Positions 1-64,000 of a stretch of 64,000 bases of DNA are shown in pieces. The notes beneath the pieces were generated by a model, which saw only the letters and a list, made by a program, of their open reading frames with translations, was not told the DNA's origin and did not search any database. Where the stretch lies: positions 1-64,000 of the forward strand of contig CACZZB010000007.1 of the NCBI GenBank assembly GCA_902785555.1, given 5' to 3'. The translations under genes and the position numbers were made by a program. The stretch is from an uncultured Ruminococcus sp. Lineage in GTDB: Bacteria > Bacillota > Clostridia > Oscillospirales > Acutalibacteraceae. Within the stretch, counting starts at the first letter, position 1; each line of letters opens with the position of its first letter.

Positions 1-310
1 TTTCTACTATCAGTTACTAAGAATTTTTGTGTTGAAAAACGTAGGAACGGTATTCGTTTGCAAATGTGTAACTTGAAATTAAGTTAGTGCATATGGGGGG
101 AATCCCGCTGCCTTTGACCATCCCGCTATCCGAAGAACCGATTTCATTTTTTAACAAATCCAATACCTCCTGCCTGATGAAGTTGCTTGTCCCACTTTTC
201 AAATCGAAAAATTACATAGATTATGTATTCTTCCATTTATATTCTACTATTTAATAAATTTTTTATAAAGGGGGGTTCCAAAATGGAACACTTTTTTTTA
301 ATGAACAATA
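1..310. other. Window edge, no gene recognised
   Basis: This stretch precedes the first supported gene. A 61-codon frame on the minus strand (202 to 17, TTG start) is open but resembles nothing I recognise and has no convincing Shine-Dalgarno site, so it is not called. No repeat or RNA gene was seen. Confidence 0.4.
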
Positions 311-339
311 TTGTTTTTGCAGTTTATCTTTTATATAAT
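311..339 (+). promoter_or_regulatory. Promoter of the two-component operon
   Basis: A -35-like TTGTTT at 311-316 and a perfect -10 TATAAT at 334-339 are separated by 17 bases. The distance to the regulator start at 375 leaves a leader of roughly 30 nt. The -35 matches the sigma-A consensus at four of six positions. Confidence 0.55.
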
Positions 340-374
340 TGAGATAAGAAAATTATCAACAAGGAGTGTTAATA

Positions 375-974
375 GTGAAAATGTATTTTTCAGATCTGTT
401 AAAAAAGCTGCGAACTGAAAAAGAATTTACACAGCAGACATTGGCAAGAAAAATGTATGTGGATCGTTCTACGATAGCTCGGTGGGAAAATGGCAGCCGA
501 ATACCTAATACTATGATGATATCCAGGCTTGCCGATGTTTTAGGCGTGGAATTCATTATGCTGCTCTCCGCAGCCTTAGAAAGCGATGAATGTCCTAATG
601 TCATTATGGTAGACGACAGAAAACTTATCCTGACCGGTGGTCTGCCTATCTTAGAGAAGGTCATGCCCAACGCAGCTGTTACAGGCTTTACCAATGCAAA
701 TGACGCTATTGAATTTGCAAAGGAGAATCGGATCACACTTGCCTTTTTAGATATCGAACTGCGTGAAATGAGCGGACTGGAGCTGTGCCAAAAGCTGCTT
801 GAGATCAATCCCCGTACCAATATCGTATATTTGACCGCATACAGCGAATATTCTCTTGAAGCATGGAGTACGGGAGCAAGCGGCTTTATGCTGAAGCCTA
901 TCACACCCGAAGGCGTCATGGAACAGCTCAGGAACCTGAGATACCCGTTCCTGACAGGAGGCGAAGGTATATGA
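375..974 (+). CDS. Response regulator with N-terminal XRE helix-turn-helix and receiver domain
   Basis: About 199 residues. Residues 1-60 are an XRE/Cro helix-turn-helix (FTQQTLARKMYVDRSTIARW). Residues about 75-190 are a CheY-like receiver with the acidic pair MVDD, the phosphoacceptor Asp in FLDIELREMSG, the switch Thr in LTAYSEY and the invariant Lys in LKPI. The GTG at 375 was chosen because AAGGAG at 361-366 sits 8 nt upstream; the upstream GTG at 366 overlaps that site. The gene overlaps the next, a sensor kinase, by ATGA, so the kinase very likely phosphorylates this protein. The order DNA-binding then receiver is the reverse of most response regulators, and there is no C-terminal output domain. 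Targets are unknown. Confidence 0.85.
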   Translation: MKMYFSDLLKKLRTEKEFTQQTLARKMYVDRSTIARWENGSRIPNTMMISRLADVLGVEFIMLLSAALESDECPNVIMVDDRKLILTGGLPILEKVMPNAAVTGFTNANDAIEFAKENRITLAFLDIELREMSGLELCQKLLEINPRTNIVYLTAYSEYSLEAWSTGASGFMLKPITPEGVMEQLRNLRYPFLTGGEGI

Positions 975-2245
975 CCGGTTGGATCGTTAATGCTGCTTAT
1001 GCAATAAGCGGCGCAATGCTGGTGATGATGTCGATCGGTATTGCCTTTTCCGCCTTTATGCCTGCACTTGACCGTTGGAGCAGGGGATATTTCATCACGT
1101 TCTTTTCTGTTCTTCTTATATATGCCGGGATCATCTCTATTGATATGATGATCTATGATAATCCCGAAATGGCATCATTACTAAGAGTAATTGCAATTTC
1201 TGAATATCTGTGTTTTTCCGTGCTGACAGTTATGCCAATGCCCTTATTGCTTCATTGCTGCGGGGAAAAACAGCTGGACAGCGTGCTGCTGCGTGCCCAG
1301 ATAATGATGTGGTGCATATTTTGCATGATGCTGCTTGCTACTCAGCTTTGTGATATGTTCTACTATGTTTCATCAGACAATCAGTACTATCGCGATCCGT
1401 TGTTTCCGCTTATGATATCTCCGCTGGCAGTTATAATGATCATAAACACAACAGCACTGATCATAAAACGAAAAAAAATCTCAAAAAGATTTTTCTTAGC
1501 TCTTCTTATCTATATACTGCCCACAACGATCTTTATTATCATGTATATGTTTTTCGATGGTGTCGATATCTTACTTTCATTCTGGATGACTCTTTGTGCA
1601 ATGACAATGTTCGCTCTTATCCTTACGGATAATATGAAAAAATATATGCAGCAACAGCGTGAAATTGCAAATCAGCGTGCCAGCATTATGATTTTGCAGA
1701 TGAGACCTCACTTCATTTATAACACCATGATGGGCATTTACTACCTTTGCGACCAGGATTCCAACAAGGCGAAGCAGGTCACGCTGGATTTCACCACTTA
1801 TCTGCGTAAAAACTTTGCTGCCATCGCAAGCGAGGACACCATTCCTTTTTCAGCAGAGTTGGAGCATACCCGAGCTTACCTTGCCGTTGAACAGGCACAG
1901 TTTGAGGACAGTCTTTTTGTCAGCTTTGATACGCCGCATACCCTGTTCCGTCTGCCGCCGCTGACGCTGCAGCCTATCGTAGAGAACGCTGTCAAGCACG
2001 GCTTGAACGCAAGCAGTGATCCTATCCACATAACTGTCATCACCCGACAGACAACTACGGCAAGCGAGATTATTGTCGAAGATGACGGTCCGGGCTTTAA
2101 GCCTGCTGATGACAATGAGCCGCATATTGCCCTGAATAATATCCGGGAAAGGCTTGAACTGATGTGCAAAGGTAAATTGGATATCACGGCACGTAAAGGT
2201 GGAGGTACGATAGTGAAGGTGACGATACCTGTGTCAAATAAATGA
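971..2245 (+). CDS. Sensor histidine kinase, LytS/YesM-like (HisKA_7TM-type membrane domain)
   Basis: About 424 residues. The first 225 residues hold six or seven hydrophobic helices, followed by a short linker and a His_kinase domain with the phosphoacceptor His in RPHFIYN. The C-terminal HATPase_c domain shows the N-box PIVENAVKHG and G-box EDDGPGF. The ATG at 971 overlaps the regulator's stop and has GGAGG upstream at 957-961. Family knowledge says such kinases sense peptides or envelope state and phosphorylate the adjacent regulator. The ligand is not evident. Confidence 0.88.
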   Translation: MTGWIVNAAYAISGAMLVMMSIGIAFSAFMPALDRWSRGYFITFFSVLLIYAGIISIDMMIYDNPEMASLLRVIAISEYLCFSVLTVMPMPLLLHCCGEKQLDSVLLRAQIMMWCIFCMMLLATQLCDMFYYVSSDNQYYRDPLFPLMISPLAVIMIINTTALIIKRKKISKRFFLALLIYILPTTIFIIMYMFFDGVDILLSFWMTLCAMTMFALILTDNMKKYMQQQREIANQRASIMILQMRPHFIYNTMMGIYYLCDQDSNKAKQVTLDFTTYLRKNFAAIASEDTIPFSAELEHTRAYLAVEQAQFEDSLFVSFDTPHTLFRLPPLTLQPIVENAVKHGLNASSDPIHITVITRQTTTASEIIVEDDGPGFKPADDNEPHIALNNIRERLELMCKGKLDITARKGGGTIVKVTIPVSNK

Positions 2246-2316
2246 TCGTGGTGACAAGAGCAAGAGATTTCCGGTTTATAAAATATCCAAAGAAAGCAAA
2301 GTTCACTGTAATGATA

Positions 2317-2740
2317 TAATCCCCATAGAGTAGACACTTGAAAAACAAAAATTTTCAGGTCTACTTTATGGGGATTAATCTATGTCAAAACAAACTCATG
2401 CGGATATTACACCTCAAGTCCGTATGCAGAATAAAAAGATACAATTATATCAAGTCCACACCCGAAATAACTGCCGAGAATATTCTTAACAGGAATTTTC
2501 ATGCAGACAGACCAAATGTGAAATGGCTGACAGATGTTACGGAATTCAAGTATTATGTCGGTACACAAGTCAAAAAAATCTACCTGAGTGCCATCCTCGC
2601 TGTATGACAGACGAATCGTATCGTTCAGAATCGGAAACAGCAACAACAATCCACTCGTATTTGAAACCTTTGATGAAGCTGTCCGCCGTAATCCCGAGCT
2701 GCAAAGTTTGTCAAATTTTTCTTTGAATACCATAAAAATT
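2317..2740 (+). pseudogene. IS3-family (IS150-like) transposase OrfB remnant
   Basis: Two reading frames together encode a piece of an IS3-family DDE integrase: frame one gives HADRPNVKWLTDVTEFKYY and KKIYLSAIL up to about 2607, and a second frame from about 2588 gives LYDRRIVSFRIGNSNNNPLV and FETFDEAVRRNPE. A frameshift lies near 2600 and most of the integrase is missing. A 19-nt imperfect inverted repeat (2317-2335 with 2359-2377) lies at the left edge and may be the surviving terminal repeat or a hairpin. The element is inactive. Confidence 0.8.
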
Positions 2741-2791
2741 CTCCGTTCATTATCTTTATTATCAATAATTATATCAAAATTTTTACAGATA

Positions 2792-2818
2792 TGAAACCTT
2801 TTTTCAACAAAAACCGTC
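2792..2818 (+). promoter_or_regulatory. Putative ECF-type autoregulated promoter
   Basis: TGAAAC at 2792-2797 and CGTC at 2815-2818 are separated by 17 bases. This closely matches the SigW-class ECF promoter pattern (TGAAAC, 16-17 bases, CGTA). It lies just upstream of an ECF sigma gene, so autoregulation is a reasonable inference. Confidence 0.6.
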
Positions 2819-2861
2819 TATAATAACAGAAGTACTTCTGAAAACGGGGAGGTCAGAATGA

Positions 2862-3407
2862 TTGAATGAAATAAAAAAACTTGCCCTGCGTTTAAAAAAA
2901 CATGACGAAAACGCTTTAAGACAAATTATTATAAAATATACACCGCTTATTACAGCGATAATATGCAATATTTTCAACGGCTCTCTTTCAAAAGAGGATA
3001 TTGAAGAAACTGTTTCAGATACATTTGTGGCTTTATGGAAAAATGCCGACAATTTCGAGCCTGAAAAACTTTCGGGCTATCTCTGCACTATCGCTAAATC
3101 AAAAGCCTTTGACCGACTTTCAAAGAAACATATCACTTTTGACGACATTGATGAAGTCAACATTCAGGACGATTTTTCCCTTTATGAAACTGTCGAAACA
3201 AAGGAAATTACACGAGAACTTAAAAAAGCCATTTCTACTATAAACGAGCCTGACCGTGAAATACTGATACGTCACTATTTTTATTACCAGAAAATTGAGG
3301 ATATTTCAAAAGCCATGAATATTCCACAGGCTACCGTTAAAGTGAAACTGCACCGCACACGCAAAAAATTAAAAAAATATCTTACGGAAAGGGGTTTTTC
3401 TCTATGA
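2862..3407 (+). CDS. RNA polymerase sigma factor, ECF subfamily
   Basis: 181 residues, normal ECF length. Region 2 spans about residues 20-85 (EDIEETVSDTFVALWKN, then a DRLSK end) and region 4 spans about 115-178 with the helix-turn-helix EDISKAMNIPQATVKVKLHR. The TTG start is supported by GGGGAGG at 2847-2853 about 9 nt upstream; the ATG at 2858 is in a frame that stops at once. It overlaps the anti-sigma gene by ATGA. It probably directs transcription of this five-gene operon from the promoter at 2792. Confidence 0.92.
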   Translation: MNEIKKLALRLKKHDENALRQIIIKYTPLITAIICNIFNGSLSKEDIEETVSDTFVALWKNADNFEPEKLSGYLCTIAKSKAFDRLSKKHITFDDIDEVNIQDDFSLYETVETKEITRELKKAISTINEPDREILIRHYFYYQKIEDISKAMNIPQATVKVKLHRTRKKLKKYLTERGFSL

Positions 3408-4702
3408 AATTGCATGAGCTTTTCAACGGCATTGATGATACTTTCGGACTTGAAAATGAATTTCAGTCAGATTATGTTGATACCAATAAAATCATATCCA
3501 TAACAAATGAAAAATTAGGTATCAATCAAAAAAAGCCGTTTCCGAAAATCAAATTTATCTTTCTGTTTGCGGCAACTTTTATAGCTCTGTCTGCTGTTAT
3601 AGGTGTATCTGCCGTAATTAAAAATAATACTGCCGATACATTTGATGATATTTTTTCAGGCGAACCGAATTCAGTCGGACTTTATGAAAGCAGTCATATC
3701 AGTTTTTCAAGTCCCGATGAACATTTACAGGTAGATGTAATTGGAATTACTGCCGATAATCTGAATGTCTATGCCATGCTGAAAGCTACTCATAAAGACG
3801 GTTCGCCTTTTGCAGAAGATGATTATATTTACGGTCTTTATGCAGCTCAAGGAGATTTTTATGATGATAATTACCGAAGTTCAATAAAATGCAGAACAAA
3901 AGACGGTGAACCTTTAGGAAATATTGGTATTGCAGGAGGTTATACAAACAAATATTTTCTGAGTGATGACCGCACCGAAATGAAAATATATTTAAGCGTT
4001 GATGTCGGGGGATTAAATGCACAGGGCGGTGAAATTACTTATAAAAACGTCAATTACACGGCACAGAAAATATATGACATAAAAGAAAGCTTTGATGAAG
4101 TCACCAATCAAACTTGGATAGACAATATGGATTTGCTTGAAAACGAAAATGAAAATTACCATATCATTCGCACAGGTGACAGTTATGTGCTTTGCAGAAC
4201 GGTTCAAAAAACTTTTGACCTGCCGTTTGAGATAACTTTTTCACTCGATTACAGCGTTGAAAATAATATATGGCTCAACCCGTCCCGAATAAGTGCAACA
4301 AATATTTTAACGCCTGTTGCAACAGATTTCAGTGCCGTTATATCCAATTTCAGCCTTGATATAAAAAGTTCGTGTTCACCGTCAACCGCTGTTAAAGCAA
4401 CTCCCGATGAGAATTTTCACCTTGTCAATTTCCTTGACATCGACAGCAAAAATTCAATCATTACTCTTGACGACGGTACAAGCTATTATCTTGTAATGAC
4501 TGCCGGTGGCGGTGGCATAAACGAAAATACCAATCGTTTTGAAGAACATATTAAATTTCAGTATAAGACCGTTCCCGACCCCGCACTTGCAGATGAAATT
4601 ATTGTCATTGATACCCGTAAAATCAAGCAAATCACCATCAACGGTGATATTATCTACACGAAAGGAGAGTTTGAAAATGTGGATAAAACTGATATTCCTT
4701 AA
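3404..4702 (+). CDS. Anti-sigma factor-like membrane protein (DUF4179-type)
   Basis: 432 residues. A cytoplasmic N-terminal segment of about 45 residues is followed by one membrane helix (IKFIFLFAATFIALSAVIGV) and a large extracytoplasmic part. This is the layout of the DUF4179 proteins that follow ECF sigma genes in Clostridia and are taken to be their anti-sigma factors. The start overlaps the sigma gene (ATGA), and its 3' end overlaps the next gene by 26 nt, which suggests translational coupling. The binding of the sigma factor is inferred from position. Confidence 0.72.
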   Translation: MKLHELFNGIDDTFGLENEFQSDYVDTNKIISITNEKLGINQKKPFPKIKFIFLFAATFIALSAVIGVSAVIKNNTADTFDDIFSGEPNSVGLYESSHISFSSPDEHLQVDVIGITADNLNVYAMLKATHKDGSPFAEDDYIYGLYAAQGDFYDDNYRSSIKCRTKDGEPLGNIGIAGGYTNKYFLSDDRTEMKIYLSVDVGGLNAQGGEITYKNVNYTAQKIYDIKESFDEVTNQTWIDNMDLLENENENYHIIRTGDSYVLCRTVQKTFDLPFEITFSLDYSVENNIWLNPSRISATNILTPVATDFSAVISNFSLDIKSSCSPSTAVKATPDENFHLVNFLDIDSKNSIITLDDGTSYYLVMTAGGGGINENTNRFEEHIKFQYKTVPDPALADEIIVIDTRKIKQITINGDIIYTKGEFENVDKTDIP

Positions 4703-5918
4703 CGTCAGGGATTTCCTCAAAAACAAGCCTGTTTTATTTTTATTCATCATCATTTCACAGATAATCTGTATCATATCGGCATTCACTGTCGCCGGAATGA
4801 TAGACGCTGTTACACAACCACCCGATGTAAAAGATGACCGTTCCTATTGGGAAAAATCTTTTCAAGTCGATTTTACAAATTACAACATTGATGAAGAAAA
4901 ATGGTTCGCAACCATTTTTGACGAAAATTCAGGTAAAATGATATATCGTGGCACAGACGAAAATATATATTCAAAATATGAAGATGAACAACATTACATT
5001 GGATATCTCGATAATCTGCCCGTAAATCTTGATGAACTTCCGAAATATAAATATGTCAAAGAAAAACTTGACCGCATACTCAAAGCCATAGGTTCTCATT
5101 ATTTGAGTATGCACATGACAGGATTTACACCTAAAGAAAATTTTTTCAGATATTTTTCAATCAGCGGTGACGAAAAACAATATTATCCCGACCTCGATAA
5201 AAACGGAATAGCCTTTTCAATAAATGAACAATTTACATTTGCCGATATTGGCATTCAAGAAGGTAATATTCTTAAATTGGGTAATACGAAATATAAAATA
5301 AACAAGATTTCTTACAGCGAACATGGAAATTCAGGCACTGAATTCTATATGCTTTCGGAAGATGCCGATGATGATTTCACTGTCGGTTTTCTGACGATAC
5401 AAGTTGACGATACTCTCACGGGTGATGAACTCGGCACTATCTCCGATATGATACAAAAGGAATTTCAAGGGCTGACAACGAATTTTGAAGAACCTAAACC
5501 TAAGCCCCTTATGGAAAAACAATTCAACAATATGATATATGTCGTTTCATTTATACTCATGGCAGTCATGATGCTGAATTTGTCAAGGCTTTATACATAT
5601 ATCCTTGCAAAAAGAAAAAATACTCTTTGTATCTGTTCACTTTGCGGAGGCACGAAAGCAAAAATCTTTGCAATTCTCTTGACTGAAATCATGCTGATAC
5701 TGATTTTTTCATATATAGTCGGATTTTTGATATTCCGTTTCGGCATTATGCAGATGATAGGCACAGTTTATCCTACATTCCTTGAATTTTTCGATTTGCG
5801 TATATGTGCGATAATTTTAGGTTCGTATGTGCTTTTCAGTGCATTTGTAATGAGCCTTTGCATACTTTCCATGATAGACAAGCCTGTCAATGAACTCAGA
5901 AAGGAGGGCGGAATATGA
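4677..5918 (+). CDS. FtsX-like ABC transporter permease, first subunit
   Basis: About 413 residues. One N-terminal membrane helix (residues about 17-40), an extracytoplasmic domain of some 240 residues, then three C-terminal helices make the MacB/FtsX layout. The ATG at 4677 is preceded by AAAGGAGAG at 4661-4669. The stop overlaps the start of the second permease. No other function is evident; with the next two genes it forms a complete non-canonical ABC unit, of the kind used for antimicrobial peptide resistance or lipoprotein and peptide handling. Confidence 0.8.
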   Translation: MWIKLIFLNVRDFLKNKPVLFLFIIISQIICIISAFTVAGMIDAVTQPPDVKDDRSYWEKSFQVDFTNYNIDEEKWFATIFDENSGKMIYRGTDENIYSKYEDEQHYIGYLDNLPVNLDELPKYKYVKEKLDRILKAIGSHYLSMHMTGFTPKENFFRYFSISGDEKQYYPDLDKNGIAFSINEQFTFADIGIQEGNILKLGNTKYKINKISYSEHGNSGTEFYMLSEDADDDFTVGFLTIQVDDTLTGDELGTISDMIQKEFQGLTTNFEEPKPKPLMEKQFNNMIYVVSFILMAVMMLNLSRLYTYILAKRKNTLCICSLCGGTKAKIFAILLTEIMLILIFSYIVGFLIFRFGIMQMIGTVYPTFLEFFDLRICAIILGSYVLFSAFVMSLCILSMIDKPVNELRKEGGI

Positions 5919-7207
5919 GATATATTCATTTAGCCTTGGGAATGATGAAAAAAAGATGGCTTTTCACGGTCATTATAATTATCGAAATAGCTGTTCTGCT
6001 TATCCTCACAAACATAATGATAGCTACTGCAAACAGTAAATATATGCTTTACGAGCCGTATAAAGATTTACTCAAAGAAAATGGAATTGTACTTGATGTA
6101 TCAAGCCTGAATATGCTTGAATGTGATAACGATGATATAAAGCCGTTTCTTGAAAAATTTCCCGATTTGAGAAATGTAGAAAAATTCCTTGAAAAGAAAC
6201 TTGATGTAAAAATTCATCATTCAGATGAACTTTCATTTATGGTGCAGACAGGTCCACGTTCTGCAATGTACAGGGACAAGGGCAATATGATTTCATATAT
6301 TCTTCTTGATAAAGATATTCTTGAAAAATGGAAACTTCCGCTTTCATGTGGTCGCTATCCCCTTTCGGAAAGAAACGCTGACGGAGAAATTGAAATTCTC
6401 ATATCGGGCGGTACTGATGCAAGTTTAAATCAAGTTTACAATACACCGTCAGGCAAAATGCGTGTTGTGGGAATTCTTACGGATAATACATATAAACCTG
6501 TTGCAAGTGCAGGGTATGATGACGGTATAGAACATGGTGTTGACTTTGAAAGTATTTTCAATTACTGTGTACCACTGGATATCGAAACAAATTTGGGCGG
6601 ACCTTTTGCCATAGCTGCAAAGGAACTTTTTTCCCAAGGCGATACGGGTTACGGCACAGACGGCTACAATATCATACCCAACTCTGTATGGTTTGTGATA
6701 TACGGTGATGTAAGTGATGAAGATTTTAAATCCAAGACGGAATATTTAAGTACAGTCGGCATGATACGACCAAATCAGACACTTGCAACGCTTGCACAGG
6801 CTACCGAACAGAAAATAAATGATATTTATTACAGAATGTTTCCTATGATAATCACGGCTGTCATAATGGTTTTGCTGGGTTCGATAGGTTCATCTGCAAT
6901 ATCCGCCATAAGACAAATTCGTACATTTGGAATATTTTTTCTTTGCGGCTGCCGCAAGAAAGATTGTATTTTCATAATGAGTGCAGAAATGTTTATGATT
7001 CTTGTTATATCAACAATTTTAGCAGTAACAGGAATTGTCATTATGCAGAAACTCAATTTTGAATATCTCATAGGAATGACTTTCGGCATGATGAATATTA
7101 TTGTGAGCATATCATTGATAGTGCTGATATTCATACTTTCACTGATACTGCCTTTCGGAATTATCAAAACATCTTCACCTGTACTGACGTTAAAGGAGCG
7201 TGTCTGA
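5915..7207 (+). CDS. FtsX-like ABC transporter permease, second subunit
   Basis: 430 residues with the same topology as its neighbour: an N-terminal helix (LFTVIIIIEIAVLLILTNIM), a long extracytoplasmic region and three C-terminal helices. It starts at an ATGA overlap with the first permease, with AAGGAGG upstream. The two permeases are diverged in sequence, so a heterodimer is likely. Confidence 0.8.
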   Translation: MRYIHLALGMMKKRWLFTVIIIIEIAVLLILTNIMIATANSKYMLYEPYKDLLKENGIVLDVSSLNMLECDNDDIKPFLEKFPDLRNVEKFLEKKLDVKIHHSDELSFMVQTGPRSAMYRDKGNMISYILLDKDILEKWKLPLSCGRYPLSERNADGEIEILISGGTDASLNQVYNTPSGKMRVVGILTDNTYKPVASAGYDDGIEHGVDFESIFNYCVPLDIETNLGGPFAIAAKELFSQGDTGYGTDGYNIIPNSVWFVIYGDVSDEDFKSKTEYLSTVGMIRPNQTLATLAQATEQKINDIYYRMFPMIITAVIMVLLGSIGSSAISAIRQIRTFGIFFLCGCRKKDCIFIMSAEMFMILVISTILAVTGIVIMQKLNFEYLIGMTFGMMNIIVSISLIVLIFILSLILPFGIIKTSSPVLTLKERV

Positions 7208-7209
7208 AT

Positions 7210-7866
7210 ATGATAGAAATAAAAAATCTCACCAAGACCTATAACTATAAAAAAGCCAATGCCTTTACTGCACTAACAGATATTTCACTGACCGTTAATG
7301 ACGGTGAAATGCTGGCTGTCATAGGAAAATCCGGTGCGGGAAAGTCAACTTTACTGCATATTATCGGCTGTATAGATACCTTTGAGAAAGGCGAATACAT
7401 ACTTGACGGCATAGATGTCCATAAGCTGTCGGATAAAAGGCTTGCAAAAATAAGAAATGAAAAAGTCGGTATCGTCATGCAGGATTTTGCACTTGTGGAA
7501 GAATACACGGTTCTTGAAAATGTAAAGATACCGCTGTATTTTTCCAAAAAGCGTAATGCAAATGCCCTTGCACTTTTGGCTCTGGAAAAAACAGGTATCA
7601 GTGAACTTGCAAACAAGCCTGTCAATAAGCTGTCGGGCGGTCAGAAACAGCGTACCGCTATTGCAAGGGCTATTGTAAATGAGCCGTCATTTATACTTGC
7701 AGACGAGCCTACAGGAGCTTTGGATACAAAAACTTCCTCTGAAATTATGTCACTTTTCAAGAAACTTAACAATGACGGAAAGACAATTATTATCATCACC
7801 CATGATAATAATATTGCGGAAATGTGCCAAAGAAAAATAGAGATTTCCGATGGCAGAATCGTATAA
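7210..7866 (+). CDS. ABC transporter ATP-binding protein, LolD/MacB type
   Basis: 218 residues, one complete nucleotide-binding domain. Walker A is GKSGAGKST, the signature is LSGGQKQR, Walker B is FILADEPTGALD and the H-loop is IITHD. It begins 2 nt after the second permease and ends the operon. It would power the two FtsX-like permeases. Confidence 0.95.
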   Translation: MIEIKNLTKTYNYKKANAFTALTDISLTVNDGEMLAVIGKSGAGKSTLLHIIGCIDTFEKGEYILDGIDVHKLSDKRLAKIRNEKVGIVMQDFALVEEYTVLENVKIPLYFSKKRNANALALLALEKTGISELANKPVNKLSGGQKQRTAIARAIVNEPSFILADEPTGALDTKTSSEIMSLFKKLNNDGKTIIIITHDNNIAEMCQRKIEISDGRIV

Positions 7867-7989
7867 TTTAAAGACGGCACAAACTATTGATTTTTCATTA
7901 CTTGACAATATTCATATTATGTGTGATAATTATAAATGTTTCATTTATTTCTTTTATATCCTTGAATGTATTTATTGTATTATATGTTA

Positions 7990-8045
7990 TATACTCTCAC
8001 GCCTACGCTGACGCTTAGAGGCGTGGGAGTTCTTGCTAATTTGGG
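7990..8045. repeat. IS200/IS605-like end remnant (PATE-like), copy 1
   Basis: A hairpin CACGCCT (7998-8004) with AGGCGTG (8019-8025) encloses ACGCTGACGCTTAG and is followed by GGGAGTTCTTGCTAATTTGG. The same pattern recurs at 24620-24676. Such hairpins with this loop resemble the ends of IS200/IS605-type elements. No transposase gene is left beside it. Confidence 0.5.
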
Positions 8046-8182
8046 ATAACTTAACTGGTAATGAAATCCGTATACCAATTCCGACAAGGCTCGCTGACAT
8101 AGAAACAAAAATAAAAAGAAAGACGATAACTCGGTTTGTCAATGTTATGTAAAATAAAAAAACCGATCATAATGACCGGCTA

Positions 8183-8211
8183 TTGAAAAAATGTTTTGAT
8201 AATGCTAAAAT
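8183..8211 (+). promoter_or_regulatory. Candidate promoter for the SDR operon
   Basis: TTGAAA at 8183-8188 and TAAAAT at 8206-8211 are 17 bases apart. A transcript from here would run through the opposite-strand RNA at 8215-8348 and into the gene at 8394, so the two transcripts would be antisense over about 130 nt. Confidence 0.45.
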
Positions 8212-8214
8212 AAT

Positions 8215-8348
8215 AAAAAAGGACGGTGGAGTTAAACCACCGTCTTCCCGTCGAGCGGAACGGACTGCTCTTGCGTTGAGCTATACCTTTTATCGGACGG
8301 CAAGCCGTTTCTTCCCGTGAGGTGGGAGATTTTATATAAACTACCGAT
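8215..8348 (-). ncRNA. Unidentified structured small RNA with its own promoter and terminator
   Basis: On the minus strand a strong promoter (8355-8383) would start a transcript near 8348 that ends at a 9-bp GC-rich hairpin (GGACGGTGG at 8221-8229 with CCACCGTC at 8237-8244) followed by six U residues. Inside are several potential helices: AUCGG with CCGAU, UCCC with GGGA, ACGG with CCGU, GCUC with GAGC, and CCGUU with GACGG. No open frame with a ribosome site was seen in it. A run resembles tRNA (UAGCUCAACGCAAGAGCAG) but no acceptor stem or full cloverleaf forms. Function is unknown; a transposon-associated RNA is one alternative. Confidence 0.6.
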
Positions 8349-8354
8349 ATTTGT

Positions 8355-8383
8355 ATTATACAATATTTTGTTGTTATCGTCAA
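8355..8383 (-). promoter_or_regulatory. Strong sigma-A promoter of the small RNA
   Basis: Reading the minus strand, TTGACG (8383-8378) and TATAAT (8360-8355) are separated by exactly 17 bases. The -35 box overlaps the Shine-Dalgarno region of the oppositely oriented gene at 8394. Confidence 0.75.
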
Positions 8384-8393
8384 GGAGTTTGAT

Positions 8394-9416
8394 ATGAGAA
8401 TTTGTTTGATGTGCAGAAAAAGAAATATAGAGCATTACGGTATTTGCCCTGACTGCAAAGAAATCAATAATCGTATGCGTGAAAAAAATTGTGACTTGAG
8501 CAATAAATGGGCTGTCGTAACGGGAGGCAGAATAAAGATAGGATATGCTGTATGTCTGCGTCTGCTCAGGGCAGGAGCTTATGTTATTGCAATTACAAGA
8601 TACCCTAAAACCGCTTTGGAAAATTACAGAAATGAATGGGATTATCCTCAGTTTCGTGACAGATTGTTTATTATCGGATTTGATCTTTTGCGGGCAGACA
8701 GAATATCAGAACTGATAAGTGATATTGCGAAAATTTCCGATGGAAAAATAGATATTTTAATCAACAACGCTGCTCAGACTGTGAAAAAATCCAATGAATA
8801 CTACTACAAATTGCAGAACCATGAACATCAGCTTTTAATTGACACGGATAATTCTTCTGTATTATTATCAAAAGAAACAGACACAAAAAATCCCATTATT
8901 TCATTTGGCACTATTTCCGATTACGGTGAAACAGGAATGAATAATTCATGGGTAAGGAAACCTGAAGACATTTCTGCAAAAGAAATGCTTGAAGTGCAGC
9001 TTATCAATGTTACTGCACCATTCCTGCTTACAAACGGTTTGAGGTGTTATATGCGTCATGAAAACACCTTGAATAAATTTATTATCAATGTAAGCTCCGT
9101 TGAGGGAAGATTCAACACCAAACAAAAACTTGCACGTCATGTTCATACCAACATGGCAAAAGCATCTCTGAATATGATGACACATTCCATTGCAGCCGAT
9201 TTTGCACAAGACAGGATTTTTGTATATTCGTGCGATCCGGGGTGGGTATCAAATCAGTTTCCGCCTGAATATGAGATAAGCAAAAATTTCATACCATACC
9301 TTACATATGATGACGGTGCTGCCCGTGTACTGTATCCTATTGTTAAAAATCTGAATGAACCGAATATCAAAGACAACGGGTGTTTTTACAAAGATTATAA
9401 TATTATTGAATACTGA
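8394..9416 (+). CDS. Short-chain dehydrogenase/reductase with N-terminal zinc ribbon
   Basis: 340 residues. Residues 4-22 hold two CxxC pairs (CLMC, CPDC) that look like a zinc ribbon. The rest is an SDR Rossmann domain starting at about residue 37: the coenzyme motif is VVTGGRIKIG (a variant of TGxxxGxG), the NNAA motif is present as LINNAAQ, and the catalytic Ser is in NVSSVEG. The Tyr-x-x-x-Lys motif appears altered to HTNMAK, with the Lys kept and the Tyr not evident, so ordinary dehydrogenase activity is doubtful. AAGGAG at 8382-8387 supports the start. It is followed 13 nt later by a leucine-rich-repeat gene. The substrate is unknown. Confidence 0.75.
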   Translation: MRICLMCRKRNIEHYGICPDCKEINNRMREKNCDLSNKWAVVTGGRIKIGYAVCLRLLRAGAYVIAITRYPKTALENYRNEWDYPQFRDRLFIIGFDLLRADRISELISDIAKISDGKIDILINNAAQTVKKSNEYYYKLQNHEHQLLIDTDNSSVLLSKETDTKNPIISFGTISDYGETGMNNSWVRKPEDISAKEMLEVQLINVTAPFLLTNGLRCYMRHENTLNKFIINVSSVEGRFNTKQKLARHVHTNMAKASLNMMTHSIAADFAQDRIFVYSCDPGWVSNQFPPEYEISKNFIPYLTYDDGAARVLYPIVKNLNEPNIKDNGCFYKDYNIIEY

Positions 9417-9429
9417 GAGGTGACTAATT

Positions 9430-11220
9430 ATGGGATTAAGAGATATTTTCAGTAAACCAAAACAAACAAATGATTTGCCGGAGCATATTATCAATCATCA
9501 TCAAACTGCCGAAAAATTAAATATATTCGGCAAAGATAAAGATATGGAACGTCAGGAAAGGGTATATTACCCCGATAATAAATCTCCGAAAGAAGTATCC
9601 GTTAAAAAAATTGAGCTTACAAAGAAAGAAGCTGTCAGACTTGGCTGGTCATTTCGTAAAAAGTCAAAATCCGTCCGTATCACCAATTATCACGGAAAAG
9701 AAACAAGCGTAATCATTCCCTGTAAAATTGGCGGTATGAAAGTAAACGAAATAGGAGATAAATGTTTTTTTCAAACTGATGTTGATAATGTAGAAATGCC
9801 TTCGGAAATTGCAAAAATCGGCAATGACATATTCAACTGTAAAATAATAAATCGTGTTATTTTTTCGGACGGCATAAGATTTATTCCCGAAGAAACTTTT
9901 TCATTGGCAAGAAATTTGTGTGAGGTACATCTTCCGTATCATCTCAATGTCATAGGAAAAAGAGCTTTTTACGCCTGCAAGGCATTAAAATATATAGAAT
10001 TTCCCGACTACATCATGAGTATTGAGGAACAGGCATTTTTTTCAAGCGGTCTTGAAGGCTTTTCGTTCAATTTTGAAAAGCATAAGCCGATATATAAAAA
10101 TCCGTTTTTTGCTTTTAGAGATGGCAGTGCCTTTTACGCTACACCTATTCAGCAAAAATACAGAATGATTCTCATTCCTCCCAAAGAAAAAAATACTTTT
10201 ATCGTATTAACGGTTGGCAATCGTTCTGATATTGTATTTCCTAACGAAAGTAATGTTTGCATGGCTAAAAATTCCGTAAATACAACTTGCCGACTTGATT
10301 TTTCAAAGTGTCACTCGGTTGATTTTGTTCAGCCTGTTTTCAGACAGGATAAAGATCCTTTCGGCTCATACTGTTGTGAATATTTTTGCGAGGTGGAAGG
10401 AGTGGGGACAGAATATGCCTTTCCTTTGTTCGTTGATACCTATAACAGACAAGGTGACAGTTATAACGGCACATATAAAATAAAGTGGGATAACTCTCAC
10501 ACAAATGCTGATGTTCATATACATGGAAGAAATCTTTTGTCATGGTCACTTGAAACAGGTGCAGAAAAAATCCGTTTACAGCCCGAAAGAGATTGGTATA
10601 TGGCTATGGATATTCATAAATATGCCATAAACGAAAAAAATCTGAAAAGCATAGATTTGGGAGATTTTAAAGGCATTGACGAAATATTTTCTCCTGTATG
10701 TGCAAAACTACACTATGTTTCGTGGAATGAAAGGTCATATTTTAATCCAAGAAACCCGATAAAAATAGAAAAATATGCTACACCGTCGGATATTTTGGGA
10801 GAAAATATATCATATAATTGGATGGGACGGTATATTCACCAGGCTTTACTGCAAGCGTTCAGGTATTTGCCCGACCAGCCTGCAACTTACCGTACTCCAG
10901 TTTATTACAATTATCGCTCGGGAGATTTTTTTGACCAGACAGTAATAGACCGCATTTTCAAAGCTAATCAAGTCGAATCGCACAATATGACAATCCCGTT
11001 AAAACGCAAGGATAAAATTCTGATTGCCATAGATATTTTAAGAAGTACAAGACTTGATTACAGATATAAAAACAAAACCTGCTGTGAAGAACGGGAAATG
11101 TACGAAAAATATCTTCGTGAACACATACATTGTGCGGAAAGAGTATGCAATAAGATATATGACAGATATCCGGAATATGCCGAATTTCTTATACAGTTTG
11201 AAGAAACTCCGAAACGCTGA
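9430..11220 (+). CDS. Leucine-rich-repeat (BspA-type, LRR_5) protein
   Basis: 596 residues, no signal peptide or membrane helix seen, so probably cytoplasmic. Residues about 85-215 hold BspA-type repeats (IPCKIGGMKVNEIGDKCF, VIGKRAFYACKALKYIEFP, IEEQAFFSS). The C-terminal 380 residues are not recognised. GAGAGGTGA lies just upstream of the ATG. It sits between an SDR-like and a membrane protein gene, all co-directional, and is presumably co-transcribed with them. Confidence 0.7.
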   Translation: MGLRDIFSKPKQTNDLPEHIINHHQTAEKLNIFGKDKDMERQERVYYPDNKSPKEVSVKKIELTKKEAVRLGWSFRKKSKSVRITNYHGKETSVIIPCKIGGMKVNEIGDKCFFQTDVDNVEMPSEIAKIGNDIFNCKIINRVIFSDGIRFIPEETFSLARNLCEVHLPYHLNVIGKRAFYACKALKYIEFPDYIMSIEEQAFFSSGLEGFSFNFEKHKPIYKNPFFAFRDGSAFYATPIQQKYRMILIPPKEKNTFIVLTVGNRSDIVFPNESNVCMAKNSVNTTCRLDFSKCHSVDFVQPVFRQDKDPFGSYCCEYFCEVEGVGTEYAFPLFVDTYNRQGDSYNGTYKIKWDNSHTNADVHIHGRNLLSWSLETGAEKIRLQPERDWYMAMDIHKYAINEKNLKSIDLGDFKGIDEIFSPVCAKLHYVSWNERSYFNPRNPIKIEKYATPSDILGENISYNWMGRYIHQALLQAFRYLPDQPATYRTPVYYNYRSGDFFDQTVIDRIFKANQVESHNMTIPLKRKDKILIAIDILRSTRLDYRYKNKTCCEEREMYEKYLREHIHCAERVCNKIYDRYPEYAEFLIQFEETPKR

Positions 11221-11269
11221 TTGTCAGACAAAAAAACATATAAATCGAAAAAACAAGAAGGAAACCTGT

Positions 11270-12235
11270 ATGCTAAAAAATCTTAAACAAAGAACAAAAG
11301 AAATCAAAAATGCAAACAATACTGTTCTTGAGCCGAAGAACAATCTTATGATTGAAATTGTTGCAGCAATTTGTCTTGCCGTATTTTTGGTTACAATATA
11401 TTTTTTTACAGGAAGTTGGGAATACCTTTTATGTGCCATAATTGCTCCCATAGTTATGACAGTTTTTTCGCTCCACGCATTTTTCAAAGAAAAACGACAG
11501 GATGAAAAGTCGAAAATTGATAAACAGAAATTTCTCAGCGGTGCGAAATACAGACAAAGCGAATGGAAAAATGCCTATTATCAGTATAAGGAAAAGCATA
11601 CCTTTGAAACAATCAGTAAAAATGGCATGAAGTATGATTTGAAAAAAAGATACCGCAAAAAAGACTTTGGATATATCAGAATAGGAATCCTTTTGATTAT
11701 CGGCTCAGTATTGATTCTTTTTATTCCAATGACAGAAGTTAAGGATAAAATTGCAGCGATTTTTGGCATCCTTTGCGGTGGAGTGATTTTTTCCATAGGC
11801 TTACATGGTTTAATATCAGGTCCCGTACAAAAATTTTTAAAACAGCAGGCAAATCTGACTGAAATTGAAAAATCCTATGTTAAAGGAAAAATGCTGTCAT
11901 TTGGTGATAACGGTATTAACTTGGGAAATTCCTATACGATAATATACAACAGTGAAAATGTTTTTGCTGTTGACAATAATAATATCCGTGATATGAAAAG
12001 AAAAATGATACGAGTGAAGAAATATGAAAACAGCACTTATTCCGAGCAGGAGTACAGATATTATGTCAGCCTGATATATAAAGCCTCTGACGGAAAAATG
12101 AAAACTGTTGATGTCCGTCTGGATGAATTCCAATGTGAAATGATGATAGCTGAATTCAATAGGAGATTCTATACGGAAAGAGAATATGGCAGTACAACCT
12201 TGGAAATAACTGAAAACATGATATCACCACCATAG
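11270..12235 (+). CDS. Integral membrane protein, possibly YcxB-like
   Basis: About 321 residues. Two pairs of membrane helices lie at about residues 27-65 and 140-185, followed by a soluble domain of about 130 residues that could be a YcxB-like C-terminal domain. The ATG at 11270 was chosen over earlier in-frame codons inside the previous gene because AGAAGG lies 9 nt upstream. Function unknown. It is the last gene before a bidirectional terminator. Confidence 0.6.
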   Translation: MLKNLKQRTKEIKNANNTVLEPKNNLMIEIVAAICLAVFLVTIYFFTGSWEYLLCAIIAPIVMTVFSLHAFFKEKRQDEKSKIDKQKFLSGAKYRQSEWKNAYYQYKEKHTFETISKNGMKYDLKKRYRKKDFGYIRIGILLIIGSVLILFIPMTEVKDKIAAIFGILCGGVIFSIGLHGLISGPVQKFLKQQANLTEIEKSYVKGKMLSFGDNGINLGNSYTIIYNSENVFAVDNNNIRDMKRKMIRVKKYENSTYSEQEYRYYVSLIYKASDGKMKTVDVRLDEFQCEMMIAEFNRRFYTEREYGSTTLEITENMISPP

Positions 12236-12244
12236 AAATAATAA

Positions 12245-12282
12245 AAATTGGCAGACCTTCATTTAAGAATGTCTGCCAATTT
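12245..12282. terminator. Bidirectional intrinsic terminator
   Basis: A 12-bp perfect stem, AAATTGGCAGAC (12245-12256) with GTCTGCCAATTT (12271-12282), separates the converging genes at 12235 and 12327. Confidence 0.8.
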
Positions 12283-12326
12283 GACTTGTATTCAATTTAA
12301 ACACAAAATCAGATTTGAATTTATTT

Positions 12327-13010
12327 TTAATTTTTGACAGGAAACAGCGTCAGATTGTTCTCATCATAGCATATACCGAGAAAAATCTCTTTTGCTGATT
12401 TATATCCTTGTTTTTTTATTTCTTTTTGTAACCATTCGTCATTGAGACCTTTTCTCTTTAAATTATCGTCCATAATCCTGCCATCCATTATAATTTCTGT
12501 GCCAATATGCTCGGGCTTTTTTATAAGTTTCATATCTTCCGGATTCAGTGGTCGTTTTGTACTGACAGGCAAAATCGACAGCATACCATTATATTCAAAT
12601 ATCGCTGTTTGAATATCGTTCAGGTTGAAATAGCCTGCCTGTCTGCACAACAACAGAAATTCGCTCAGCTCCAGCTTTGCTTTTTTCATGTTGTCACGGT
12701 ATAGTTTACCGTCATTCATTACAATGGTAGGTGTGCCATTTACGAATTTTCTGCTTCTGGGAAACTTTCTTGTAACAATACTCAAAGCAACAGTCACAAA
12801 ACCGAATACAATCATGGCTATGGTAGGCTTCCACAATGGATCATCCAGTGTAGTAGCAAGTTCTGCGGCGATAGAGCCAATTGTAATTCCTGTGATATAA
12901 TCGAAAAATTCAAGCTGTGCAACCTGCTTATGTCCAATTAATTTAGCTATCAAAAACAATATTGCAGCCGAGAACAGCGATGCAAAAATGACTTTCAGTA
13001 CTTCAATCAT
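12327..13010 (-). CDS. DUF421/YetF-family membrane protein
   Basis: 227 residues. Three N-terminal membrane helices (residues about 5-80) precede a cytoplasmic YetF-type domain with the usual GTPTIVMNDGKL and DLLLLCRQAGYFNLNDI-like motifs (here SEFLLLCRQAGYFNLNDIQT). Its start overlaps the stop of the gene at 13007 by 4 nt. The family is widespread in Firmicutes spore formers; its biochemical role is not settled. Confidence 0.88.
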   Translation of the reverse strand: MIEVLKVIFASLFSAAILFLIAKLIGHKQVAQLEFFDYITGITIGSIAAELATTLDDPLWKPTIAMIVFGFVTVALSIVTRKFPRSRKFVNGTPTIVMNDGKLYRDNMKKAKLELSEFLLLCRQAGYFNLNDIQTAIFEYNGMLSILPVSTKRPLNPEDMKLIKKPEHIGTEIIMDGRIMDDNLKRKGLNDEWLQKEIKKQGYKSAKEIFLGICYDENNLTLFPVKN

Positions 13011-13282
13011 ATATCCTGTAAATCTGCTTCCGGTATATCATTTTCCATATTATCTCTTGCAAGGTCGGTATCAATTTCCTTATAAGCATTTGATATTGGC
13101 TTTTCGTGTTTATATGGTGTTGTATGATATACTTTCTGTGATGATGTCACGCTTCCTGAAATAATAGGATTAACTGATTTTTTACCATGTTTTGCTTTTC
13201 CCTGAATCTCCGGAACAGCAGCTTGTTCATTTTTATTTTTGTTATTTGTTATCTCGGGACGTTTCATTCCTTGTTTTGCCAT
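13007..13282 (-). CDS. Small hydrophilic protein, unknown
   Basis: 91 residues, rich in Lys, Asn and charged residues, no membrane segment. The internal ATG at 13282 was preferred because GAGGTG lies 7-8 nt upstream; an ATG at 13330 has no clear ribosome site. It is translationally coupled to the YetF-like gene. The C-terminal half (YHTTPYKHEKPISNAYKEID) vaguely resembles DUF3787 proteins, but I am not sure. Confidence 0.6.
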   Translation of the reverse strand: MAKQGMKRPEITNNKNKNEQAAVPEIQGKAKHGKKSVNPIISGSVTSSQKVYHTTPYKHEKPISNAYKEIDTDLARDNMENDIPEADLQDI

Positions 13283-13364
13283 ACGTTTCACCTCATTTTT
13301 ATTATTGGTGAAATTTTGGTTTTTATTCATTAATTATTATACGGCAGGCAATTTTCCTTAATTT

Positions 13365-13838
13365 TTACAACAATTTTAATTCTTCTGCAAGAAATTCCGA
13401 GTTATACTTTTTGCGGTATTCTTTTATTTCAACACTTATTCTCTTTTTAGGTTTGGTATCATCGACAAGTATTACAGGTATGTTATGAAAACAGTCTGCA
13501 CCAATTCTTGTACGTTCAATATCTGTCTCAAGTGAAAGTATCAACTCTTTAAAAATTTTTGATAAAATATGATAATACACATTATTTTTGATGATTCTTA
13601 CACCGGCAGTATAAATATTGTCGATTTTTGCAAAAGATAAATTCTCAATTTTTTCTCCCTGACAATTCCTGATTGATTTACGGACAATATTGGATTCAAT
13701 ACCGTTACCGTTTTGGTCTGTGTCTATTATAGAAACTATCTCATTTAACACCGGTATTAATGACTTGTTATCAGGTTTTGCTCTTACGCAAAGAATCACA
13801 GCGTAAATATCATAAAAATCATAATTTATCATTTTCAT
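13365..13838 (-). CDS. Hypothetical protein
   Basis: 157 residues, predicted soluble, not recognised. AGAGG about 9 nt upstream supports the ATG at 13838. It lies 17 nt downstream of a small membrane protein gene and may share its transcript. Confidence 0.55.
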   Translation of the reverse strand: MKMINYDFYDIYAVILCVRAKPDNKSLIPVLNEIVSIIDTDQNGNGIESNIVRKSIRNCQGEKIENLSFAKIDNIYTAGVRIIKNNVYYHILSKIFKELILSLETDIERTRIGADCFHNIPVILVDDTKPKKRISVEIKEYRKKYNSEFLAEELKLL

Positions 13839-13855
13839 ATTCTGATACCTCTACA

Positions 13856-14299
13856 TTAAATATCATTATTTTGAAAAACAGCTGTTTTGATTGTTGTAGT
13901 ATTCTTAGTTTGTTTGCAACAAATAAACCATACAACCAATCCGCTTATGCAGAAAATTATACCAGCTATCAAATAAATAATGATAAAATGATTTGTTGTT
14001 CCATAGATTTCAATTACCCCCTGGATGATAGAACCGACTGTAAGAATTGCTATTCCGCTATTCCAAAGACGCAGTGCAAGCATATCAGGAATATTCTTAT
14101 TTCTGAATATAATGATACTGTACGGAAGAGAACATCCAAGCAATGGAACGACAAAGGCAAAAAGCATAAAGTAAGAATAAACTCCGAAACTGAATGACTC
14201 ATATACTGCTGCAAATAATGCACAAAACAGTGCGGATATAATACTTCCAATCAGATGCTTTTGAAGCCTTTTGTTATTTTGCGATATAAACAATGTCAC
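13856..14299 (-). CDS. Small integral membrane protein, unknown
   Basis: 147 residues with four clear membrane helices (residues about 16-35, 40-63, 78-97, 105-128). The start overlaps the end of the phosphodiester glycosidase gene. GAGGAG precedes a GTG at 14299 and a TTG at 14293; spacing slightly favours the TTG. It could belong to the same envelope operon as the next two genes. Confidence 0.6.
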   Translation of the reverse strand: MTLFISQNNKRLQKHLIGSIISALFCALFAAVYESFSFGVYSYFMLFAFVVPLLGCSLPYSIIIFRNKNIPDMLALRLWNSGIAILTVGSIIQGVIEIYGTTNHFIIIYLIAGIIFCISGLVVWFICCKQTKNTTTIKTAVFQNNDI

Positions 14300-15338
14300 T
14301 CACTCCTCTCTCTTTCATAGACCTGCCTGATGTTGTAGGATAATTTATGACTTCACCATTGAAATACAGTGTCGAAGAGCCGCCACCGTCAAGATTATAT
14401 GCCGTATCGACACCGATACCCTGCATAAATGTTGCCAACTGATAAAGTGATAAACCCTTGCTGTCACTTGTTCTGCCGTCAGATACAACGAATACATAAT
14501 GACAGGTATCAATCATTCCGACAGCAGTTCTCGGATTACTTGCCATTGCTTTGCCTACTTCCGCATTGACGGAAACATCTACCTGACCGTTTTGTACGAG
14601 AGCCGGACCAAATGAAAATGCTTGCCATACACCCTCGTTAACAAGCTCCTGAGCCGACTTATCTCCTGAATTGACTATTTTCATAGTACCGTCCGCATAA
14701 ACACAAAGTATATCTTTGCCATCGTTGCTGTCACGGTAAACAACTCCGTTACGGATAACATAGCCGTTTTCTCTGGCACCATAATAATCTCCGTTTATAG
14801 CAAGTATGGCATTATTCTGTTGTGCTATAGATGAGGTTGTCGCTGTAACATTTTTTCCGTAATAATCATTTGCAAAGGCGGTTTTGATATATTCACTGGA
14901 GCTTACAAAAATATCAGCTACATATACGTCAGTGCTTTCGTAATTATATTCATACAACTTTATACTTGCCTGATCGTTTTGATATTCTCCAATCAGACCG
15001 GCACCATCGGTTAAAATCGCCTTATCTGATATATATGCTTTTTCATCAGCATACTCGGTTTCGGAACTTTCTGACTGATTGCCTCCGGTATTTGCTATAT
15101 TTGTATATAAATCTGTATTTTTTCTGTTAACGCCGCTATTAATCTTATCTGAGTCGCTGCTTTTATAAGTTTTGAGATTTTCCTCGCTCTTGGTTTGGCT
15201 ACTGCTGAACATAGAGTTATTTATTTGTCCCTGCACATTTTCCATCGGTTGACTGATTACAAAGGTATCCAGAACAACAAATAGTGTAAATGCCGCAAGC
15301 ACTAAAGAAAATGAAATCGGATAAATATATTTTTTCAT
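14274..15338 (-). CDS. Secreted phosphodiester glycosidase (NAGPA-domain) family protein
   Basis: About 354 residues. One N-terminal membrane anchor or signal helix (residues 5-25), a Ser/Asn-rich linker, and a C-terminal NAGPA domain (about 150-354) with AINGDYYG, FGPALVQNG, NPRTAVGM and the hallmark NLDGGGSSTLY. The ATG at 15338 follows GGAGG. The family removes N-acetylglucosamine phosphodiesters from cell-surface or extracellular glycans. Its 5' end overlaps the glycosyltransferase gene by ATGA-type coupling, so the two likely act on one surface polymer. Confidence 0.85.
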   Translation of the reverse strand: MKKYIYPISFSLVLAAFTLFVVLDTFVISQPMENVQGQINNSMFSSSQTKSEENLKTYKSSDSDKINSGVNRKNTDLYTNIANTGGNQSESSETEYADEKAYISDKAILTDGAGLIGEYQNDQASIKLYEYNYESTDVYVADIFVSSSEYIKTAFANDYYGKNVTATTSSIAQQNNAILAINGDYYGARENGYVIRNGVVYRDSNDGKDILCVYADGTMKIVNSGDKSAQELVNEGVWQAFSFGPALVQNGQVDVSVNAEVGKAMASNPRTAVGMIDTCHYVFVVSDGRTSDSKGLSLYQLATFMQGIGVDTAYNLDGGGSSTLYFNGEVINYPTTSGRSMKERGVSDIVYIAK

Positions 15339-16366
15339 ATCTTTGCCTCCTTGAATACGAAAAGTCGTTGAGCAGTCCAACTGAAGAAAAACATCACAGT
15401 TTCTGTTATAATCTTGGCAAGCATATATGGCTGTCCCAAAGCAATAAGCAACTTGAGAATACAGGTGTTGAACACAAGTATCACAACAGCAAGAAGGAAA
15501 TATTTAACCGCTGATTTCATTATATGTGCACGGCTTCCGAAAACAAAGCTTCTGTTCAGCGAAAAATTAACACTTGCACTTACTATTCTTGACAACACAT
15601 TAGAAAGTACAGTCATACCCGTCAGTGACATCAATGCACAGAACAGTCCATAGTCAATAACAAAGCTCAGCAGAGAGGATGCCGAAAATCTGAAAATCTC
15701 TCTGTATATCTTGAACGAATCCTTTATAGGATTGAAATGCGAGGAGGAATTATTATCAAGATATACAGTACTAATCGGAACTTCCTCTGCACTGATATTA
15801 TTCTGCCTGAGGTGCAGCAGGACATTCATTTCATATTCATAACGTTCACCCTCTACCGACAGCATATAATCCGTAAGTCCGTTGCTGAAAGCCCTTAGTC
15901 CTGTCTGAGTATCATAAATCGCTGTTCCGGTAGAAAGACGAAAAACAAACCTTGTTATTCCGTTTCCGATACGGCTTCTCAACGGAGCATCTCTGCCTAT
16001 TATTCTGCTACCGAGCACCAGACAGCCGATTCTATCTTCTGCTTTTTCGCATACAAGAAGAATATCCTCCGGTAAATGCTGACCGTCTGCATCTGCCGTC
16101 ACTATAATGTATGGTACAGCAAATGTTTTTTTGATGTATTCAAATCCCGTTTTCAGTGCCGCACCCTTGCCTCTGTTTTTTTCATGAATCAGAACCGTTG
16201 CATATTCACTGACAGCTTCAAACAAGGATGTCTGTTCAGCTTTGCTCCCGTCATTAACAACTACAATGGTAAAATTCATTTCATGCAGGGTGCTTATCAA
16301 AGTGATAAGCTTTTCATCAGGGCAGTATGCAGGTATCAGCACAATTCGTTTACTTTGTATGCTCAT
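15335..16366 (-). CDS. Glycosyltransferase family 2 fused to a GtrA-like membrane domain
   Basis: About 343 residues. Residues 1-225 form a DPM1-like GT2 domain (IPAYCPDE, VVNDGS, TADADGQH, YETQTGLRAF-like DTQTGLRAF). Residues about 228-343 are four helices of a GtrA domain (FIDYGLFC, FSLNRSFVF). Such fusions make or flip polyprenyl-phosphate-linked sugars for surface glycans. GAGAGGTGAT places the start at 16366 rather than at the ATG three codons upstream. Confidence 0.88.
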   Translation of the reverse strand: MSIQSKRIVLIPAYCPDEKLITLISTLHEMNFTIVVVNDGSKAEQTSLFEAVSEYATVLIHEKNRGKGAALKTGFEYIKKTFAVPYIIVTADADGQHLPEDILLVCEKAEDRIGCLVLGSRIIGRDAPLRSRIGNGITRFVFRLSTGTAIYDTQTGLRAFSNGLTDYMLSVEGERYEYEMNVLLHLRQNNISAEEVPISTVYLDNNSSSHFNPIKDSFKIYREIFRFSASSLLSFVIDYGLFCALMSLTGMTVLSNVLSRIVSASVNFSLNRSFVFGSRAHIMKSAVKYFLLAVVILVFNTCILKLLIALGQPYMLAKIITETVMFFFSWTAQRLFVFKEAKI

Positions 16367-16470
16367 ATTTATCACCTCTCAATAACAATCTTATATCTTA
16401 CTGCTGTTAATTATATGACTGAATGTTGGAATCTGAATGGAAAAAATATTAAATAAACTATAATATAACC

Positions 16471-16767
16471 TTAAAAATTTTCAAGGTTATTTATTTTTTT
16501 CGACCTGCAAAAAACAACAGTAATTACAACTGCATATTCACGCACTTTAAAAGGCTGTACGTTGACATCTGACAACAGCTTTTTTGTCAGTTCCAACAAA
16601 TATCTTCCGTTGTTGTTCAAAGATATTTTGTTTTTACTTCTTTCAAAGATTATAACTCCTAATTCGTTCTCTATTTTTTTATATTGCGGCTTATTGCAGG
16701 CTGCTTCCGACAATGTTCCCGTTTCTCCGAATGCAGCAAATTGTCGCAACTCATAAAGTTTTATCAT
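16471..16767 (-). pseudogene. LysR-family regulator remnant
   Basis: The 98-residue frame begins like a LysR helix-turn-helix (LYELRQFAAFGETGTLSEAA) and ends like its wing (KKIENELGVIIFERSKNKIS), but about a dozen residues that should hold the recognition helix (the usual ISQPALSRS stretch) are missing, and the effector-binding domain is gone. It is a decayed gene. Confidence 0.75.
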
Positions 16768-16916
16768 AGCTATCTCTTTCAGTATAAATAATATTTATGG
16801 CAATATGCAAAATCAGCACGGTAAAAAACAAGCCAATTATTTGTAATATCAACGGAACTATACCGAATATTCTGTCATAACAGTCTACCTTCTACTAAGA
16901 ACTTGCAATAATAATC

Positions 16917-16953
16917 AAAAAGAGCTGACAGCATTTTTACTTCAGCTCTTTTT
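16917..16953 (-). terminator. Terminator of the TIR-RyR operon
   Basis: AAAAAGAGCTGA (16917-16928) pairs with TCAGCTCTTTTT (16942-16953). On the minus strand the stem ends in a run of T, directly after the last gene's stop at 16959. Confidence 0.8.
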
Positions 16954-16958
16954 ATAGT

Positions 16959-18197
16959 TTACAGATATTCTGTTATTACTTTTTTCATAATCAACATTGT
17001 ATTTTTCAACCATTCAAACTGTTCCTCAAGCGTTTCCCCTGCTTCAATTATATGCGATACTTCAATACAACTTGATTTTCTTTCTTTTTCAGACTTCCAA
17101 TTAATACCAAACCCTGTCTGTTCTTCGATTGCTTCCATTTGTGCATACAGTTTATTAAACAATTCCTTATCGTTCGGTATCTGTATTCCACAGGAAAGTG
17201 TTCTTTTTCCCCTGACAGCATTAATTCGACATCGAGCTGTGCCTATACTGAAATTCATAGTTCTGTCTTTTGAAGGATTACGCTTACGGAATTCAGCAGA
17301 AAATTCATCATATTTAAAAGCATAATCCATAAAATCCGACCAAAAAGAACTGTCATCAGATTCTATAACAGGTTGTTCAACTGCAATATCAGACTTGTTT
17401 TTTTCAAAAACATTTGTATTTGAATGAAATGAACCGATTGCTTTACGGTATTTATCTTCATCAAATACAGAATTCCTGTCACCCTTTTCGTCAATTTTAT
17501 AAACCGAATTATGTATATTTTCTGCCAATGTATTGCAAAACGATTCAAATGTACTTTCATAATAACGGTTTTCATTTATGTTTGCAAAATCATAAACACT
17601 TTTTATTATACTTGAACAATCTTTAACAGTAAAACGACATGATTTTTTTGACGTTCTGTAATAATTAAGTCCTATTCTTTTGGAAAGTTCTTCATAGTAA
17701 TTTATAAATGCCTCTTTCTCCGCATTTACATTCATAATGTTATCATGCTGTAATCCTGTGTCTTTGTCAAGTTCATCATCACTGAATATCGGCCAAGGAA
17801 CAAGATTAACAGGCACAAGCGGCAAATATTCATTCTCTTGTTTCCGTCTTTTCATAAAACAATGTGATGTCTGACTATGCATCATCTCCATACAAGCTGC
17901 ATAACTCATAAAATATTTTTTGCTAAGAAACAACAGCATACCATAACACTTTGCAGAACTCATATTATCTTCCATTTGTTCTACCCAAAGTTCATTATTC
18001 ACTGCAAATTCCTTATCATAATACACTCGAAGTCCGTAAACTGTATTGAGTTTGTGGATTATCTTCAGCATTATCAAACGATCATCACTCTTGTAACTGA
18101 TAAATACATACGGTTCTCCGCTGTTTTTATCAGTTGTAATAACTTCACCGTTTAATTTGTTAATGATTCTTTCTTCACTTTCGCTAAATTTACTCAC
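16959..18197 (-). CDS. TIR-domain protein with C-terminal DUF4268
   Basis: 412 residues. A TIR domain spans about residues 29-135: EPYVFISYKSDD, the loop LRVYYDKEF, and the catalytic-Glu region YFMSYAACMEM with Glu at about residue 104. Residues about 275-412 look like DUF4268 (NFSIGTARCRINAV and GFGINWKSEKERKSS). The first 250 residues are a close paralogue of the protein at 20233. TIR domains of this type are NADases or make cyclic ADP-ribose-like signals. DUF4268 is often linked to nucleases, so it may be the sensing or effector part. It is the last gene of a four-gene operon. Confidence 0.8.
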   Translation of the reverse strand: MSKFSESEERIINKLNGEVITTDKNSGEPYVFISYKSDDRLIMLKIIHKLNTVYGLRVYYDKEFAVNNELWVEQMEDNMSSAKCYGMLLFLSKKYFMSYAACMEMMHSQTSHCFMKRRKQENEYLPLVPVNLVPWPIFSDDELDKDTGLQHDNIMNVNAEKEAFINYYEELSKRIGLNYYRTSKKSCRFTVKDCSSIIKSVYDFANINENRYYESTFESFCNTLAENIHNSVYKIDEKGDRNSVFDEDKYRKAIGSFHSNTNVFEKNKSDIAVEQPVIESDDSSFWSDFMDYAFKYDEFSAEFRKRNPSKDRTMNFSIGTARCRINAVRGKRTLSCGIQIPNDKELFNKLYAQMEAIEEQTGFGINWKSEKERKSSCIEVSHIIEAGETLEEQFEWLKNTMLIMKKVITEYL

Positions 18198-18219
18198 TTG
18201 ATTTTATACACACCTTTCT

Positions 18220-20205
18220 TTATTTTTTTAACTTCATCATTAATGGTATTAAATCGTATTTTACTTTTTCCTTGGTGTCTGTATCATCAGCAAGCTTATC
18301 AAATTCAACAAGACAATTATGTCTTTTAAAGCGATTATCTCTTTTACTGCCATTTTTCCAACCTTTAGAAGCCATAAAGTAACACCATCTTCGATGTTCT
18401 GTTTTTGCCATAGTCCATGCAAAATAATTTTCTTCTGATTTCAATTTTTTCATAAATTCATTGTCATTTCCGTCATAATACCATTTATTTCCGTCTTTTC
18501 TCAGCAAACGTCCTGATTCCCCTATGATAGAATCAATGATATTTTCCTGAACTTCAAGTTCCGAACAAAGTTTCTTTATAACTTCGTTCTCTACTTTCTC
18601 ATACGCTGAAAAAGCTTTATTAGATTCACGCTTTGAAAGCGATAATTTTCTCCAACAAGCGTTAATATCATAATCCGGAGTATCAAAAGAATTGCTTGTT
18701 TTATTATTTTCATCAATAATATCAATATTGGAATACATATAATTAAATCTCTTCGCCTTTATATTCATATCCTCATTTAAAATATTATTCAACGAAACCG
18801 CCTTTTTTCTTTGAGTTAGCCTTTTTACTTTAGGAAATAACGCATTATTGTTCGTAATATAATCAGACAATATACTGTTGGAATCCATACGCATAACAAT
18901 AGGTATTTTTGTATTGCCTGCCTCATTAAAAGATTTTACAAGCCACGTTGCACAGCCTACACAAACATCAATTTTATCAATAGCTACTATCGAATATGTA
19001 TACGATTCAAGTCCTATTTCATGCACTTTATGATAGAATGTATGAGACAGGACATCCATATTGTAAAAATTAATTATAAATGTCCCATCAGCTATTTCTT
19101 TTTTCATGCGTATACATGAATCTTCAAACTCAAAGCTTTGCAAGCTGAATTGTGATGCAAAGATATCCGATTTACTTTTTATATCATTATCAAATACATC
19201 TATTATGATTTCATTTTCCGGACTGAATACTGCAAGATTCATTGCCTGCAAAACAGCCTGCTGACCGACTTTTCCAAATCCCGCTATCAAAATATGGGTC
19301 GTCCAATTTTTCAGTGGCTTTTCAGATTCTTTATAAAACGTATAAAGAGGAATATTGTCATACATCATTCGCACTTGTAATTCCGGAACACTCAGAAGTT
19401 CCAAATCATATCTATGACTTTCATTTGAATTGTCATTATAATCTACATCAAAATAGTCCGATATAAGTTCATTTATCCCATAATCTTCACAACGACATAT
19501 AATCTTCACATCATCACAGAGAGAAAAACCTCCATCTTTTTCATTGAGTTCAAATATCTGAAGCAATTCAAAATTTTTCATAGAAGATTCATCAAATAAA
19601 ATAATATACTTTGCCCTTTTGGCTTTGATTTTATCTAAAAAATATTTGCAATCCTCTTTTTTATTGGCTTTTGACATATCGAAATTATAAAATCTATAAC
19701 CTGCCCGACTGATTTTGTACTTTTCCGCTGAAGATATGTCTTTTTCGGAAACAATATATATAGAATATTTCTTTAATATATCCATTTTATCATCTTGAAG
19801 CATGGTATTTACATCATCATTGTAACCAAAAATTATAATATTATCTTTCTTTGACCAAAAATCAAAATTCCGGAAAGATCTCAGCAAAAATTCAAGTACT
19901 CTGTACGCAAACGCCAATGTACAGTATGGTGCCGTAAAAACAGCCAATCCATAAGCATAACAAATTATACTGTGCAATATTGACGGATGATTGTTCATCA
20001 TACTTACTGCATCACTTAATGAAATAACTGTCTTAAACCCAAAAGCTTTTATGCTATTCTGCAATATCAGCAGAATTTTGAAAAATAAAGGTGTATCTTC
20101 TTTATTTCCATAGAATAAAATTCCTTCTGCTGAAATTACTACAAAAGAGAATATGAGTAAAATATAAAATACTCTCCCTATTCTGAACTTTGATTCTTCT
20201 TTCAA
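18220..20205 (-). CDS. Membrane protein with two TrkA-N-like domains and a C-terminal RyR domain
   Basis: 661 residues. Two or three membrane helices lie at about residues 13-32, 39-57 and 76-108. Two Rossmann segments follow: NIIIFGYNDDVN near 121 and ILIAGFGKVGQQ near 307, the second with an intact GxGxxG. Residues about 592-661 are a RyR domain (AKTEHRRW, SKGWKNG, KRHNCLVEFDKL). The layout resembles a K+ channel gated by RCK domains, with a RyR sensor added. I infer a ligand-gated ion channel or membrane effector. No canonical TVGYG filter was found, so K+ selectivity is not supported. Confidence 0.75.
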   Translation of the reverse strand: MKEESKFRIGRVFYILLIFSFVVISAEGILFYGNKEDTPLFFKILLILQNSIKAFGFKTVISLSDAVSMMNNHPSILHSIICYAYGLAVFTAPYCTLAFAYRVLEFLLRSFRNFDFWSKKDNIIIFGYNDDVNTMLQDDKMDILKKYSIYIVSEKDISSAEKYKISRAGYRFYNFDMSKANKKEDCKYFLDKIKAKRAKYIILFDESSMKNFELLQIFELNEKDGGFSLCDDVKIICRCEDYGINELISDYFDVDYNDNSNESHRYDLELLSVPELQVRMMYDNIPLYTFYKESEKPLKNWTTHILIAGFGKVGQQAVLQAMNLAVFSPENEIIIDVFDNDIKSKSDIFASQFSLQSFEFEDSCIRMKKEIADGTFIINFYNMDVLSHTFYHKVHEIGLESYTYSIVAIDKIDVCVGCATWLVKSFNEAGNTKIPIVMRMDSNSILSDYITNNNALFPKVKRLTQRKKAVSLNNILNEDMNIKAKRFNYMYSNIDIIDENNKTSNSFDTPDYDINACWRKLSLSKRESNKAFSAYEKVENEVIKKLCSELEVQENIIDSIIGESGRLLRKDGNKWYYDGNDNEFMKKLKSEENYFAWTMAKTEHRRWCYFMASKGWKNGSKRDNRFKRHNCLVEFDKLADDTDTKEKVKYDLIPLMMKLKK

Positions 20206-20232
20206 CTTTATTTCCTCCTTAACAGTACAGTT

Positions 20233-22257
20233 TTATTTATTAAGCTTGGGAAACGGTACTGTCGGAAGTTTATATTTTTCAAATGAAATAATATTTTGAG
20301 GCTCATTACATATCATCAAAAGTATGGCTATCTTTCTTAATTTTTCTTCTACGCTGTACGATGTTCCTATACATAAGTTTCCTGTTGAGAAGGTCAGCCA
20401 TTTTGCAGGACGAAAATATGATGGTTTACCGGATTTGTTTTCGGCAAGTGTATAATTAATAAAAGAAACACAATTCATGCCCTCATAATTCGGAAGCTGT
20501 GGTACTATATCTTCATGTTTTTTCAATACTTCTTCAAATACACGCTGCATCATTCTTGCCTGATTATCTGTATATGTTTCACCGTACAATGAATATATAC
20601 AATCATCCGACTTTCCGCCATTATTTTTTTGCTCTGAAACTGTTTCGTATGATATCAGTTCTTTCGGAACAATTAATGAAGCATACCACTCATCAAATTT
20701 TTCCCTTTGTTTTCCTTTGTCAAACCACTCTTTTGTAATATAGAATATTCTGTCATTGAATGTAAAAGGGGCTGCCCAATATCTATTTTTATTACTATCA
20801 TTCCTATCCTCAACAAAAAATGAATAACCAAGAGAAAATATCTGTTTTGAAGCATCTTTGTCAAGCATATCAGCCAACATTTTTTCACTGAAACGATAAC
20901 CCAATGTTTCCAATTTTTTCATGCAGTTTCTGACATGGTCGCCAATTCCATCTCCTACCTTATCTTTTCTATCACTTTTTACGGTTTCATTATTTATATG
21001 CTCACTCTTTTTTGTAACATTTTCAAATACTTCCTGCTCTTTTGGAACGTTTAACGAAGCATACCACTTGTCAAATTTTTCCCTTTGTTTTCCTGTATCA
21101 ACCCACTGACTTGATATATAAAGTGTTTTTTCGTTAAATCTGAAGGGTTCTGCCCAATATCTTATTTTGTTAATATTCCTGTCTTCAACAAAGAACGCAT
21201 AGCTAAGAGAGAATATTTTTGACGTAGCTTCTTTATCAAGCAAATCGTTAAGCATCTCCTCACTGAAATGATAGCTCGATTTTTCCAATTTTCTCATACA
21301 TTCCTTAATGTGATCGCCAATTCTCTTGCTCTGCTGATTTTTTACAGATTCATTATTTACAGAATTACTCTTTTCGGAAATCTGTTCAGATACCTTTTGC
21401 TCTTTTACAGATTCATTCTTTTGGGTAACATTTTCAGAAACTCTTGGCTTTTTTGAATTGCCCATTTCGGTCTGTTTAAAACCTGCTATAGCTTTATTAT
21501 ATTTTTCTTCATCAAAAACGGATATAACAGATGTTTTATTTTTTTTCATTCCCTTATATATTGAACTATGTATACTTTTCGCAAGGTTATTACAAAAAGT
21601 ATCAAAATCACTTTGGTAGAACCGATTTTGATTGACATTGGCATTATCATAAATTTTTTTGATAATAGCTGAACAATCTTTTACAGTCAGAGGAAATGAA
21701 CTTCTTTGTGGCTTGTAATATGTCAAATTAATACGCTTTGATTCTTCCAATTCTCTATAATATTCCAAAAATACACTTTTTTCCGGATTTGGCTCCCTGT
21801 TATCATGTTGAAGTCCTGTATCCATATCAAGTTCCTCATCACCGAATATAGGTCGTGGTTCAAGATTAACAGGTACTATCGGCAAATATTCTTTTTGATT
21901 CTCTTTGCGTGTCATATAACATTGAGAAGTTTGACTGTTCATCATCTCCATACAGGTAGCATAACTCATATAATATTTTTTTGTAAAGAAAGCCAACATT
22001 CCATAACATTTCGCCGAGCTCATATTATTTTCCATCTGTTTTACCCATAAATCATTTTTTACATCAAAATCTTTGTCATAATATACCCTGAGTCCATATA
22101 CTGTATGAAGTCTGTGAACTATTTTCAACATCATCAATCTGTCATCGCTCTTATAACTTATGAACATATATGGTTCTTTGTCATCCTTTGTCGTAACTTT
22201 AATTTCGCTATTCAATTTCCTTATTTCTGCTTTTTCTTCAGGAGTAAATTCGCTCAT
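20233..22257 (-). CDS. TIR-domain protein with a duplicated C-terminal module
   Basis: 674 residues. TIR domain at about 29-135 (EPYMFISYKSDD, LRVYYDKDF, MSYATCMEM with the candidate catalytic Glu at 104), strongly similar to the protein at 16959. A polar linker (265-312) leads to two copies of a 90-residue module at about 313-403 and 438-530, each with GDH, CM.KLE, FSEEML-like, a FFVEDRN, RYWA.PF and a KQREKFD.WYASL end. A further C-terminal domain of about 120 residues is unrecognised. The module may be a ligand or phage-factor sensor. Confidence 0.75.
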   Translation of the reverse strand: MSEFTPEEKAEIRKLNSEIKVTTKDDKEPYMFISYKSDDRLMMLKIVHRLHTVYGLRVYYDKDFDVKNDLWVKQMENNMSSAKCYGMLAFFTKKYYMSYATCMEMMNSQTSQCYMTRKENQKEYLPIVPVNLEPRPIFGDEELDMDTGLQHDNREPNPEKSVFLEYYRELEESKRINLTYYKPQRSSFPLTVKDCSAIIKKIYDNANVNQNRFYQSDFDTFCNNLAKSIHSSIYKGMKKNKTSVISVFDEEKYNKAIAGFKQTEMGNSKKPRVSENVTQKNESVKEQKVSEQISEKSNSVNNESVKNQQSKRIGDHIKECMRKLEKSSYHFSEEMLNDLLDKEATSKIFSLSYAFFVEDRNINKIRYWAEPFRFNEKTLYISSQWVDTGKQREKFDKWYASLNVPKEQEVFENVTKKSEHINNETVKSDRKDKVGDGIGDHVRNCMKKLETLGYRFSEKMLADMLDKDASKQIFSLGYSFFVEDRNDSNKNRYWAAPFTFNDRIFYITKEWFDKGKQREKFDEWYASLIVPKELISYETVSEQKNNGGKSDDCIYSLYGETYTDNQARMMQRVFEEVLKKHEDIVPQLPNYEGMNCVSFINYTLAENKSGKPSYFRPAKWLTFSTGNLCIGTSYSVEEKLRKIAILLMICNEPQNIISFEKYKLPTVPFPKLNK

Positions 22258-22276
22258 ATTAACATCCTTCTTTCTG

Positions 22277-24445
22277 TTATCTTCTGTAAATTTGTATTCC
22301 CTCTATTATATTCAACAGCTTTACCATACATCTTAACGGTTCTGTATCTTTCAAAATATCTTCTTCGCTCAATTTGTCAATTGATACAATATCTTTATGG
22401 TGACGGCACAGCATACGGACATCACATTCTTTATCAATAACAACTTCTTTATTATATTTCACTCTCTCATACATACCTATAAGTTCGGAAATATTATCGG
22501 GTTTTACACCATTGGGTTCTTTCTTCATAAGATAAAAATCACCATACTGCCATCCCATTTCTTTCTTTTCTTGTGTCCACCTTTCATGTTCCAAGAATGC
22601 CAATTGTTCTATCTCTTTTTTACTGAAATCTGAAAGCAATTCATAGTCAACATTACGACTTGTATAAAAACATTTTATTTTTTCAAGGTGTGAAGCAAAT
22701 GCTCTTGCCTGATTTATATTGGAAAGTTTGAATTCCAATGACAATTTTTCAAAATCATCTTCAAGTTTTTTAACCAATTCTTCAGATATCTTTTCAAACT
22801 CTTCATTATCTTTACTATACAGTATATCTATATTATCCACAGATAAATCCACAGAAAAATTCTTTTCTTTGTTATTGAAGCAATATTTTACTTCTATGTC
22901 CTTATTATATCTGCCATTCAAAACTATTGCAAGACGATAAAGATCCATATATTTAGTATCTGACAAAAACTGTCCTGTATGGCGTTTTTTGAAAGCAAAC
23001 ACGGGCTGTACACGCAACATTGTATGATTTTCTCCGAGGTCAACTATTTTTGCAATATCGTCAACGAATTTATATACTTTTTTGTTCGGATCATCTTTAC
23101 TTGACTGACTTATCATATTACGGTAATATTTCGATAAAAGTGTCCTTTCAAACAATGACTCATCATAATAATACACTGCTCTTATCTTACCGTTATGGAA
23201 TGTAAGGTCAAAATCCCATGGGCTTATTTCGGAACGTGTATTCTGACCGTATGCTGTTCTGTCCCAACACTGCAGTTCGTCACACAACATAAGAAGATAT
23301 GCCAACGGCTGACCGTAATTTATATTCAGCGGTTTTTTACATTTATTGAAATAAAATCTGAACATACTGTTGTGAATTATAATTGCTGTCAGTACATCAA
23401 CATCTGACGAATCCATTTTCTTTTTATTTTGAAGCATCGTTTTTAGAAGTATTATACCGCTGAAATAAGCATGATCCATATACTTGGGAGAATCACCGCT
23501 TCTGTTTTCAAGCATCTTATATATATCATCTATAATACTGTTAGGAGATTTATCCGTATTATCATAATAATTTTCCTTCAAACGATTATAAAGCTGTGCT
23601 GCAATATAATAGTTCATATTCAAACCACATTTTTCATTATAGTCATATAAATATTCCAAATCGGATTTATTGAATGAAAAAAATTCGACAACATCGTCTT
23701 TGAAAGGTTCTTTCAATTCATCATCATTATGATTCCAACTTTTATAAGATACAAACAGAGATTTTGAATGAAATTTCATTTTGTCAAAAAATCCCTGTAT
23801 CTGCTGATGAGCAATTTCAAAAGGATATCCTATATCATGAAAAAGCGAAGTCAATCCCCAAAGCCTGAGAAATTCTGCATTTTTCTTTCTTATATCTTTT
23901 TCTTCGGATGAATATTTGTCATAAAAAGCATTTCTTATATATTCATTCTGAGAAAAAATGGCTATTCCAATCATAAATACATACACCGAATGCGAATAGT
24001 GATCCCTGTGTTTCATCATCAATGAACTTGCATTCATTTCATGCTCAGCCAATACTTCTGATAATACACCGGAATTACTGTAATTTGTACCAAACGGCTT
24101 AAAAATTTCACAAAAAGACAAATAAACATCAAACGCATCTTCTTTTGATCCGCTAAGTGCAAATTTGTATATCGCTCTTTCAAGACAAAGCCTGTCAACA
24201 TCTTTTATTATATTATTTTTATAATCCGTCAACGAAATTTTATCAATATCAGCTCCATCTTTTATATTGTCAAAACATTCTCCGTTCTCAAAAAAAAGAT
24301 TCTCACAATCATTGCGTATAAAGTTTGTACAATAATTGCTGAGATTTCTTTTTGAATGAAATATCGGTTCAAACGGAAGAACAGAATATTTTCCATTTAA
24401 ATCCAATTTATTTCCAACTGTTCCTAAAAAAGTTTTATATGCCAT
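22277..24445 (-). CDS. HD-domain phosphohydrolase fused to a RyR domain
   Basis: 722 residues. The HD domain spans about residues 140-400: HRDHYSHSVYVF, then LTSLFHDIGYPFEIAHQQI with the HD doublet, and the distal Asp in LLMLCDELQCWDR. Residues about 607-715 are a RyR-like domain (FLEHERWTQEKKEMGWQYG, CRHHKDIVSIDKL). It is the first gene of the operon; AAAGGAG lies about 8 nt before the ATG. HD enzymes often hydrolyse nucleotides or cyclic nucleotides, so it may degrade, or be switched by, a TIR-made signal. The substrate is unknown. Confidence 0.78.
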   Translation of the reverse strand: MAYKTFLGTVGNKLDLNGKYSVLPFEPIFHSKRNLSNYCTNFIRNDCENLFFENGECFDNIKDGADIDKISLTDYKNNIIKDVDRLCLERAIYKFALSGSKEDAFDVYLSFCEIFKPFGTNYSNSGVLSEVLAEHEMNASSLMMKHRDHYSHSVYVFMIGIAIFSQNEYIRNAFYDKYSSEEKDIRKKNAEFLRLWGLTSLFHDIGYPFEIAHQQIQGFFDKMKFHSKSLFVSYKSWNHNDDELKEPFKDDVVEFFSFNKSDLEYLYDYNEKCGLNMNYYIAAQLYNRLKENYYDNTDKSPNSIIDDIYKMLENRSGDSPKYMDHAYFSGIILLKTMLQNKKKMDSSDVDVLTAIIIHNSMFRFYFNKCKKPLNINYGQPLAYLLMLCDELQCWDRTAYGQNTRSEISPWDFDLTFHNGKIRAVYYYDESLFERTLLSKYYRNMISQSSKDDPNKKVYKFVDDIAKIVDLGENHTMLRVQPVFAFKKRHTGQFLSDTKYMDLYRLAIVLNGRYNKDIEVKYCFNNKEKNFSVDLSVDNIDILYSKDNEEFEKISEELVKKLEDDFEKLSLEFKLSNINQARAFASHLEKIKCFYTSRNVDYELLSDFSKKEIEQLAFLEHERWTQEKKEMGWQYGDFYLMKKEPNGVKPDNISELIGMYERVKYNKEVVIDKECDVRMLCRHHKDIVSIDKLSEEDILKDTEPLRCMVKLLNIIEGIQIYRR

Positions 24446-24491
24446 AACAATTACTCCTTTAAAAAATCATTCAAATCACATCATTTTAGCT

Positions 24492-24520
24492 ATTTTACCA
24501 AATTTTATATAAAAAGTCAA
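24492..24520 (-). promoter_or_regulatory. Promoter of the TIR-RyR operon
   Basis: On the minus strand TTGACT (24520-24515) and TAAAAT (24497-24492) are exactly 17 bases apart, giving a leader of about 40 nt before the first start codon at 24445. A near-consensus box suggests basal transcription. Confidence 0.72.
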
Positions 24521-24558
24521 CATATTGCATAAAATACCGATAAACAATTTTTTATATA

Positions 24559-24591
24559 GAAATCCCCCTGCTGTATAAACAGGGGGATTTC
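24559..24591. terminator. Bidirectional hairpin upstream of the TIR-RyR operon
   Basis: A 12-bp perfect stem, GAAATCCCCCTG (24559-24570) with CAGGGGGATTTC (24580-24591), lies beside an IS200/IS605-like end. It may be a terminator or a transposon-end structure. Confidence 0.5.
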
Positions 24592-24609
24592 TATATTATA
24601 GAGCCGATG

Positions 24610-24676
24610 TTGGTGATATACTCCCTCGCCTATGCTTCGCTTAGAGACAGGAGAATTTTTGCCAATTTAGGTTAAA
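24610..24676. repeat. IS200/IS605-like end remnant (PATE-like), copy 2
   Basis: The stretch TACTCCCTCGCCTATGCTTC and what follows (GCTTAGAGACAGGAG, TTTTTGCCAATTTAGG) is a diverged copy of 7990-8045. It marks the right edge of the accessory island that holds the TIR-RyR operon. Confidence 0.5.
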
Positions 24677-25046
24677 ATATTTTTTTAAACTCAGTGTACC
24701 ATTCTTCAAAAGTACCGTTTTTCAGTTCACTTTTAGCCTTTAACAATACAGAATATGCAAATGCTTTATTTTTTGTTTTATACAGCTCATAAGTTGTACC
24801 ATTATAAACCAACTTCGGAATATATGATTTTGTTTTGATATCTGCAAATATACCATCTATTTTGCTGTTTAAAATTTCTCCGTATTCACATCCACAGGAA
24901 TTAATATATGTAAATATTTTCTTGGGTATTTCAAATTCTCTTCCGCATGAGCAACATTCACAAAGCAACATTCTTTTAGAAATCGGCTGGATAACTTTCA
25001 AATTACTTCTTGATTTATATAATTCCATCATAATCAACTCTTTCAT
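24672..25046 (-). CDS. Small zinc-finger protein resembling AP2/HNH homing endonuclease pieces
   Basis: 124 residues. Residues about 28-56 hold CECCSCGREFEIP and SCGCEYG, matching the zinc-binding segment common in AP2-domain and HNH homing-endonuclease proteins of phages. No HNH nuclease motif is present, so it is a stand-alone or decayed relative. The start at 25046 or an ATG a few codons in cannot be told apart. It lies in mobile-element debris. Confidence 0.5.
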   Translation of the reverse strand: MKELIMMELYKSRSNLKVIQPISKRMLLCECCSCGREFEIPKKIFTYINSCGCEYGEILNSKIDGIFADIKTKSYIPKLVYNGTTYELYKTKNKAFAYSVLLKAKSELKNGTFEEWYTEFKKIF

Positions 25047-25052
25047 TTTATT

Positions 25053-25120
25053 ATAAAATAAAATGAAGCTGTAAGGCTACATCATATTATGGTAGAAATA
25101 CAGCTCCATCATATTATTTA
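25053..25120 (-). terminator. Probable terminator region after tsf
   Basis: Between the tsf stop and the next gene an imperfect inverted repeat (AATGAAGCTGT near 25062 with ACAGCTCCAT near 25104) can fold, and on the minus strand ends in an AT-rich tract. The stem is interrupted, so this is a weak call. Confidence 0.35.
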
Positions 25121-25137
25121 ATAATTTTTACAGGATA

Positions 25138-26055
25138 TCATCCTTTGACGGCTGCAGCCACCTCTGCCGCAAAATCGTCAGAACGCTTTTCAAGACCCTC
25201 TCCCTTTTCAAAACGAACAAATTTGATTATCTTGATATAACCGCCAAGAGCCTTTTCTGTTTCTTTTGTATAAGAACCGACTGTTTTTGAATTATCCTTA
25301 ACGAATTCCTGTTCAACAAGACAATTTTCTTTGTAGAACTTGCCAACTTTACCGCCAACTATCTTTGCAAGAACCTGCTCAGGCTTATTAGCCATTTTGG
25401 GATCCTGTTTCATCTGAGCTATCATTATCTCTTTTTCATGCTCAATAACATCGGCAGGAACATCAGATTCATCAAGATACTGTGTATTGAGAGCCGCTAT
25501 CTGCATTGCAACATCCTTTGCATAAGCACCGAAACCATCTTTGTCTGCAACATCGGTATCGAACTGTACCATAACGGAAATTTTACCGCCCATGTGGATA
25601 TAAGTTGCAACTGTACCCTCGTAACGAACAAAACGACGAATTATGATATTTTCACCGATAGTCTGAATTTTCTCCTGAAGAAGTTCGGCTACTGTCATTT
25701 CAGTTCCGACAGCTTTCTTTGTAAGAAGGTCTGCTACATCGGCAGGATTTTCAACAAGAACAGTATCGGCAACTGTCTTTACAAATGCCTGGAAATCAGC
25801 ATTCTTTGCAACAAAGTCTGTTTCTGCGTTTACTTCAAGTGCAACACCGGCTTTATCATCCGAATATGCTACCGCAACACCCTCAGCAGCAATTCTTGAT
25901 GCTTTTTTAGCTGTCTTTGCAAGACCCATTTCTCTCAGAATATCTACTGCCTTATCCATATCACCGTCTGCTTCTGAGAGTGCTTTTTTGCAGTCCATCA
26001 TACCGCAGCCTGTCTTCTGTCTTAATGTCATTACATCTTTTGCTGTAAAAGCCAT
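25138..26055 (-). CDS. tsf: Elongation factor Ts
   Basis: 305 residues. The N-terminal UBA-like domain ([20 protein letters not shown], then KALSEADGD) and the core motifs [17 protein letters not shown] and the [15 protein letters not shown] region identify the EF-Tu nucleotide-exchange factor. The ATG at 26055 follows GGAGG; an earlier ATG at 26070 lacks one. It is downstream of rpsB, the usual bacterial order. Confidence 0.97.
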
Positions 26056-26090
26056 TTTTAAAACCTCCATAATCAAATCTTTATTTCTTC

Positions 26091-26125
26091 AAAAAATACC
26101 CGCAAAAATCATTCTTGCGGGTATT
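26091..26125 (-). terminator. rpsB-tsf intergenic attenuator
   Basis: AATACCCGCAA (26095-26105) pairs with TTGCGGGTATT (26115-26125), and the minus strand then runs into T residues. A hairpin here between rpsB and tsf would lower tsf transcription relative to rpsB. Confidence 0.75.
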
Positions 26126-26152
26126 CTGTTTATTTACTGTAAGTGTACGAAA

Positions 26153-26893
26153 TTACTCCTCAACTGTGTCATCGTCATTTTCCGTTTCAACAGCTGCTGC
26201 ACCCATCTGACCTTCATTGCCTTCGATTATAGCATTCGCTATTGCTGACGAGATAAGTTTTACTGCACGTATAGCGTCATCATTGCCGGGGATTACATAG
26301 TCTATCTCATCCGGATCACAGTTTGTATCAACTATAGCTACTATCGGAATACCGAGTTTTTTAGCTTCTGCAACTGCAATTCTTTCCTTACGGGGGTCAA
26401 CGATGAACAATGCTCCGGGAATTTCTTTCATTTCCTTAATACCGCCAAGGAATTTTTCAAGTTTTTCAATTTCGAGATTCAATTTGATAACTTCTTTTTT
26501 AGGAAGAAGATCAAATGTACCGTCAGATTCCATTGTACGGAGCTGACTGAGTCTCTGGATTCTTCTTTTGATTGTTGTAAAGTTTGTAAGCATACCACCG
26601 AGCCATCTTGCATTTACATAATATGCACCTGCACGGAGAGCCTCCTCCTTTACAGAATCCTGAGCCTGTTTTTTAGTGCCTACAAAAAGTACAGATTTGC
26701 CATCTGCCGAAAGCTCACGAACAAAGTTGTAAGCTTCTTCAAGTTTTTTAACAGTCTTTTGAAGGTCGATAATATAAATACCGTTTCTCTCCGTGAAAAT
26801 ATACGGAGCCATTTTAGGGTTCCATCTTCTTGTTTGATGACCGAAGTGAACACCTGCTTCCAAAAGCTGTTTCATTGATACTACTGATGCCAT
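26153..26893 (-). CDS. rpsB: 30S ribosomal protein S2
   Basis: 246 residues, standard length. [39 protein letters not shown] and VDPRKE are S2 hallmarks. AAGGAGG lies upstream of the ATG. First gene of rpsB-tsf. Confidence 0.98.
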
Positions 26894-26997
26894 TTTTTTA
26901 AATCCTCCTTAGGTTTTTCCTCCGTCAGTCTTTAATCCAAACGCACTATATTACTACGCACCTAACGAATCAGACCAACGTGTGATTTGCGTTAAAT

Positions 26998-27026
26998 ATT
27001 ATATCATACCTTTTTTTAAATTGCAA
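26998..27026 (-). promoter_or_regulatory. rpsB-tsf promoter
   Basis: On the minus strand TTGCAA (27026-27021) and TATAAT (27003-26998) have a 17-base spacer. The leader of about 100 nt contains short inverted segments (GTGCG near 26960 and CGCAAATC near 26985) and could hold an S2 autoregulatory structure, but this is not proven here. Confidence 0.72.
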
Positions 27027-27157
27027 GCATTTTTTATTAAAAAACACAGAAAAACAATTTCTTTGTTTGGTCAAACTTTATTATACATCATCAAATAAAG
27101 CTGATGTTTGTATCAGAAAAAACAAATATCAGCTCTTTTATCTGCAACGAAAAAATT

Positions 27158-28453
27158 TCAACGAACAGTTACACTGAAATATTTTTTGGAAACAGTACCT
27201 TCAATATCCCTGACCTTAATGCAGATGTCATAATTTGTGTTCGTATATGGTCTGACAAGAATTTCATTGTTTTCTTTGTATCCCTGTCTTACAGTCCATT
27301 CGGATTCAGAGGCTTTTTTGTAAAGCACAGCATACTCATAAGCTCCTATACCACCTGTGGCAGAGCCTTTCACAGTCACGGTATTACCCTTTCTGATAAC
27401 AGTTTCCGAAATATCAGAAGTATTTTTAAGTTTCTCATTAACGTGTATCTCAAAAAATCTTTTTACAATTTTTCCGGTACCATCCTTGACTTTCACACAA
27501 ACGTCATAATCTGTCGCTTTTGCCGGCTTTACAGCAATAATATCATTCGTACTGTAATTTTGTTTGACTGTCCATTTTTTGTCTGATTTTTTCTTGTAGA
27601 GTACAGCATACGTATAGTTTCCGTCACCACCCTGTGCATATCCGTATACATTCAAAGTATTGCCAATTCGGATAATATCCGTTGACAAATTTGAATCATT
27701 TTCAAGCTCGGTAACGTATCTGCCCTTTTCTCCCAAAAGAGAATATGTACTTTTGATATACACTTCACCGTTATCGTTTTCATGAAACATTACCACATCT
27801 ACAAATTTATCGGGATTGGGAACAACAGCATACGTTTTTCCAAGAACAGCGTAATCAGTACCCTTATCGGTGTGCTTTTCACCCAAAAATGCAACAGGCA
27901 TACAACCCCATCCATCATACAATTCAAAAAATTTGTCATACACTTTCTGTACATTATCAGGTAAGCCGCAGCCACTAATATCGCTTGGTATTTCTGTACC
28001 GCCACAAACGGGATATTCCGGCAAAGTATATGAATTATTATATTCATAATCCTCCAAATCAAAATTCTCTATATAACTGATACGAGCCGGTTTTTGCACA
28101 TTGCTTCCAATCGGATTGGGGTCATAAACAATTACTTTTTTAAGTGAAATATTGCCATTGCCTGTCTGCTCCTGACAAATCAAATCATAATTATAGCCTG
28201 CTACAACCTGTATGCCATAGTATGCAATTGGAGTGAGAGGAAAACCATTATAGTTCTGCATTGCCTCATCAAATGCTCTTTGTACATAATAAGGCAAACA
28301 AGAACTTTCTGTTTTTACATCACTGACATACCACGAGTCATAAAGATTGATTGTTGCAGATGCAGATATACAACTGCATGAAATGACCGGTACGGTTATT
28401 GCCGCTGATAACAATACTGCAAATATTCTTTTCAAAAGCTTATTTTTATACAT
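27158..28453 (-). CDS. Secreted protein with two Ig-like repeats
   Basis: 431 residues. Signal peptide at 1-33 with a probable cut after SASA. Residues about 34-250 are a unique domain. Two repeats of about 85 residues follow (from about 258 and 345), each with RIGNTLNVYG or RKGNTVTVKG, GGDGNYTYAVLYKK or GGIGAYEYAVLYKK, and a final D..VKV.D segment. Such triple-Tyr-like or bacterial Ig-like repeats are common in secreted Ruminococcus proteins. No catalytic motif was seen. Confidence 0.72.
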   Translation of the reverse strand: MYKNKLLKRIFAVLLSAAITVPVISCSCISASATINLYDSWYVSDVKTESSCLPYYVQRAFDEAMQNYNGFPLTPIAYYGIQVVAGYNYDLICQEQTGNGNISLKKVIVYDPNPIGSNVQKPARISYIENFDLEDYEYNNSYTLPEYPVCGGTEIPSDISGCGLPDNVQKVYDKFFELYDGWGCMPVAFLGEKHTDKGTDYAVLGKTYAVVPNPDKFVDVVMFHENDNGEVYIKSTYSLLGEKGRYVTELENDSNLSTDIIRIGNTLNVYGYAQGGDGNYTYAVLYKKKSDKKWTVKQNYSTNDIIAVKPAKATDYDVCVKVKDGTGKIVKRFFEIHVNEKLKNTSDISETVIRKGNTVTVKGSATGGIGAYEYAVLYKKASESEWTVRQGYKENNEILVRPYTNTNYDICIKVRDIEGTVSKKYFSVTVR

Positions 28454-28686
28454 GATAAATGCCCTCTCAAATCTGTTTTTTAATGTATTATACTACATTC
28501 CGTATTTTATTGTTTATATATTATACTACATTTAATCAGATAATAAAAAAATTGTAAAAACATATAATTTTCTGATTCATTTTTTATTTACACCGTCAAT
28601 ACAACTTGTTTCATTTATTTGATATAATAGATATATCATAAAATGAAGCTGAAAATCTTCTGCATTAAACAAATTAAAGAAAGGTT

Positions 28687-29025
28687 GTGTTTATCATAAA
28701 AAGAAAAAGATTTAAGCGAACTATATTGACTTCTGCTATCGTTGGAACATCTTTAAGCATGAGTGGTTGTCTGGGAAATTTAGGCTGTGTATATGGTCCT
28801 CCCCCCGTACAACCCAATAATAACAGCGAAATAACCACACCTTCAAGTCAAGCTGAAAACTTCGACCCGTCTGATAATATTCCGCAAGATGTTTATGGAC
28901 CTCCTGTCGAGGAATCATTTAATGATGAAAGTCAGCTTCCGGATAAAACATCTTCAGAAGAAAACGACTTTGACCCATCCGATGAAATTCCTGCCCTTGT
29001 ATATGGACCTCCATCCGATATGTAA
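28687..29025 (+). CDS. VYGPP-repeat lipoprotein, likely radical-SAM peptide substrate
   Basis: 112 residues from a GTG start; AAAGAAAGG lies only a few nt upstream, so the start is not certain. A basic N-terminus and hydrophobic stretch end in the lipobox LSMSGC. The mature part is acidic and disordered and carries three VYGPP motifs, two in the repeat FDPSD..P..VYGPP. The next gene, 23 nt on, encodes a radical SAM/SPASM protein. I infer a ribosomally made, post-translationally modified lipoprotein, analogous to Bacteroidetes radical-SAM-associated lipoproteins, with VYGPP as the modification site. Confidence 0.68.
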   Translation: MFIIKRKRFKRTILTSAIVGTSLSMSGCLGNLGCVYGPPPVQPNNNSEITTPSSQAENFDPSDNIPQDVYGPPVEESFNDESQLPDKTSSEENDFDPSDEIPALVYGPPSDM

Positions 29026-29048
29026 TTTTATTAACGGAGGTAAATCAG

Positions 29049-30113
29049 GTGGAACAAATCACTAAAATTTCTCAGCTTACCGAGCTGGCAAAATATAAAG
29101 ATAATTTAAGAAAAGAACCTCAACTCAAGTTTCTGTTTTTTGAGCTTACAATGAACTGTAACGAACGATGTCTGCACTGTGGAAGCTACTGCGGAGATAT
29201 TAAATCGGAAGAAATACCCGTACAGAAATATTATAAATTACTCGACAAAGTAAAACAGGACTTTTCTCCTTTGCCTATGCTGTGTATTACAGGCGGAGAG
29301 CCTTTGCTCAGAAAAGATTTTTTTGACATAATGTCATACGCACACAAGCTCGGCTACAAATGGGGTATGACAAGCAACGCAACTCTTATATCAAACGATA
29401 TTGCAAAACGTCTTAAAGAATCAGGTATGAGTACAATATCTGTCAGTATTGACGGTCTTGAAAAAACACATGACAGTTTCCGAAGAACAAACGGCGGATT
29501 CAAAAAAGCTATTGACGGTATAAAAAATCTCCTGAAATATGATTTTTCGGAAGTACAGGTGACTACCGTAGTAACCAAAAAAAACATAGATGAACTTGAT
29601 GACCTTTTTGAACTTATGAAAGAACTTGATGTCGATTCATGGAGAGTAATAAATCTTGAACCTATTGGCAGAGCTCTTTTACTTGACGACTATATGCTCG
29701 ACAAACAGGACTATATCAGAATGTTTGACTTTATACGAACAAAGCGTAATGAAGGATACCCCCTTACATACGGCTGCACACATTATCTTGGTCTTGAATA
29801 TGAAAAAGCTGTAAGAGATTGGTATTTCATTTGTGCCGCCGGAGTATATACTGCAAGCATTATGGCAAACGGAGATATCGGTGCCTGTCTGGATATCGAA
29901 AGACGTTCCGAAACTATACAAGGCAATATACTAAAAGACGATTTTACGGATATATGGAAAAATCGCTTTAGAATATTCCGTACTCCTCTGTATAACAAAA
30001 ATGAAAAATGCAGTCACTGTGACTCAAAATATTTCTGCGGCGGAGGCTCATATCATAGTTGGGATTATTCTAACAATCAGCCGCTTGTATGCTTTAAAGA
30101 CATGATTTTCTGA
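29049..30113 (+). CDS. Radical SAM/SPASM peptide maturase
   Basis: 354 residues. The radical SAM cluster motif CNERCLHC is at residues 37-44, with the TGGEPLLR motif near 90. The C-terminal SPASM-like region carries the Cys set FICAAG, GACLD, KCSHCDSKYFC and VCF, able to bind auxiliary Fe-S clusters. The GTG at 29049 is preceded by ACGGAGG. By position it should modify the VYGPP lipoprotein, perhaps by C-C or C-O crosslinking as in other SPASM maturases. No transporter or protease gene is adjacent. Confidence 0.82.
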   Translation: MEQITKISQLTELAKYKDNLRKEPQLKFLFFELTMNCNERCLHCGSYCGDIKSEEIPVQKYYKLLDKVKQDFSPLPMLCITGGEPLLRKDFFDIMSYAHKLGYKWGMTSNATLISNDIAKRLKESGMSTISVSIDGLEKTHDSFRRTNGGFKKAIDGIKNLLKYDFSEVQVTTVVTKKNIDELDDLFELMKELDVDSWRVINLEPIGRALLLDDYMLDKQDYIRMFDFIRTKRNEGYPLTYGCTHYLGLEYEKAVRDWYFICAAGVYTASIMANGDIGACLDIERRSETIQGNILKDDFTDIWKNRFRIFRTPLYNKNEKCSHCDSKYFCGGGSYHSWDYSNNQPLVCFKDMIF

Positions 30114-30137
30114 ACATTCCATACCGCTTACAAACAT

Positions 30138-30190
30138 AAAAAAACACGATAGATTTGCTGTTTATGTCAACATTTCTACCGTGTTTTTTA
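30138..30190. terminator. Bidirectional terminator between radical SAM gene and rnr
   Basis: AAAAAACACGATAGA pairs, with one mismatch, with TCTACCGTGTTTTTT. The genes converge here. Confidence 0.75.
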
Positions 30191-30191
30191 A

Positions 30192-32309
30192 TTAATTTTT
30201 TAAAAGTGAAAAATCCACCGTACCGAGTGCTATCTCTGCCGCTTTTACTTCTATCGTAACGATATCGCCTATCGAATAGCTGACACCGCTTTTTCTGTCC
30301 TTGGTAGTTGTCGTACCGTTATATTCAAAATATGCCCTGTCATCATCTATCAGACTGACAAACCCCTCTATACCATTCTCTATTGCTACGAACAAGCCCT
30401 TATTTGTGATACCCGAAACTACTCCCTGATGTATCTCTCCGATATGCTTGGTCATATATTCAGCCGCATAGAATTTCTCACTCTCACGCTCCGCACGCAT
30501 GGCTCTGAGTTCCCTTTCGGATGACATCTTAGAAGATTTTTTTGCAAACTCATCATATTTTGAACTTATAATATCCACAGGTATTCCGCTGACAAGGTCA
30601 GTCAATATTCTATGGATAGATGTATCCGGATAACGCCTTATAGGAGAAGTAAAATGGCAATAATCTTCCAATGACAAACCAAAATGTCCCAAAGGTCTAT
30701 GGTCATACCTTGCTTTTGCCATTGAACGCAAAACCTGTGTAGAAATCAATCTTGAATACGGTGTTTCTTTAGCTTTATTTATAAGTGCGGCAAGGTCTGT
30801 CTGATGGACACCCTCTTTCAATCTTCTGCCGTTAAAACCGCACACTGCCGCAAGTTCAGCCAATGCTTCCAATTTATCCGGATCGGGAGCTTCATGAACT
30901 CTGTATACAAACGGTATACCTGCACTTTTCGCATATAATGCTGCTGCTCTGTTTGCCATTATCATAAACTGCTCAATAAGCTCCTCAGCATTTCCTCTGT
31001 CCCTTTCGGATACATCTATACATACCCCGTTTTCATCAAGTACAAATCTGAGTTCCGTACTCTCTATCTCCAATTCCCCACGCTGTTTTGCTTTAGATTT
31101 AAGAATCTCTGCCAATTCCTGTGCGGCGAATATTTCATCATAGACTTCGGAATATTTCTCTTTCAAGCTTTCATCTGCTGTACCGTCTATTATCTTGTTT
31201 ACTTCGGAATATACTCCTCTTACTTTTGAAACAATAACACTTTTCTCAAACCTGTAATCTATGAGTTCGGCTTTTTCATCAAGGGTCATTATCGCTGAAA
31301 ATGTAAGTTTTTTTGTATTTGCATTGAGTGAACAGCAGCCGTTTGATATCTCAACGGGCAACATAGGAATAACTCTGTCCGCAAAATATACCGACGTTCC
31401 TCTGTCCATAGCACTGTCATCAAGCAGTGTTCCTTCTCTCACATAATGCGATACATCCGCTATATGCACACCCAATTCCCAGCCCTTGTCGAGCTTTTTG
31501 ACGGAAATGGCATCATCAAGGTCTTTTGCATCTTCACCGTCTATTGTAAATATAGGCTCATCTCTCAAATCAAGTCTTTTAGCAATTTCATCATCAGTTA
31601 TAGGCATAGCCGCTGCCATAGCTGCTTCGTGCTTCACTGCAACCGTAAATTTTGTCGGTATCCCGTTGGCATCTATTATCGCATCTGCACATATCTTTGC
31701 ACTGTCAGCTGCACCATATATTTTTATAACTCGTGCATTGATTTTTTTAGTCTTTTTATCAAATGCTACTGCTGCTTTGACTTTATCACCGTTTTTGGCT
31801 TTCAGCGACCCACCTTTTACTATCGGCAAAGAGTGTGCAAATCCCGTATCAGGCTGAATCATACCGTCTTTACCGTATGGACTTTTTAAGTAAATACCCG
31901 TTATGATACGGCTGCCCTTTTCTATTATTTTATATACCTCTCCTGCCGGACCTTTCGGCTCCATTGTGATATTCCTCAGGATAACTGTATCTCCCGGCAT
32001 TGCTCCCTTATCGCTTGCACCCGGTATAAATACATCTGCTATACTTTCATCTTCGGGATGTGCAAAACAAAAACTTCCCGAATGTCTTACGATAGTCGCT
32101 CTCAGATATCCCTCATTTTTTGGCAACGAAATTTTCTTTTCCTTTCCGTTTTTAATAATTATAATATCTCCTTTGCTCTCAAGATACGATACTGCATTAT
32201 TAAAATCCTCAGTATCCATGCCCGACATCAGCCATAGTTCTTTCCTATCCAAAGCTTCATTTTTCTCGTTTAATATATCTATTATGGTTTTATTATCTTC
32301 TGTATTCAT
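30192..32309 (-). CDS. rnr: Ribonuclease R
   Basis: 705 residues, full length for the VacB/RNase R exoribonuclease. Cold-shock-like domains at about 65-225, the RNB catalytic domain at about 245-575 with the acidic cluster FTIDGEDAKDLDDAIS, and a C-terminal S1 domain (GVVSGITNKGLFVAIENGIE). It degrades structured RNA 3' to 5' in the cytoplasm. It follows degV and a 45-codon gene at 1 nt. Confidence 0.96.
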   Translation of the reverse strand: MNTEDNKTIIDILNEKNEALDRKELWLMSGMDTEDFNNAVSYLESKGDIIIIKNGKEKKISLPKNEGYLRATIVRHSGSFCFAHPEDESIADVFIPGASDKGAMPGDTVILRNITMEPKGPAGEVYKIIEKGSRIITGIYLKSPYGKDGMIQPDTGFAHSLPIVKGGSLKAKNGDKVKAAVAFDKKTKKINARVIKIYGAADSAKICADAIIDANGIPTKFTVAVKHEAAMAAAMPITDDEIAKRLDLRDEPIFTIDGEDAKDLDDAISVKKLDKGWELGVHIADVSHYVREGTLLDDSAMDRGTSVYFADRVIPMLPVEISNGCCSLNANTKKLTFSAIMTLDEKAELIDYRFEKSVIVSKVRGVYSEVNKIIDGTADESLKEKYSEVYDEIFAAQELAEILKSKAKQRGELEIESTELRFVLDENGVCIDVSERDRGNAEELIEQFMIMANRAAALYAKSAGIPFVYRVHEAPDPDKLEALAELAAVCGFNGRRLKEGVHQTDLAALINKAKETPYSRLISTQVLRSMAKARYDHRPLGHFGLSLEDYCHFTSPIRRYPDTSIHRILTDLVSGIPVDIISSKYDEFAKKSSKMSSERELRAMRAERESEKFYAAEYMTKHIGEIHQGVVSGITNKGLFVAIENGIEGFVSLIDDDRAYFEYNGTTTTKDRKSGVSYSIGDIVTIEVKAAEIALGTVDFSLLKN

Positions 32310-32310
32310 C

Positions 32311-32448
32311 TCATTCTCCTATCCATTTTTTAAAACAAATATCAAAGTTTTCTTCATAATCGCCTGTTCCGTATCTTAAACCGTTCTTTACAATCATAAC
32401 GGAATATTCTTTGATACCAACAATACTGTCTTTTGAAAAATTAAACAT
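32311..32448 (-). CDS. Small unknown protein (45 residues)
   Basis: An intact 45-codon frame lies between degV and rnr: it starts 3 nt after the degV stop and ends 1 nt before the rnr start. The product begins MFNFSKDSIVGIKEYSVMIV and ends CFKKWIGE. No good ribosome site; translation would rely on coupling. Not recognised. Confidence 0.45.
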   Translation of the reverse strand: MFNFSKDSIVGIKEYSVMIVKNGLRYGTGDYEENFDICFKKWIGE

Positions 32449-32451
32449 AAA

Positions 32452-33306
32452 TTATTCCGTCATAAAAAGTATACCCAAAGTTCCCGGTCCACAATGTGAC
32501 GATATTGTACAACTTGCACGTTCTATGAATATCTCCGTAAAATAGTGCAGTTTTTCCAATTCACTTTTCACTATCTCTACATATTCATTTCCTATTCCTG
32601 CATGAGTTATGAATATCTTGTCATTTCTGATATTATCATATTTTTCAAGCTGCTCATGCACATATTGTACAAGCACATTCTCCAATTTTCCTCTGTATTT
32701 CTTACCGACTGTCATTGAGCCATCTTTATTTGACACTTCGATACAAGGTTTTAATTTAAGCAGATTTGCACCAAGCATTGCAAGGGTGGAACATCTGCCG
32801 CCTGCTCTTAAATAATCCAATTTATCTATTATAAAACTCGAATGGCATTTCGGGATAAGTTTTTTTATCTCCTCAACAATGTCAAATGCCGACATTCCCT
32901 TAGCTATCCTTTTGGCTGTTTCTATAACAAGATGTCCGCTGCCTGACGATAAATTGCATGAATCTATCGGATAAACGTGACCGTCAAACTCTTTGGCTGC
33001 CGTTACACAATTCTGATATGATGACGATATTGCAGAACCTAAATTTATATGTATTATATCATAGCCTTTTTCTATCAACGGTTTGAATTTATCTATATAT
33101 TCCTGAGTATTTATAGCCGCTGTTTTTGGGAGTTTTCCTGTTTTGGCGAAATTTTCATATATATCATCCGGCTTTATATTTACTCCGTCATCATAGCTCT
33201 TATCTTCAAGAACTATATGCAGCGGCATCAATTCCGCTTTGTATCTTTCAAGAAGTTCTCCGGATATATCACAAGTACTGTCGGCACTCAAAAATATCTT
33301 TGCCAT
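32452..33306 (-). CDS. DegV-family fatty-acid-binding protein
   Basis: 284 residues. SADSTCDIS at the N-terminus, TAAINTQEY, SAISSSYQN, and the fatty acid pocket motif KLDYLRAGGRCS identify the DegV/FakB fold. The family presents fatty acids to FakA kinase; a fakA gene is not in the window. It lies 4 nt downstream of dnaI. Confidence 0.9.
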   Translation of the reverse strand: MAKIFLSADSTCDISGELLERYKAELMPLHIVLEDKSYDDGVNIKPDDIYENFAKTGKLPKTAAINTQEYIDKFKPLIEKGYDIIHINLGSAISSSYQNCVTAAKEFDGHVYPIDSCNLSSGSGHLVIETAKRIAKGMSAFDIVEEIKKLIPKCHSSFIIDKLDYLRAGGRCSTLAMLGANLLKLKPCIEVSNKDGSMTVGKKYRGKLENVLVQYVHEQLEKYDNIRNDKIFITHAGIGNEYVEIVKSELEKLHYFTEIFIERASCTISSHCGPGTLGILFMTE

Positions 33307-33310
33307 TTTT

Positions 33311-34291
33311 TTACACCTCTTTATTACTATTTGAATAACTTTCCAATGCCTGCTTTAATCTTATATCACTCCCTTTAAAATACATTCTTTTATAAGAACC
33401 TAATATCCTTGATGCGATTCTCTGATCATAGTATTGACGAATCTCGTCTCCGTTAAAATTAGTACTTATTATTGTCGGTTTGGATGTTATCAGTCTTTTA
33501 TTTATTATCGTATACAAGGTCGACATAACAAATGAAGTCATGAATTCTGTTCCGAGGTCATCAAAAATCAAAAGGTCACATTCAGCCAATGAGCGTTCAG
33601 TATCATCTATACTTTGGTTAAAACGCTCGTTTTCCATTTTCCTGCAAACTATCGGAGCAGATACATATATTACACCATATCCCTTGTCAACAGCTGATTT
33701 TGCTATTGCAAGAGACAAATGTGTCTTTCCGAGACCGGAATCACCCATCATCAAAATACTTGGAGAACTCACCGAAAAATCATTGGCATATTTCTTACAA
33801 TAATCCAATATCTTATCCATTGTTTCACGATAATCTTCTTCATAATATTCAAGCAAAAATGTGTCAAAATCACGCAAGCTCAAACTCGACGAATTATTTA
33901 TCCTTTCATATTCAAAATCCCTTATGAGATTTTTCATACAAATACACATCCTGTCATTTGCATATCCTGTATCCTGACACTTTTCACACTCATACCATCT
34001 TTCAAGATAATTTGCCGGAAATTTGAATCCCGCTATTATATCATCAAGTCTTTTTTGAGTTGCAAGATTCTGTTTTCTGAGATTTTCAAGTTCTGTTTTG
34101 ACATCTTTTCCGTTATATACCGCTCTGGCTGCATTTATGGACGTTCTGGCGATTTTTCTTTCAAGTTCCCTCGCTTCGGGTGAACGTCCGAAAAGTATTG
34201 CTCGTCTTTGTTCAAGAGCCTTTTCACTTTCCAGTCTTTTCCTATCCAAAATAGCTTTTGCTTTTAAATAAGATTCTCTTGAATATCCCAT
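33311..34291 (-). CDS. DnaC/DnaI-type helicase loader ATPase
   Basis: 326 residues. An N-terminal coiled-coil and a zinc-binding set (CEKCQDTGY, CICMK) precede an AAA+ domain with Walker A GDSGLGKTH and Walker B LLIFDDLGTE. It sits 3 nt after a DnaD-like gene, the usual primosome pair in Clostridia. It loads the replicative helicase at origins and restart sites. Confidence 0.92.
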   Translation of the reverse strand: MGYSRESYLKAKAILDRKRLESEKALEQRRAILFGRSPEARELERKIARTSINAARAVYNGKDVKTELENLRKQNLATQKRLDDIIAGFKFPANYLERWYECEKCQDTGYANDRMCICMKNLIRDFEYERINNSSSLSLRDFDTFLLEYYEEDYRETMDKILDYCKKYANDFSVSSPSILMMGDSGLGKTHLSLAIAKSAVDKGYGVIYVSAPIVCRKMENERFNQSIDDTERSLAECDLLIFDDLGTEFMTSFVMSTLYTIINKRLITSKPTIISTNFNGDEIRQYYDQRIASRILGSYKRMYFKGSDIRLKQALESYSNSNKEV

Positions 34292-34294
34292 AAT

Positions 34295-35284
34295 TTATAC
34301 CTCATCTACTACACTAAATCTTTTAAGCATTTCCCAATCGGCATTTGAACGGTCATCATTTTTTTTGTAAGATTTACGTTTACTCTCCGTTTCCTTGCGT
34401 GCCTGTTCAACAGTCCGTATTCCTTTATTGTGCCAGTTTTCGATGATTTTTTTCATATATCCCGGCTGATATTTTCCCAAACTATCAACGCACGCTTCAT
34501 AAGCATATCTTATGAGTTCTTCACTCAGTCCCCACTGGTCTATCCACAATTCGGCTGTATTTATTTCCTGTTCGGTAGGAGTATGATAATCTCCTATAAT
34601 TTTCTGTATTTTTATTGCAGATTTGCTTCCCGCCTCAAGCCGTTTTATTTCCTTATCTGCCTTGTCAAGGTCAAATATTTCCTTTTTCCACCATATATCT
34701 GCCATGTGCTGTATAGATTTTGTATAGCATCTGTCTACACTTTTTAAATACTGCATTATCATTATTATTATTTCTATCGGCATACCATAATTATCATGTA
34801 TAAAAAGCAATATTGATTTATCATTAAAGCTTGTCATTCTTCCATACAAACTGTCTGCCATATTCATCAAATATGCAATATTCTTATCTTCTGCTATCCT
34901 TTGGGCAGTATATTCAAAATCTATTTTATTTGAATTGACAATTTTCTTTTCTTCTTTTTTATCATCTTCTTTTTCTTCGGACACAATATCCGCTGTACTT
35001 TCATCTTTATCCTGATTTTTCGATTCAGCAGGCTTTATCTCGCTTCCGTTCAAAGAAATAACTCCGACCTGTATCCAATACTGCATACAATCCTTTACAT
35101 CTGCCGGATGCATATTCAATGCTTTTGATATATCATTTATATCGAATTTTTCTCCGCTATGCCTTAATATCCAAAGTATCACTTTCAGCTGAGTTGCACC
35201 TGCAAGCTTTATATGTTCGTCAACTATAACGCTCGGCACAGCAAATACACTGTTCCATATTCCCAAATTTATACTGTACTCCAC
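34295..35284 (-). CDS. DnaD-domain replication initiation protein
   Basis: 329 residues. A winged-helix N-terminus (residues 20-80), a Lys/Glu linker (85-115), and two DnaD/DnaB C-terminal-like units at about 130-205 and 225-305 (ELIRYAYEACVDSLGKYQPG, YMKKIIENWHNKGI). It helps load the helicase with the next gene. Confidence 0.88.
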   Translation of the reverse strand: MEYSINLGIWNSVFAVPSVIVDEHIKLAGATQLKVILWILRHSGEKFDINDISKALNMHPADVKDCMQYWIQVGVISLNGSEIKPAESKNQDKDESTADIVSEEKEDDKKEEKKIVNSNKIDFEYTAQRIAEDKNIAYLMNMADSLYGRMTSFNDKSILLFIHDNYGMPIEIIIMIMQYLKSVDRCYTKSIQHMADIWWKKEIFDLDKADKEIKRLEAGSKSAIKIQKIIGDYHTPTEQEINTAELWIDQWGLSEELIRYAYEACVDSLGKYQPGYMKKIIENWHNKGIRTVEQARKETESKRKSYKKNDDRSNADWEMLKRFSVVDEV

Positions 35285-35328
35285 GATAGATCCTCCTACA
35301 TTTATTATACCACTTTTTATTTATCCAA

Positions 35329-36675
35329 TCAACTTTTACATATATTTTTATCCATTTTTTCTGCATATTCCAACAAAATATCTTTTTTATTCTCTATTTC
35401 TTCATCTATCACTTTGATAAGCAACTGATTCAGACAATACCCTATTTCCCTGCCGTTTGTTATGCCTATATCTTTCAAATCCTGTCCGTTTATCTTCAAC
35501 ATTTTAAGCGTGAAATCATTATTATTCTCACGCTCCTTATTATACATTTCTTCAAGAAAATCTATATATTCCAACGTTTCCTTGAGATAATCCTCACTCT
35601 GAGCCTTTGCATCTGCTCTTTTCAGTTCAAGAAGATGCGGAAACAGTTCCATTCCGGACTGTGCCATCAGATGCCTTATACTCTTTTTTACGAACGGTCT
35701 TACATCATGAAATCTTATCAGCCTGCAAACATTTGCAATCGTCTTATTATCACTCTTTAGTCTTTTTAATGCTCTCTCTGCAATAACCGCACTCATTTCG
35801 GGATGTCCGTGAAAATGTCCTATTCCATTTTCATCCATGATAAACTTTGCCGGTTTGCCTATATCGTGAAAAAATGCCGCTAATCTTAATTCTTTTTCCG
35901 CTCTTATACCCGACACTACTTTCACTGTATGTGTCCAGACATCATATACATGATGCGGATTATGCTGTTCAAATCCTATCATAGGTTTTATCTCGGGCAC
36001 TATTTCCGCTATTACATCAGAGTATTCAAGCAATATTGCTTCAACATTCTTTCCCTCAAGTATCTTTATAAACTCCGACATTATTCTTTCTTTTGAGATA
36101 TTTTTGAGCAGATAAGCATTTTTATGTATACTTTTTGCAGTCCTTTTTTCGATATCAAATCCCAATACACTTGAAAATCTCAATGCCCTTAATATCCTCA
36201 GTGCATCTTCACCGAATCTTCTGTCAGGACTTCCGACACATCTTATTATCTTATTATCTATATCATCAATACCATGAAAATTATCTTGCAATCCCCTTTC
36301 TTCACTGTATGCAAGTGCATTTATCGTAAAATCTCTCCTTGACAGGTCTTCGTTCAAGTCCCTAACAAATGTCACACTTTCGGGATGACGATTATCGGTA
36401 TATTCACCGTCAGTACGAAAGGTCGTTATCTCATAATTTTCTCCGTCAACTCTTACAGTAACCGTACCATGCTTTATACCGTTTTTGATTATATTATCTT
36501 TATCAAGACACAAAAGCGTTTCTTCGGGCAATGCCGATGTACATATATCCCAATCATTCGGTTCTTTACCCATTACGCTGTCCCTTACACATCCACCTAC
36601 TGCATACGCCTCATATCCCCTTTCTTCCAATTTCTTTATTATATTATTGACCGATGACGGAATATCTATCTTCAT
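35329..36675 (-). CDS. cca: CCA tRNA nucleotidyltransferase
   Basis: 448 residues. The polymerase beta head has AVGGCVRDSVMGKEPNDWDI, the RRDFTINALAY motif and RRFGEDALRILRALRF. A C-terminal HD domain (FFHDIGKP, then H..H) follows. It adds or repairs the 3' CCA of tRNA. It starts the run to dnaD, dnaI and degV. Confidence 0.95.
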   Translation of the reverse strand: MKIDIPSSVNNIIKKLEERGYEAYAVGGCVRDSVMGKEPNDWDICTSALPEETLLCLDKDNIIKNGIKHGTVTVRVDGENYEITTFRTDGEYTDNRHPESVTFVRDLNEDLSRRDFTINALAYSEERGLQDNFHGIDDIDNKIIRCVGSPDRRFGEDALRILRALRFSSVLGFDIEKRTAKSIHKNAYLLKNISKERIMSEFIKILEGKNVEAILLEYSDVIAEIVPEIKPMIGFEQHNPHHVYDVWTHTVKVVSGIRAEKELRLAAFFHDIGKPAKFIMDENGIGHFHGHPEMSAVIAERALKRLKSDNKTIANVCRLIRFHDVRPFVKKSIRHLMAQSGMELFPHLLELKRADAKAQSEDYLKETLEYIDFLEEMYNKERENNNDFTLKMLKINGQDLKDIGITNGREIGYCLNQLLIKVIDEEIENKKDILLEYAEKMDKNICKS

Positions 36676-36692
36676 TTTTTATACCTCCCCTT

Positions 36693-36736
36693 AAAAACAA
36701 AGCATCTCCAATGCCTGTTATAACATTGAAGATGCT
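36693..36736 (-). terminator. Terminator after secG
   Basis: AGCATCTCCAATG (36701-36713) pairs with CATTGAAGATGCT (36724-36736) with one mismatch; the minus strand then has TTGTTTTT. Confidence 0.8.
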
Positions 36737-36760
36737 ATCCCCATCAATTTTGCAACTATA

Positions 36761-37285
36761 TTATTCTGCAACACTTTCTTCAGAACTCTCAGCGTCTGAA
36801 GCTTCTTCCGAACTTTCGGTATTTGAAGCCTCTGCCGAACTCTCGGCATTGGATTCTGCTGCCGAAACTTCTTCCGAACTCTCAGCCTCTGAAACTTCTG
36901 CTGAACTTTCAGTGCTTGATTCTGCTGCCACACTTTCGGTATCTGAAACTTCTACCGAACTTTCATCATTGCCGTTTGCTGATACTTCGGAAACAACTGA
37001 TGTTTCGGGAGTTTTAGTATCTTCTTTCTGTTTGCCTGTAAGTCCGAAATATGAAAGTGCGTTCAAAAGCACAACCAACATAAAAAATGCTATTGCACAA
37101 TATTTTGTTACTTTTGCAAACAGTGCATCTGCCGTCTTTGCCTTGCCTCTTTGAAGAAATGAATCTGCTCCGCCTGTTATTGTACCAAGTCCCGAATCAT
37201 GTCCCTCTTGAAGAATGATAACTATTATCATTATTACCGAAAAGATAAGTACAAATGCTCCGACTAATATTTCCCAAATTCCCAT
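36761..37285 (-). CDS. secG: SecG translocase subunit with acidic repeat tail
   Basis: About 174 residues from the ATG at 37285 (GGGAGG upstream). Residues 1-70 are a normal SecG with two helices and GTITGGADSFLQRGKAKT between them. SecG is usually 70-80 residues; here a low-complexity tail of about 100 residues rich in Ser, Glu, Ala and Val (ESSAEVSEAESSEEVSAAES) follows, built from repeats of about 8 to 10 residues. With two helices, the tail would lie on the outer face. Part of the SecYEG channel; the tail's role is unknown. Confidence 0.88.
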   Translation of the reverse strand: MGIWEILVGAFVLIFSVIMIIVIILQEGHDSGLGTITGGADSFLQRGKAKTADALFAKVTKYCAIAFFMLVVLLNALSYFGLTGKQKEDTKTPETSVVSEVSANGNDESSVEVSDTESVAAESSTESSAEVSEAESSEEVSAAESNAESSAEASNTESSEEASDAESSEESVAE

Positions 37286-37419
37286 ATTTAAAAATCCTCC
37301 CATTACTTTAACAATGCCTATCTATAATAACATATTTATTTATCAAAATCAAGTATCTATCAGAAATTTTGAACAATTTTAATATATAAAATTTTCTTTT
37401 TACAATTTATAACAATTTA

Positions 37420-39657
37420 TCAGTTGAATTTCATCTGTTCACCGTCCTCGTCACCTCTCGGAAACTGTCCTGCCGACGGTACAGACTTTGCCCTGTATCT
37501 GTCAGGATTTCTCAACATTCCTTCTTTATATACATCAGCTGTCATTATCCTATGACCTTTCGACAACTTGAATAATGCAACGCCTTGTGTATTTCTCGAT
37601 GTCTTGGCAAGCAAATCTGATGACTTAAATATCATTATCCTTCCCGCTGATGATTTTACCATTATCTCACTCTCGTCATCTTCAACATACAATATTGCCG
37701 CAAGTTTATCCTTATCCGAATATGCCCCGGTCAATTTCTTTCTGTTAGTCTTGGTCGCATAGGATTCCAACGGTACTTTTGCAGCTTTGCCGTTCTCGAA
37801 AAAGAAAAATACATAACCCTTATATTCCTTTGTCGGTATCATGTATATCGCATTCTCTCCCTCGTCAAATTCAAGTTTTGACGGAATATATTCTCCCAAT
37901 ACGCTCGCCTTTGTATCACCGAACATAGGTGCTTTGGCTTTATATGCCTGACACTTATCCGAAAAGAATATAATATCCGTATTATTCGTTGTTTCAAAGT
38001 GCTGTAACATCTCGTCACCCTCTTTGAATTTCTGTTCTCCTCCCATTCTCAGGGACAAGGGTGTTATCTTCTTGAAATAACCCTCTCTTGTGAAGAACAG
38101 ATTTACGGCATAATCCGGAATTTCCTCCTCTATTTCTTCCTCTATCTCGTCAGCGTATATTATCATACTTTTTCTCGGCTGAGCGTATTTTTTGATAATA
38201 TTCTCAAGCTCTTTTATGATAATTTTCTTTATCTTTGAGTCACTTCCGACTATTTCCTCCAACTCTGAGATATCTTTTTCAAGCTGTGAAATATCCTCAG
38301 TCCTCTTTAAGATATATTCCCTGTTCAAATTCCTTAATTTTATTTCCGCTACATACTCCGCCTGTATATCATCTATCCCAAATCCTGCCATAAGATTCGG
38401 TACGACCTGTGTTTCTTCCTCGGTATTCCTTATAATCGAAACTGCTTTGTCTAAATCAAGAAGGATTTTTTCCAATCCCCTCAGCAAATGCAGTTTGTCA
38501 CGCTTTTTATTCAAGTCGAAATATGTTCTTCTCTTGACACACTCTATACGAAACGCCGACCACTCATTCAATATCTCTCTTACTCCCATTACTTTCGGTG
38601 TTCCGGCTATCAGAATATTGAAATTACATGAAAAACTATCTTCCAAAGGTGTCATTTTATACAGCTTCTGCATCAGTTTATCAGGATTTATACCCCTCTT
38701 TAAGTCGATAGTTATTTTAAGTCCGTCTATACCTGTTTCATCTCGTATATCTGCAATTTCTTTGATTTTTCCCTGCTTTACCAAGTCTATTATCTTTTCT
38801 ATAATTGCTTCTGATGTAGTTGTCTGAGGAATACTTGATATATCTATACAATTTGCAAACTTATCATAGCTGTATCTGCCACGAAGCCTGACACTTCCAC
38901 GACCTGTCTTATAGATATTCTCAATTATCTTCCTGTCATAAATTATCTGTGCACCGCCTGTGAAATCAGGTGCCAACAACGTTGTCATTATATCAAATTT
39001 CGGGTCTTTCAGCAATCCTATCGTTGTACGGCATACTTCTTCCAAGTTAAAAGAACATATTGAACTTGCCATTCCGACCGCTATACCTGTATTTGCATTG
39101 ACAAGCACTGACGGAAATGCCGCAGGCAAAAGTGTCGGCTCTTTCAGTGTATTATCATAGTTATCAACGAAATCAACTGTATCTTTATCAATGTCATTAA
39201 AAAGCTCATTACATATACTGTCCAATTTAGCTTCCGTATATCTTGATGCCGCCCATGCCATGTCACGGCTGTAAAACTTTCCGAAATTACCCTTTGAATC
39301 TACAAACGGGTGCAGCAGTGCCTCATATCCCCTACTCAATCTCACCATTGTATCATATATCGCACTGTCACCGTGAGGATTCAATTTCATGGTCTGTCCG
39401 ACTATATTCGCTGATTTTGTCCTTGTCGTGCCAAGCAAGCCCATTTTATACATTGTATAAAGAAGTTTCCTGTGTGACGGTTTGAAACCGTCTATTTCGG
39501 GTATCGCTCTCGACAAAATAACACTCATTGCATACGGCATATAATTTTCTTCTATCGTATTGGCTATTTTCTGCTCGACAATCTCGCCTGCCCCTGCAAT
39601 ATATCCCTGCATTTTAGGCATTTGTCCACTTAATGATGTTTTCTTTTTTCTCGCCAT
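37420..39657 (-). CDS. parC: DNA topoisomerase IV subunit A-like (ParC/GyrA family)
   Basis: 745 residues. AIPEIDGFKPSHRKLLYTMY, KLNPHGDSAIYDTMV and the catalytic Tyr in AASRYTEAKL define a type IIA A subunit. The C-terminal beta-pinwheel is shortened and the gyrase GyrA box is not seen, so the ParC role is preferred. The B subunit is at 41008, with three small genes between them in one operon. Confidence 0.85.
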   Translation of the reverse strand: MARKKKTSLSGQMPKMQGYIAGAGEIVEQKIANTIEENYMPYAMSVILSRAIPEIDGFKPSHRKLLYTMYKMGLLGTTRTKSANIVGQTMKLNPHGDSAIYDTMVRLSRGYEALLHPFVDSKGNFGKFYSRDMAWAASRYTEAKLDSICNELFNDIDKDTVDFVDNYDNTLKEPTLLPAAFPSVLVNANTGIAVGMASSICSFNLEEVCRTTIGLLKDPKFDIMTTLLAPDFTGGAQIIYDRKIIENIYKTGRGSVRLRGRYSYDKFANCIDISSIPQTTTSEAIIEKIIDLVKQGKIKEIADIRDETGIDGLKITIDLKRGINPDKLMQKLYKMTPLEDSFSCNFNILIAGTPKVMGVREILNEWSAFRIECVKRRTYFDLNKKRDKLHLLRGLEKILLDLDKAVSIIRNTEEETQVVPNLMAGFGIDDIQAEYVAEIKLRNLNREYILKRTEDISQLEKDISELEEIVGSDSKIKKIIIKELENIIKKYAQPRKSMIIYADEIEEEIEEEIPDYAVNLFFTREGYFKKITPLSLRMGGEQKFKEGDEMLQHFETTNNTDIIFFSDKCQAYKAKAPMFGDTKASVLGEYIPSKLEFDEGENAIYMIPTKEYKGYVFFFFENGKAAKVPLESYATKTNRKKLTGAYSDKDKLAAILYVEDDESEIMVKSSAGRIMIFKSSDLLAKTSRNTQGVALFKLSKGHRIMTADVYKEGMLRNPDRYRAKSVPSAGQFPRGDEDGEQMKFN

Positions 39658-39666
39658 AAATTTCCT

Positions 39667-40179
39667 TTACTCCTCGTCATCAAAAATACTCTCATATTCT
39701 TCATCATCTGCCCAAGCTCCTAACCCTTCGGCTTGTCCTACATATAGTGTTTTATCACCTCTGATAATCCAATCCAGACCATGTTCAGGCTCCCATACAC
39801 AATTACACTCTATATTATAACCTGCCACATCTTTTTCGGGAGTGAAAATAAACATATTCGGTGATGATATGTATTTTAAAATATCTCTGCCGACAATTTT
39901 TTCGGGCATTGTCTGTTCCATTTCATCAACAATATCATCAAAAATGCCGTATTCTTCCCATTCTTCACGCATAAATTCATAGTATTTTATTGCTCTTTCG
40001 CAAAAATCATCTACAAAACTATCCGAAAGATTTGTAAAATGTTCTGCACATTTTTCGGCATACTCCAACGGCACACTTTTTTCTATCCATACTTCTATAC
40101 TCGTTCCAAATAGTTGTGAAAACAGCTTCCCACGTAAAAAACAACTATCTTTATCCGATATATTTTTGATAAGACTCAT
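39667..40179 (-). CDS. Hypothetical protein, DUF6985-like
   Basis: About 170 residues, acidic, ending in a DDEEYESIFDDEE tail. The C-terminal half (NCVWEPEHGLDWIIRGDKTL) resembles the DUF6985 type found near DUF2262 genes. The ATG at 40179 follows GGAGG. It is 9 nt upstream of parC and 21 nt after the DUF2262 gene. Confidence 0.6.
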   Translation of the reverse strand: MSLIKNISDKDSCFLRGKLFSQLFGTSIEVWIEKSVPLEYAEKCAEHFTNLSDSFVDDFCERAIKYYEFMREEWEEYGIFDDIVDEMEQTMPEKIVGRDILKYISSPNMFIFTPEKDVAGYNIECNCVWEPEHGLDWIIRGDKTLYVGQAEGLGAWADDEEYESIFDDEE

Positions 40180-40200
40180 TATATTTTCCTCCATCAAAAA

Positions 40201-40650
40201 TTATCCTGCTATATATGCCTGTTCTATTCCGTTTTCCGGTGTTCCGTCAACCAATATGGAATGTCCCCAAAACATATCGTCATCATCATAGAAAACTTCA
40301 AATCCGTTTTCATCAAAGCCTATCGAATTAAGTACCATTCTTTCGGCAAATTTTTCTTCGGTTATCTCGACAAACTCTTCTCCGTCCTCAAGGCTGTCCT
40401 GTAACCAATCGTTTGCATCGTCCGTTAGTGCCTCTGCCGCAAATGCCCTCATTTCTTTATCCCATTTATCAAACTCCGATACAAACTTTTTAAACTCACT
40501 TATCAGTTTTTCAACGGTTTCTTTGTCATTTATATCATCAACCGAGATTCCAAAATCAACATTTTCACCGTTTATCTGAATTTCTCCCTCAATGCTTCCA
40601 AGACTTTCATCAAATGATATTTCGCCTAAAATTTCATCTGTTATTTTCAT
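40201..40650 (-). CDS. DUF2262 protein
   Basis: 149 residues. AAEALTDDANDWLQDSLEDG and the C-terminal FYDDDDMFWGHSILVDG match DUF2262. The start overlaps the preceding gene's stop by 4 nt. Function unknown; it is in the topoisomerase IV operon. Confidence 0.75.
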   Translation of the reverse strand: MKITDEILGEISFDESLGSIEGEIQINGENVDFGISVDDINDKETVEKLISEFKKFVSEFDKWDKEMRAFAAEALTDDANDWLQDSLEDGEEFVEITEEKFAERMVLNSIGFDENGFEVFYDDDDMFWGHSILVDGTPENGIEQAYIAG

Positions 40651-40994
40651 ACAAAATTCCCCATTTCAATCTTTCTTAAATCATCAGCATAATATCGTGT
40701 TTTCTTTTTTCTGCCATTCACTGATATATAATAACTGCAAGTTTCTTTTTTAAAATGCCAAATGATTTTATCTATTTTTCCCACTAATTCAGGATGAACA
40801 ACAGGTACTGCCAAATCCCCGTAAACAAATTCAGGCGGTTTACTTAACACTCGAATTTTTTCAACAGGTATTTCTATGTCCCTGACCGGATTGATTAGCA
40901 ATGCTGTACCACCATCATTTATTATTTCATATTCAACTACATTTTGACATAATGTACCGCCCAATACAGATATATCAAAACATATTCCCCACAT
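40647..40994 (-). CDS. Hypothetical small protein in the topoisomerase IV operon
   Basis: 115 residues from an ATG at 40994 with AGGTGAT upstream; an ORF start farther upstream would overlap parE. It has a conserved-looking centre (VPVVHPELVGKIDKIIWHFK) and GRKKKTRYYADDL end, possibly a small barrel. Not identified. Confidence 0.6.
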   Translation of the reverse strand: MWGICFDISVLGGTLCQNVVEYEIINDGGTALLINPVRDIEIPVEKIRVLSKPPEFVYGDLAVPVVHPELVGKIDKIIWHFKKETCSYYISVNGRKKKTRYYADDLRKIEMGNFV

Positions 40995-41007
40995 TGGTAT
41001 CACCTGC

Positions 41008-42996
41008 TTATGAAACATCAAGGTCATCTATATATTTATAGCCGTTCTCGACAATATAATCTTTTCTTCCGCTTAAATTATCACCAAGCAATATATCAAA
41101 CATTTCTGATGTTTTCTTTGCATCATCAGGCATGATTTTTATTAATCGCCTTGTTGACGGGTTCATTGTCGTCAAACTCATCATGTCAGGCTCATTTTCA
41201 CCAAGTCCTTTTGAACGCTGTACCGTGAATTTATTTTTGCCTATCTGCTTGATAAACTGCTCTTTCTCTGCCTCTGTATACGCAAAGTACACTTTATCCT
41301 TTGAGCTTATCTCATACAGCGGTGATTCCGCTATGAATACCTTGCCTTCTTCGATAAGTGTCGGTGTAAGCCTATATATCATTGTCAGCAAAAGTGTCCT
41401 TATCTGAAAACCGTCTACGTCTGCATCTGTACAGAATATAATTTTATTCCATCTCAGCAAATTCAAATCAAATGACGCCAAATCTTTATTCGCCTTTGAT
41501 TTCACTTCAACCCCACAACCAAGCACTTTCAGCAAGTCTGTTATTATCTCACTCTTGAATATCTTATCATAGTCGGCTTTAAGGCAATTCAGTATCTTAC
41601 CCTTGATTGGTATTATCGCCTGAAAATCGGGATTTCTTGCCTGCTTACACGCTCCCAATGCAGAGTCACCTTCCACTATGAAAAGTTCCCTTTCATCTTT
41701 ATTCTTACTACGGCAGTCAACAAATTTCGCTACTCGTCCTGTCATATCCATATTACCCGACAGTGTACGCTGAATATTCAGACGGGTTTTCTCAGCACTC
41801 TCTCGGCTTCGTTTATTTATAAGAACCTGTGTGGAAATTTTATCCGCATCAAGTTTATTCTCTATAAAATAGACTTCAAGCTGATGGCGAAGATATTCCG
41901 TCATAGCTTCCTGTATGCCTTTATTCGTGATAGCTTTTTTGGTTTGGTTCTCATAAGATGTCACACTTGAAAATGATGATATCACTATCACAAGGCAATC
42001 CCTTACATCTTCAAAATTTATTTTACTCTCATTTTTATTATACTTTCCGTTCTGTTTCAGATAGCTGTCTATCGAATATACAAAGGCATTTTTGACAGCC
42101 TTTTCGGGTGCACCGCCATATTCAAGCCAACTTGAATTATGGTAATATTCCGATATACTTACTTTATTGGAAAATGCAAGTGCTATATTTATCTTTGTCT
42201 TATAATCAGGTTTATCGTCACGGTCACTTACCATTCTTTCAGTTTGCCATGACTGTATCTGCGAAATGGCATTATCTCCGACAAGCTCTTTTACATGGTC
42301 AACGATACCATTCTCATATTTGAATTCCTGTACGTCAAATTTGCCGTCCTTCTCAGTCCTGAATATGAAATTTATCCCTGCATTGACTACTGCCTGTCTT
42401 TTTATTATATCTATATAGTATTCATCAGATATATTTATATCCGTGAATACCTCCAAGTCAGGCTTCCAATGTATTTTTGTACCTGTTTTTTTACCCGTAT
42501 ACTGCTCACGATGAAGTCCGCCTATATTTTCGCCTTTCTCGAAATGCAGAGTAAATCTCGTCCCGTCACGCTTTATTTCAACGTCCATATATTCAGATGA
42601 ATATTGCGTTGAACAAAGTCCCAGACCGTTCAGTCCAAGCGAAAATTCATAGCTCTCTGCCTGTGCATTGTTATATTTACCGCCTGCATACAGTTCACAG
42701 AATACCAGTTCCCAGTTATATCTTTCTTCATTCTTGTTGTAGTCAACCGGTATTCCTCGTCCGAAATCCTCTATTTCAACCGAGTTATCGGCATATTTCG
42801 TTATAATTATCTCCTTACCGTAACCCTCTCTTGCCTCGTCTATTGAATTTGAAAGTATCTCAAATACAGAGTGCTGACAGCCCTCTATACCGTCCGAGCC
42901 GAATATTACGGCAGGTCTTTTTCTTACCCTGTCTGCTCCTTTCAAAGATGTAATACTTTCATTTCCGTAAGTCTGCTGTACTGTTTTCTTCGCCAA
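41008..42996 (-). CDS. parE: DNA topoisomerase IV subunit B-like (ParE/GyrB family), divergent
   Basis: About 662 residues from a TTG at 42996, placed by AGAGGA upstream. ATPase part with SIDEAREGYG and EDFGRGIPV; the usual G-L-H-G-V-G loop is replaced by LGLNGLGLCS. The TOPRIM domain has FIVEGDSALGACKQA and CTDADVDGFQI. The C-terminal part has RSKGLGENEPD. With the ParC-like protein at 37420 it would make a divergent topoisomerase IV. Confidence 0.85.
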   Translation of the reverse strand: MAKKTVQQTYGNESITSLKGADRVRKRPAVIFGSDGIEGCQHSVFEILSNSIDEAREGYGKEIIITKYADNSVEIEDFGRGIPVDYNKNEERYNWELVFCELYAGGKYNNAQAESYEFSLGLNGLGLCSTQYSSEYMDVEIKRDGTRFTLHFEKGENIGGLHREQYTGKKTGTKIHWKPDLEVFTDINISDEYYIDIIKRQAVVNAGINFIFRTEKDGKFDVQEFKYENGIVDHVKELVGDNAISQIQSWQTERMVSDRDDKPDYKTKINIALAFSNKVSISEYYHNSSWLEYGGAPEKAVKNAFVYSIDSYLKQNGKYNKNESKINFEDVRDCLVIVISSFSSVTSYENQTKKAITNKGIQEAMTEYLRHQLEVYFIENKLDADKISTQVLINKRSRESAEKTRLNIQRTLSGNMDMTGRVAKFVDCRSKNKDERELFIVEGDSALGACKQARNPDFQAIIPIKGKILNCLKADYDKIFKSEIITDLLKVLGCGVEVKSKANKDLASFDLNLLRWNKIIFCTDADVDGFQIRTLLLTMIYRLTPTLIEEGKVFIAESPLYEISSKDKVYFAYTEAEKEQFIKQIGKNKFTVQRSKGLGENEPDMMSLTTMNPSTRRLIKIMPDDAKKTSEMFDILLGDNLSGRKDYIVENGYKYIDDLDVS

Positions 42997-43020
42997 AATT
43001 CTTCCTCTTTTCAAATTTAA

Positions 43021-43563
43021 TCAATTTTCATACTTTCTGATAGTATCTTTTACCCATTTCAATGCAAATTCTTCAAATGTCATTTCATCTGATAAAGATT
43101 CATCTTTGTCCTCTATATCAATATAACCGACAGTGCCATTATCCTTTAATGTTCCGAATCTTCCACAGCCATAGTCCAATATTATCAGCATATTTGTCCT
43201 TTTATGTTTATTTTCAAGTTCCTCTATCGAATAAAATCCATAAGCCGGACCTGCACCGCCGTTGCCTACCTGTGTAAGAAATTCAACATATCCTTTAGGT
43301 AATTTCACATCACAGCGTTCTTCAAACGCCCTTACCTTAGAAAGCGGTATCACGGGATTATACTCATATTGATGTTCATCTGCACCGAATTCCTCAAATT
43401 CTCTGTCAAGTTCTTTCAGTCTGCCGACAAGTCTTGTAAATTCAAGTGCAAAAGGCGACATTCTCGGCAAATCATTATGAAATACTTGTCTGATTTTATC
43501 AAGTCCTGTTATATTCACCGTGTCAGACTCTTTCTTTATCATATCAAGTCCCAATATTTCCAT
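43021..43563 (-). CDS. SMI1/KNR4 (SUKH) family protein
   Basis: 180 residues. VIPLSKVRAFEERCDVKLPK, YVEFLTQVGNGGAGPAYGFY and the later NGTVGYIDIEDK are SUKH features. SUKH proteins are often toxin immunity proteins, but this one is abutted to uvrB with 0 nt spacing and has no toxin neighbour, so a housekeeping role is equally likely. Confidence 0.8.
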   Translation of the reverse strand: MEILGLDMIKKESDTVNITGLDKIRQVFHNDLPRMSPFALEFTRLVGRLKELDREFEEFGADEHQYEYNPVIPLSKVRAFEERCDVKLPKGYVEFLTQVGNGGAGPAYGFYSIEELENKHKRTNMLIILDYGCGRFGTLKDNGTVGYIDIEDKDESLSDEMTFEEFALKWVKDTIRKYEN

Positions 43564-45519
43564 TTATCCCCTCAGCTCCTTGATTTTATCCCTCAAATAT
43601 GCTGCGTGTTCAAATTCCAACAGCTTGACTGCCGCTTTCATTTCTTTTGTCAGCTGCTCTATCAGCTTTTCACGCTCTGTTTTTGTCAATTTCTGTTTCG
43701 GCTTTTTGCCGTCATCACTGTGCGTCGATATTTCAAGTATATCATTCACTTTTTTCTCTATGGTTTTGGGAATAATGCCGTGTTCTTCATTGTATTTCTG
43801 CTGAATACTGCGACGACGTTCCGTTTCTTCGATTGCCTTTTCCATCGAATCCGTAACAACGTCTGCATACATTATAACTTTTCCATCTGAATTTCGTGCC
43901 GCTCTGCCTATGGTCTGTATCAGTGAACGTTCACTTCTCAAAAAGCCTTCTTTATCTGCATCAAGTATCACTACAAGTGACACTTCCGGTATGTCAAGAC
44001 CTTCTCGCAAAAGATTTATACCTACCAATACATCAAATTCACCCAATCGCAAATCCCTGATAATTTCCATTCTCTCAACGGTATCTATATCATGGTGCAT
44101 ATATCTGACCTTTATTCCTGCCGTTGTCAGATACTCCGTTAAGTCCTCTGCCATTTTCTTTGTCAAAGTTGTTACAAGCACTCTTTGTTTTTTCACTGAA
44201 CGGATATTTATTTCCGATATCAGGTCATCTATCTGTCCGTCTATCGGTCGGACACTTATTTCGGGGTCTAAAAGACCTGTCGGTCTGATGACCTGTTCCG
44301 CTATGACTTTGCTTTTTTCTTTTTCCAAATCTCCGGGAGTTGCACTAACAAACACCGCCTGATTTATTCTGTCATAAAATTCGTCAAAATTCAGCGGTCT
44401 GTTATCATACGCCGACGGCAAACGAAATCCGAAATTTACAAGATTATCTTTTCTGCCCCTGTCACCTCCGTACATTCCCTTTACCTGAGGAAGTGTAACG
44501 TGTGATTCATCTACAAAAAGAAGATAATCTTCCGGAAAGTAATCCAACAAAGTATACGGTGCCGAACCTGCCGGTCTGTTCAGCAGTACTCTTGAATAGT
44601 TCTCTATTCCACGGCAAAAGCCTATCTCTTTCAGCATTTCTATATCATAATTTACTCTCTGCTGTATCCTTTCGGCTTCAAGAAGTTTACCCCTGTCCTC
44701 GAAATATTTTACTCTTTCGGCAAGTTCCTTTTCGACATTCTCTATCGCTATATCCAATTTGTCACGGGGGATTATATAATGTGATGCGGGATATATCGCT
44801 GTATGCTTCAATATACCTTTTATCTCGCCTGTAACGGGATTGACTTCCGATATCCTGTCTATCTCATCACCGAAAAATTCCACCCTTATCACTTTATCGC
44901 TTGACGACACGGGAAATATCTCGACTACATCTCCACGTACCCTGAATGTATTCCTCTTGAAGTCAATGTCATTCCTTTCATACTGCAATTCTACAAGCTT
45001 TTCAAGAAGTTCATCCCTTGATTTCTCCATACCCGGTCTTAATGATATTACCATTGTACGATAATCAATAGGATTTCCCAATGAATATATACATGATACA
45101 CTTGATACTATTATAACATCCCGTCTTTCGGACAATGCAGATGTTGCCGAATGTCTTAACTTGTCTATCTCGTCATTGATGGAACTGTCTTTTTCAATAT
45201 AAGTGTCAGTCGTGGGAATATACGCTTCCGGCTGATAATAGTCATAGTATGAAACAAAATATTCGACTGCATTTTCGGGGAAAAATTCCTTGAACTCCGC
45301 ACAAAGCTGTGCCGCTAATGTCTTGTTATGTGCCAATACAAGTGTAGGTCTGTTCAGTTCCGCAATAATATTTGCCATTGTAAAAGTTTTTCCCGAACCC
45401 GTAACACCCAAAAGCGTTTGTTCTTTATTCCCTGCATTGATACTGTTTATAAGCGTCCTTATCGCTTGCGGTTGGTCGCCTGTGGGTTTGTAATTCGATA
45501 CAAGTTTGAATTTATCCAT
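43564..45519 (-). CDS. uvrB: Excinuclease ABC subunit B
   Basis: 651 residues. Walker [11 protein letters not shown], the beta-hairpin [29 protein letters not shown], and the C-terminal UVR motif ([17 protein letters not shown]). It is the damage-verifying subunit of UvrABC nucleotide excision repair. It ends 1 nt before the SUKH gene. Confidence 0.98.
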
Positions 45520-45978
45520 TTATATATCACACCTTACTGCATATTTATCAAACAAATAATTATATTCATCTCTTGAATCTTCACATATTTCTTTTAAATC
45601 ATTTTCAGACAAAACCGTAATACTTCCGTTTTTCTCCCATAGCTCAAAAACGGCTTTTTCTACATCAATCAATTTTACTTTTGAACAAATATTATTAAAA
45701 ATAAAATGCACAATATCTCCGTTGTGAAAATCCATACAGTTTATTATCCATTGACATATATCCTTTTTATCAGACTTGCAATTTATTTTACTTTCGGGAA
45801 TTTTATCACATGAAAAATATTCTGTATTTTTCAATCTTTCAATGATATTTACTTCATAAATTTCCAATATCACAATACCGTTTATATTTTTCAGCATTTC
45901 GGTAATTTCCTGTAAATATCGCCTTTTCTCCATATCACGCTTTAATTTCTCTTTTCTTTTTAAAAGCTCTCTGTCCAT
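45520..45978 (-). CDS. Hypothetical protein
   Basis: About 152 residues (a GTG 9 nt earlier, at 45987, would give 155). Basic coiled N-terminus (ELLKRKEKLKRDMEKRRYLQ), then an unrecognised domain. It overlaps or abuts the U32 peptidase stop and ends exactly before uvrB. Not identified. Confidence 0.55.
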   Translation of the reverse strand: MDRELLKRKEKLKRDMEKRRYLQEITEMLKNINGIVILEIYEVNIIERLKNTEYFSCDKIPESKINCKSDKKDICQWIINCMDFHNGDIVHFIFNNICSKVKLIDVEKAVFELWEKNGSITVLSENDLKEICEDSRDEYNYLFDKYAVRCDI

Positions 45979-45979
45979 T

Positions 45980-47194
45980 TTACACACGCTTTTTTCTCAA
46001 AAGTGAGCCTTTCGGTATTTCAATTTCTGTCGGCATTGTCAATTTCTGCATAGCATGGGGAGCTACTTCTATTTCCTCGTTCTTATCATTGAACATCTTT
46101 TCAACTTTCACATTGAACGGCTCTCCGCTTGGTGGCAACACATCAAGTGTATCTCCGACAAAAAATCTGTTTCTCTGTGTCAGATATGCAACTCCGTCTT
46201 TATAGTCATCACATACTGCAACTACATCATAATGACGGATATATCCTCCATTTGAAGTCACCTGTCCCGGTTCTCCGCCATAGAAAAAACCTGTATTATA
46301 CTCTCTGTGACTTACTTTCTCCAATTCCTCTTTTATCCATTCAGCTAACTTCCAATTATCGCCCTGTGCATAATAATCATCAAGTGCATGACGATATGCG
46401 TTAGTAGTAACCGCTACATAATATGCAGACTTCGCTCTGCCCTCGATTTTAAGGCTCTTTGCACCTGCTTTCAGAACATCATCTATATGTTCTATCATGC
46501 ACAAATCCCTTGAATTATAAAGATAAGTGCCGTCATTTTCCTCCACTACGGGAAAATATTGTCCTTCTCTGTGCTCCTCATACAAGTGATACTTCCATCT
46601 GCAAGGCTGTGCACAATCTCCCCTGTTTGCATCTCTGCCCGTCATATAGCTCGATATCAAACATCTTCCCGAAAAAGATACACACATTGAGCCATGCACA
46701 AATACTTCCAATTCCAATTCGGGATTTGTCTTTGCCCTTATCCCTGCAATATCTTCCAATGTCAGCTCCCTTGCAAGCACAACTCGCTTTGCACCCATCT
46801 CATACAGCACTCTTGCCGTCTGATAATTGACTATTCCTGCTTGTGTGGAAACGTGTCTTTCAACTTTAGGTGCATATTTCTCCGCAAGTGACATCACACC
46901 CAAATCCGCTATTATAAACGCATCTACTCCGCAGTCCTGAGCCCGTTCGAGAAATTCAGGCAGTCTGTCTATTTCACCGTTTCTTGGAAGTGTATTGCAG
47001 GTCACATATACTTTTACATTCTTTTGATGTGCCTGTTCAACGGATTTTTTGAGCGTTTCCAAGTCAAAATTTGCCGAAGCTGTCCTCATGCCAAATTCTT
47101 TTCCGGCTAAATATACTGCATCCGCTCCGAATTTCAATGCACTGTCGAAACATTCCTTATCACCTGCCGGTGAAAGCAATTCTCCTCTTAACAT
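45980..47194 (-). CDS. U32 family peptidase-like tRNA hydroxylation protein
   Basis: About 404 residues from the ATG at 47194 (GGAGG upstream). Key motifs are ELLSPAGD, FGADAVYL, EVFVHGSMCVSFSGRCLIS and NRGDCAQPCRW with conserved Cys residues, plus KIEGRAKS. The family includes TrhP, which makes 5-hydroxyuridine at tRNA position 34 in B. subtilis-like bacteria, and RlhA. I favour the TrhP role; a trhP2 partner was not seen. Confidence 0.85.
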   Translation of the reverse strand: MLRGELLSPAGDKECFDSALKFGADAVYLAGKEFGMRTASANFDLETLKKSVEQAHQKNVKVYVTCNTLPRNGEIDRLPEFLERAQDCGVDAFIIADLGVMSLAEKYAPKVERHVSTQAGIVNYQTARVLYEMGAKRVVLARELTLEDIAGIRAKTNPELELEVFVHGSMCVSFSGRCLISSYMTGRDANRGDCAQPCRWKYHLYEEHREGQYFPVVEENDGTYLYNSRDLCMIEHIDDVLKAGAKSLKIEGRAKSAYYVAVTTNAYRHALDDYYAQGDNWKLAEWIKEELEKVSHREYNTGFFYGGEPGQVTSNGGYIRHYDVVAVCDDYKDGVAYLTQRNRFFVGDTLDVLPPSGEPFNVKVEKMFNDKNEEIEVAPHAMQKLTMPTEIEIPKGSLLRKKRV

Positions 47195-47271
47195 ATCCAA
47201 AATACCTCCGTTACTGCTTTTATTATACTGATTTTTTATTATATCACTGAAATTTTCAAATTGCAACCATA

Positions 47272-48393
47272 CTAAAATTGTTTTATCAGTCCGTATAGTC
47301 CAAAAAGTGCCCCTAAAAATATGATATTATATATAGTAAACTGTATCACATATTTACCTTTGGTTTCTTTGAAATTCACTGCATAACTTTTGTATGAAAT
47401 AAGGCTCGCCATTGACGCTATAAGAGTTCCGAGACCGCCCAAGTCAACTCCTATTATCAATTCCCTGTAATTATCCGTAAATTTCGACAGCATCAAAGCA
47501 GCAGGTACATTACTTATAAACTGACTTGCTATTATTCCCGTGACCGTCTCTCTGTCCTTTACGATACCTTCAAGTGTATTTCTTACTATCTCAATACTGC
47601 GGATATTTCCTATAAATATAAAGAAACATACAAATGTCAGCAATAAAAAATAGTCAACTCCTTTATATGCTCTTATATCACATATCGCCATTGCCGGAAG
47701 TGCAGCTATGAGAAATATCTCATACGGCAATACCCTACATACCGTCAATATACCCATTATAAACAGTATCGCATAAACTACTGTAAAAATTTTGCCTTTT
47801 TTTGATATCTTCATTTTACCCTTGTTATGTATATTTACAGGCTCTTTTTTTACAAGTATCATACATATACTCAGCATTATAAGTGCAGTCACAGCATACG
47901 GCAGCAATAAAACTACAAATTCGACGAATGACATTCCCGACAGGTCATACAAATACAGATTTTGCGGATTGCCTGACGGCAACAGCATACTTCCTAAATT
48001 TGCCGCTATCGTTTGAAGAACTACAACAAATATTGCTTTGTCCTCATGTCCCGACTTTTTCAGCGAATATATCGCAAACGGTACAAAGGCTACCAATGCC
48101 ACATCATTCGTTATCAGCATCGACGAGAAAAAACTCAGCATTACCAATACAAAGGTAAGTTCTCTTACATTCTTTACACTTCCAAGCAATCTCAAACATA
48201 TATTGTCAAGTATACCCACCCTTTTGAACCCGGACATTATCAGCATCAATCCCAATAATATTCCCAATACTCTGAAATCTATATTATCCAAATATTCTAT
48301 CCCCAACGGATTGAAAAACATTGATACCAATGCAAGCAAAAGTGATATGACAAAAACTGTTTCCTTTTTCACAAACTCTTTTAACATCTTCAA
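47272..48393 (-). CDS. ArsB/NhaD/SLC13-type anion transporter
   Basis: About 373 residues, about 10-11 membrane helices. NDVALVAFVPF and the reentrant LLPSGNPQNLYLYDLSGMSF are typical of the ArsB/CitM ion transporter superfamily. GGGAGG lies 5 nt before a TTG at 48393 and 11 nt before an ATG at 48387, so either may start the gene. Substrate unknown. Confidence 0.78.
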   Translation of the reverse strand: MKMLKEFVKKETVFVISLLLALVSMFFNPLGIEYLDNIDFRVLGILLGLMLIMSGFKRVGILDNICLRLLGSVKNVRELTFVLVMLSFFSSMLITNDVALVAFVPFAIYSLKKSGHEDKAIFVVVLQTIAANLGSMLLPSGNPQNLYLYDLSGMSFVEFVVLLLPYAVTALIMLSICMILVKKEPVNIHNKGKMKISKKGKIFTVVYAILFIMGILTVCRVLPYEIFLIAALPAMAICDIRAYKGVDYFLLLTFVCFFIFIGNIRSIEIVRNTLEGIVKDRETVTGIIASQFISNVPAALMLSKFTDNYRELIIGVDLGGLGTLIASMASLISYKSYAVNFKETKGKYVIQFTIYNIIFLGALFGLYGLIKQF

Positions 48394-48587
48394 ATATACC
48401 TCCCAAAAAATTCCACGATTTTGATTATATTATGCTACAGGGATTTTTGCAACTGTTATTTTTGTGAATTGTTTATTTTTGAGAGTATTTTTTACCCCTT
48501 TAATATTATTTTTTGCCACATTTTGTAATATTCCATAATTTTTAAACATTATTGCAAGAAAAATTTAAATATTTTTTGCTAAAAAGG

Positions 48588-48616
48588 TTGCATTTTTTTT
48601 ATTTTTTGTGTAAAAT
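48588..48616 (+). promoter_or_regulatory. Promoter of the CdaR-like regulator
   Basis: TTGCAT at 48588-48593 and TAAAAT at 48611-48616 are 17 bases apart, with a leader of about 75 nt before the ATG at 48698. The rest of the 300-nt spacer is AT-rich with nothing else seen. Confidence 0.65.
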
Positions 48617-48697
48617 GTATATAGTAGTATTGATGAATATGTCAATCGTAATGTTCAAAGTTTTATCAATTTTTTATATCAAAGTGAGGGAAATTAT

Positions 48698-49783
48698 ATG
48701 TCTAACAGACTTTTTCAAGGTGTTATCCATCAGATGCGTGATACTATCGACAGAACTATCGGTGTTATAGACGAAACTTCTGTTGTTATCGCCTGCAGTG
48801 AGCTTGGAAAAATAGGTGAAGTCAATGAACATATCACCTCCGATATGCTCACTTCTTCTGCACCTTTTGTACTTAACGGCTATACATACAAATCCTTCGG
48901 CAACAAGCCCCGTGGCGAATATGCCGTTTTCATTGCCGGAAATGATTTTGCGGCTCAAAAATATGCCGCTATCCTTGCAATATCTCTTGGAAGCATCAAA
49001 CAGTATTATGATGAGAAATATGACAGAGGAAACTTTATCAAAAATGTCATCCTTGACAATATCCTTCCGGGCGACATATATCTCAAATCAAGAGAGCTTC
49101 GTTTCAATGCGGATGTGACAAGAGTTTGTATGCTCATAAAAATTTCTTCAAAAACCGATATCTCCGCTTATGACGTTATCCAGAATCTTTTCCCCGACAA
49201 AAACAAGGATTTCGTTATAAATATAAATGAAACAGACATCGCTCTTGTAAAAGAAATCAAAAATGACATCGACTCGAAAGACCTCGAAAAACTTGCAAGT
49301 TCTATCGTTGATACTCTCTCAGGCGAATTCTATACCCATTGCGTTATAGGTATCGGTACCCCCGTTGTCGGTATCAAAGACCTTGCACGTTCTTTCAAAG
49401 AAGCTCAGGTCGCTCTCGAAGTCGGAAAAGTATTCGACACCGAAAGAACTATTGTAAGCTATGATAATCTCGGTATCGCAAGACTTGTTTATCAGCTCCC
49501 CACTACTCTTTGCGATATGTTCCTCAAAGAAGTTTTCAAGAGAGGCTCTATTGAATCTCTCGACCAGGAAACACTCTTTACTATCCAGCGTTTCTTTGAG
49601 AACAACCTCAATGTTTCGGAAACTTCAAGAAAACTTTTCGTTCACAGAAATACTCTCGTTTACCGTCTTGAAAAGATAAAGAAACTTACAGGTCTTGACC
49701 TCCGTGAATTTGAGGACGCTATCGTATTCAAGGTAGCTCTCATGGTCAAGAAATATCTTTCATCCAATCCTATCAAATACTAA
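48698..49783 (+). CDS. CdaR/PucR-type transcriptional regulator
   Basis: 361 residues. A variable N-terminal sensor (about 1-125), a GGDEF-like CdaR middle domain (about 130-280) and a PucR C-terminal helix-turn-helix at about 300-358 (NLNVSETSRKLFVHRNTLVY). GTGAGGG upstream supports the ATG. The upstream sensor is not the classic sugar-diacid domain, so the ligand is open. It stands alone with a strong promoter and terminator. Confidence 0.85.
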   Translation: MSNRLFQGVIHQMRDTIDRTIGVIDETSVVIACSELGKIGEVNEHITSDMLTSSAPFVLNGYTYKSFGNKPRGEYAVFIAGNDFAAQKYAAILAISLGSIKQYYDEKYDRGNFIKNVILDNILPGDIYLKSRELRFNADVTRVCMLIKISSKTDISAYDVIQNLFPDKNKDFVININETDIALVKEIKNDIDSKDLEKLASSIVDTLSGEFYTHCVIGIGTPVVGIKDLARSFKEAQVALEVGKVFDTERTIVSYDNLGIARLVYQLPTTLCDMFLKEVFKRGSIESLDQETLFTIQRFFENNLNVSETSRKLFVHRNTLVYRLEKIKKLTGLDLREFEDAIVFKVALMVKKYLSSNPIKY

Positions 49784-49791
49784 AAAACAAC

Positions 49792-49830
49792 GCCGGTGTG
49801 ATTTTTATGGTCACATCGGCTGATTTTTTG
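49792..49830 (+). terminator. Terminator after the CdaR-like gene
   Basis: GCCGGTGTGA (49792-49801) pairs with TCACATCGGC (49811-49820), followed by TGATTTTTTG. Confidence 0.85.
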
Positions 49831-49834
49831 CACA

Positions 49835-49869
49835 AAAAAAGCGGTATGCCGACAAACAAGCACACCGCT
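49835..49869 (-). terminator. Terminator after the small membrane-protein gene
   Basis: On the minus strand AGCGGTGTGC (49869-49860) pairs with GCATACCGCT (49849-49840), then TTTTTTT. Confidence 0.8.
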
Positions 49870-49881
49870 CCCGAAAAGCTG

Positions 49882-50037
49882 TTACTGTATAGAACCGTCA
49901 AGATATTGCTCCATTTCTTCATCGTCTCTCTTTTTCTTTTCCTTGACCATAAGTACAGTTGCAACCGTTGCAAGTGCCGTCATTATAAGCAGCAAACCGC
50001 CCAAAACGGATACCAGCGTAATCCAAAGTTTTTTCAT
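49882..50037 (-). CDS. Small single-pass membrane protein (51 residues)
   Basis: The frame starts MKKLWITLVSVLGGLLLIMT, giving one membrane helix at about 5-32, and ends in a charged cytoplasmic tail (VKEKKKRDDEEMEQYLDGSI). GGGAGG lies 9 nt upstream and a terminator follows. Too short for common length cut-offs. No family recognised. Confidence 0.7.
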   Translation of the reverse strand: MKKLWITLVSVLGGLLLIMTALATVATVLMVKEKKKRDDEEMEQYLDGSIQ

Positions 50038-50137
50038 TAGCTTATACCTCCCTGCACAAGTTCTATCAATCTAAGACAATTATATACTTTTTTTCAAAAA
50101 AAGTCAATACATCATGCAAATTTTTTGTTAAAAACAC

Positions 50138-50177
50138 AAAAACTCTTTGCCTTATCCAAAAAGACAAAGAGTTTTTC
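50138..50177. terminator. Terminator after phosphoglucomutase
   Basis: AAAAACTCTTTG (50138-50149) pairs perfectly with CAAAGAGTTTTT (50165-50176), directly 3' of the pgm gene. Confidence 0.82.
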
Positions 50178-50186
50178 CGATACCGT

Positions 50187-51902
50187 TTATTTCATGTACT
50201 CTTTCATTGCACCGGCTGTATCTGCCGCAGTCCGAACAGCTTCTTCATTGGTTTTACCCACTGCTGTTATATATACTTTTATCTTTGGCTCTGTTCCCGA
50301 TGGTCTTACAATAACTGCTCCGCCATTATCCAACGAATATGAAAGCACATTGGACTTCGGAAGATGTATCTCCGTCTGTGAACCCGTTGCAAGGTCTTTT
50401 GTATATGATTCAAGATAATCAGACACTTCCGTCACCTTAAAGCCTGCAATATCTGTCGGATGAGAATTACGCAGTGCTGTCATTATATCAGACATTTTCT
50501 GCATACCTGTCGAACCTTCAAACTTATAACTGTCAGTCCTGTTTATATAATAACCGAATTTATCATATATTTCCGTCATAACTTCATCAAGCTTCTTGCC
50601 CAACGTATTATAATATGCCGCCATCTCACATATAAGCATTGATGCTACAACTGCATCCTTATCTCTTACATAAGTTCCTGCAAGATAGCCATAGCTTTCC
50701 TCGAAACCGAATACATATCTGTCTTCTTCATTCTTCTGTTCAAGCAAAAGTATCTGTTCACCGATATACTTGAATCCTGTCAGAACATTCTTCAATTCAC
50801 AGCCGTATTCCGCACATATCTTTTCTATCAGCTTGGTTGTAACTATCGTCTTAACGGCAACAGGTCTTTCGGGCAGGGTCCCCTTTGCCTTTCTCATTGA
50901 AAGAATATAATTCATAAGCAATATACCTGTTTCATTGCCCGTCATAAGACGATAACCGTCTTCTGTTTTGACAGCTATGCCTACACGGTCACTGTCAGGG
51001 TCCGTTGCCAAAAGCAAATCCGCCTGTTCCTTTTTACAAAGTTCCAATCCCAATTCCAAAGCTTCTTTTGTTTCGGGATTCGGATAAGGACAAGTCGGGA
51101 AATTTCCGTCAGGCATTTCCTGTTCAGGTACAACGATAACATCTTCTATACCTATCCTTGAAAGTATCTCTCTTACCAGCTTATTGCCCGCACCGTTGAG
51201 AGGCGTATAAACCACCTTCAGTCCCGAACCTTTGCATACATCTGGATTTACAGACTGTTTTCTGACATTTTCAAGATATGTTTCATAAAGATCGTCACTT
51301 ATCCATTCGATCATGCCGTTCTGCAGTCCTTCTTCAAAGTCCACGAGCTTTATATCACCGTTGAAATAATCAACTTTGAGTATCTCATCATACACGGCAT
51401 TTGCAGACACATCCGTCATCTGACATCCGTCATTTCCATAGCACTTATATCCGTTATATTCAGCCGCATTATGACTTGCCGTTACCATTATTCCCGCACT
51501 TGCTTTAAGTTCCCTTACTGCATAGGATACAACGGGTGTCGGTTCAAGTTCTCTCGATATATACACCTTTATTCCGTTCGCTGCAAGAACTCTTGCAGCT
51601 TCTCTCGAAAACAAATCTGCTTTTATTCTTGAATCGTGTGAAATTGCAACTGACGGGCTTTCATAACTCTTATTAAGAAAATTGGCAAGTCCCTGAGTTG
51701 CACGTCTTACAGTATATACATTCATTCTGTTAGTGCCTGCTGCGATTATACCTCTCAGACCCGCTGTTCCAAACTTCAAGTCCTGATAGAACCTCTCGAA
51801 TATCTCCGAATCATTATCCTTAATATCCTCCAATTCCCTGATAAGGTCAGGGTCATCTTTCGCCTTAGCAAGCCAATTGTTAAAAATCTCTCTCGTATCC
51901 AT
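50187..51902 (-). CDS. Phosphoglucomutase (alpha-D-phosphohexomutase family)
   Basis: 571 residues. The four-domain fold shows FGTAGLRGII, the phosphoserine loop TASHNAAEYNGYK, the metal loop LLATDPDSDRVGIA, the sugar loop FGFEESYGYL and the phosphate loop RPSGTEPKIKVYI. It interconverts glucose-1- and glucose-6-phosphate. Similar to PgcA. Monocistronic. Confidence 0.93.
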   Translation of the reverse strand: MDTREIFNNWLAKAKDDPDLIRELEDIKDNDSEIFERFYQDLKFGTAGLRGIIAAGTNRMNVYTVRRATQGLANFLNKSYESPSVAISHDSRIKADLFSREAARVLAANGIKVYISRELEPTPVVSYAVRELKASAGIMVTASHNAAEYNGYKCYGNDGCQMTDVSANAVYDEILKVDYFNGDIKLVDFEEGLQNGMIEWISDDLYETYLENVRKQSVNPDVCKGSGLKVVYTPLNGAGNKLVREILSRIGIEDVIVVPEQEMPDGNFPTCPYPNPETKEALELGLELCKKEQADLLLATDPDSDRVGIAVKTEDGYRLMTGNETGILLMNYILSMRKAKGTLPERPVAVKTIVTTKLIEKICAEYGCELKNVLTGFKYIGEQILLLEQKNEEDRYVFGFEESYGYLAGTYVRDKDAVVASMLICEMAAYYNTLGKKLDEVMTEIYDKFGYYINRTDSYKFEGSTGMQKMSDIMTALRNSHPTDIAGFKVTEVSDYLESYTKDLATGSQTEIHLPKSNVLSYSLDNGGAVIVRPSGTEPKIKVYITAVGKTNEEAVRTAADTAGAMKEYMK

Positions 51903-52100
51903 AATAAAATCCCCCTAAAAAATACGATTTCAGAACATCAAAATTCTTATAGGATTATAATAGCACATTTTTCTTCTTCTTTCAACAGTAATTTATAAGA
52001 TTTTTTTCACTTAACAATAATATTTTTTATTATACGTTAATATTACTAAATTTCAACATATAAAAAAATAAAATATTTACAAAAATATTCCATTTCATAC

Positions 52101-52129
52101 TTGCAACAAAACTTAATTTACGATAAAAT
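52101..52129 (+). promoter_or_regulatory. Promoter of the gene pair at 52167-54811
   Basis: TTGCAA at 52101-52106 and TAAAAT at 52124-52129 are 17 bases apart; the leader is about 30 nt. The rest of 51903-52100 is AT-rich with nothing recognised. Confidence 0.68.
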
Positions 52130-52166
52130 AATATCTGTAAGCATTTTTAAGCGGAGGATTTTTTAT

Positions 52167-52931
52167 ATGTCAGCAAAAAATATATCACCTGCACAGAATA
52201 CTCGTAAACGTTCTGTCGATACGCCCGTTATGGTCGCTCTTTTTATTGTTGTTATCAGCATCATCATTTTATCTGTATGGACAATGTTCTTCGATACAAG
52301 CATAAAAGGAAGCTGGCGGCTCAGTATCAAAGACGACAGCGGTGACTCTTTCTATGAACTGAACTTCAAAGATAACAATGAGTTCGATTACGGTTTCGGC
52401 GGCGTTACATACTCAGGCAGATATACTCTCGACATTGAACAAAATTCTCTGGCTCTGTCTTCATCAAGCTACGGTAAATATAACCTCAACAGCCGTTTTA
52501 ATTATCAGGTCAACGGAATTTCTTTCGGCAAAAGGGAACTTTTACTCTATACCGCCGACAATGATGAACTTTCGTTCCTTTCGAGCGATAATTATGTACC
52601 TGTCATAAAATATTACAGCGATTTCTCACCGAATGAAAAGCTCCTCGGTTCATGGCTGTATAAAGACAACGAACAAGGCTATAATTACACCTTTACTTTC
52701 TTTGACGATGGCAGATATGAATATCTTTGCAGCGGTTCAAGACATATTGGTGCTTATAAGACAAACAGCGATAAATTCACCTATAATCTCATAGTAGATA
52801 ATAATACCGTCAATGAAGAAACTATGACATATTCTGTCATTGACGGCAAACTTACACTTATTTCAGGCGATTTTTCGGACACACTTACAAAAACAGACAA
52901 TAAATTTTCTTTTGAAAATGAAATAAAATAA
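52167..52931 (+). CDS. Single-pass membrane protein with two lipocalin-like units
   Basis: About 254 residues from the ATG at 52167 (GCGGAGG upstream). Membrane helix at about 18-40 (VALFIVVISIIILSVWTMFF). Outside are two related units, each beginning with GSW (KGSWRLSI near 46 and LGSWLYKD near 165), with a Y.L.F.D..F pattern as in DUF5640-type calycin domains. The next gene is 17 nt on. Function unknown. Confidence 0.65.
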   Translation: MSAKNISPAQNTRKRSVDTPVMVALFIVVISIIILSVWTMFFDTSIKGSWRLSIKDDSGDSFYELNFKDNNEFDYGFGGVTYSGRYTLDIEQNSLALSSSSYGKYNLNSRFNYQVNGISFGKRELLLYTADNDELSFLSSDNYVPVIKYYSDFSPNEKLLGSWLYKDNEQGYNYTFTFFDDGRYEYLCSGSRHIGAYKTNSDKFTYNLIVDNNTVNEETMTYSVIDGKLTLISGDFSDTLTKTDNKFSFENEIK

Positions 52932-52948
52932 AAAGGAGCGTATTTATT

Positions 52949-54811
52949 ATGTTAAACGATTTTTGGAAAGCTTTAAAAAGCGGTACCGATATCAGAGGTG
53001 TCGCTGTCGAGGGGGCAGGATATGAAGTCAATCTCACCGATGAAACGGTTACTGCAATAGTAAACGGCTTCATGATGTGGCTCTCCGACAAAACAGGCAA
53101 ATCTCCCAAAGAAATGAAAATATCTGTTGGTCGTGATTCAAGAATATCAGGTCCTCAGATTGCAGGAGTTACAAAAGATACTTTATTCAATGCAGGTGTA
53201 TATGTAGTAGACTGCGATATGTCTTCTACGCCCGCAATGTTCATGACAACCGTTGAATTGGAATGTGACGGTGCTATCCAGATAACTGCAAGCCATCACC
53301 CGTATTACAGAAACGGTCTGAAATTCTTTACCCGTGCAGGCGGTCTTGAAGGTGATGACATCACTGCTATCCTTGAATATGCACAGAACGGTGACAAACC
53401 CTCTTTCAGTGACATGGGATATATATTTGAAACCGATTTCATGACATATTATGCAGGTTCTCTGCGTGAACTCATCAAACAGGAAATAAACTCCAAGGAA
53501 GATTATCATCATCCTCTCAAGGGCTTCAAAGTAGTCGTTGATGCCGGCAACGGTGCAGGCGGATTCTATGCAACAGATGTCCTTGAAGCTCTCGGTGCGG
53601 AAATAACAGGCAGTCAGTACCTTGAACCCGACGGAATGTTCCCCTATCATGTACCAAATCCCGAAGATGCAAAAGCTATGGAATCTATATGCAATGCAGT
53701 CAAAAAATTCCATGCAGACCTTGGCGTTATCTTTGATACAGACGTTGACCGTGGCGGTGCGGTTGACTCAAACGGAAAAGAAATAAACAGAAACCGTCTT
53801 GTTGCACTCGCTTCCGCTATCGCTCTCGAAAAAAACAGCAAAGGTCTTATCGTAACAGACTCTATCACTTCAAGCGGTCTTAAAGATTTTATCGAAAATA
53901 CTCTCGGCGGTAAACATCTCCGCTTCAAAAGAGGATACAAAAACGTAATCGACGAAGCTATCAGACAAAACAAAAACCGTGTTGACTGTCCTCTCGCTAT
54001 CGAAACTTCCGGTCATGCTGCAATGAAAGAAAACTATTTCCTCGATGACGGTGCTTATCTCGTTACAAAAATAATCATAAAAGCCGTTCAGCTCCGTAAT
54101 GAGGGCAAAAAACTCGAATCTCTTATTGAAAATCTCAAAGAACCTGTTGAAAGCAAAGAAATAAGAATAAATATAAATGAAAAAGATTTCCGCAAGTATG
54201 GTGAAAAAGTTATCTCCGACCTTTACAAATACGCTGCCGCTCACAAGGAATTCAAAGTTGCAGACGACAACTATGAAGGTATAAGGGTATCATTTGACGA
54301 GAAAAACGGCAACGGTTGGTTCCTGCTCAGACTGAGCGTACATGACCCGATAATGCCCCTTAACATTGAAAGCGACAGTGTTGGCGGTGTTGACAAAATA
54401 TACGCTAAAATAAAGCCTTTCCTTGAAGATTGTGAAGGACTTGACACCTATGTAAAGAAAGCTGTTCCCAAAGCTGAAAACAAAAAGCCTGTTTCAAACA
54501 AAAAAGCCGAAAAGAAATCTCCTGTTACTGAAACAAAGCCTAAAGCTCCCGTTGTTGAAACAAAGCCTGAAACCAAAGCTCCTGTTGCTGAAACAAAACC
54601 TGAAACCAAAGCTCCCGTTGCTGAAACAAAGCCTGAAACTAAAGCTCCTGTTACTGAAACAAAGACTGAAACTAAAGCTCCTGTTGCTGAAACAACGTCT
54701 GAAACTAAAGCTCCTGTTGCTGAAACAAAGTCTGAAACACCAAAAACTGCAACTTCAAAAAAACCTGCAAACAAAAATTCAAAAAATTCACGCAACAAAA
54801 AACGTAAATAA
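52949..54811 (+). CDS. Phosphohexomutase-family protein with 11-residue repeat tail
   Basis: 620 residues. Residues 1-500 are a phosphohexomutase with TASHHPYYRNGLKFF (the active-site Ser is kept; the usual TASHNP has His instead of Asn), the metal loop FDTDVDRGG, and a sugar loop (ETSGHAA). The last 110 residues are Lys/Pro/Glu/Thr/Ala/Val-rich with about five tandem copies of KPETKAPVAET, each encoded by a 33-bp DNA repeat, and a basic end (SRNKKRK). Tail function is unknown. AAAGGAG lies upstream. Confidence 0.82.
   Translation: MLNDFWKALKSGTDIRGVAVEGAGYEVNLTDETVTAIVNGFMMWLSDKTGKSPKEMKISVGRDSRISGPQIAGVTKDTLFNAGVYVVDCDMSSTPAMFMTTVELECDGAIQITASHHPYYRNGLKFFTRAGGLEGDDITAILEYAQNGDKPSFSDMGYIFETDFMTYYAGSLRELIKQEINSKEDYHHPLKGFKVVVDAGNGAGGFYATDVLEALGAEITGSQYLEPDGMFPYHVPNPEDAKAMESICNAVKKFHADLGVIFDTDVDRGGAVDSNGKEINRNRLVALASAIALEKNSKGLIVTDSITSSGLKDFIENTLGGKHLRFKRGYKNVIDEAIRQNKNRVDCPLAIETSGHAAMKENYFLDDGAYLVTKIIIKAVQLRNEGKKLESLIENLKEPVESKEIRININEKDFRKYGEKVISDLYKYAAAHKEFKVADDNYEGIRVSFDEKNGNGWFLLRLSVHDPIMPLNIESDSVGGVDKIYAKIKPFLEDCEGLDTYVKKAVPKAENKKPVSNKKAEKKSPVTETKPKAPVVETKPETKAPVAETKPETKAPVAETKPETKAPVTETKTETKAPVAETTSETKAPVAETKSETPKTATSKKPANKNSKNSRNKKRK
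54535..54735 (+). repeat. 33-bp tandem repeats in the phosphohexomutase tail
   Basis: About five tandem copies of an imperfect 33-bp unit, coding KPETKAPVAET-like peptides, with most changes synonymous or conservative. This is likely to expand or shrink by recombination. Confidence 0.8.
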
Positions 54812-54844
54812 TATCTATTTTTCAGAAATATAGAAATTTAACCC

Positions 54845-54882
54845 AAAACTGCTTAAACCTTTCGTTTAAGCAGTTTTTTATT
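54845..54882 (+). terminator. Terminator after the phosphohexomutase gene
   Basis: AAAACTGCTTAAAC (54845-54858) pairs with GTTTAAGCAGTTTT (54864-54877), followed by TTATTTTA. Confidence 0.85.
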
Positions 54883-54986
54883 TTATTCACATTACATAAA
54901 TAAATGCTTACATAACCGTCATAATCAACAAAATTACTGATAAATAAACTACATATTTTACATAGAAATATTCCATAGTCTTATGT

Positions 54987-54992
54987 TATAAT
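54987..54992 (+). promoter_or_regulatory. -10 box upstream of the acidic peptide gene
   Basis: A perfect TATAAT at 54987-54992 lies 35 nt before the peptide start at 55028. No good -35 is visible 17 nt upstream, so an activator may be needed. Confidence 0.4.
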
Positions 54993-55027
54993 ATAGAGTA
55001 ACAATATATTTGAAAAGAGGTATTTAT

Positions 55028-55153
55028 GTGCATAAAAAGTATAAAAAATTGGATTTTGAGATAGTGGAATTTGATACCGAAGATGTTATAACTGAATCAC
55101 CGGGCAATGACATTGGTGCTGAAAATCCCGGTGATGATTTTGATGAACCTTAA
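55028..55153 (+). CDS. Acidic 41-residue peptide, candidate modified-peptide precursor
   Basis: GTG start with AGAGG 7 nt upstream (the overlapping ATG at 55026 is in a frame that ends after 12 codons). The peptide has a basic start (MHKKYKKLDFEIVEF) and an acidic, Gly/Pro-rich end (GNDIGAENPGDDFDEP) with Ser and Thr near the middle. It precedes an HPr-kinase-like and a NTP_transf_5 gene, a set that recurs in lasso-like and other peptide clusters. The precursor role is inferred. Confidence 0.55.
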   Translation: MHKKYKKLDFEIVEFDTEDVITESPGNDIGAENPGDDFDEP

Positions 55154-55208
55154 CATTAGCTGACTACGGGCGGCAGACGGCTTTGGCTGTTTATTACAGG
55201 GAGAATAT

Positions 55209-55928
55209 ATGAAAGGTATATATAAAATAGCGAACAAGATAATACAGATAGATTCTTTGTATGATAAAGTACACATATACTGCAAGGACTATCTCTTTGA
55301 CGGAAAACCCGACTTTTCCGTAAAAACAACTCAACAGGATATTGATTATGAACGCAATAAATCATCTGACATTCACAAATATTCTGACGGCTATCTCGAA
55401 GAATTGGCTGTATACCGCAAGATAGCAGAAATAATGCCCGGATATGATACTTTCTTGTTTCACGGCTCCGCCATATCCGTTGACGGACAATGCTATCTGT
55501 TCACCGCCAAAAGCGGTACGGGAAAATCGACACATACAAAACTGTGGAGGCAATTACTCGGCAATCGTGCCGTTATGGTGAATGATGACAAACCTCTTAT
55601 ACGTGTCAGTGACAACGGTGTTATCGTTTTCGGTACACCATACAACGGAAAGCACAGGCTCGGTAATAATATTTCCGTACCTCTTAAGGCTATCTGTATA
55701 CTTCAACGCTCGGAAAATAATCATATCACACATATCACAAGCTCGGAAGCATATTTCACTATTTTGCAGCAATGTTACAGACCTATTGACCAAAACGCTC
55801 TTTCAGAAACTCTCTCTCTTATCGACAAAATGATGGAACGTGTTGATTTTTGGAAACTTGGCTGCAATATGGATATTTCGGCAGCAGAAATATCATACAA
55901 TGCCATGAAGGGAGAGTCACTGATTTGA
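55209..55928 (+). CDS. HPr kinase/PEPCK-like protein
   Basis: 239 residues. P-loop AKSGTGKSTHTKLW and VNDDKPLI, then GTPYNGKHRLG, match HprK-related P-loop kinases that phosphorylate peptides in clusters such as paeninodin. Full HPr kinase features (K4 loop, N-terminal domain) are absent. The ATG at 55209 follows GGGAGA. It overlaps the next gene (TTGA). Likely phosphorylates the acidic peptide at 55028. Confidence 0.78.
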   Translation: MKGIYKIANKIIQIDSLYDKVHIYCKDYLFDGKPDFSVKTTQQDIDYERNKSSDIHKYSDGYLEELAVYRKIAEIMPGYDTFLFHGSAISVDGQCYLFTAKSGTGKSTHTKLWRQLLGNRAVMVNDDKPLIRVSDNGVIVFGTPYNGKHRLGNNISVPLKAICILQRSENNHITHITSSEAYFTILQQCYRPIDQNALSETLSLIDKMMERVDFWKLGCNMDISAAEISYNAMKGESLI

Positions 55929-57055
55929 CAAAAGAAACTTATATCAAAGCAATAAATCAAGTCATATATCTTTCGGGCTGTGCTGTAAATGGTGTTGTGC
56001 CTGACTTGAATAAATTTCAGGATATTGACCTTGAAAATATCTATAAAGCTGCTCAAAAACATTCATTGACCGCTATTGTCGGCTATGCTCTTGAATCCGC
56101 CGGCATCTTCGATAAAAGATTTGTTCAGGCAAAAGCAAAGTCTATCCGTAAAATAACCGTTATGGAGATAGACAAAGAAAAACTGTTTCAGCGGATGGAA
56201 CAGGAAAAAATTCGATATGCACCCCTTAAAGGCATTATCATAAAAGAACTGTATCCCTCAATCGGTCTCAGGCAGATGTCGGATTTTGATATACTTTTCG
56301 ATAGTAAATATTCCCAGAAAGTAAGGGATATAATGCTTGAACTCGGCTTTTCCTGTGAATCTTTCGGCAAACATAACCATGATGTATATTTCAAGCAGCC
56401 TGTAAGCAATTTTGAGATGCACGGCAGACTTTTCAATGATACTCACAAAAAAGAATTCCGTGAATATTACCGTGATGTAGAAAAACGTCTGATAAAAGAC
56501 GACTTAAACAGCTTCGGCTATCATTTCGGCAACAATGATCTGTATATATATCTGACCGCTCATGAATACAAACATTATCATGGCAGCGGAACAGGGCTTC
56601 GCTCCCTTCTCGATACCTATGTGATATGGAAAAAACTTGGTGATGAACTTGATGAACCATATATAATATCCGAAACAAAAAAACTTGGTATCGACACTTT
56701 TGAACAAAAAACAAGGCAGCTTGCTTTAAATCTTTTCGGCAACGGTCAACTTACAGATGAATATCGTAAAATGTTCGATTACATTATCTTTTCAGGCACT
56801 TACGGCACTCTTAAAAACAACATTGAAAACTCTGTCAAAAATAACGGCGGCGGTAAAAAAGGCAAACTTAAATTTGTGACACAAAAACTGTTTTTACCAA
56901 TGGATAATATAAAATCATATTATCCGTTTTACTACAAACACAAAATTCTCCTGCCTGTACTTTTCTTTTACAGACTCGGAAAAGCTGCTACCATAAAACG
57001 AAAAGATACAATAAATAAGCTTAAAATACTACGAAAAACCAATGATACAAAATAA
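55925..57055 (+). CDS. Nucleotidyltransferase-family protein (NTP_transf_5, PF14907)
   Basis: About 376 residues from a TTG at 55925. APLKGIIIKELYPSIGLRQM and SDFDILFDSKY are the nucleotidyltransferase core with the DxD; VYFKQPVSNFEMHGRLF and LTAHEYKHYHGSGTGLRSLLD follow. Family members accompany HprK-like kinases and lasso-like or exosortase-linked peptides. The exact reaction is unknown. It ends the cluster at a terminator. Confidence 0.78.
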   Translation: MTKETYIKAINQVIYLSGCAVNGVVPDLNKFQDIDLENIYKAAQKHSLTAIVGYALESAGIFDKRFVQAKAKSIRKITVMEIDKEKLFQRMEQEKIRYAPLKGIIIKELYPSIGLRQMSDFDILFDSKYSQKVRDIMLELGFSCESFGKHNHDVYFKQPVSNFEMHGRLFNDTHKKEFREYYRDVEKRLIKDDLNSFGYHFGNNDLYIYLTAHEYKHYHGSGTGLRSLLDTYVIWKKLGDELDEPYIISETKKLGIDTFEQKTRQLALNLFGNGQLTDEYRKMFDYIIFSGTYGTLKNNIENSVKNNGGGKKGKLKFVTQKLFLPMDNIKSYYPFYYKHKILLPVLFFYRLGKAATIKRKDTINKLKILRKTNDTK

Positions 57056-57059
57056 TTAT

Positions 57060-57100
57060 AGCCCCCATATAGTTGTTCAATAAACTATGGGGGCTGTTTT
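57060..57100. terminator. Bidirectional terminator
   Basis: AGCCCCCATA (57060-57069) pairs with TATGGGGGCT (57086-57095), followed by GTTTT. It separates the peptide cluster from cotJC. Confidence 0.85.
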
Positions 57101-57105
57101 GTATA

Positions 57106-57669
57106 TTATTTTTTCTTGTCAAATTCGGGATTAAAGGCATAGAAATTTTTACTGTCAAGTTTATCTGTCAATATTCTTAAACTTTCTCCGAACCTTTGGT
57201 AATGAACTACCTCCCTTGCACGCAAAAATCTTATTGGATCTATTACATCAGGGTCATCGCAAAATCTCAGAATATTATCATAAGTTGTTCTCGCCTTTTG
57301 CTCAGCCGCAAGGTCTTCATGCAAATCGGTAATAGGATCTCCTTTTACCTGCATAAATGCCGCCGTATAAGGAACTCCACTGCTTGATGACGGATATACA
57401 CCTGTGGTATGGTCAACGAAATATGAATCAAATCCGGATTTTTTTATTTCATCCATTGTAAGATTTTTAGTAAGCTGATAAACAATTGTTCCAATCATTT
57501 CAAGATGTGCAAGTTCTTCTGTTCCTATATCAGTCAAAACAGCCTTTATTTCGGGATACGGTACGGAATATCTTTGACTTAAATATCTCAACGATGCACC
57601 TAACTCTCCGTCAGGTCCTCCATACTCCAAAAAGATATACTTTTCAGATATAGAAAAATATCTCGACAT
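57106..57669 (-). CDS. cotJC: CotJC-like manganese catalase, 5'-truncated at an element junction
   Basis: The 193-codon frame reaches back to a TTG at 57687, and an ATG lies at 57669. Homology to CotJC starts only at about SEKYIFLEYGGPDGELGASL; the usual N-terminus (MWIYEKKLQYPV-type, about 20 residues) is gone and is replaced by sequence that is the end of a serine recombinase gene in another frame. Downstream features are intact: GTEELAHLEMIG, HEDLAAEQKARTTYDNI and REVVHYQRFGE carry dimanganese ligands. CotJC is a spore-coat catalase. I infer that a mobile element sits in the gene, splitting it; the missing 5' part should be beyond the window. Confidence 0.82.
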   Translation of the reverse strand: MSRYFSISEKYIFLEYGGPDGELGASLRYLSQRYSVPYPEIKAVLTDIGTEELAHLEMIGTIVYQLTKNLTMDEIKKSGFDSYFVDHTTGVYPSSSSGVPYTAAFMQVKGDPITDLHEDLAAEQKARTTYDNILRFCDDPDVIDPIRFLRAREVVHYQRFGESLRILTDKLDSKNFYAFNPEFDKKK

Positions 57670-59038
57670 CACACTTTGAACGGTCAAAAATGATACGCCT
57701 GATAAATGATTTCAGCATGGTATTCTTTGTTTCCTCGGGCATGGCAGGCGATTTCATCAACGGCATGAATTCTATTGCCTTTTTATGAAATTCCTGTATA
57801 AGTACCTGCTTATCGTCAATTTCTGACTGCTGTGCATGGAGTTTTTCTTCAAGTTCGGATATCTTATTCCTTACACTGTCACGGCTCTGCCTATATTCCT
57901 CAAGAGTGTAAACACCGTTTTCATAAGCGTCTTTGATACGTTCCAATTTCTTTTCTTCTCTCGATATCAGCAGAGGGATATTTTCATCCGATTTTTTCTC
58001 GGATGTGAATTCCATATTGAATTCAGAATTTTCTATGCACCTGTCGATAGTTTCTATGACAAGAGCATTTATTTTTTTCAGGCTGATGCTGTGCGACTCA
58101 TTGCATTTGCCATGAGCATACGCATAGCACTGCAAAGATGTATGATTCACTGCCATACACAATGTCGCTCCGCACGCTGAACATCTGACCAATCCCTGCA
58201 ACATGAAAGGCTCTTTTGCCGAACCCTCCCGCATATATCTGACAGTATTTTTATTCAATCTTTTCTGCACCTCGTCAAATATTTCCTGTGAAATTATCGG
58301 CTCATGTGTACCGTCTATGATAAGCGTATCTTTATTATCCTTGCGGTGATTTGCCTTTCCTGTCGGTGTCCAGCGAATTTTACCGATATATACGGGATTT
58401 TTCAGCATATATCTTATAGTCCTGTTCTCAAACTTATTTCCACGTCTTGTACGATAGCCGTTTTCATTGAGTTCCCTTGCAATAGTGACAAGTCCTTTGC
58501 CGTCAAGAAAATCCGCAAATATATTCTTAACAACAGGGGCTGTTTCAGGATTGGGAACATACTTTCCGTCAATAATATCATATCCGAATGACGGTATTGT
58601 AACCGCCTCTCCCCTATTCGCTTTCTCATTCATGCCACGCCTGACTTCTTCACCGAGATTTATCGAATAATACTCGTCCATAGCTTCTATCATGGCTTCC
58701 ATGATGACCGACATTATAACGTCAATACCGCACTGTTTTCGGAGCATGGATTTATAGACAATGCTGTCCTCACGGTTTCGGGCGAAACGGCTGAATTTCC
58801 ATAGAAGAATAGCGTCAAAAGGTTTGGGCTTTGTTTTGGCAATGCCAATCATTTTGTTAAAAGCAGGTCTTTTGGCGGTAGTTCTGCCCGATATTCCCTC
58901 GTCAATGAAGATGTATTCGCTTGGAAGAATATAACCGTTTTTCTTGGCGTATTCCTGTATTTTTTCAAGCTGAGAGCTTGGAGAATATTCTATTTGGTCG
59001 TCAGTCGATACTCTTATATATGCCGCTGCTGTTTTCAT
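57644..59038 (-). CDS. Large serine recombinase
   Basis: 464 residues. The catalytic domain opens AAYIRVSTDDQIEYSPSSQL with the nucleophile Ser, and LLWKFSRFARNRED holds the conserved Arg pair. A recombinase domain and a zinc ribbon (CSACGATLC, QCYAYAHGKC) follow, then a coiled coil. Between CGIDVIM and EAMDEYY about 13 residues that family members have seem to be missing, which may weaken activity. Its stop overlaps the truncated cotJC, as expected for an integrase next to attL. It probably integrates or excises the element. Confidence 0.85.
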   Translation of the reverse strand: MKTAAAYIRVSTDDQIEYSPSSQLEKIQEYAKKNGYILPSEYIFIDEGISGRTTAKRPAFNKMIGIAKTKPKPFDAILLWKFSRFARNREDSIVYKSMLRKQCGIDVIMSVIMEAMIEAMDEYYSINLGEEVRRGMNEKANRGEAVTIPSFGYDIIDGKYVPNPETAPVVKNIFADFLDGKGLVTIARELNENGYRTRRGNKFENRTIRYMLKNPVYIGKIRWTPTGKANHRKDNKDTLIIDGTHEPIISQEIFDEVQKRLNKNTVRYMREGSAKEPFMLQGLVRCSACGATLCMAVNHTSLQCYAYAHGKCNESHSISLKKINALVIETIDRCIENSEFNMEFTSEKKSDENIPLLISREEKKLERIKDAYENGVYTLEEYRQSRDSVRNKISELEEKLHAQQSEIDDKQVLIQEFHKKAIEFMPLMKSPAMPEETKNTMLKSFIRRIIFDRSKCDVEIFFYI

Positions 59039-59098
59039 AAAATCACTCCTTTTGTAAATATATTCCCTGTCGGTAGCCGGCAGGGAATTTTTTTGTTT
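59029..59098. repeat. Recombinase leader, duplicated at 60071-60145
   Basis: This stretch holds the recombinase start codon, its ribosome site and an upstream hairpin (TTCCCTGTCGG with CCGGCAGGGAA). It is a diverged direct repeat of 60071-60145. Confidence 0.65.
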
Positions 59099-59131
59099 AC
59101 ATACATTTTCCTAACATATCCGTTTGAGAAT

Positions 59132-59836
59132 TTAAGTGATATTACAAAGTTTATCTCTGCTGTTGTTGCCAATTTGACCTGTCCTCGTAATCTTTCCGTC
59201 AATATGTAAATTCAAACTGTCTTTAATTGGATGGCGAAGAGGATCTAATATAAAATCAATACCCTCTCTTCTGGCATATTTTGCAGCAGGAACAAAATCG
59301 CTGTCACCGGCAATCAAAACGATTTGATTAACAAGTCTCTTGAAAGCTAATGATGCTATATCAAGACCAATACGCATATCAACACCTTTTTGCTGAATAT
59401 CCAAAATCAAGTCACTTTCAGTTATATCGGTTACAACTAAATCGCCTTTCAAAAGTTTTTTGGTTATTTCGGGTTTAAGGTTATAACTTGCATTGCTATC
59501 AGATAATTCACCCATACGAAGAGCAACTTTTCGTTGTTCCGAAAGTGCCTTGAAAAAGTCGTTCGTCCAAGTATATTGAGGAGTTTTTCCAAGATTGACA
59601 CTTCTTTGTGTTATTGGATTGTAAATCGTTTTTTTAGATGGCTCGCAATCGTAATAGAATATACGATATAACCTTTTTTCCTCTCCTGGAAAATCGGGCT
59701 GTAAATGTCTGAAACAATACGTTATCAATTCTTCTGCTCTTTCCTGTGGTGTTTTTTCTCCAAATAATTTTTTTGCTTGCTTTCGGTAAAAGCCACCATC
59801 AACTAATATTGCAGTTATTGTATCCAATTTTATCAC
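59132..59836 (-). CDS. NYN-domain (LabA/PIN-like) nuclease
   Basis: 234 residues from a GTG at 59836. LVDGGFYRKQ, VDMRIGLDIASLA and IAGDSDFVPAAKYA supply the four acidic residues of a NYN ribonuclease site. NYN proteins cut RNA in the cytoplasm and some take part in phage defence. A hairpin in its leader (59860-59905) and an operator-like palindrome (59925-59939) lie upstream. Confidence 0.82.
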   Translation of the reverse strand: MIKLDTITAILVDGGFYRKQAKKLFGEKTPQERAEELITYCFRHLQPDFPGEEKRLYRIFYYDCEPSKKTIYNPITQRSVNLGKTPQYTWTNDFFKALSEQRKVALRMGELSDSNASYNLKPEITKKLLKGDLVVTDITESDLILDIQQKGVDMRIGLDIASLAFKRLVNQIVLIAGDSDFVPAAKYARREGIDFILDPLRHPIKDSLNLHIDGKITRTGQIGNNSRDKLCNIT

Positions 59837-59859
59837 ATTCCCTTACAAAAAAATAAAAA

Positions 59860-59905
59860 CCTTGACATCGTAACTTCCCGTATGGTGGGAGAACTACTGT
59901 CAAGG
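59860..59905 (-). terminator. Leader hairpin of the NYN gene, possible attenuator
   Basis: CCTTGACA (59860-59867) pairs with TGTCAAGG (59898-59905) around an inner CTTCCC/GGGAG stem. On the minus strand it is followed by a T tract, 24 nt before the NYN start. It could terminate early; a short motif in it also occurs in the RNA at 8215-8348. Confidence 0.6.
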
Positions 59906-59924
59906 CTTGGTTAAACAATATAAG

Positions 59925-59974
59925 AGTAGTTAAACTACTAATATATATTATGCACCTTTAACAGCAAAAATCAA
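59925..59974 (-). promoter_or_regulatory. NYN promoter and operator-like palindrome
   Basis: On the minus strand TTGATT (59974-59969) and TAATAT (59950-59945) are 18 bases apart. A palindrome AGTAGT-TAA-ACTACT (59925-59939) lies at the start of transcription and may bind a regulator. Confidence 0.5.
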
Positions 59975-60070
59975 TCATATTTTCAAAATTGTAACTATTT
60001 TTATACATATTGTTTAAAAAATATAACAATAATTACATAAAATAAGTCACTTTTTATATCATTTCCCATG

Positions 60071-60145
60071 CTGTTTTCACAAAATCACTCCTTGTATAAA
60101 TATATTCCCTGTCGTTTCAAAAAAATCGACAGGAATTTTTTTGCC
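60071..60145. repeat. Second copy of the recombinase leader
   Basis: This copy keeps the hairpin TTCCTGTCGA/CGACAGGGAA and the start region encoding MKTA from a GTG near 60076 on the minus strand, then diverges and stops. It looks like the leftover 5' end of another recombinase gene. The NYN gene lies between the copies. Confidence 0.65.
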
Positions 60146-60197
60146 TATTCCATTATACCACTTCCCGTTACTCAGCGAAAGAGTAATGGGGATTTTT

Positions 60198-61568
60198 TTA
60201 TTGATTCAAAGATAAAGATTGATTATACTGTTCAGCCAAAGCTGTCATTTTAAATTCAGCAGATGGTTCTATTTGATGAACAATGTGTTCTATCTCATTG
60301 ATATCAACAGCGAAGAATTCTTTACGTTTGTTAATCTTATTAACACGCTTACTATCTAAAATCTTGTGCATACGGTTTTCAAGTTCAACTGCATTTGAAG
60401 AAAATATAAAGCTATGTACATCAAACGGGAAAGGTACACTTGCATTTCCCAGTTCATCAATTCTGTCTTGAGGTTCATCACGTCTGGTCATGCCGACTTT
60501 GAATACATTTTTACCGAAAGAACCGATATTACTGATGATATAGACATATCCAGCCTGACCGTTTTGCAGATTGATAATTTTTTCCTTGCGTTCATCAATT
60601 TTATTAAGCTGTTCTGTGAGTTCCTGCAAACGCTTTTTAAGGGCCTCGACTTCATTTTGATTTGAAGTTGAAATAGCTATTTTAACATTTTCGATTTCGT
60701 TTTTATATTTATTTTCTTCTTTTTCAAGTTTTTTCTGTTGCTGTTCAAGAGCCTTGCGTTCCTCTACCTCCTGACGCATCTGTTCTTTTAATGCACGCTG
60801 TTCTTCTTTGATTTTTTCCTTTTGGGTGTAGTACTCATATTCAATGTCAATAGCCTCTAAATATAAAATTTCAATTTCAGATATGAATTTTTTGACCGTT
60901 GGTGCTATGCTCTGATTCCCGTTAGAGGATATTGCATAATATTTTTGAGTAATTTCTTTAATTTTGGACTTTGCTTTGTCAACAGTACCGAATTTAAGAT
61001 TTATAAGAACATTCTGCAATTCAGCTTCCAAACCAATAACCATTAACTGATATATAGCCTGATTGCTTTTTGTGGTATATCTTTCTTCATATTTTTGAAT
61101 AACCTTTTTGATATTGGTTTTATTTGCACTTACAAGCTTACGGAGAGCCGGAACATCAAGACAATTAAGGTGCATATCGGAAATATGAGTCATCAAAGAA
61201 GCTGCATTAATTATAAGTTTAGGAGCATCAGCGGCATTTGTATTATCAGCTTTCATAGCTTTTTGGGCAGCTTTCAGTGCAGTGTCAGAGGTTTTTATTT
61301 TTAGCTGTAATTCCTGCAAATCTTTGTTCAAAGTTTCCTTTTGATTGACCAAATTGGATATTTCATTTTTTAAATTATTGAGAGTTTCACCGCTGATTGT
61401 TTTTGACAGGTCGTGATAAGACGCACTCAAAGTATTGTATTTTCGATTAGATGAATCCACTTCATTACGAAGATTAACATTTGCCGCTGTCAATTCTTCA
61501 ACTCTCTTTTTCAGTTCTTCATTTTCAGACTTTATCTGACCGACTTTTAAAAAATCAAATATTCCCAT
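60198..61568 (-). CDS. DUF4041 / T5orf172 (GIY-YIG-like) protein
   Basis: About 456 residues from an ATG at 61568. A long N-terminal coiled coil (10-110) leads to a DUF4041 domain (about 115-260) and another coiled coil, then a C-terminal T5orf172 domain (about 350-430): GYVYIISNIGSFGKNVFKVG, MTRRDEPQDRIDELGNASVP and AVELENRMHKILDSKRVNK. This GIY-YIG-related domain occurs in phages and mobile elements; its nuclease role is not proven. Confidence 0.85.
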   Translation of the reverse strand: MGIFDFLKVGQIKSENEELKKRVEELTAANVNLRNEVDSSNRKYNTLSASYHDLSKTISGETLNNLKNEISNLVNQKETLNKDLQELQLKIKTSDTALKAAQKAMKADNTNAADAPKLIINAASLMTHISDMHLNCLDVPALRKLVSANKTNIKKVIQKYEERYTTKSNQAIYQLMVIGLEAELQNVLINLKFGTVDKAKSKIKEITQKYYAISSNGNQSIAPTVKKFISEIEILYLEAIDIEYEYYTQKEKIKEEQRALKEQMRQEVEERKALEQQQKKLEKEENKYKNEIENVKIAISTSNQNEVEALKKRLQELTEQLNKIDERKEKIINLQNGQAGYVYIISNIGSFGKNVFKVGMTRRDEPQDRIDELGNASVPFPFDVHSFIFSSNAVELENRMHKILDSKRVNKINKRKEFFAVDINEIEHIVHQIEPSAEFKMTALAEQYNQSLSLNQ

Positions 61569-61589
61569 TTTTATCAACCTTTCATGTTT

Positions 61590-62513
61590 TTATTTCTTTA
61601 TCAGCAAACCGTTACCGTCAGTGAATTGACCTTTGGCTATTTTAACAATATCAGAAATCCAGCCAATGTAAAGCAGTCCTACTGTAAATATATATAAAAC
61701 ACCCGAAGCATTTTTTCCGACATAAAATCTGTGTATCCCTATATATCCCAAGAATATTGCAAGTATAAGCGTTATCCATTTGCTTTTATTGCTTATTCCT
61801 GTCCTTTGACAACTATGATTATTAGTGTGAATATTTCTGTTATTATTGACATCTTGAATATCACATTGAATAACAAGCGGTTTGGCAATTATTTTCATAG
61901 TTGATATTGCTTTTGTCGGATATTCAAGTTTTGAATGGCAATAAGGACAAAAACCGCTTCCGTTATTCACTTCGGCTTTACAGTTCTTGCACTGTACAGT
62001 AATAGTTTCATTTTCATTTGGTTTGAAAGTGGCTGATTTATAGTTTGTTTCTATATAATCAATATTTTCACTATTCATAAGATTATAGTACGTCTGCAAG
62101 CTCTGATAAAATTTTTCATATTTGTTGAGCTTTCCTTTATCTGTTTTCATATTGTCAGCCTGTTTTTTTGTATCACTGAAATATCTTGATAAAAAGATAA
62201 GAGTTTGTTCCTGTTTAGATGCCTGTAATTTATCAAGTTCAGAAGAAGGTTTGTTTCTTTTGAATTTTATGTAAGGTTCAAATAAAGACAGAATACCCAA
62301 ATTTTCTTCAATAAGTTCATAGCGTGAAAAGAAAACGTCAGGTTTTACGGTATTATTAACAAGCTGTACGCTTTCATTGACAATAGTTAAATATCTTTGT
62401 GCCTGAGGATAAGCCATTTTTAGAAGTTGCTGTTCAGAATAAACAAGTTTATTTGGTGGATTATCCACGACCATTCTTTGCAGAGTAAGAAGCTCTTTTG
62501 AATTAAAGCTCAT
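61590..62513 (-). CDS. Zinc-ribbon TM2-domain membrane protein
   Basis: About 307 residues from an ATG at 62513 (AAAGGTG upstream). A soluble N-terminal part (1-200), a zinc ribbon (CKNCKAEVNNGSGFCPYC) and a C-terminal TM2 pair (ILAIFLGYIGIHRFYVGK, VGLLYIGWISDIV). Common in mobile elements; function unknown. It overlaps the upstream XRE gene's end region by spacing of a few nt. Confidence 0.75.
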   Translation of the reverse strand: MSFNSKELLTLQRMVVDNPPNKLVYSEQQLLKMAYPQAQRYLTIVNESVQLVNNTVKPDVFFSRYELIEENLGILSLFEPYIKFKRNKPSSELDKLQASKQEQTLIFLSRYFSDTKKQADNMKTDKGKLNKYEKFYQSLQTYYNLMNSENIDYIETNYKSATFKPNENETITVQCKNCKAEVNNGSGFCPYCHSKLEYPTKAISTMKIIAKPLVIQCDIQDVNNNRNIHTNNHSCQRTGISNKSKWITLILAIFLGYIGIHRFYVGKNASGVLYIFTVGLLYIGWISDIVKIAKGQFTDGNGLLIKK

Positions 62514-62526
62514 TTTCATCACCTTT

Positions 62527-62910
62527 TCATTTCTTATTTTTAACATACTGCATGACATCAACCTTGTCGTCAAAGTCAAGTTGCTCAAACTTCTGTATAA
62601 ACTGCTCCGTCAGTGTATCCTTTTTATTATCAGCGGCATTGACACTTATACTGTTGTTGCCTGTAAGGCTTGTTTGTTTGTTATCTGTTACACTTATGCT
62701 TGTTTCACGAGGATTATCTGTCCTACCAAGCAAATAGTCAGCAGATACATCAAAATAATCTGCTATTTTTCTCAAAGATTCAGGATTTATATTCCCTTTT
62801 TTCCAAGTTGACAAGTTACCTTTACTTCCTGTAATTTCTACACACAATTTTGTGATAGAAATATTATTTTTTTGACAAAGACTTTCTAATCTTTCATACA
62901 TAAGATTCAC
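62527..62910 (-). CDS. XRE-family repressor (CI-like)
   Basis: 127 residues. Helix-turn-helix at about 10-65 (ISITKLCVEITGSKGNLSTW, then ADYFDVSADYLLGR). AAAAGG precedes the ATG. It is divergent from the regulator at 63335 and probably binds the operator at 62997-63014. No autocleavage domain, so it is not a LexA-like CI. Confidence 0.85.
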   Translation of the reverse strand: MNLMYERLESLCQKNNISITKLCVEITGSKGNLSTWKKGNINPESLRKIADYFDVSADYLLGRTDNPRETSISVTDNKQTSLTGNNSISVNAADNKKDTLTEQFIQKFEQLDFDDKVDVMQYVKNKK

Positions 62911-62990
62911 ATCCTTTTGTAAAATATGAACATAAAAAATATATATTTTTTGTGATTTTAAACAAAGTGCGAAAAACCGAACTTAAAAGA

Positions 62991-63019
62991 TTGACAAGTG
63001 CAGTATTTTGCACTATAAT
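62991..63019 (+). promoter_or_regulatory. Consensus promoter with operator in its spacer
   Basis: TTGACA (62991-62996), exactly 17 bases, TATAAT (63014-63019): a full sigma-A consensus. The spacer carries the palindrome AGTGCA-GTATTT-TGCACT (62997-63014). A half-site AAGTGC lies at 62965-62970. It would fire strongly rightward when the XRE repressor is absent. Confidence 0.85.
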
Positions 63020-63040
63020 ATAACCATGCTATTTATATAG

Positions 63041-63208
63041 CGGCGAGACCCCTATGGGGTGTGGGAGTTGCAATGCGTGGACGAGTGACAGAAGTTATTT
63101 TAATCACGTTTCCGTCCCCTATGGGGAATGGATGTTGCAACCGGACGTTCCACCCGAAACGGAAGAATGCCAAAATTTTTGTCCCCTACGGGAAACAGCG
63201 AGCTTGGT
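63041..63208 (+). CRISPR. Degenerate mini CRISPR-like array, three repeats and two 33-nt spacers
   Basis: Repeat 1 63041-63074, repeat 2 63108-63141, repeat 3 63175-63208, each 34 nt with a core CCCCTATGGGG or CCCCTACGGG hairpin; repeats 1 and 2 end GTTGCAA(T/C). Repeat 1 differs at its 5' end and repeat 3 at its 3' end. Both spacers are exactly 33 nt (63075-63107 and 63142-63174). No cas gene is in the window. It starts about 15 nt after the predicted start of the 62991 promoter. Confidence 0.55.
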
Positions 63209-63241
63209 ACACTCGTAGTCGTTTATGTTCCTGATGAAAAA

Positions 63242-63294
63242 AGTATATGATTGTAGTTATAATTCTGTCTTACTATAATCGTATACTATTTTTC
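63242..63294 (+). terminator. Long AT-rich inverted repeat
   Basis: AGTATATGATTGTAGT (63242-63257) pairs with ACTATAATCGTATACT (63272-63287), with a few mismatches, then ATTTTTC. It may end the CRISPR-like transcript or act as an operator. Confidence 0.45.
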
Positions 63295-63334
63295 AGCAAA
63301 TGTCAATAAGTTTTCTTATATTTCACAAAAGGGG

Positions 63335-63547
63335 GTGTTTGAGATAGACTTTGCAGATAATCTGAGAGTATTAAGATTAAAAAAGCAGTTTACTCAAAAA
63401 GAACTTGCTGAACTTGTTGGAGTAGCCCAACCCGCAATAGCCGATTACGAATCAGGCAAATATAAGCCTAAATTTGACGTTGCAACGAGGCTCGCAAAAA
63501 TTTTTGATGTGACCGTTGAAACACTCTACAGCGGTCAGACGGAGTGA
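63335..63547 (+). CDS. XRE-family regulator, short Cro-like
   Basis: 70 residues. Helix-turn-helix QKELAELVGVAQPAIADYES. GTG at 63335 directly follows GGGG, so the start is not certain. It is divergent from the XRE repressor and probably the opposing switch. Confidence 0.75.
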   Translation: MFEIDFADNLRVLRLKKQFTQKELAELVGVAQPAIADYESGKYKPKFDVATRLAKIFDVTVETLYSGQTE

Positions 63548-63557
63548 GGTGAGAGAG

Positions 63558-63711
63558 ATGACCGAAAGGGAATACTGCGAAAGTACGTTGAGAACTTTGA
63601 TGATGTCAGCGAAACTTGCGTACAAATGTACCGAAGAAAGCATTTGATAAACCTCGTGTGCTTAATGCAATAGCAAAGACACTTGCTGACATTCTCGGTG
63701 AACAGAAATGA
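63558..63711 (+). pseudogene. Frameshifted small phage-type gene
   Basis: From an ATG at 63558 (GAGAGAG upstream) MTEREYCESTLRTLMM is read, ending at TGA 63645-63647. In the +1 frame KKAFDKPRVLNAIAKTLADI continues to 63711, just into the next gene's start. One base change would join them into one small protein; a sequencing error is also possible. Confidence 0.55.
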
Positions 63712-63848
63712 ACGGTTGGCGAAACTACAAATACCGTATATGCCACAAGTGCGGTACGGAATGGAATGTATCGGTGCAGGGAAACAGCGGCAAGCACTAT
63801 ATCTGTCCAATATGTGCCTACAAGGAAAGAAAACTGCATAAACATTGA
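63708..63848 (+). CDS. Small zinc-ribbon protein (46 residues)
   Basis: Two CxxC pairs (CHKCGTEW and CPICAY) spaced like a treble-clef or ribbon, with a basic C-terminus (KERKLHKH). The start overlaps the preceding frame's stop (ATGA). Typical of phage and ICE small proteins. Confidence 0.7.
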   Translation: MNGWRNYKYRICHKCGTEWNVSVQGNSGKHYICPICAYKERKLHKH

Positions 63849-63862
63849 GGGGAGGTGACAGC

Positions 63863-64000
63863 ATGGCAAAATGTTATATAGAGATTGATGCAAGTCCACC
63901 CGAACTGCTGTATGAAGATATGCGTGACGGCAAGGGCAACTTCATTGAAACGGTATATCACAACAGGGAACGTGTTAAAAGCATTTGGGAACAGATGTCA
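63863..64000 (+). CDS. Unknown protein, cut by the window end
   Basis: At least 46 residues from an ATG at 63863 with GGGGAGGTGA upstream (MAKCYIEIDASPPELLYEDM). It continues past the window. Not recognised. Confidence 0.6.
   Translation, partial: MAKCYIEIDASPPELLYEDMRDGKGNFIETVYHNRERVKSIWEQMS

Follow-up and report, generated by a model that had tools for sequence, protein, structure and literature searches.

Organization of the locus

The window, the whole 64 000-nucleotide stretch of DNA that was analysed, comes from an uncultured Ruminococcus sp. and carries two adjoining genes on its + strand: a putative substrate lipoprotein gene and, 23 nt downstream by the ORF coordinates, a radical SAM/SPASM enzyme gene (Table 1). 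An earlier reading made from the letters of this DNA alone (the sequence-only reading) had described a lipobox protein and a radical SAM gene with this spacing, and both ORFs were located as described. GTG 28687 is the sole conventional in-frame start of the lipoprotein ORF. Because it follows a Shine–Dalgarno-like AAAGAAAGG by only ∼2 nt, the start codon in this region (window 28680–28700) is uncertain, and a rarer start (ATC or ATA) slightly downstream is possible. A 431-aa exported protein is encoded divergently on the − strand (27158–28453); it contains two alike tandem domains towards the C-terminus, GGDGNYTYAVLYKK and GGIGAYEYAVLYKK, and gave weak Fn3-like matches and nothing stronger in Pfam.

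Table 1. Features of the lipoprotein–enzyme pair (window coordinates).
Feature	Position	Strand	Basis
Putative substrate lipoprotein gene, 112 aa	28687..29025	+	ORF
Lipobox Cys C28 (LSMSG-C28), predicted lipidation site	28768..28770	+	Sequence
VYGPP no. 1, residues 35–39, seven residues past the lipobox Cys	28789..28803	+	
Repeat FDPSDNIPQDVYGPP; holds VYGPP no. 2 (28891–28905, residues 69–73)	28861..28905	+	
Repeat FDPSDEIPALVYGPP; holds VYGPP no. 3 (28999–29013, residues 105–109)	28969..29013	+	
Shine–Dalgarno GGAGG of the enzyme gene	29036..29040	+	Sequence; 8 nt before GTG
Radical SAM/SPASM enzyme gene, 354 aa, GTG start	29049..30113	+	ORF, Pfam, TIGR04133, structure model

The lipoprotein

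The lipoprotein is built from a basic N-terminus, a hydrophobic stretch, the lipobox, the segment LGNLGC-VYGPP and two repeats of the form FDPSD-(N/E)-IP-xx-VYGPP, the last VYGPP lying three residues from the C-terminus. The three VYGPP motifs, two of them inside FDPSD..P..VYGPP repeats, were thus correctly noted in the sequence-only reading. The protein matched no Pfam or NCBIfam family, and TIGR04134 (cut-off 39.8 bits) gave no match to it up to E = 10. When its residues were shuffled, none of 200 000 shuffles contained even two YGPP. The pattern TAYGGNCCNCC occurs elsewhere in the window's genome only in a RuvB-like Walker A region and an 8-codon fragment; Walker-type YGPPG proteins (e.g. 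RuvB) were rejected as substrates.

The enzyme

The enzyme matched PF04055 (Radical SAM; E = 1.3e-23) and PF13186 (SPASM; E = 4.1e-8), both over the Pfam thresholds, which bears out its assignment as a SPASM radical SAM enzyme. It is a divergent relative of TIGR04133 (rSAM_w_lipo), its best family, with a full-length match of 281.6 bits that falls short of the curated cut-off of 425 bits; its relatives scored 261–287 bits. Next came two families of haem enzymes, AhbD (172 bits) and NirJ2 (160 bits); MftC scored 128 bits. The score with TIGR04103, which we take to be the PlpX-type family, was 110.6 bits, below those three and not reaching the cut-off of 725 bits.

In an alignment of 31 sequences the radical SAM CxxxCxxC cysteines (Cys37, Cys41 and Cys44), seven cysteines of the SPASM region (Cys243, Cys262, Cys280, Cys321, Cys324, Cys330 and Cys348) and two histidines (His245 and His336) are invariant. 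In place of the fourth Cys in the SPASM motif Cx2Cx5Cx3C there is Ser or Ala, so that, compared with the cysteine layout of standard SPASM enzymes, auxiliary cluster I would be left with three Cys and a site that is open or filled by His.

The structure model is of high confidence (pLDDT 92.4, pTM 0.90) and opens with one helix at the place where an RRE domain is found in several maturases. Its fold matched SuiB, anSME, CteB, ChlB, SkfB and PqqE about equally (Z 23–27; Foldseek, VIA-align); since all SPASM enzymes match to a similar degree, the fold is uninformative on chemistry.

Conservation of the pair

One genome per species (84 980 species) and 300 further genomes of the same family were scanned, which yielded 67 further enzyme loci. 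A close set was defined as the 59 loci, the window included, with an enzyme identity of at least 53%. A lack of conserved pairing elsewhere would have refuted the sequence-only reading, but the pairing does recur, in many gut Clostridia: one to four YGPP proteins are encoded upstream on the same strand at 57 of the 59 close loci, and class-wide sampling added eleven YGPP pairs from several families, part of which may repeat species already counted. Among the YGPP ORFs within 2.6 kb of the enzyme, 85 of 86 lie upstream on the same strand. At one exception (L062) a zinc-ribbon-like membrane protein with CVYGSPE is encoded immediately upstream of the enzyme; at the other (L070) no partner was found beside it. 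A scan of viral contigs returned distant enzymes only (identity of 28% or less).

Besides the substrates, no neighbour was common to more than a minority of loci. The commonest, an upstream gene that from its sequence is presumably uvrA, was present in 12 loci and the remaining ones in six or fewer. Among the neighbours of these loci no protease, exporter, leader, RRE partner or haem gene was common, and no PlpY-like RRE partner recurred in the adjacent genes. The unit is therefore taken to consist of two genes. These comparisons strongly support an enzyme–substrate pair in which the substrate is a surface lipoprotein; this part of the sequence-only reading stands, on the strength of the conserved pairing, the invariance of the motif and the lack of any other shared neighbour.

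The term RiPP fares less well if it is taken to mean a peptide product released by cleavage. A putative precursor gene does lie beside that of a radical SAM maturase, as in RaS-RiPP loci, but neither a conserved protease or exporter nor a leader–core layout was found, and the substrates look like whole exported proteins, many of 100–330 aa and some with dockerin domains, which makes that part of the earlier claim doubtful.

The YGPP motif

The 85 substrate proteins have little in common beyond the motif, of which they contain 230 copies versus 0.28 expected after shuffling. Its Tyr and Gly are essentially invariant over these 230 motifs: the residue before GPP is Tyr in 230 of 232 cases and Phe or Trp in none, and the variable position of Y-x-PP is Gly in 230 of 231. 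The position before Tyr is occupied by V, L or I in 240 of 279 YG. As many as 147 distinct DNA spellings encode the 213 copies of (V/L/I)YGPP, and selection therefore acts on the protein.

A hydrophobic N-terminal stretch is present in 80 of the 85 substrates and, by a crude rule, a lipobox-like Cys in 50. In 28 an X-Tyr-Gly is found no more than 12 residues from the lipobox Cys (e.g. NGCVYGPPP, SACAYGPPE and ACGMYGPPQ), and the Tyr of the final site is within ten residues of the C-terminus in 42 of the 85.

Substrate classes and enzyme relatives

A dockerin-like stretch was found in a substrate at 27 loci (L020, L029, L045, L064, L066 and 22 others). All five such substrates analysed with Pfam contain a type I dockerin above threshold, which sits between the YGPP sites; the loci are mostly labelled Ruminococcus, R. 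flavefaciens included. This suggests that the dockerin-bearing substrates are modified proteins attached to the cellulosome. The window's own genome (G000) has a single clear dockerin match (L102; contig C3, 72732–72890), and the dockerin-type substrate therefore belongs to relatives and not to the window organism.

The next enzyme clade (∼43–48% identity) has zinc-ribbon proteins as neighbours, and these carry CIYGPMP, CIYGPRP or CIYGPPP. The zinc-ribbon proteins of L010, L016, L017 and L062, with CIYGPxP or CVYGSPE, have no obvious signal peptide. Long-form enzymes (∼520–550 aa; L011–L015) carry a C-terminal extension that gave no Pfam match where tested, and small proteins with LYGCPN or YYGCPN are encoded near two of them (L011 and L013).

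In Parabacteroides and Treponema plasmid records true TIGR04133 enzymes adjoin TIGR04134 lipoproteins, and a Phocaeicola plasmid record contains an unannotated TIGR04133 relative with a TIGR04134 lipoprotein alongside. The TIGR04134 partners of these three genera carry CEYGSP, CEYGTP and SCYGMP adjoining the lipobox. A clostridial lipoprotein (L100) that reads AGCGMYGPPP passed the TIGR04134 cut-off of 39.8 bits with 52.3 bits, and its enzyme scored 372 bits with TIGR04133 (cut-off 425 bits); judged by sequence, this locus is a bridge between the clostridial YGPP pairs and the TIGR04133/TIGR04134 pairs. The TIGR04134 profile gave no match above cut-off over 398 Bacillota genomes.

In the phylogenetic tree the enzymes of the YGPP and the zinc-ribbon loci group together with support (100/98), as does the L100 enzyme with TIGR04133 (97/98). 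With PlpX-like, MftC and TIGR04053 rows included, the window enzyme was not joined to the PlpX-like enzymes, and the sister SPASM family was not settled, as long branches meet there. Three rows were lost from the tree, and the placement of an Agathobacter row (L084) looks unreliable.

The sole feature common to the lipoproteins, dockerin proteins, zinc-ribbon proteins and TIGR04134 partners is X-Tyr-Gly, usually followed by x-Pro. Because it is constant over all of these partners, this motif is very probably the site that is modified.

Comparison with named systems

The window pair resembles the TIGR04133/TIGR04134 pairs of Bacteroidota and Treponema in its adjoining SPASM enzyme and lipoprotein genes, in an X-Tyr-Gly-x-Pro right after the lipobox of the partner lipoproteins and, by eye, in the same seven SPASM-region Cys positions and the G-x-x-x-H pattern of the enzyme. 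It differs in that TIGR04134 proteins have one site followed by a folded domain, whereas the window lipoprotein is a disordered acidic chain with repeated YGPP. Because the window proteins fall outside both curated families, sequence comparison places the pair as a variant of this named kind rather than a member. In the literature searched, outside which a 2022 splicease survey lay, no description of the function of the TIGR04133/TIGR04134 pair was found, and no paper connecting YGPP with a radical SAM enzyme and a lipoprotein; an earlier description in that survey is possible.

The spliceotide system PlpX/PlpY (IPR026482) likewise combines a radical SAM/SPASM enzyme with recognition of X-Tyr-Gly and several sites per precursor, and an adjacent substrate with X-Tyr-Gly is present here in the form of three VYG. 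It differs in its nif11/nitrile-hydratase-type leader and RRE partner, neither of which is found next door to the window pair, and the window substrates are exported lipoproteins. In a separate Bacillota genome a leader-type precursor with TTAYGIARP (L103:1136–1480, +) lies ahead of a PlpX-like enzyme that scores 221 bits with TIGR04103; that locus is a candidate spliceotide cluster.

Proposed reaction and alternatives

Taken as a whole, the best explanation of the locus is a two-gene modification unit acting on the lipoprotein; together with the reaction proposed below, it is given a probability of about 0.5. The radical SAM/SPASM enzyme would modify the X-Tyr-Gly sites of the lipoprotein encoded upstream of it while that protein is still in the cytoplasm; the modified lipoprotein would then leave by the usual Sec/lipoprotein pathway and be presented at the cell surface.

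In spliceotides it is PlpXY that removes tyramine from X-Tyr-Gly, and one of its tags, PIRPLYGLPI, is of the XYGxP form (PMC10533398, PMC11002830); splicease products have been reported to inhibit proteases, and the reaction to be widespread among bacteria (PMC10373908, PMC11117315). By analogy, a tyramine equivalent would be excised from Tyr with a mass change of −135.08 Da (−135.0757 Da) per site, and the product would be an α-keto-β-amino (ketoamide) homologue of Val adjoining Gly-Pro-Pro. We rate this excision at the X-Tyr-Gly sites as about an even chance. The low score with TIGR04103, the absence of PlpY next door, the different cysteine set and a tree that leaves the enzyme apart from the PlpX-like ones count against it.

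The sequence-only reading had instead proposed that the enzyme crosslinks Tyr or Val with a loss of 2 Da. In this cyclophane- or mycofactocin-like reaction the motif Tyr would be joined as Val-Tyr or Tyr-Pro through a C–C, C–O or C–N bond. MftC is a SPASM enzyme that joins Val and Tyr (PMC8326336), its HMM score is similar and lies above that of TIGR04103, and V, L or I does usually precede the Tyr of the sites described above. Among solved structures the closest folds are those of SPASM maturases, the residue-crosslinking SuiB among them (Z 27.1, r.m.s.d. 3.1, 312 residues; Foldseek, VIA-align), although the window enzyme lacks the N-terminal RRE domain of the SuiB type and the identity is ∼20%. 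MftC acts together with the chaperone MftB on the C-terminus of a short peptide and needs a C-terminal Tyr, whereas the tyrosines of the YGPP sites occur repeatedly, for the most part within the chain, and have Gly-Pro-Pro after them. Moreover, a crosslink would call for a second conserved residue, but none is constant in the way that Gly is: the residue before Tyr may be V, L, I, A, E, M or T, and that after Gly is P, S, T, V, M, A or C among the relatives. Because Gly is invariant and these two positions vary, tyramine excision is preferred; the motif fits the X-Tyr-Gly splicease rule better, and the crosslink is considered unlikely.

A different change at Tyr-Gly, namely epimerization, Cα oxidation or cleavage, hydroxylation or radical methylation, would also be compatible with the invariance of the two residues, as would any chemistry aimed at the dipeptide; it lacks specific support and is regarded as improbable, and no B12-binding domain was found in the enzyme with Pfam. 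Still less probable is a reading in which the enzyme acts elsewhere, for example on a haem intermediate, and the YGPP protein is no substrate at all, its motif serving in structure, binding or ribosome pausing. The rank of AhbD and NirJ2 directly after TIGR04133 would agree with this, and Pro-Pro can slow ribosomes, but several unrelated types of partner protein share only X-Tyr-Gly and the neighbours have no haem gene in common. An upstream ribosome-stalling leader was rejected as a general rule because the partner gene can also follow that of the enzyme (L082, L097 and L017) and many relatives lack Pro-Pro.

If tyramine excision does take place, electrophilic ketoamides on the surface might plausibly inhibit or trap proteases or bind a partner, a role for the modified lipoprotein that is put forward here as a weak suggestion. 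The full proposal, that in gut Clostridia, cellulosome-forming Ruminococcus included, a stand-alone radical SAM enzyme excises tyramine from repeated X-Tyr-Gly-Pro-Pro sites, be it in exported lipoproteins, in dockerin proteins or in zinc-ribbon proteins, and so places ketoamides on the surface or the cellulosome as covalent protease traps or binding sites, is a tentative one.

Biological implications

X-Tyr-Gly-x-Pro is one motif that unites uncharacterized radical SAM enzymes of Bacillota, Bacteroidota and Spirochaetota, and the small two-gene pairs, with their diagnostic mass, are suited to co-expression. Of most interest are the finding that lipoproteins, dockerin proteins and zinc-ribbon proteins all share this rule and the possible radical modification of the dockerin-bearing ones. 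If the proposal is true, surface proteins of gut bacteria, those with dockerins among them, would bear radical-made residues, and radical chemistry of the kind that makes natural products would reach the cell envelope and perhaps the cellulosome as well.

Follow-up and report, generated by a model that had tools for sequence, protein, structure and literature searches.

What can a CRISPR array of only two spacers do for a prophage whose host has no visible effector for it? The question arises in a rumen Ruminococcus genome (2.83 Mb, 99% complete), of which we analysed bases 1-64000 of the 111-kb contig C7, in the following called the window. A sequence-only reading had described positions 63041-63208 as a phage-type mini-array without cas genes under a repressed consensus promoter, which might either target rival phages or act as an anti-CRISPR RNA. 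We consider it fairly probable that the locus is a cas-free type III-A mini-array, linked to lysogeny, that borrows Csm complexes of the host to exclude sibling phages.

Prophage setting and array geometry

The array is carried by a tailed-phage prophage and lies between divergent regulator genes (Table 1). Early, packaging, head and tail genes follow 3' of the Cro-like gene up to ~95 kb of contig C7; terminase, portal and tape measure are among them. The interval between integrase and repressor gene (window 59132-62588) contains genes for NYN-domain, T5orf172-domain and TM2-domain proteins, a possible accessory or defence block. Within the structural gene block, on the minus strand at C7:86550-87061 (L175:6550-7061), two small genes resemble, by eye, a BrnT/BrnA toxin-antitoxin pair.

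Table 1. Features of the lysogeny region. Positions are those of the window; repeat and spacer sequences are given in crRNA sense.
Feature	Position	Strand	Remark
Prophage integrase (large serine recombinase)	57644..59038	-	
CI-like HTH repressor gene	62527..62910	-	follows the array in crRNA sense
Plus promoter TTGACA-17-TATAAT (P_R-like)	62991..63019	+	12/12 consensus match
R1, leader-distal repeat	63041..63074	-	5' half and stem intact, handle lost
Spacer 1	63075..63107	-	GTGATTAAAATAACTTCTGTCACTCGTCCACGC
R2, complete type III-A repeat	63108..63141	-	GTTGCAACATCCATTCCCCATAGGGGACGGAAAC, handle ACGGAAAC
Spacer 2	63142..63174	-	TTTGGCATTCTTCCGTTTCGGGTGGAACGTCCG
R3, leader-side repeat	63175..63208	-	only 3' half recognisable
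Inverted repeat, ~23 bp	63232..63293		overlaps the minus promoter
Minus promoter TTGACA-17-TACGAT (P_RM-like), facing the plus promoter	63278..63306	-	conserved
Cro-like HTH gene	63335..63547	+	

The division into three degenerate 34-nt repeats and two 33-nt spacers, already recognised by the sequence-only reading, was borne out, with an exact period of 67 nt. What remains of R3 is the stem CCC-GTA-GGGG and a degenerate handle, ACAAAAAT. An 8-nt handle of the ACGGAAAC/ACGAAAC type is thus intact before spacer 1 and degenerate before spacer 2. The end of R2, ACGGAAAC, is the handle known for the III-A system of S. thermophilus. The loss of the handle in R1 resembles the terminal repeats of chromosomal arrays in relatives.

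Repeat family and cas genes

A BLAST search with the array region against 98 relatives gave weak matches with a period of 66-67 nt, which proved to be true CRISPR arrays. A pattern search then detected such repeats in 8 genomes, that of the window's host included, out of 64 examined from the genus; their consensus in crRNA sense is GTTGCAACTCACACGCCCCATAGGGGACGAAAC. A covariance model was built from ten chromosomal III-A repeats of the genus, with the window sequence excluded. In the 216 kb searched, its E-values were 4.2e-8 for R2 and 9.8e-5 for R1, both on the same strand, and the repeat of a prophage in another Ruminococcus genome (G025) was matched at E=3e-5. R3 alone is not significant with this model and is supported by its position, which keeps the exact 67-nt register with respect to R2. 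As to the type, the repeat adjoins the gene set Cas10-Csm2-Csm3-Csm4-Csm5-Cas6 on the 3' side of this set in G100:C294, and in G022:C131 two repeats lie beside Cas10/Csm3, with Cas10 after them. Judged by their sequence, the prophage repeats are degenerate type III-A CRISPR repeats, homologous, though not identical, to the chromosomal repeats of the genus.

The comparison with host arrays that had been suggested earlier gave a divided answer: many such arrays exist in the genus, whereas no further copy of the array repeat occurs elsewhere in the host genome. Scans of IMG/VR with the repeat patterns and a blastn search of the array locus against phages and plasmids gave no match.

That the units are a chance set of hairpins is excluded by the E-values of R2 and R1 and by the folding of the minus-strand array transcript, which is no better than that of shuffles (z=-0.14). 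For this reason structured RNA was also rejected as the source of the signal; the z of -3.8 on the plus strand stems from a stretch that includes the inverted repeat at 63232-63293. The array signal lies in repeat sequence and spacer homology, not in folding. In Rfam, CRISPR-DR families matched the R2 stretch below threshold, and matches to miRNA families were dismissed as chance.

Inspection of the prophage ORFs revealed no evident cas gene, as the sequence-only reading had stated, and the host genome gave no match to Cas1 or RAMP (Csm-type) families. Cas1 and RAMP matches were likewise absent from the G025 genome, at 86% completeness. RAMP genes were present in 5 of the 8 genomes tested. The array has no visible effector in its present host, so that any action of it would be confined to those members of the genus that are csm-positive. 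III-A genes or arrays were seen in the incomplete genomes G013, G022, G026 and G100, where Cas1 was not detected; the sole Cas1 found, in G010:C116, is part of another system, whose repeat differs.

Reading direction and facing promoters

Chromosomal arrays of the genus have their leader, which contains a TTGACA-17-TATAAT promoter, on the GTTGCAAC side, and their terminal repeat lacks the handle. Applied to the prophage, this rule makes the minus strand the crRNA strand and R1 the distal end of the array. The consensus promoter described by the sequence-only reading does exist, and with it an operator-like site: an inverted repeat, GTGCAGTATTTTGCAC (GTGCA-N6-TGCAC, 62998-63013), lies inside the spacer of the plus promoter and is likely its operator. 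In the related rumen phage L092, TTGACAAGTGCGTTTTTTTGCACTATAAT is found at the place of this inverted repeat. The array, however, is not under the control that had been assumed, since with the crRNA sense on the minus strand the plus promoter would make the antisense of the crRNAs. It is the facing minus promoter that would read the array in crRNA sense and then the repressor gene. Located between the two promoters, the array would be included in the repressor mRNA as part of its leader. The inverted repeat that overlaps the minus promoter is probably an operator too.

The minus promoter is kept as TTGAC[AT]-17-TACGAT, with the same spacing and -10, in a second prophage of the host genome (G000:C34), in G025 and in G045:C22. 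Phages L092 and L093 have a facing TTGACA-17-TATAAT or TTGACT-17-TATACT at the corresponding place. Facing promoters are therefore the ground plan of this lysogeny switch; in L092, L093 and G045:C22 they occur without an array. In the G025 prophage a plus promoter was looked for and none was found. The same 60-nt inverted-repeat promoter element is also present 5' of a phosphoglucomutase-like gene (G010:C64:11875-11964; L074:3876-3965), outside any visible lysogeny region.

Related prophages with repeats at the same place

A second array is found in the Ruminococcus prophage G025:C64, at the same place of the lysogeny region. Its single 33-nt spacer is preceded by a 3' half repeat that has the handle and followed by a 5' half repeat that has the stem. 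The second prophage of the host genome has the same facing-promoter region (G000:C34:12530-12740; L042:3530-3760) and, at the homologous place, a single stem-and-handle trace, CCCATAGGGTACGAA, which is weak when taken alone (covariance model E=2.1). The C34 and G025 prophages share the flanking motifs TCATTGAC-TGAGCGATGACGGG ... GCCCCGAGCCGG, which may pair with one another around the repeat.

Possibly, the array is just a passenger or relic, i.e. a fragment of a host array that was captured by recombination and now decays without function. The loss of parts from R1 and R3 and the lack of csm in the present host would be expected then. Yet what has been lost in the two prophages is dispensable for making a crRNA: the leader-side repeat retains stem and handle, and the distal repeat retains its 5' half and stem. 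Furthermore, R2 is intact, and the two prophages have different spacers at the same site. A functionless relic thus has, in our estimation, only a slight chance of being the right explanation.

Spacer targets

Targets were searched by a plain Hamming scan of all sequences in the analysis. Besides the array itself, each spacer had one good match. Spacer 1 matches the prophage's own portal gene (C7:76890-76922) with 5 mismatches, and spacer 2 matches the tail-region gene directly after the tape measure gene (C7:89699-89730) with 5 mismatches over 32 nt; both sites lie outside the window. In 1500 dinucleotide shuffles per spacer (3,000 in total) the best matches had 9 (spacer 1) and 8 (spacer 2) mismatches. 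With 23 chromosomal III-A spacers of the genus, 9 mismatches were the best value; chromosomal III-A spacers do not target this prophage. The guides of both spacers are antisense to the target mRNA. The 3' flanks of the targets match the anti-tag at only 1 of 8 positions, which means that type III activation is permitted.

The spacers were also mapped to phage genomes, a check that had been proposed earlier. Among 50,697 phage records, the best match of spacer 1 falls within the portal gene of Streptococcus phage Javan351, where it occupies the orthologous site in the same codon frame (7 mismatches over 33 nt). A perfect protospacer was found neither in IMG/VR (exact 20-mers, both spacers) nor in phages, plasmids (spacer 1) or ~490 related genomes, and blastn of spacer 1 against plasmids gave no match. 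Portal and tail homologues in the other genomes examined had 8 or more mismatches, so that the exact rival is absent among these genomes. Default-word BLAST misses such diverged targets; hence more cases have likely been overlooked. Spacer matches in MT835662 and MT835912 were rejected as chance (12 mismatches over full length), and a likeness of spacer 2 to ribosomal protein L34 was dropped because the spacer matches the tail-region gene in a different frame. Short spacer matches were seen in Chryseobacterium and Sulfolobus viruses.

Eight of the ten differences between spacers and targets fall on codon position 3 (binomial P=0.003), and the encoded peptides, RGRVTEVI[L/F]I and GRSTRNGRM[P/S], hardly change. 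This indicates that the guides derive from working genes of close relatives. The spacer of the G025 array has its target in a tail-fibre-like gene, with 4 mismatches in G004 and 5 in G011; the copy of G025 itself differs at 8 positions, and that in the prophage of the window at 9. The G025 guide therefore fits the tail genes of rival prophages better than its own. The role against rivals that the sequence-only reading had envisaged as possible gains support from this, the spacers matching late genes of the same phage family.

The matches to the prophage's own genes allow another interpretation, in which the guides together with host Csm would destroy leaky late mRNAs of the prophage itself and thereby stabilise lysogeny. 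Both guides are antisense to own late genes, their 5 mismatches are within the tolerance of III-A (PMC5754349), and expression of the array would be tied to the repressor promoter. However, a guide directed against self should fit the own gene best, which is not the case for G025, and the mostly synonymous differences suggest the gene of a relative as the source of the guides. Such a lock on the prophage's own late genes is therefore unlikely.

The spacers would be irrelevant altogether if the repeats served as a decoy that titrates Cas6/Csm and lets the phage escape from host III-A. This would be in line with the degeneration of the repeats and with the apparent, though weak, single repeat at the same place in the C34 prophage of the same genome. 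Candidates for RNA anti-CRISPRs (Racrs) have been reported for almost all CRISPR types (PMC10651486). Racrs, however, are defined by solitary repeats and not by spacer units. Because the array has two full-length 33-nt spacers with real, non-random targets, the anti-CRISPR RNA role proposed earlier is not favoured at this locus, and we regard it as highly improbable.

Possible role in sibling exclusion

From the sequence we infer the following course for the exclusion of sibling phages. In a lysogen, the minus promoter on the repressor side would transcribe R3-spacer 2-R2-spacer 1-R1 and then the CI-like gene. If the host possesses a III-A system, its Cas6 would cut after each CCCC-AUA-GGGG stem and release up to two crRNAs, which would be loaded into Cas10-Csm complexes. 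Both guides are directed, in antisense, against the mRNAs of portal and tail-region genes in close relatives. As soon as an entering relative starts late transcription, Csm would cut the transcripts and activate Cas10, and the sibling would be excluded. During lysogeny the prophage would keep its own late genes silent, and these deviate from the guides in sequence. In S. aureus, III-A guides with up to six mismatches still restrict phage, and lysogens pay a lower cost when mismatches are present (PMC5754349). Counting against sibling exclusion are the degeneration of the repeats, which is strong in R3, the absence of Cas1 and RAMP matches from the host genome and from G025, and the lack of a perfect protospacer in the databases and genomes searched.

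Type III-A acts only on transcribed targets. The nearest known target of the window's guides is the prophage itself, and with 5 mismatches it is near enough that a III-A attack might still hit it upon induction, a further point against exclusion. At this stage the plus promoter would take over, and its RNA would be perfectly complementary to the guides. Transcribed from the plus strand, the array RNA contains the complete anti-tag GTTTCCGT, and by the type III rule a target RNA with a full anti-tag would not activate Cas10. This suggests that the transcript of the lytic promoter could quench the guides on induction. The locus would then combine a lysogeny-gated guide with its antidote, with crRNAs present only in the lysogen and the lytic antisense with its anti-tag sparing the own late mRNAs; we put this forward tentatively, as a conceivable rather than a probable extension.

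Comparison with known systems

Mini-arrays directed against relatives are established for archaeal viruses (PMC6858448) and have been reported for phages, without leaders (PMC11656645). Like those of SPV1 and SPV2 (Medvedeva et al. 2019, PMC6858448) and the phage mini-arrays reviewed in PMC11656645, the arrays described here are intergenic, have one or two spacers and no cas genes, and combine repeats homologous to those of the host genus with spacers that match related viruses; again, different spacers occupy the same position in related viruses. Unlike these known mini-arrays, the prophage array has a repeat of type III-A, with the handle ACGGAAAC and with csm genes in relatives, and it has no host-like leader, its repeats are degenerate and not identical to those of the host, and it lies between the facing promoters of a lysogeny switch, reading into the repressor gene. 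The assignment to type III-A is based on the repeat adjoining Cas10/Csm in relatives; in the host genome no match to RAMP or Cas1 was found.

With the chromosomal III-A (Csm) arrays of the genus it shares the repeat sequence, the repeat length of 33-34 nt, the period of 65-70 nt, the crRNA orientation and the handle-less terminal repeat. It differs from them in that it is phage-borne, has no leader and no cas genes and contains two spacers. RNA anti-CRISPRs or solitary repeat units (PMC10651486) also are cas-free repeats in prophages near a promoter. A Racr, though, is a solitary repeat without spacer, whereas the prophage array has two full spacers with targets; the solitary form is represented only by the weak C34 trace.

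What is new, compared with the phage mini-arrays on record, is that this one is of type III-A and is placed between the facing promoters of a lysogeny switch. In our literature search, the coverage of which was incomplete, no paper describing a lysogeny switch with a type III-A mini-array was found. If sibling exclusion is true, a bacterial prophage couples CRISPR-guided exclusion to its own lysogeny decision via type III-A, and two forms of superinfection immunity, one based on the repressor and the other on RNA guides, would be linked at one locus. Because III-A depends on transcription, the prophage could then afford guides that closely resemble its own late genes. This is paralleled by the conditional tolerance of prophages by III-A (PMC5754349), where guides likewise are ~5 mismatches away from resident prophage genes and tolerance is expected as long as the targeted genes are silent. 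In that system the guides reside in the host array, whereas here they are supplied by the phage.
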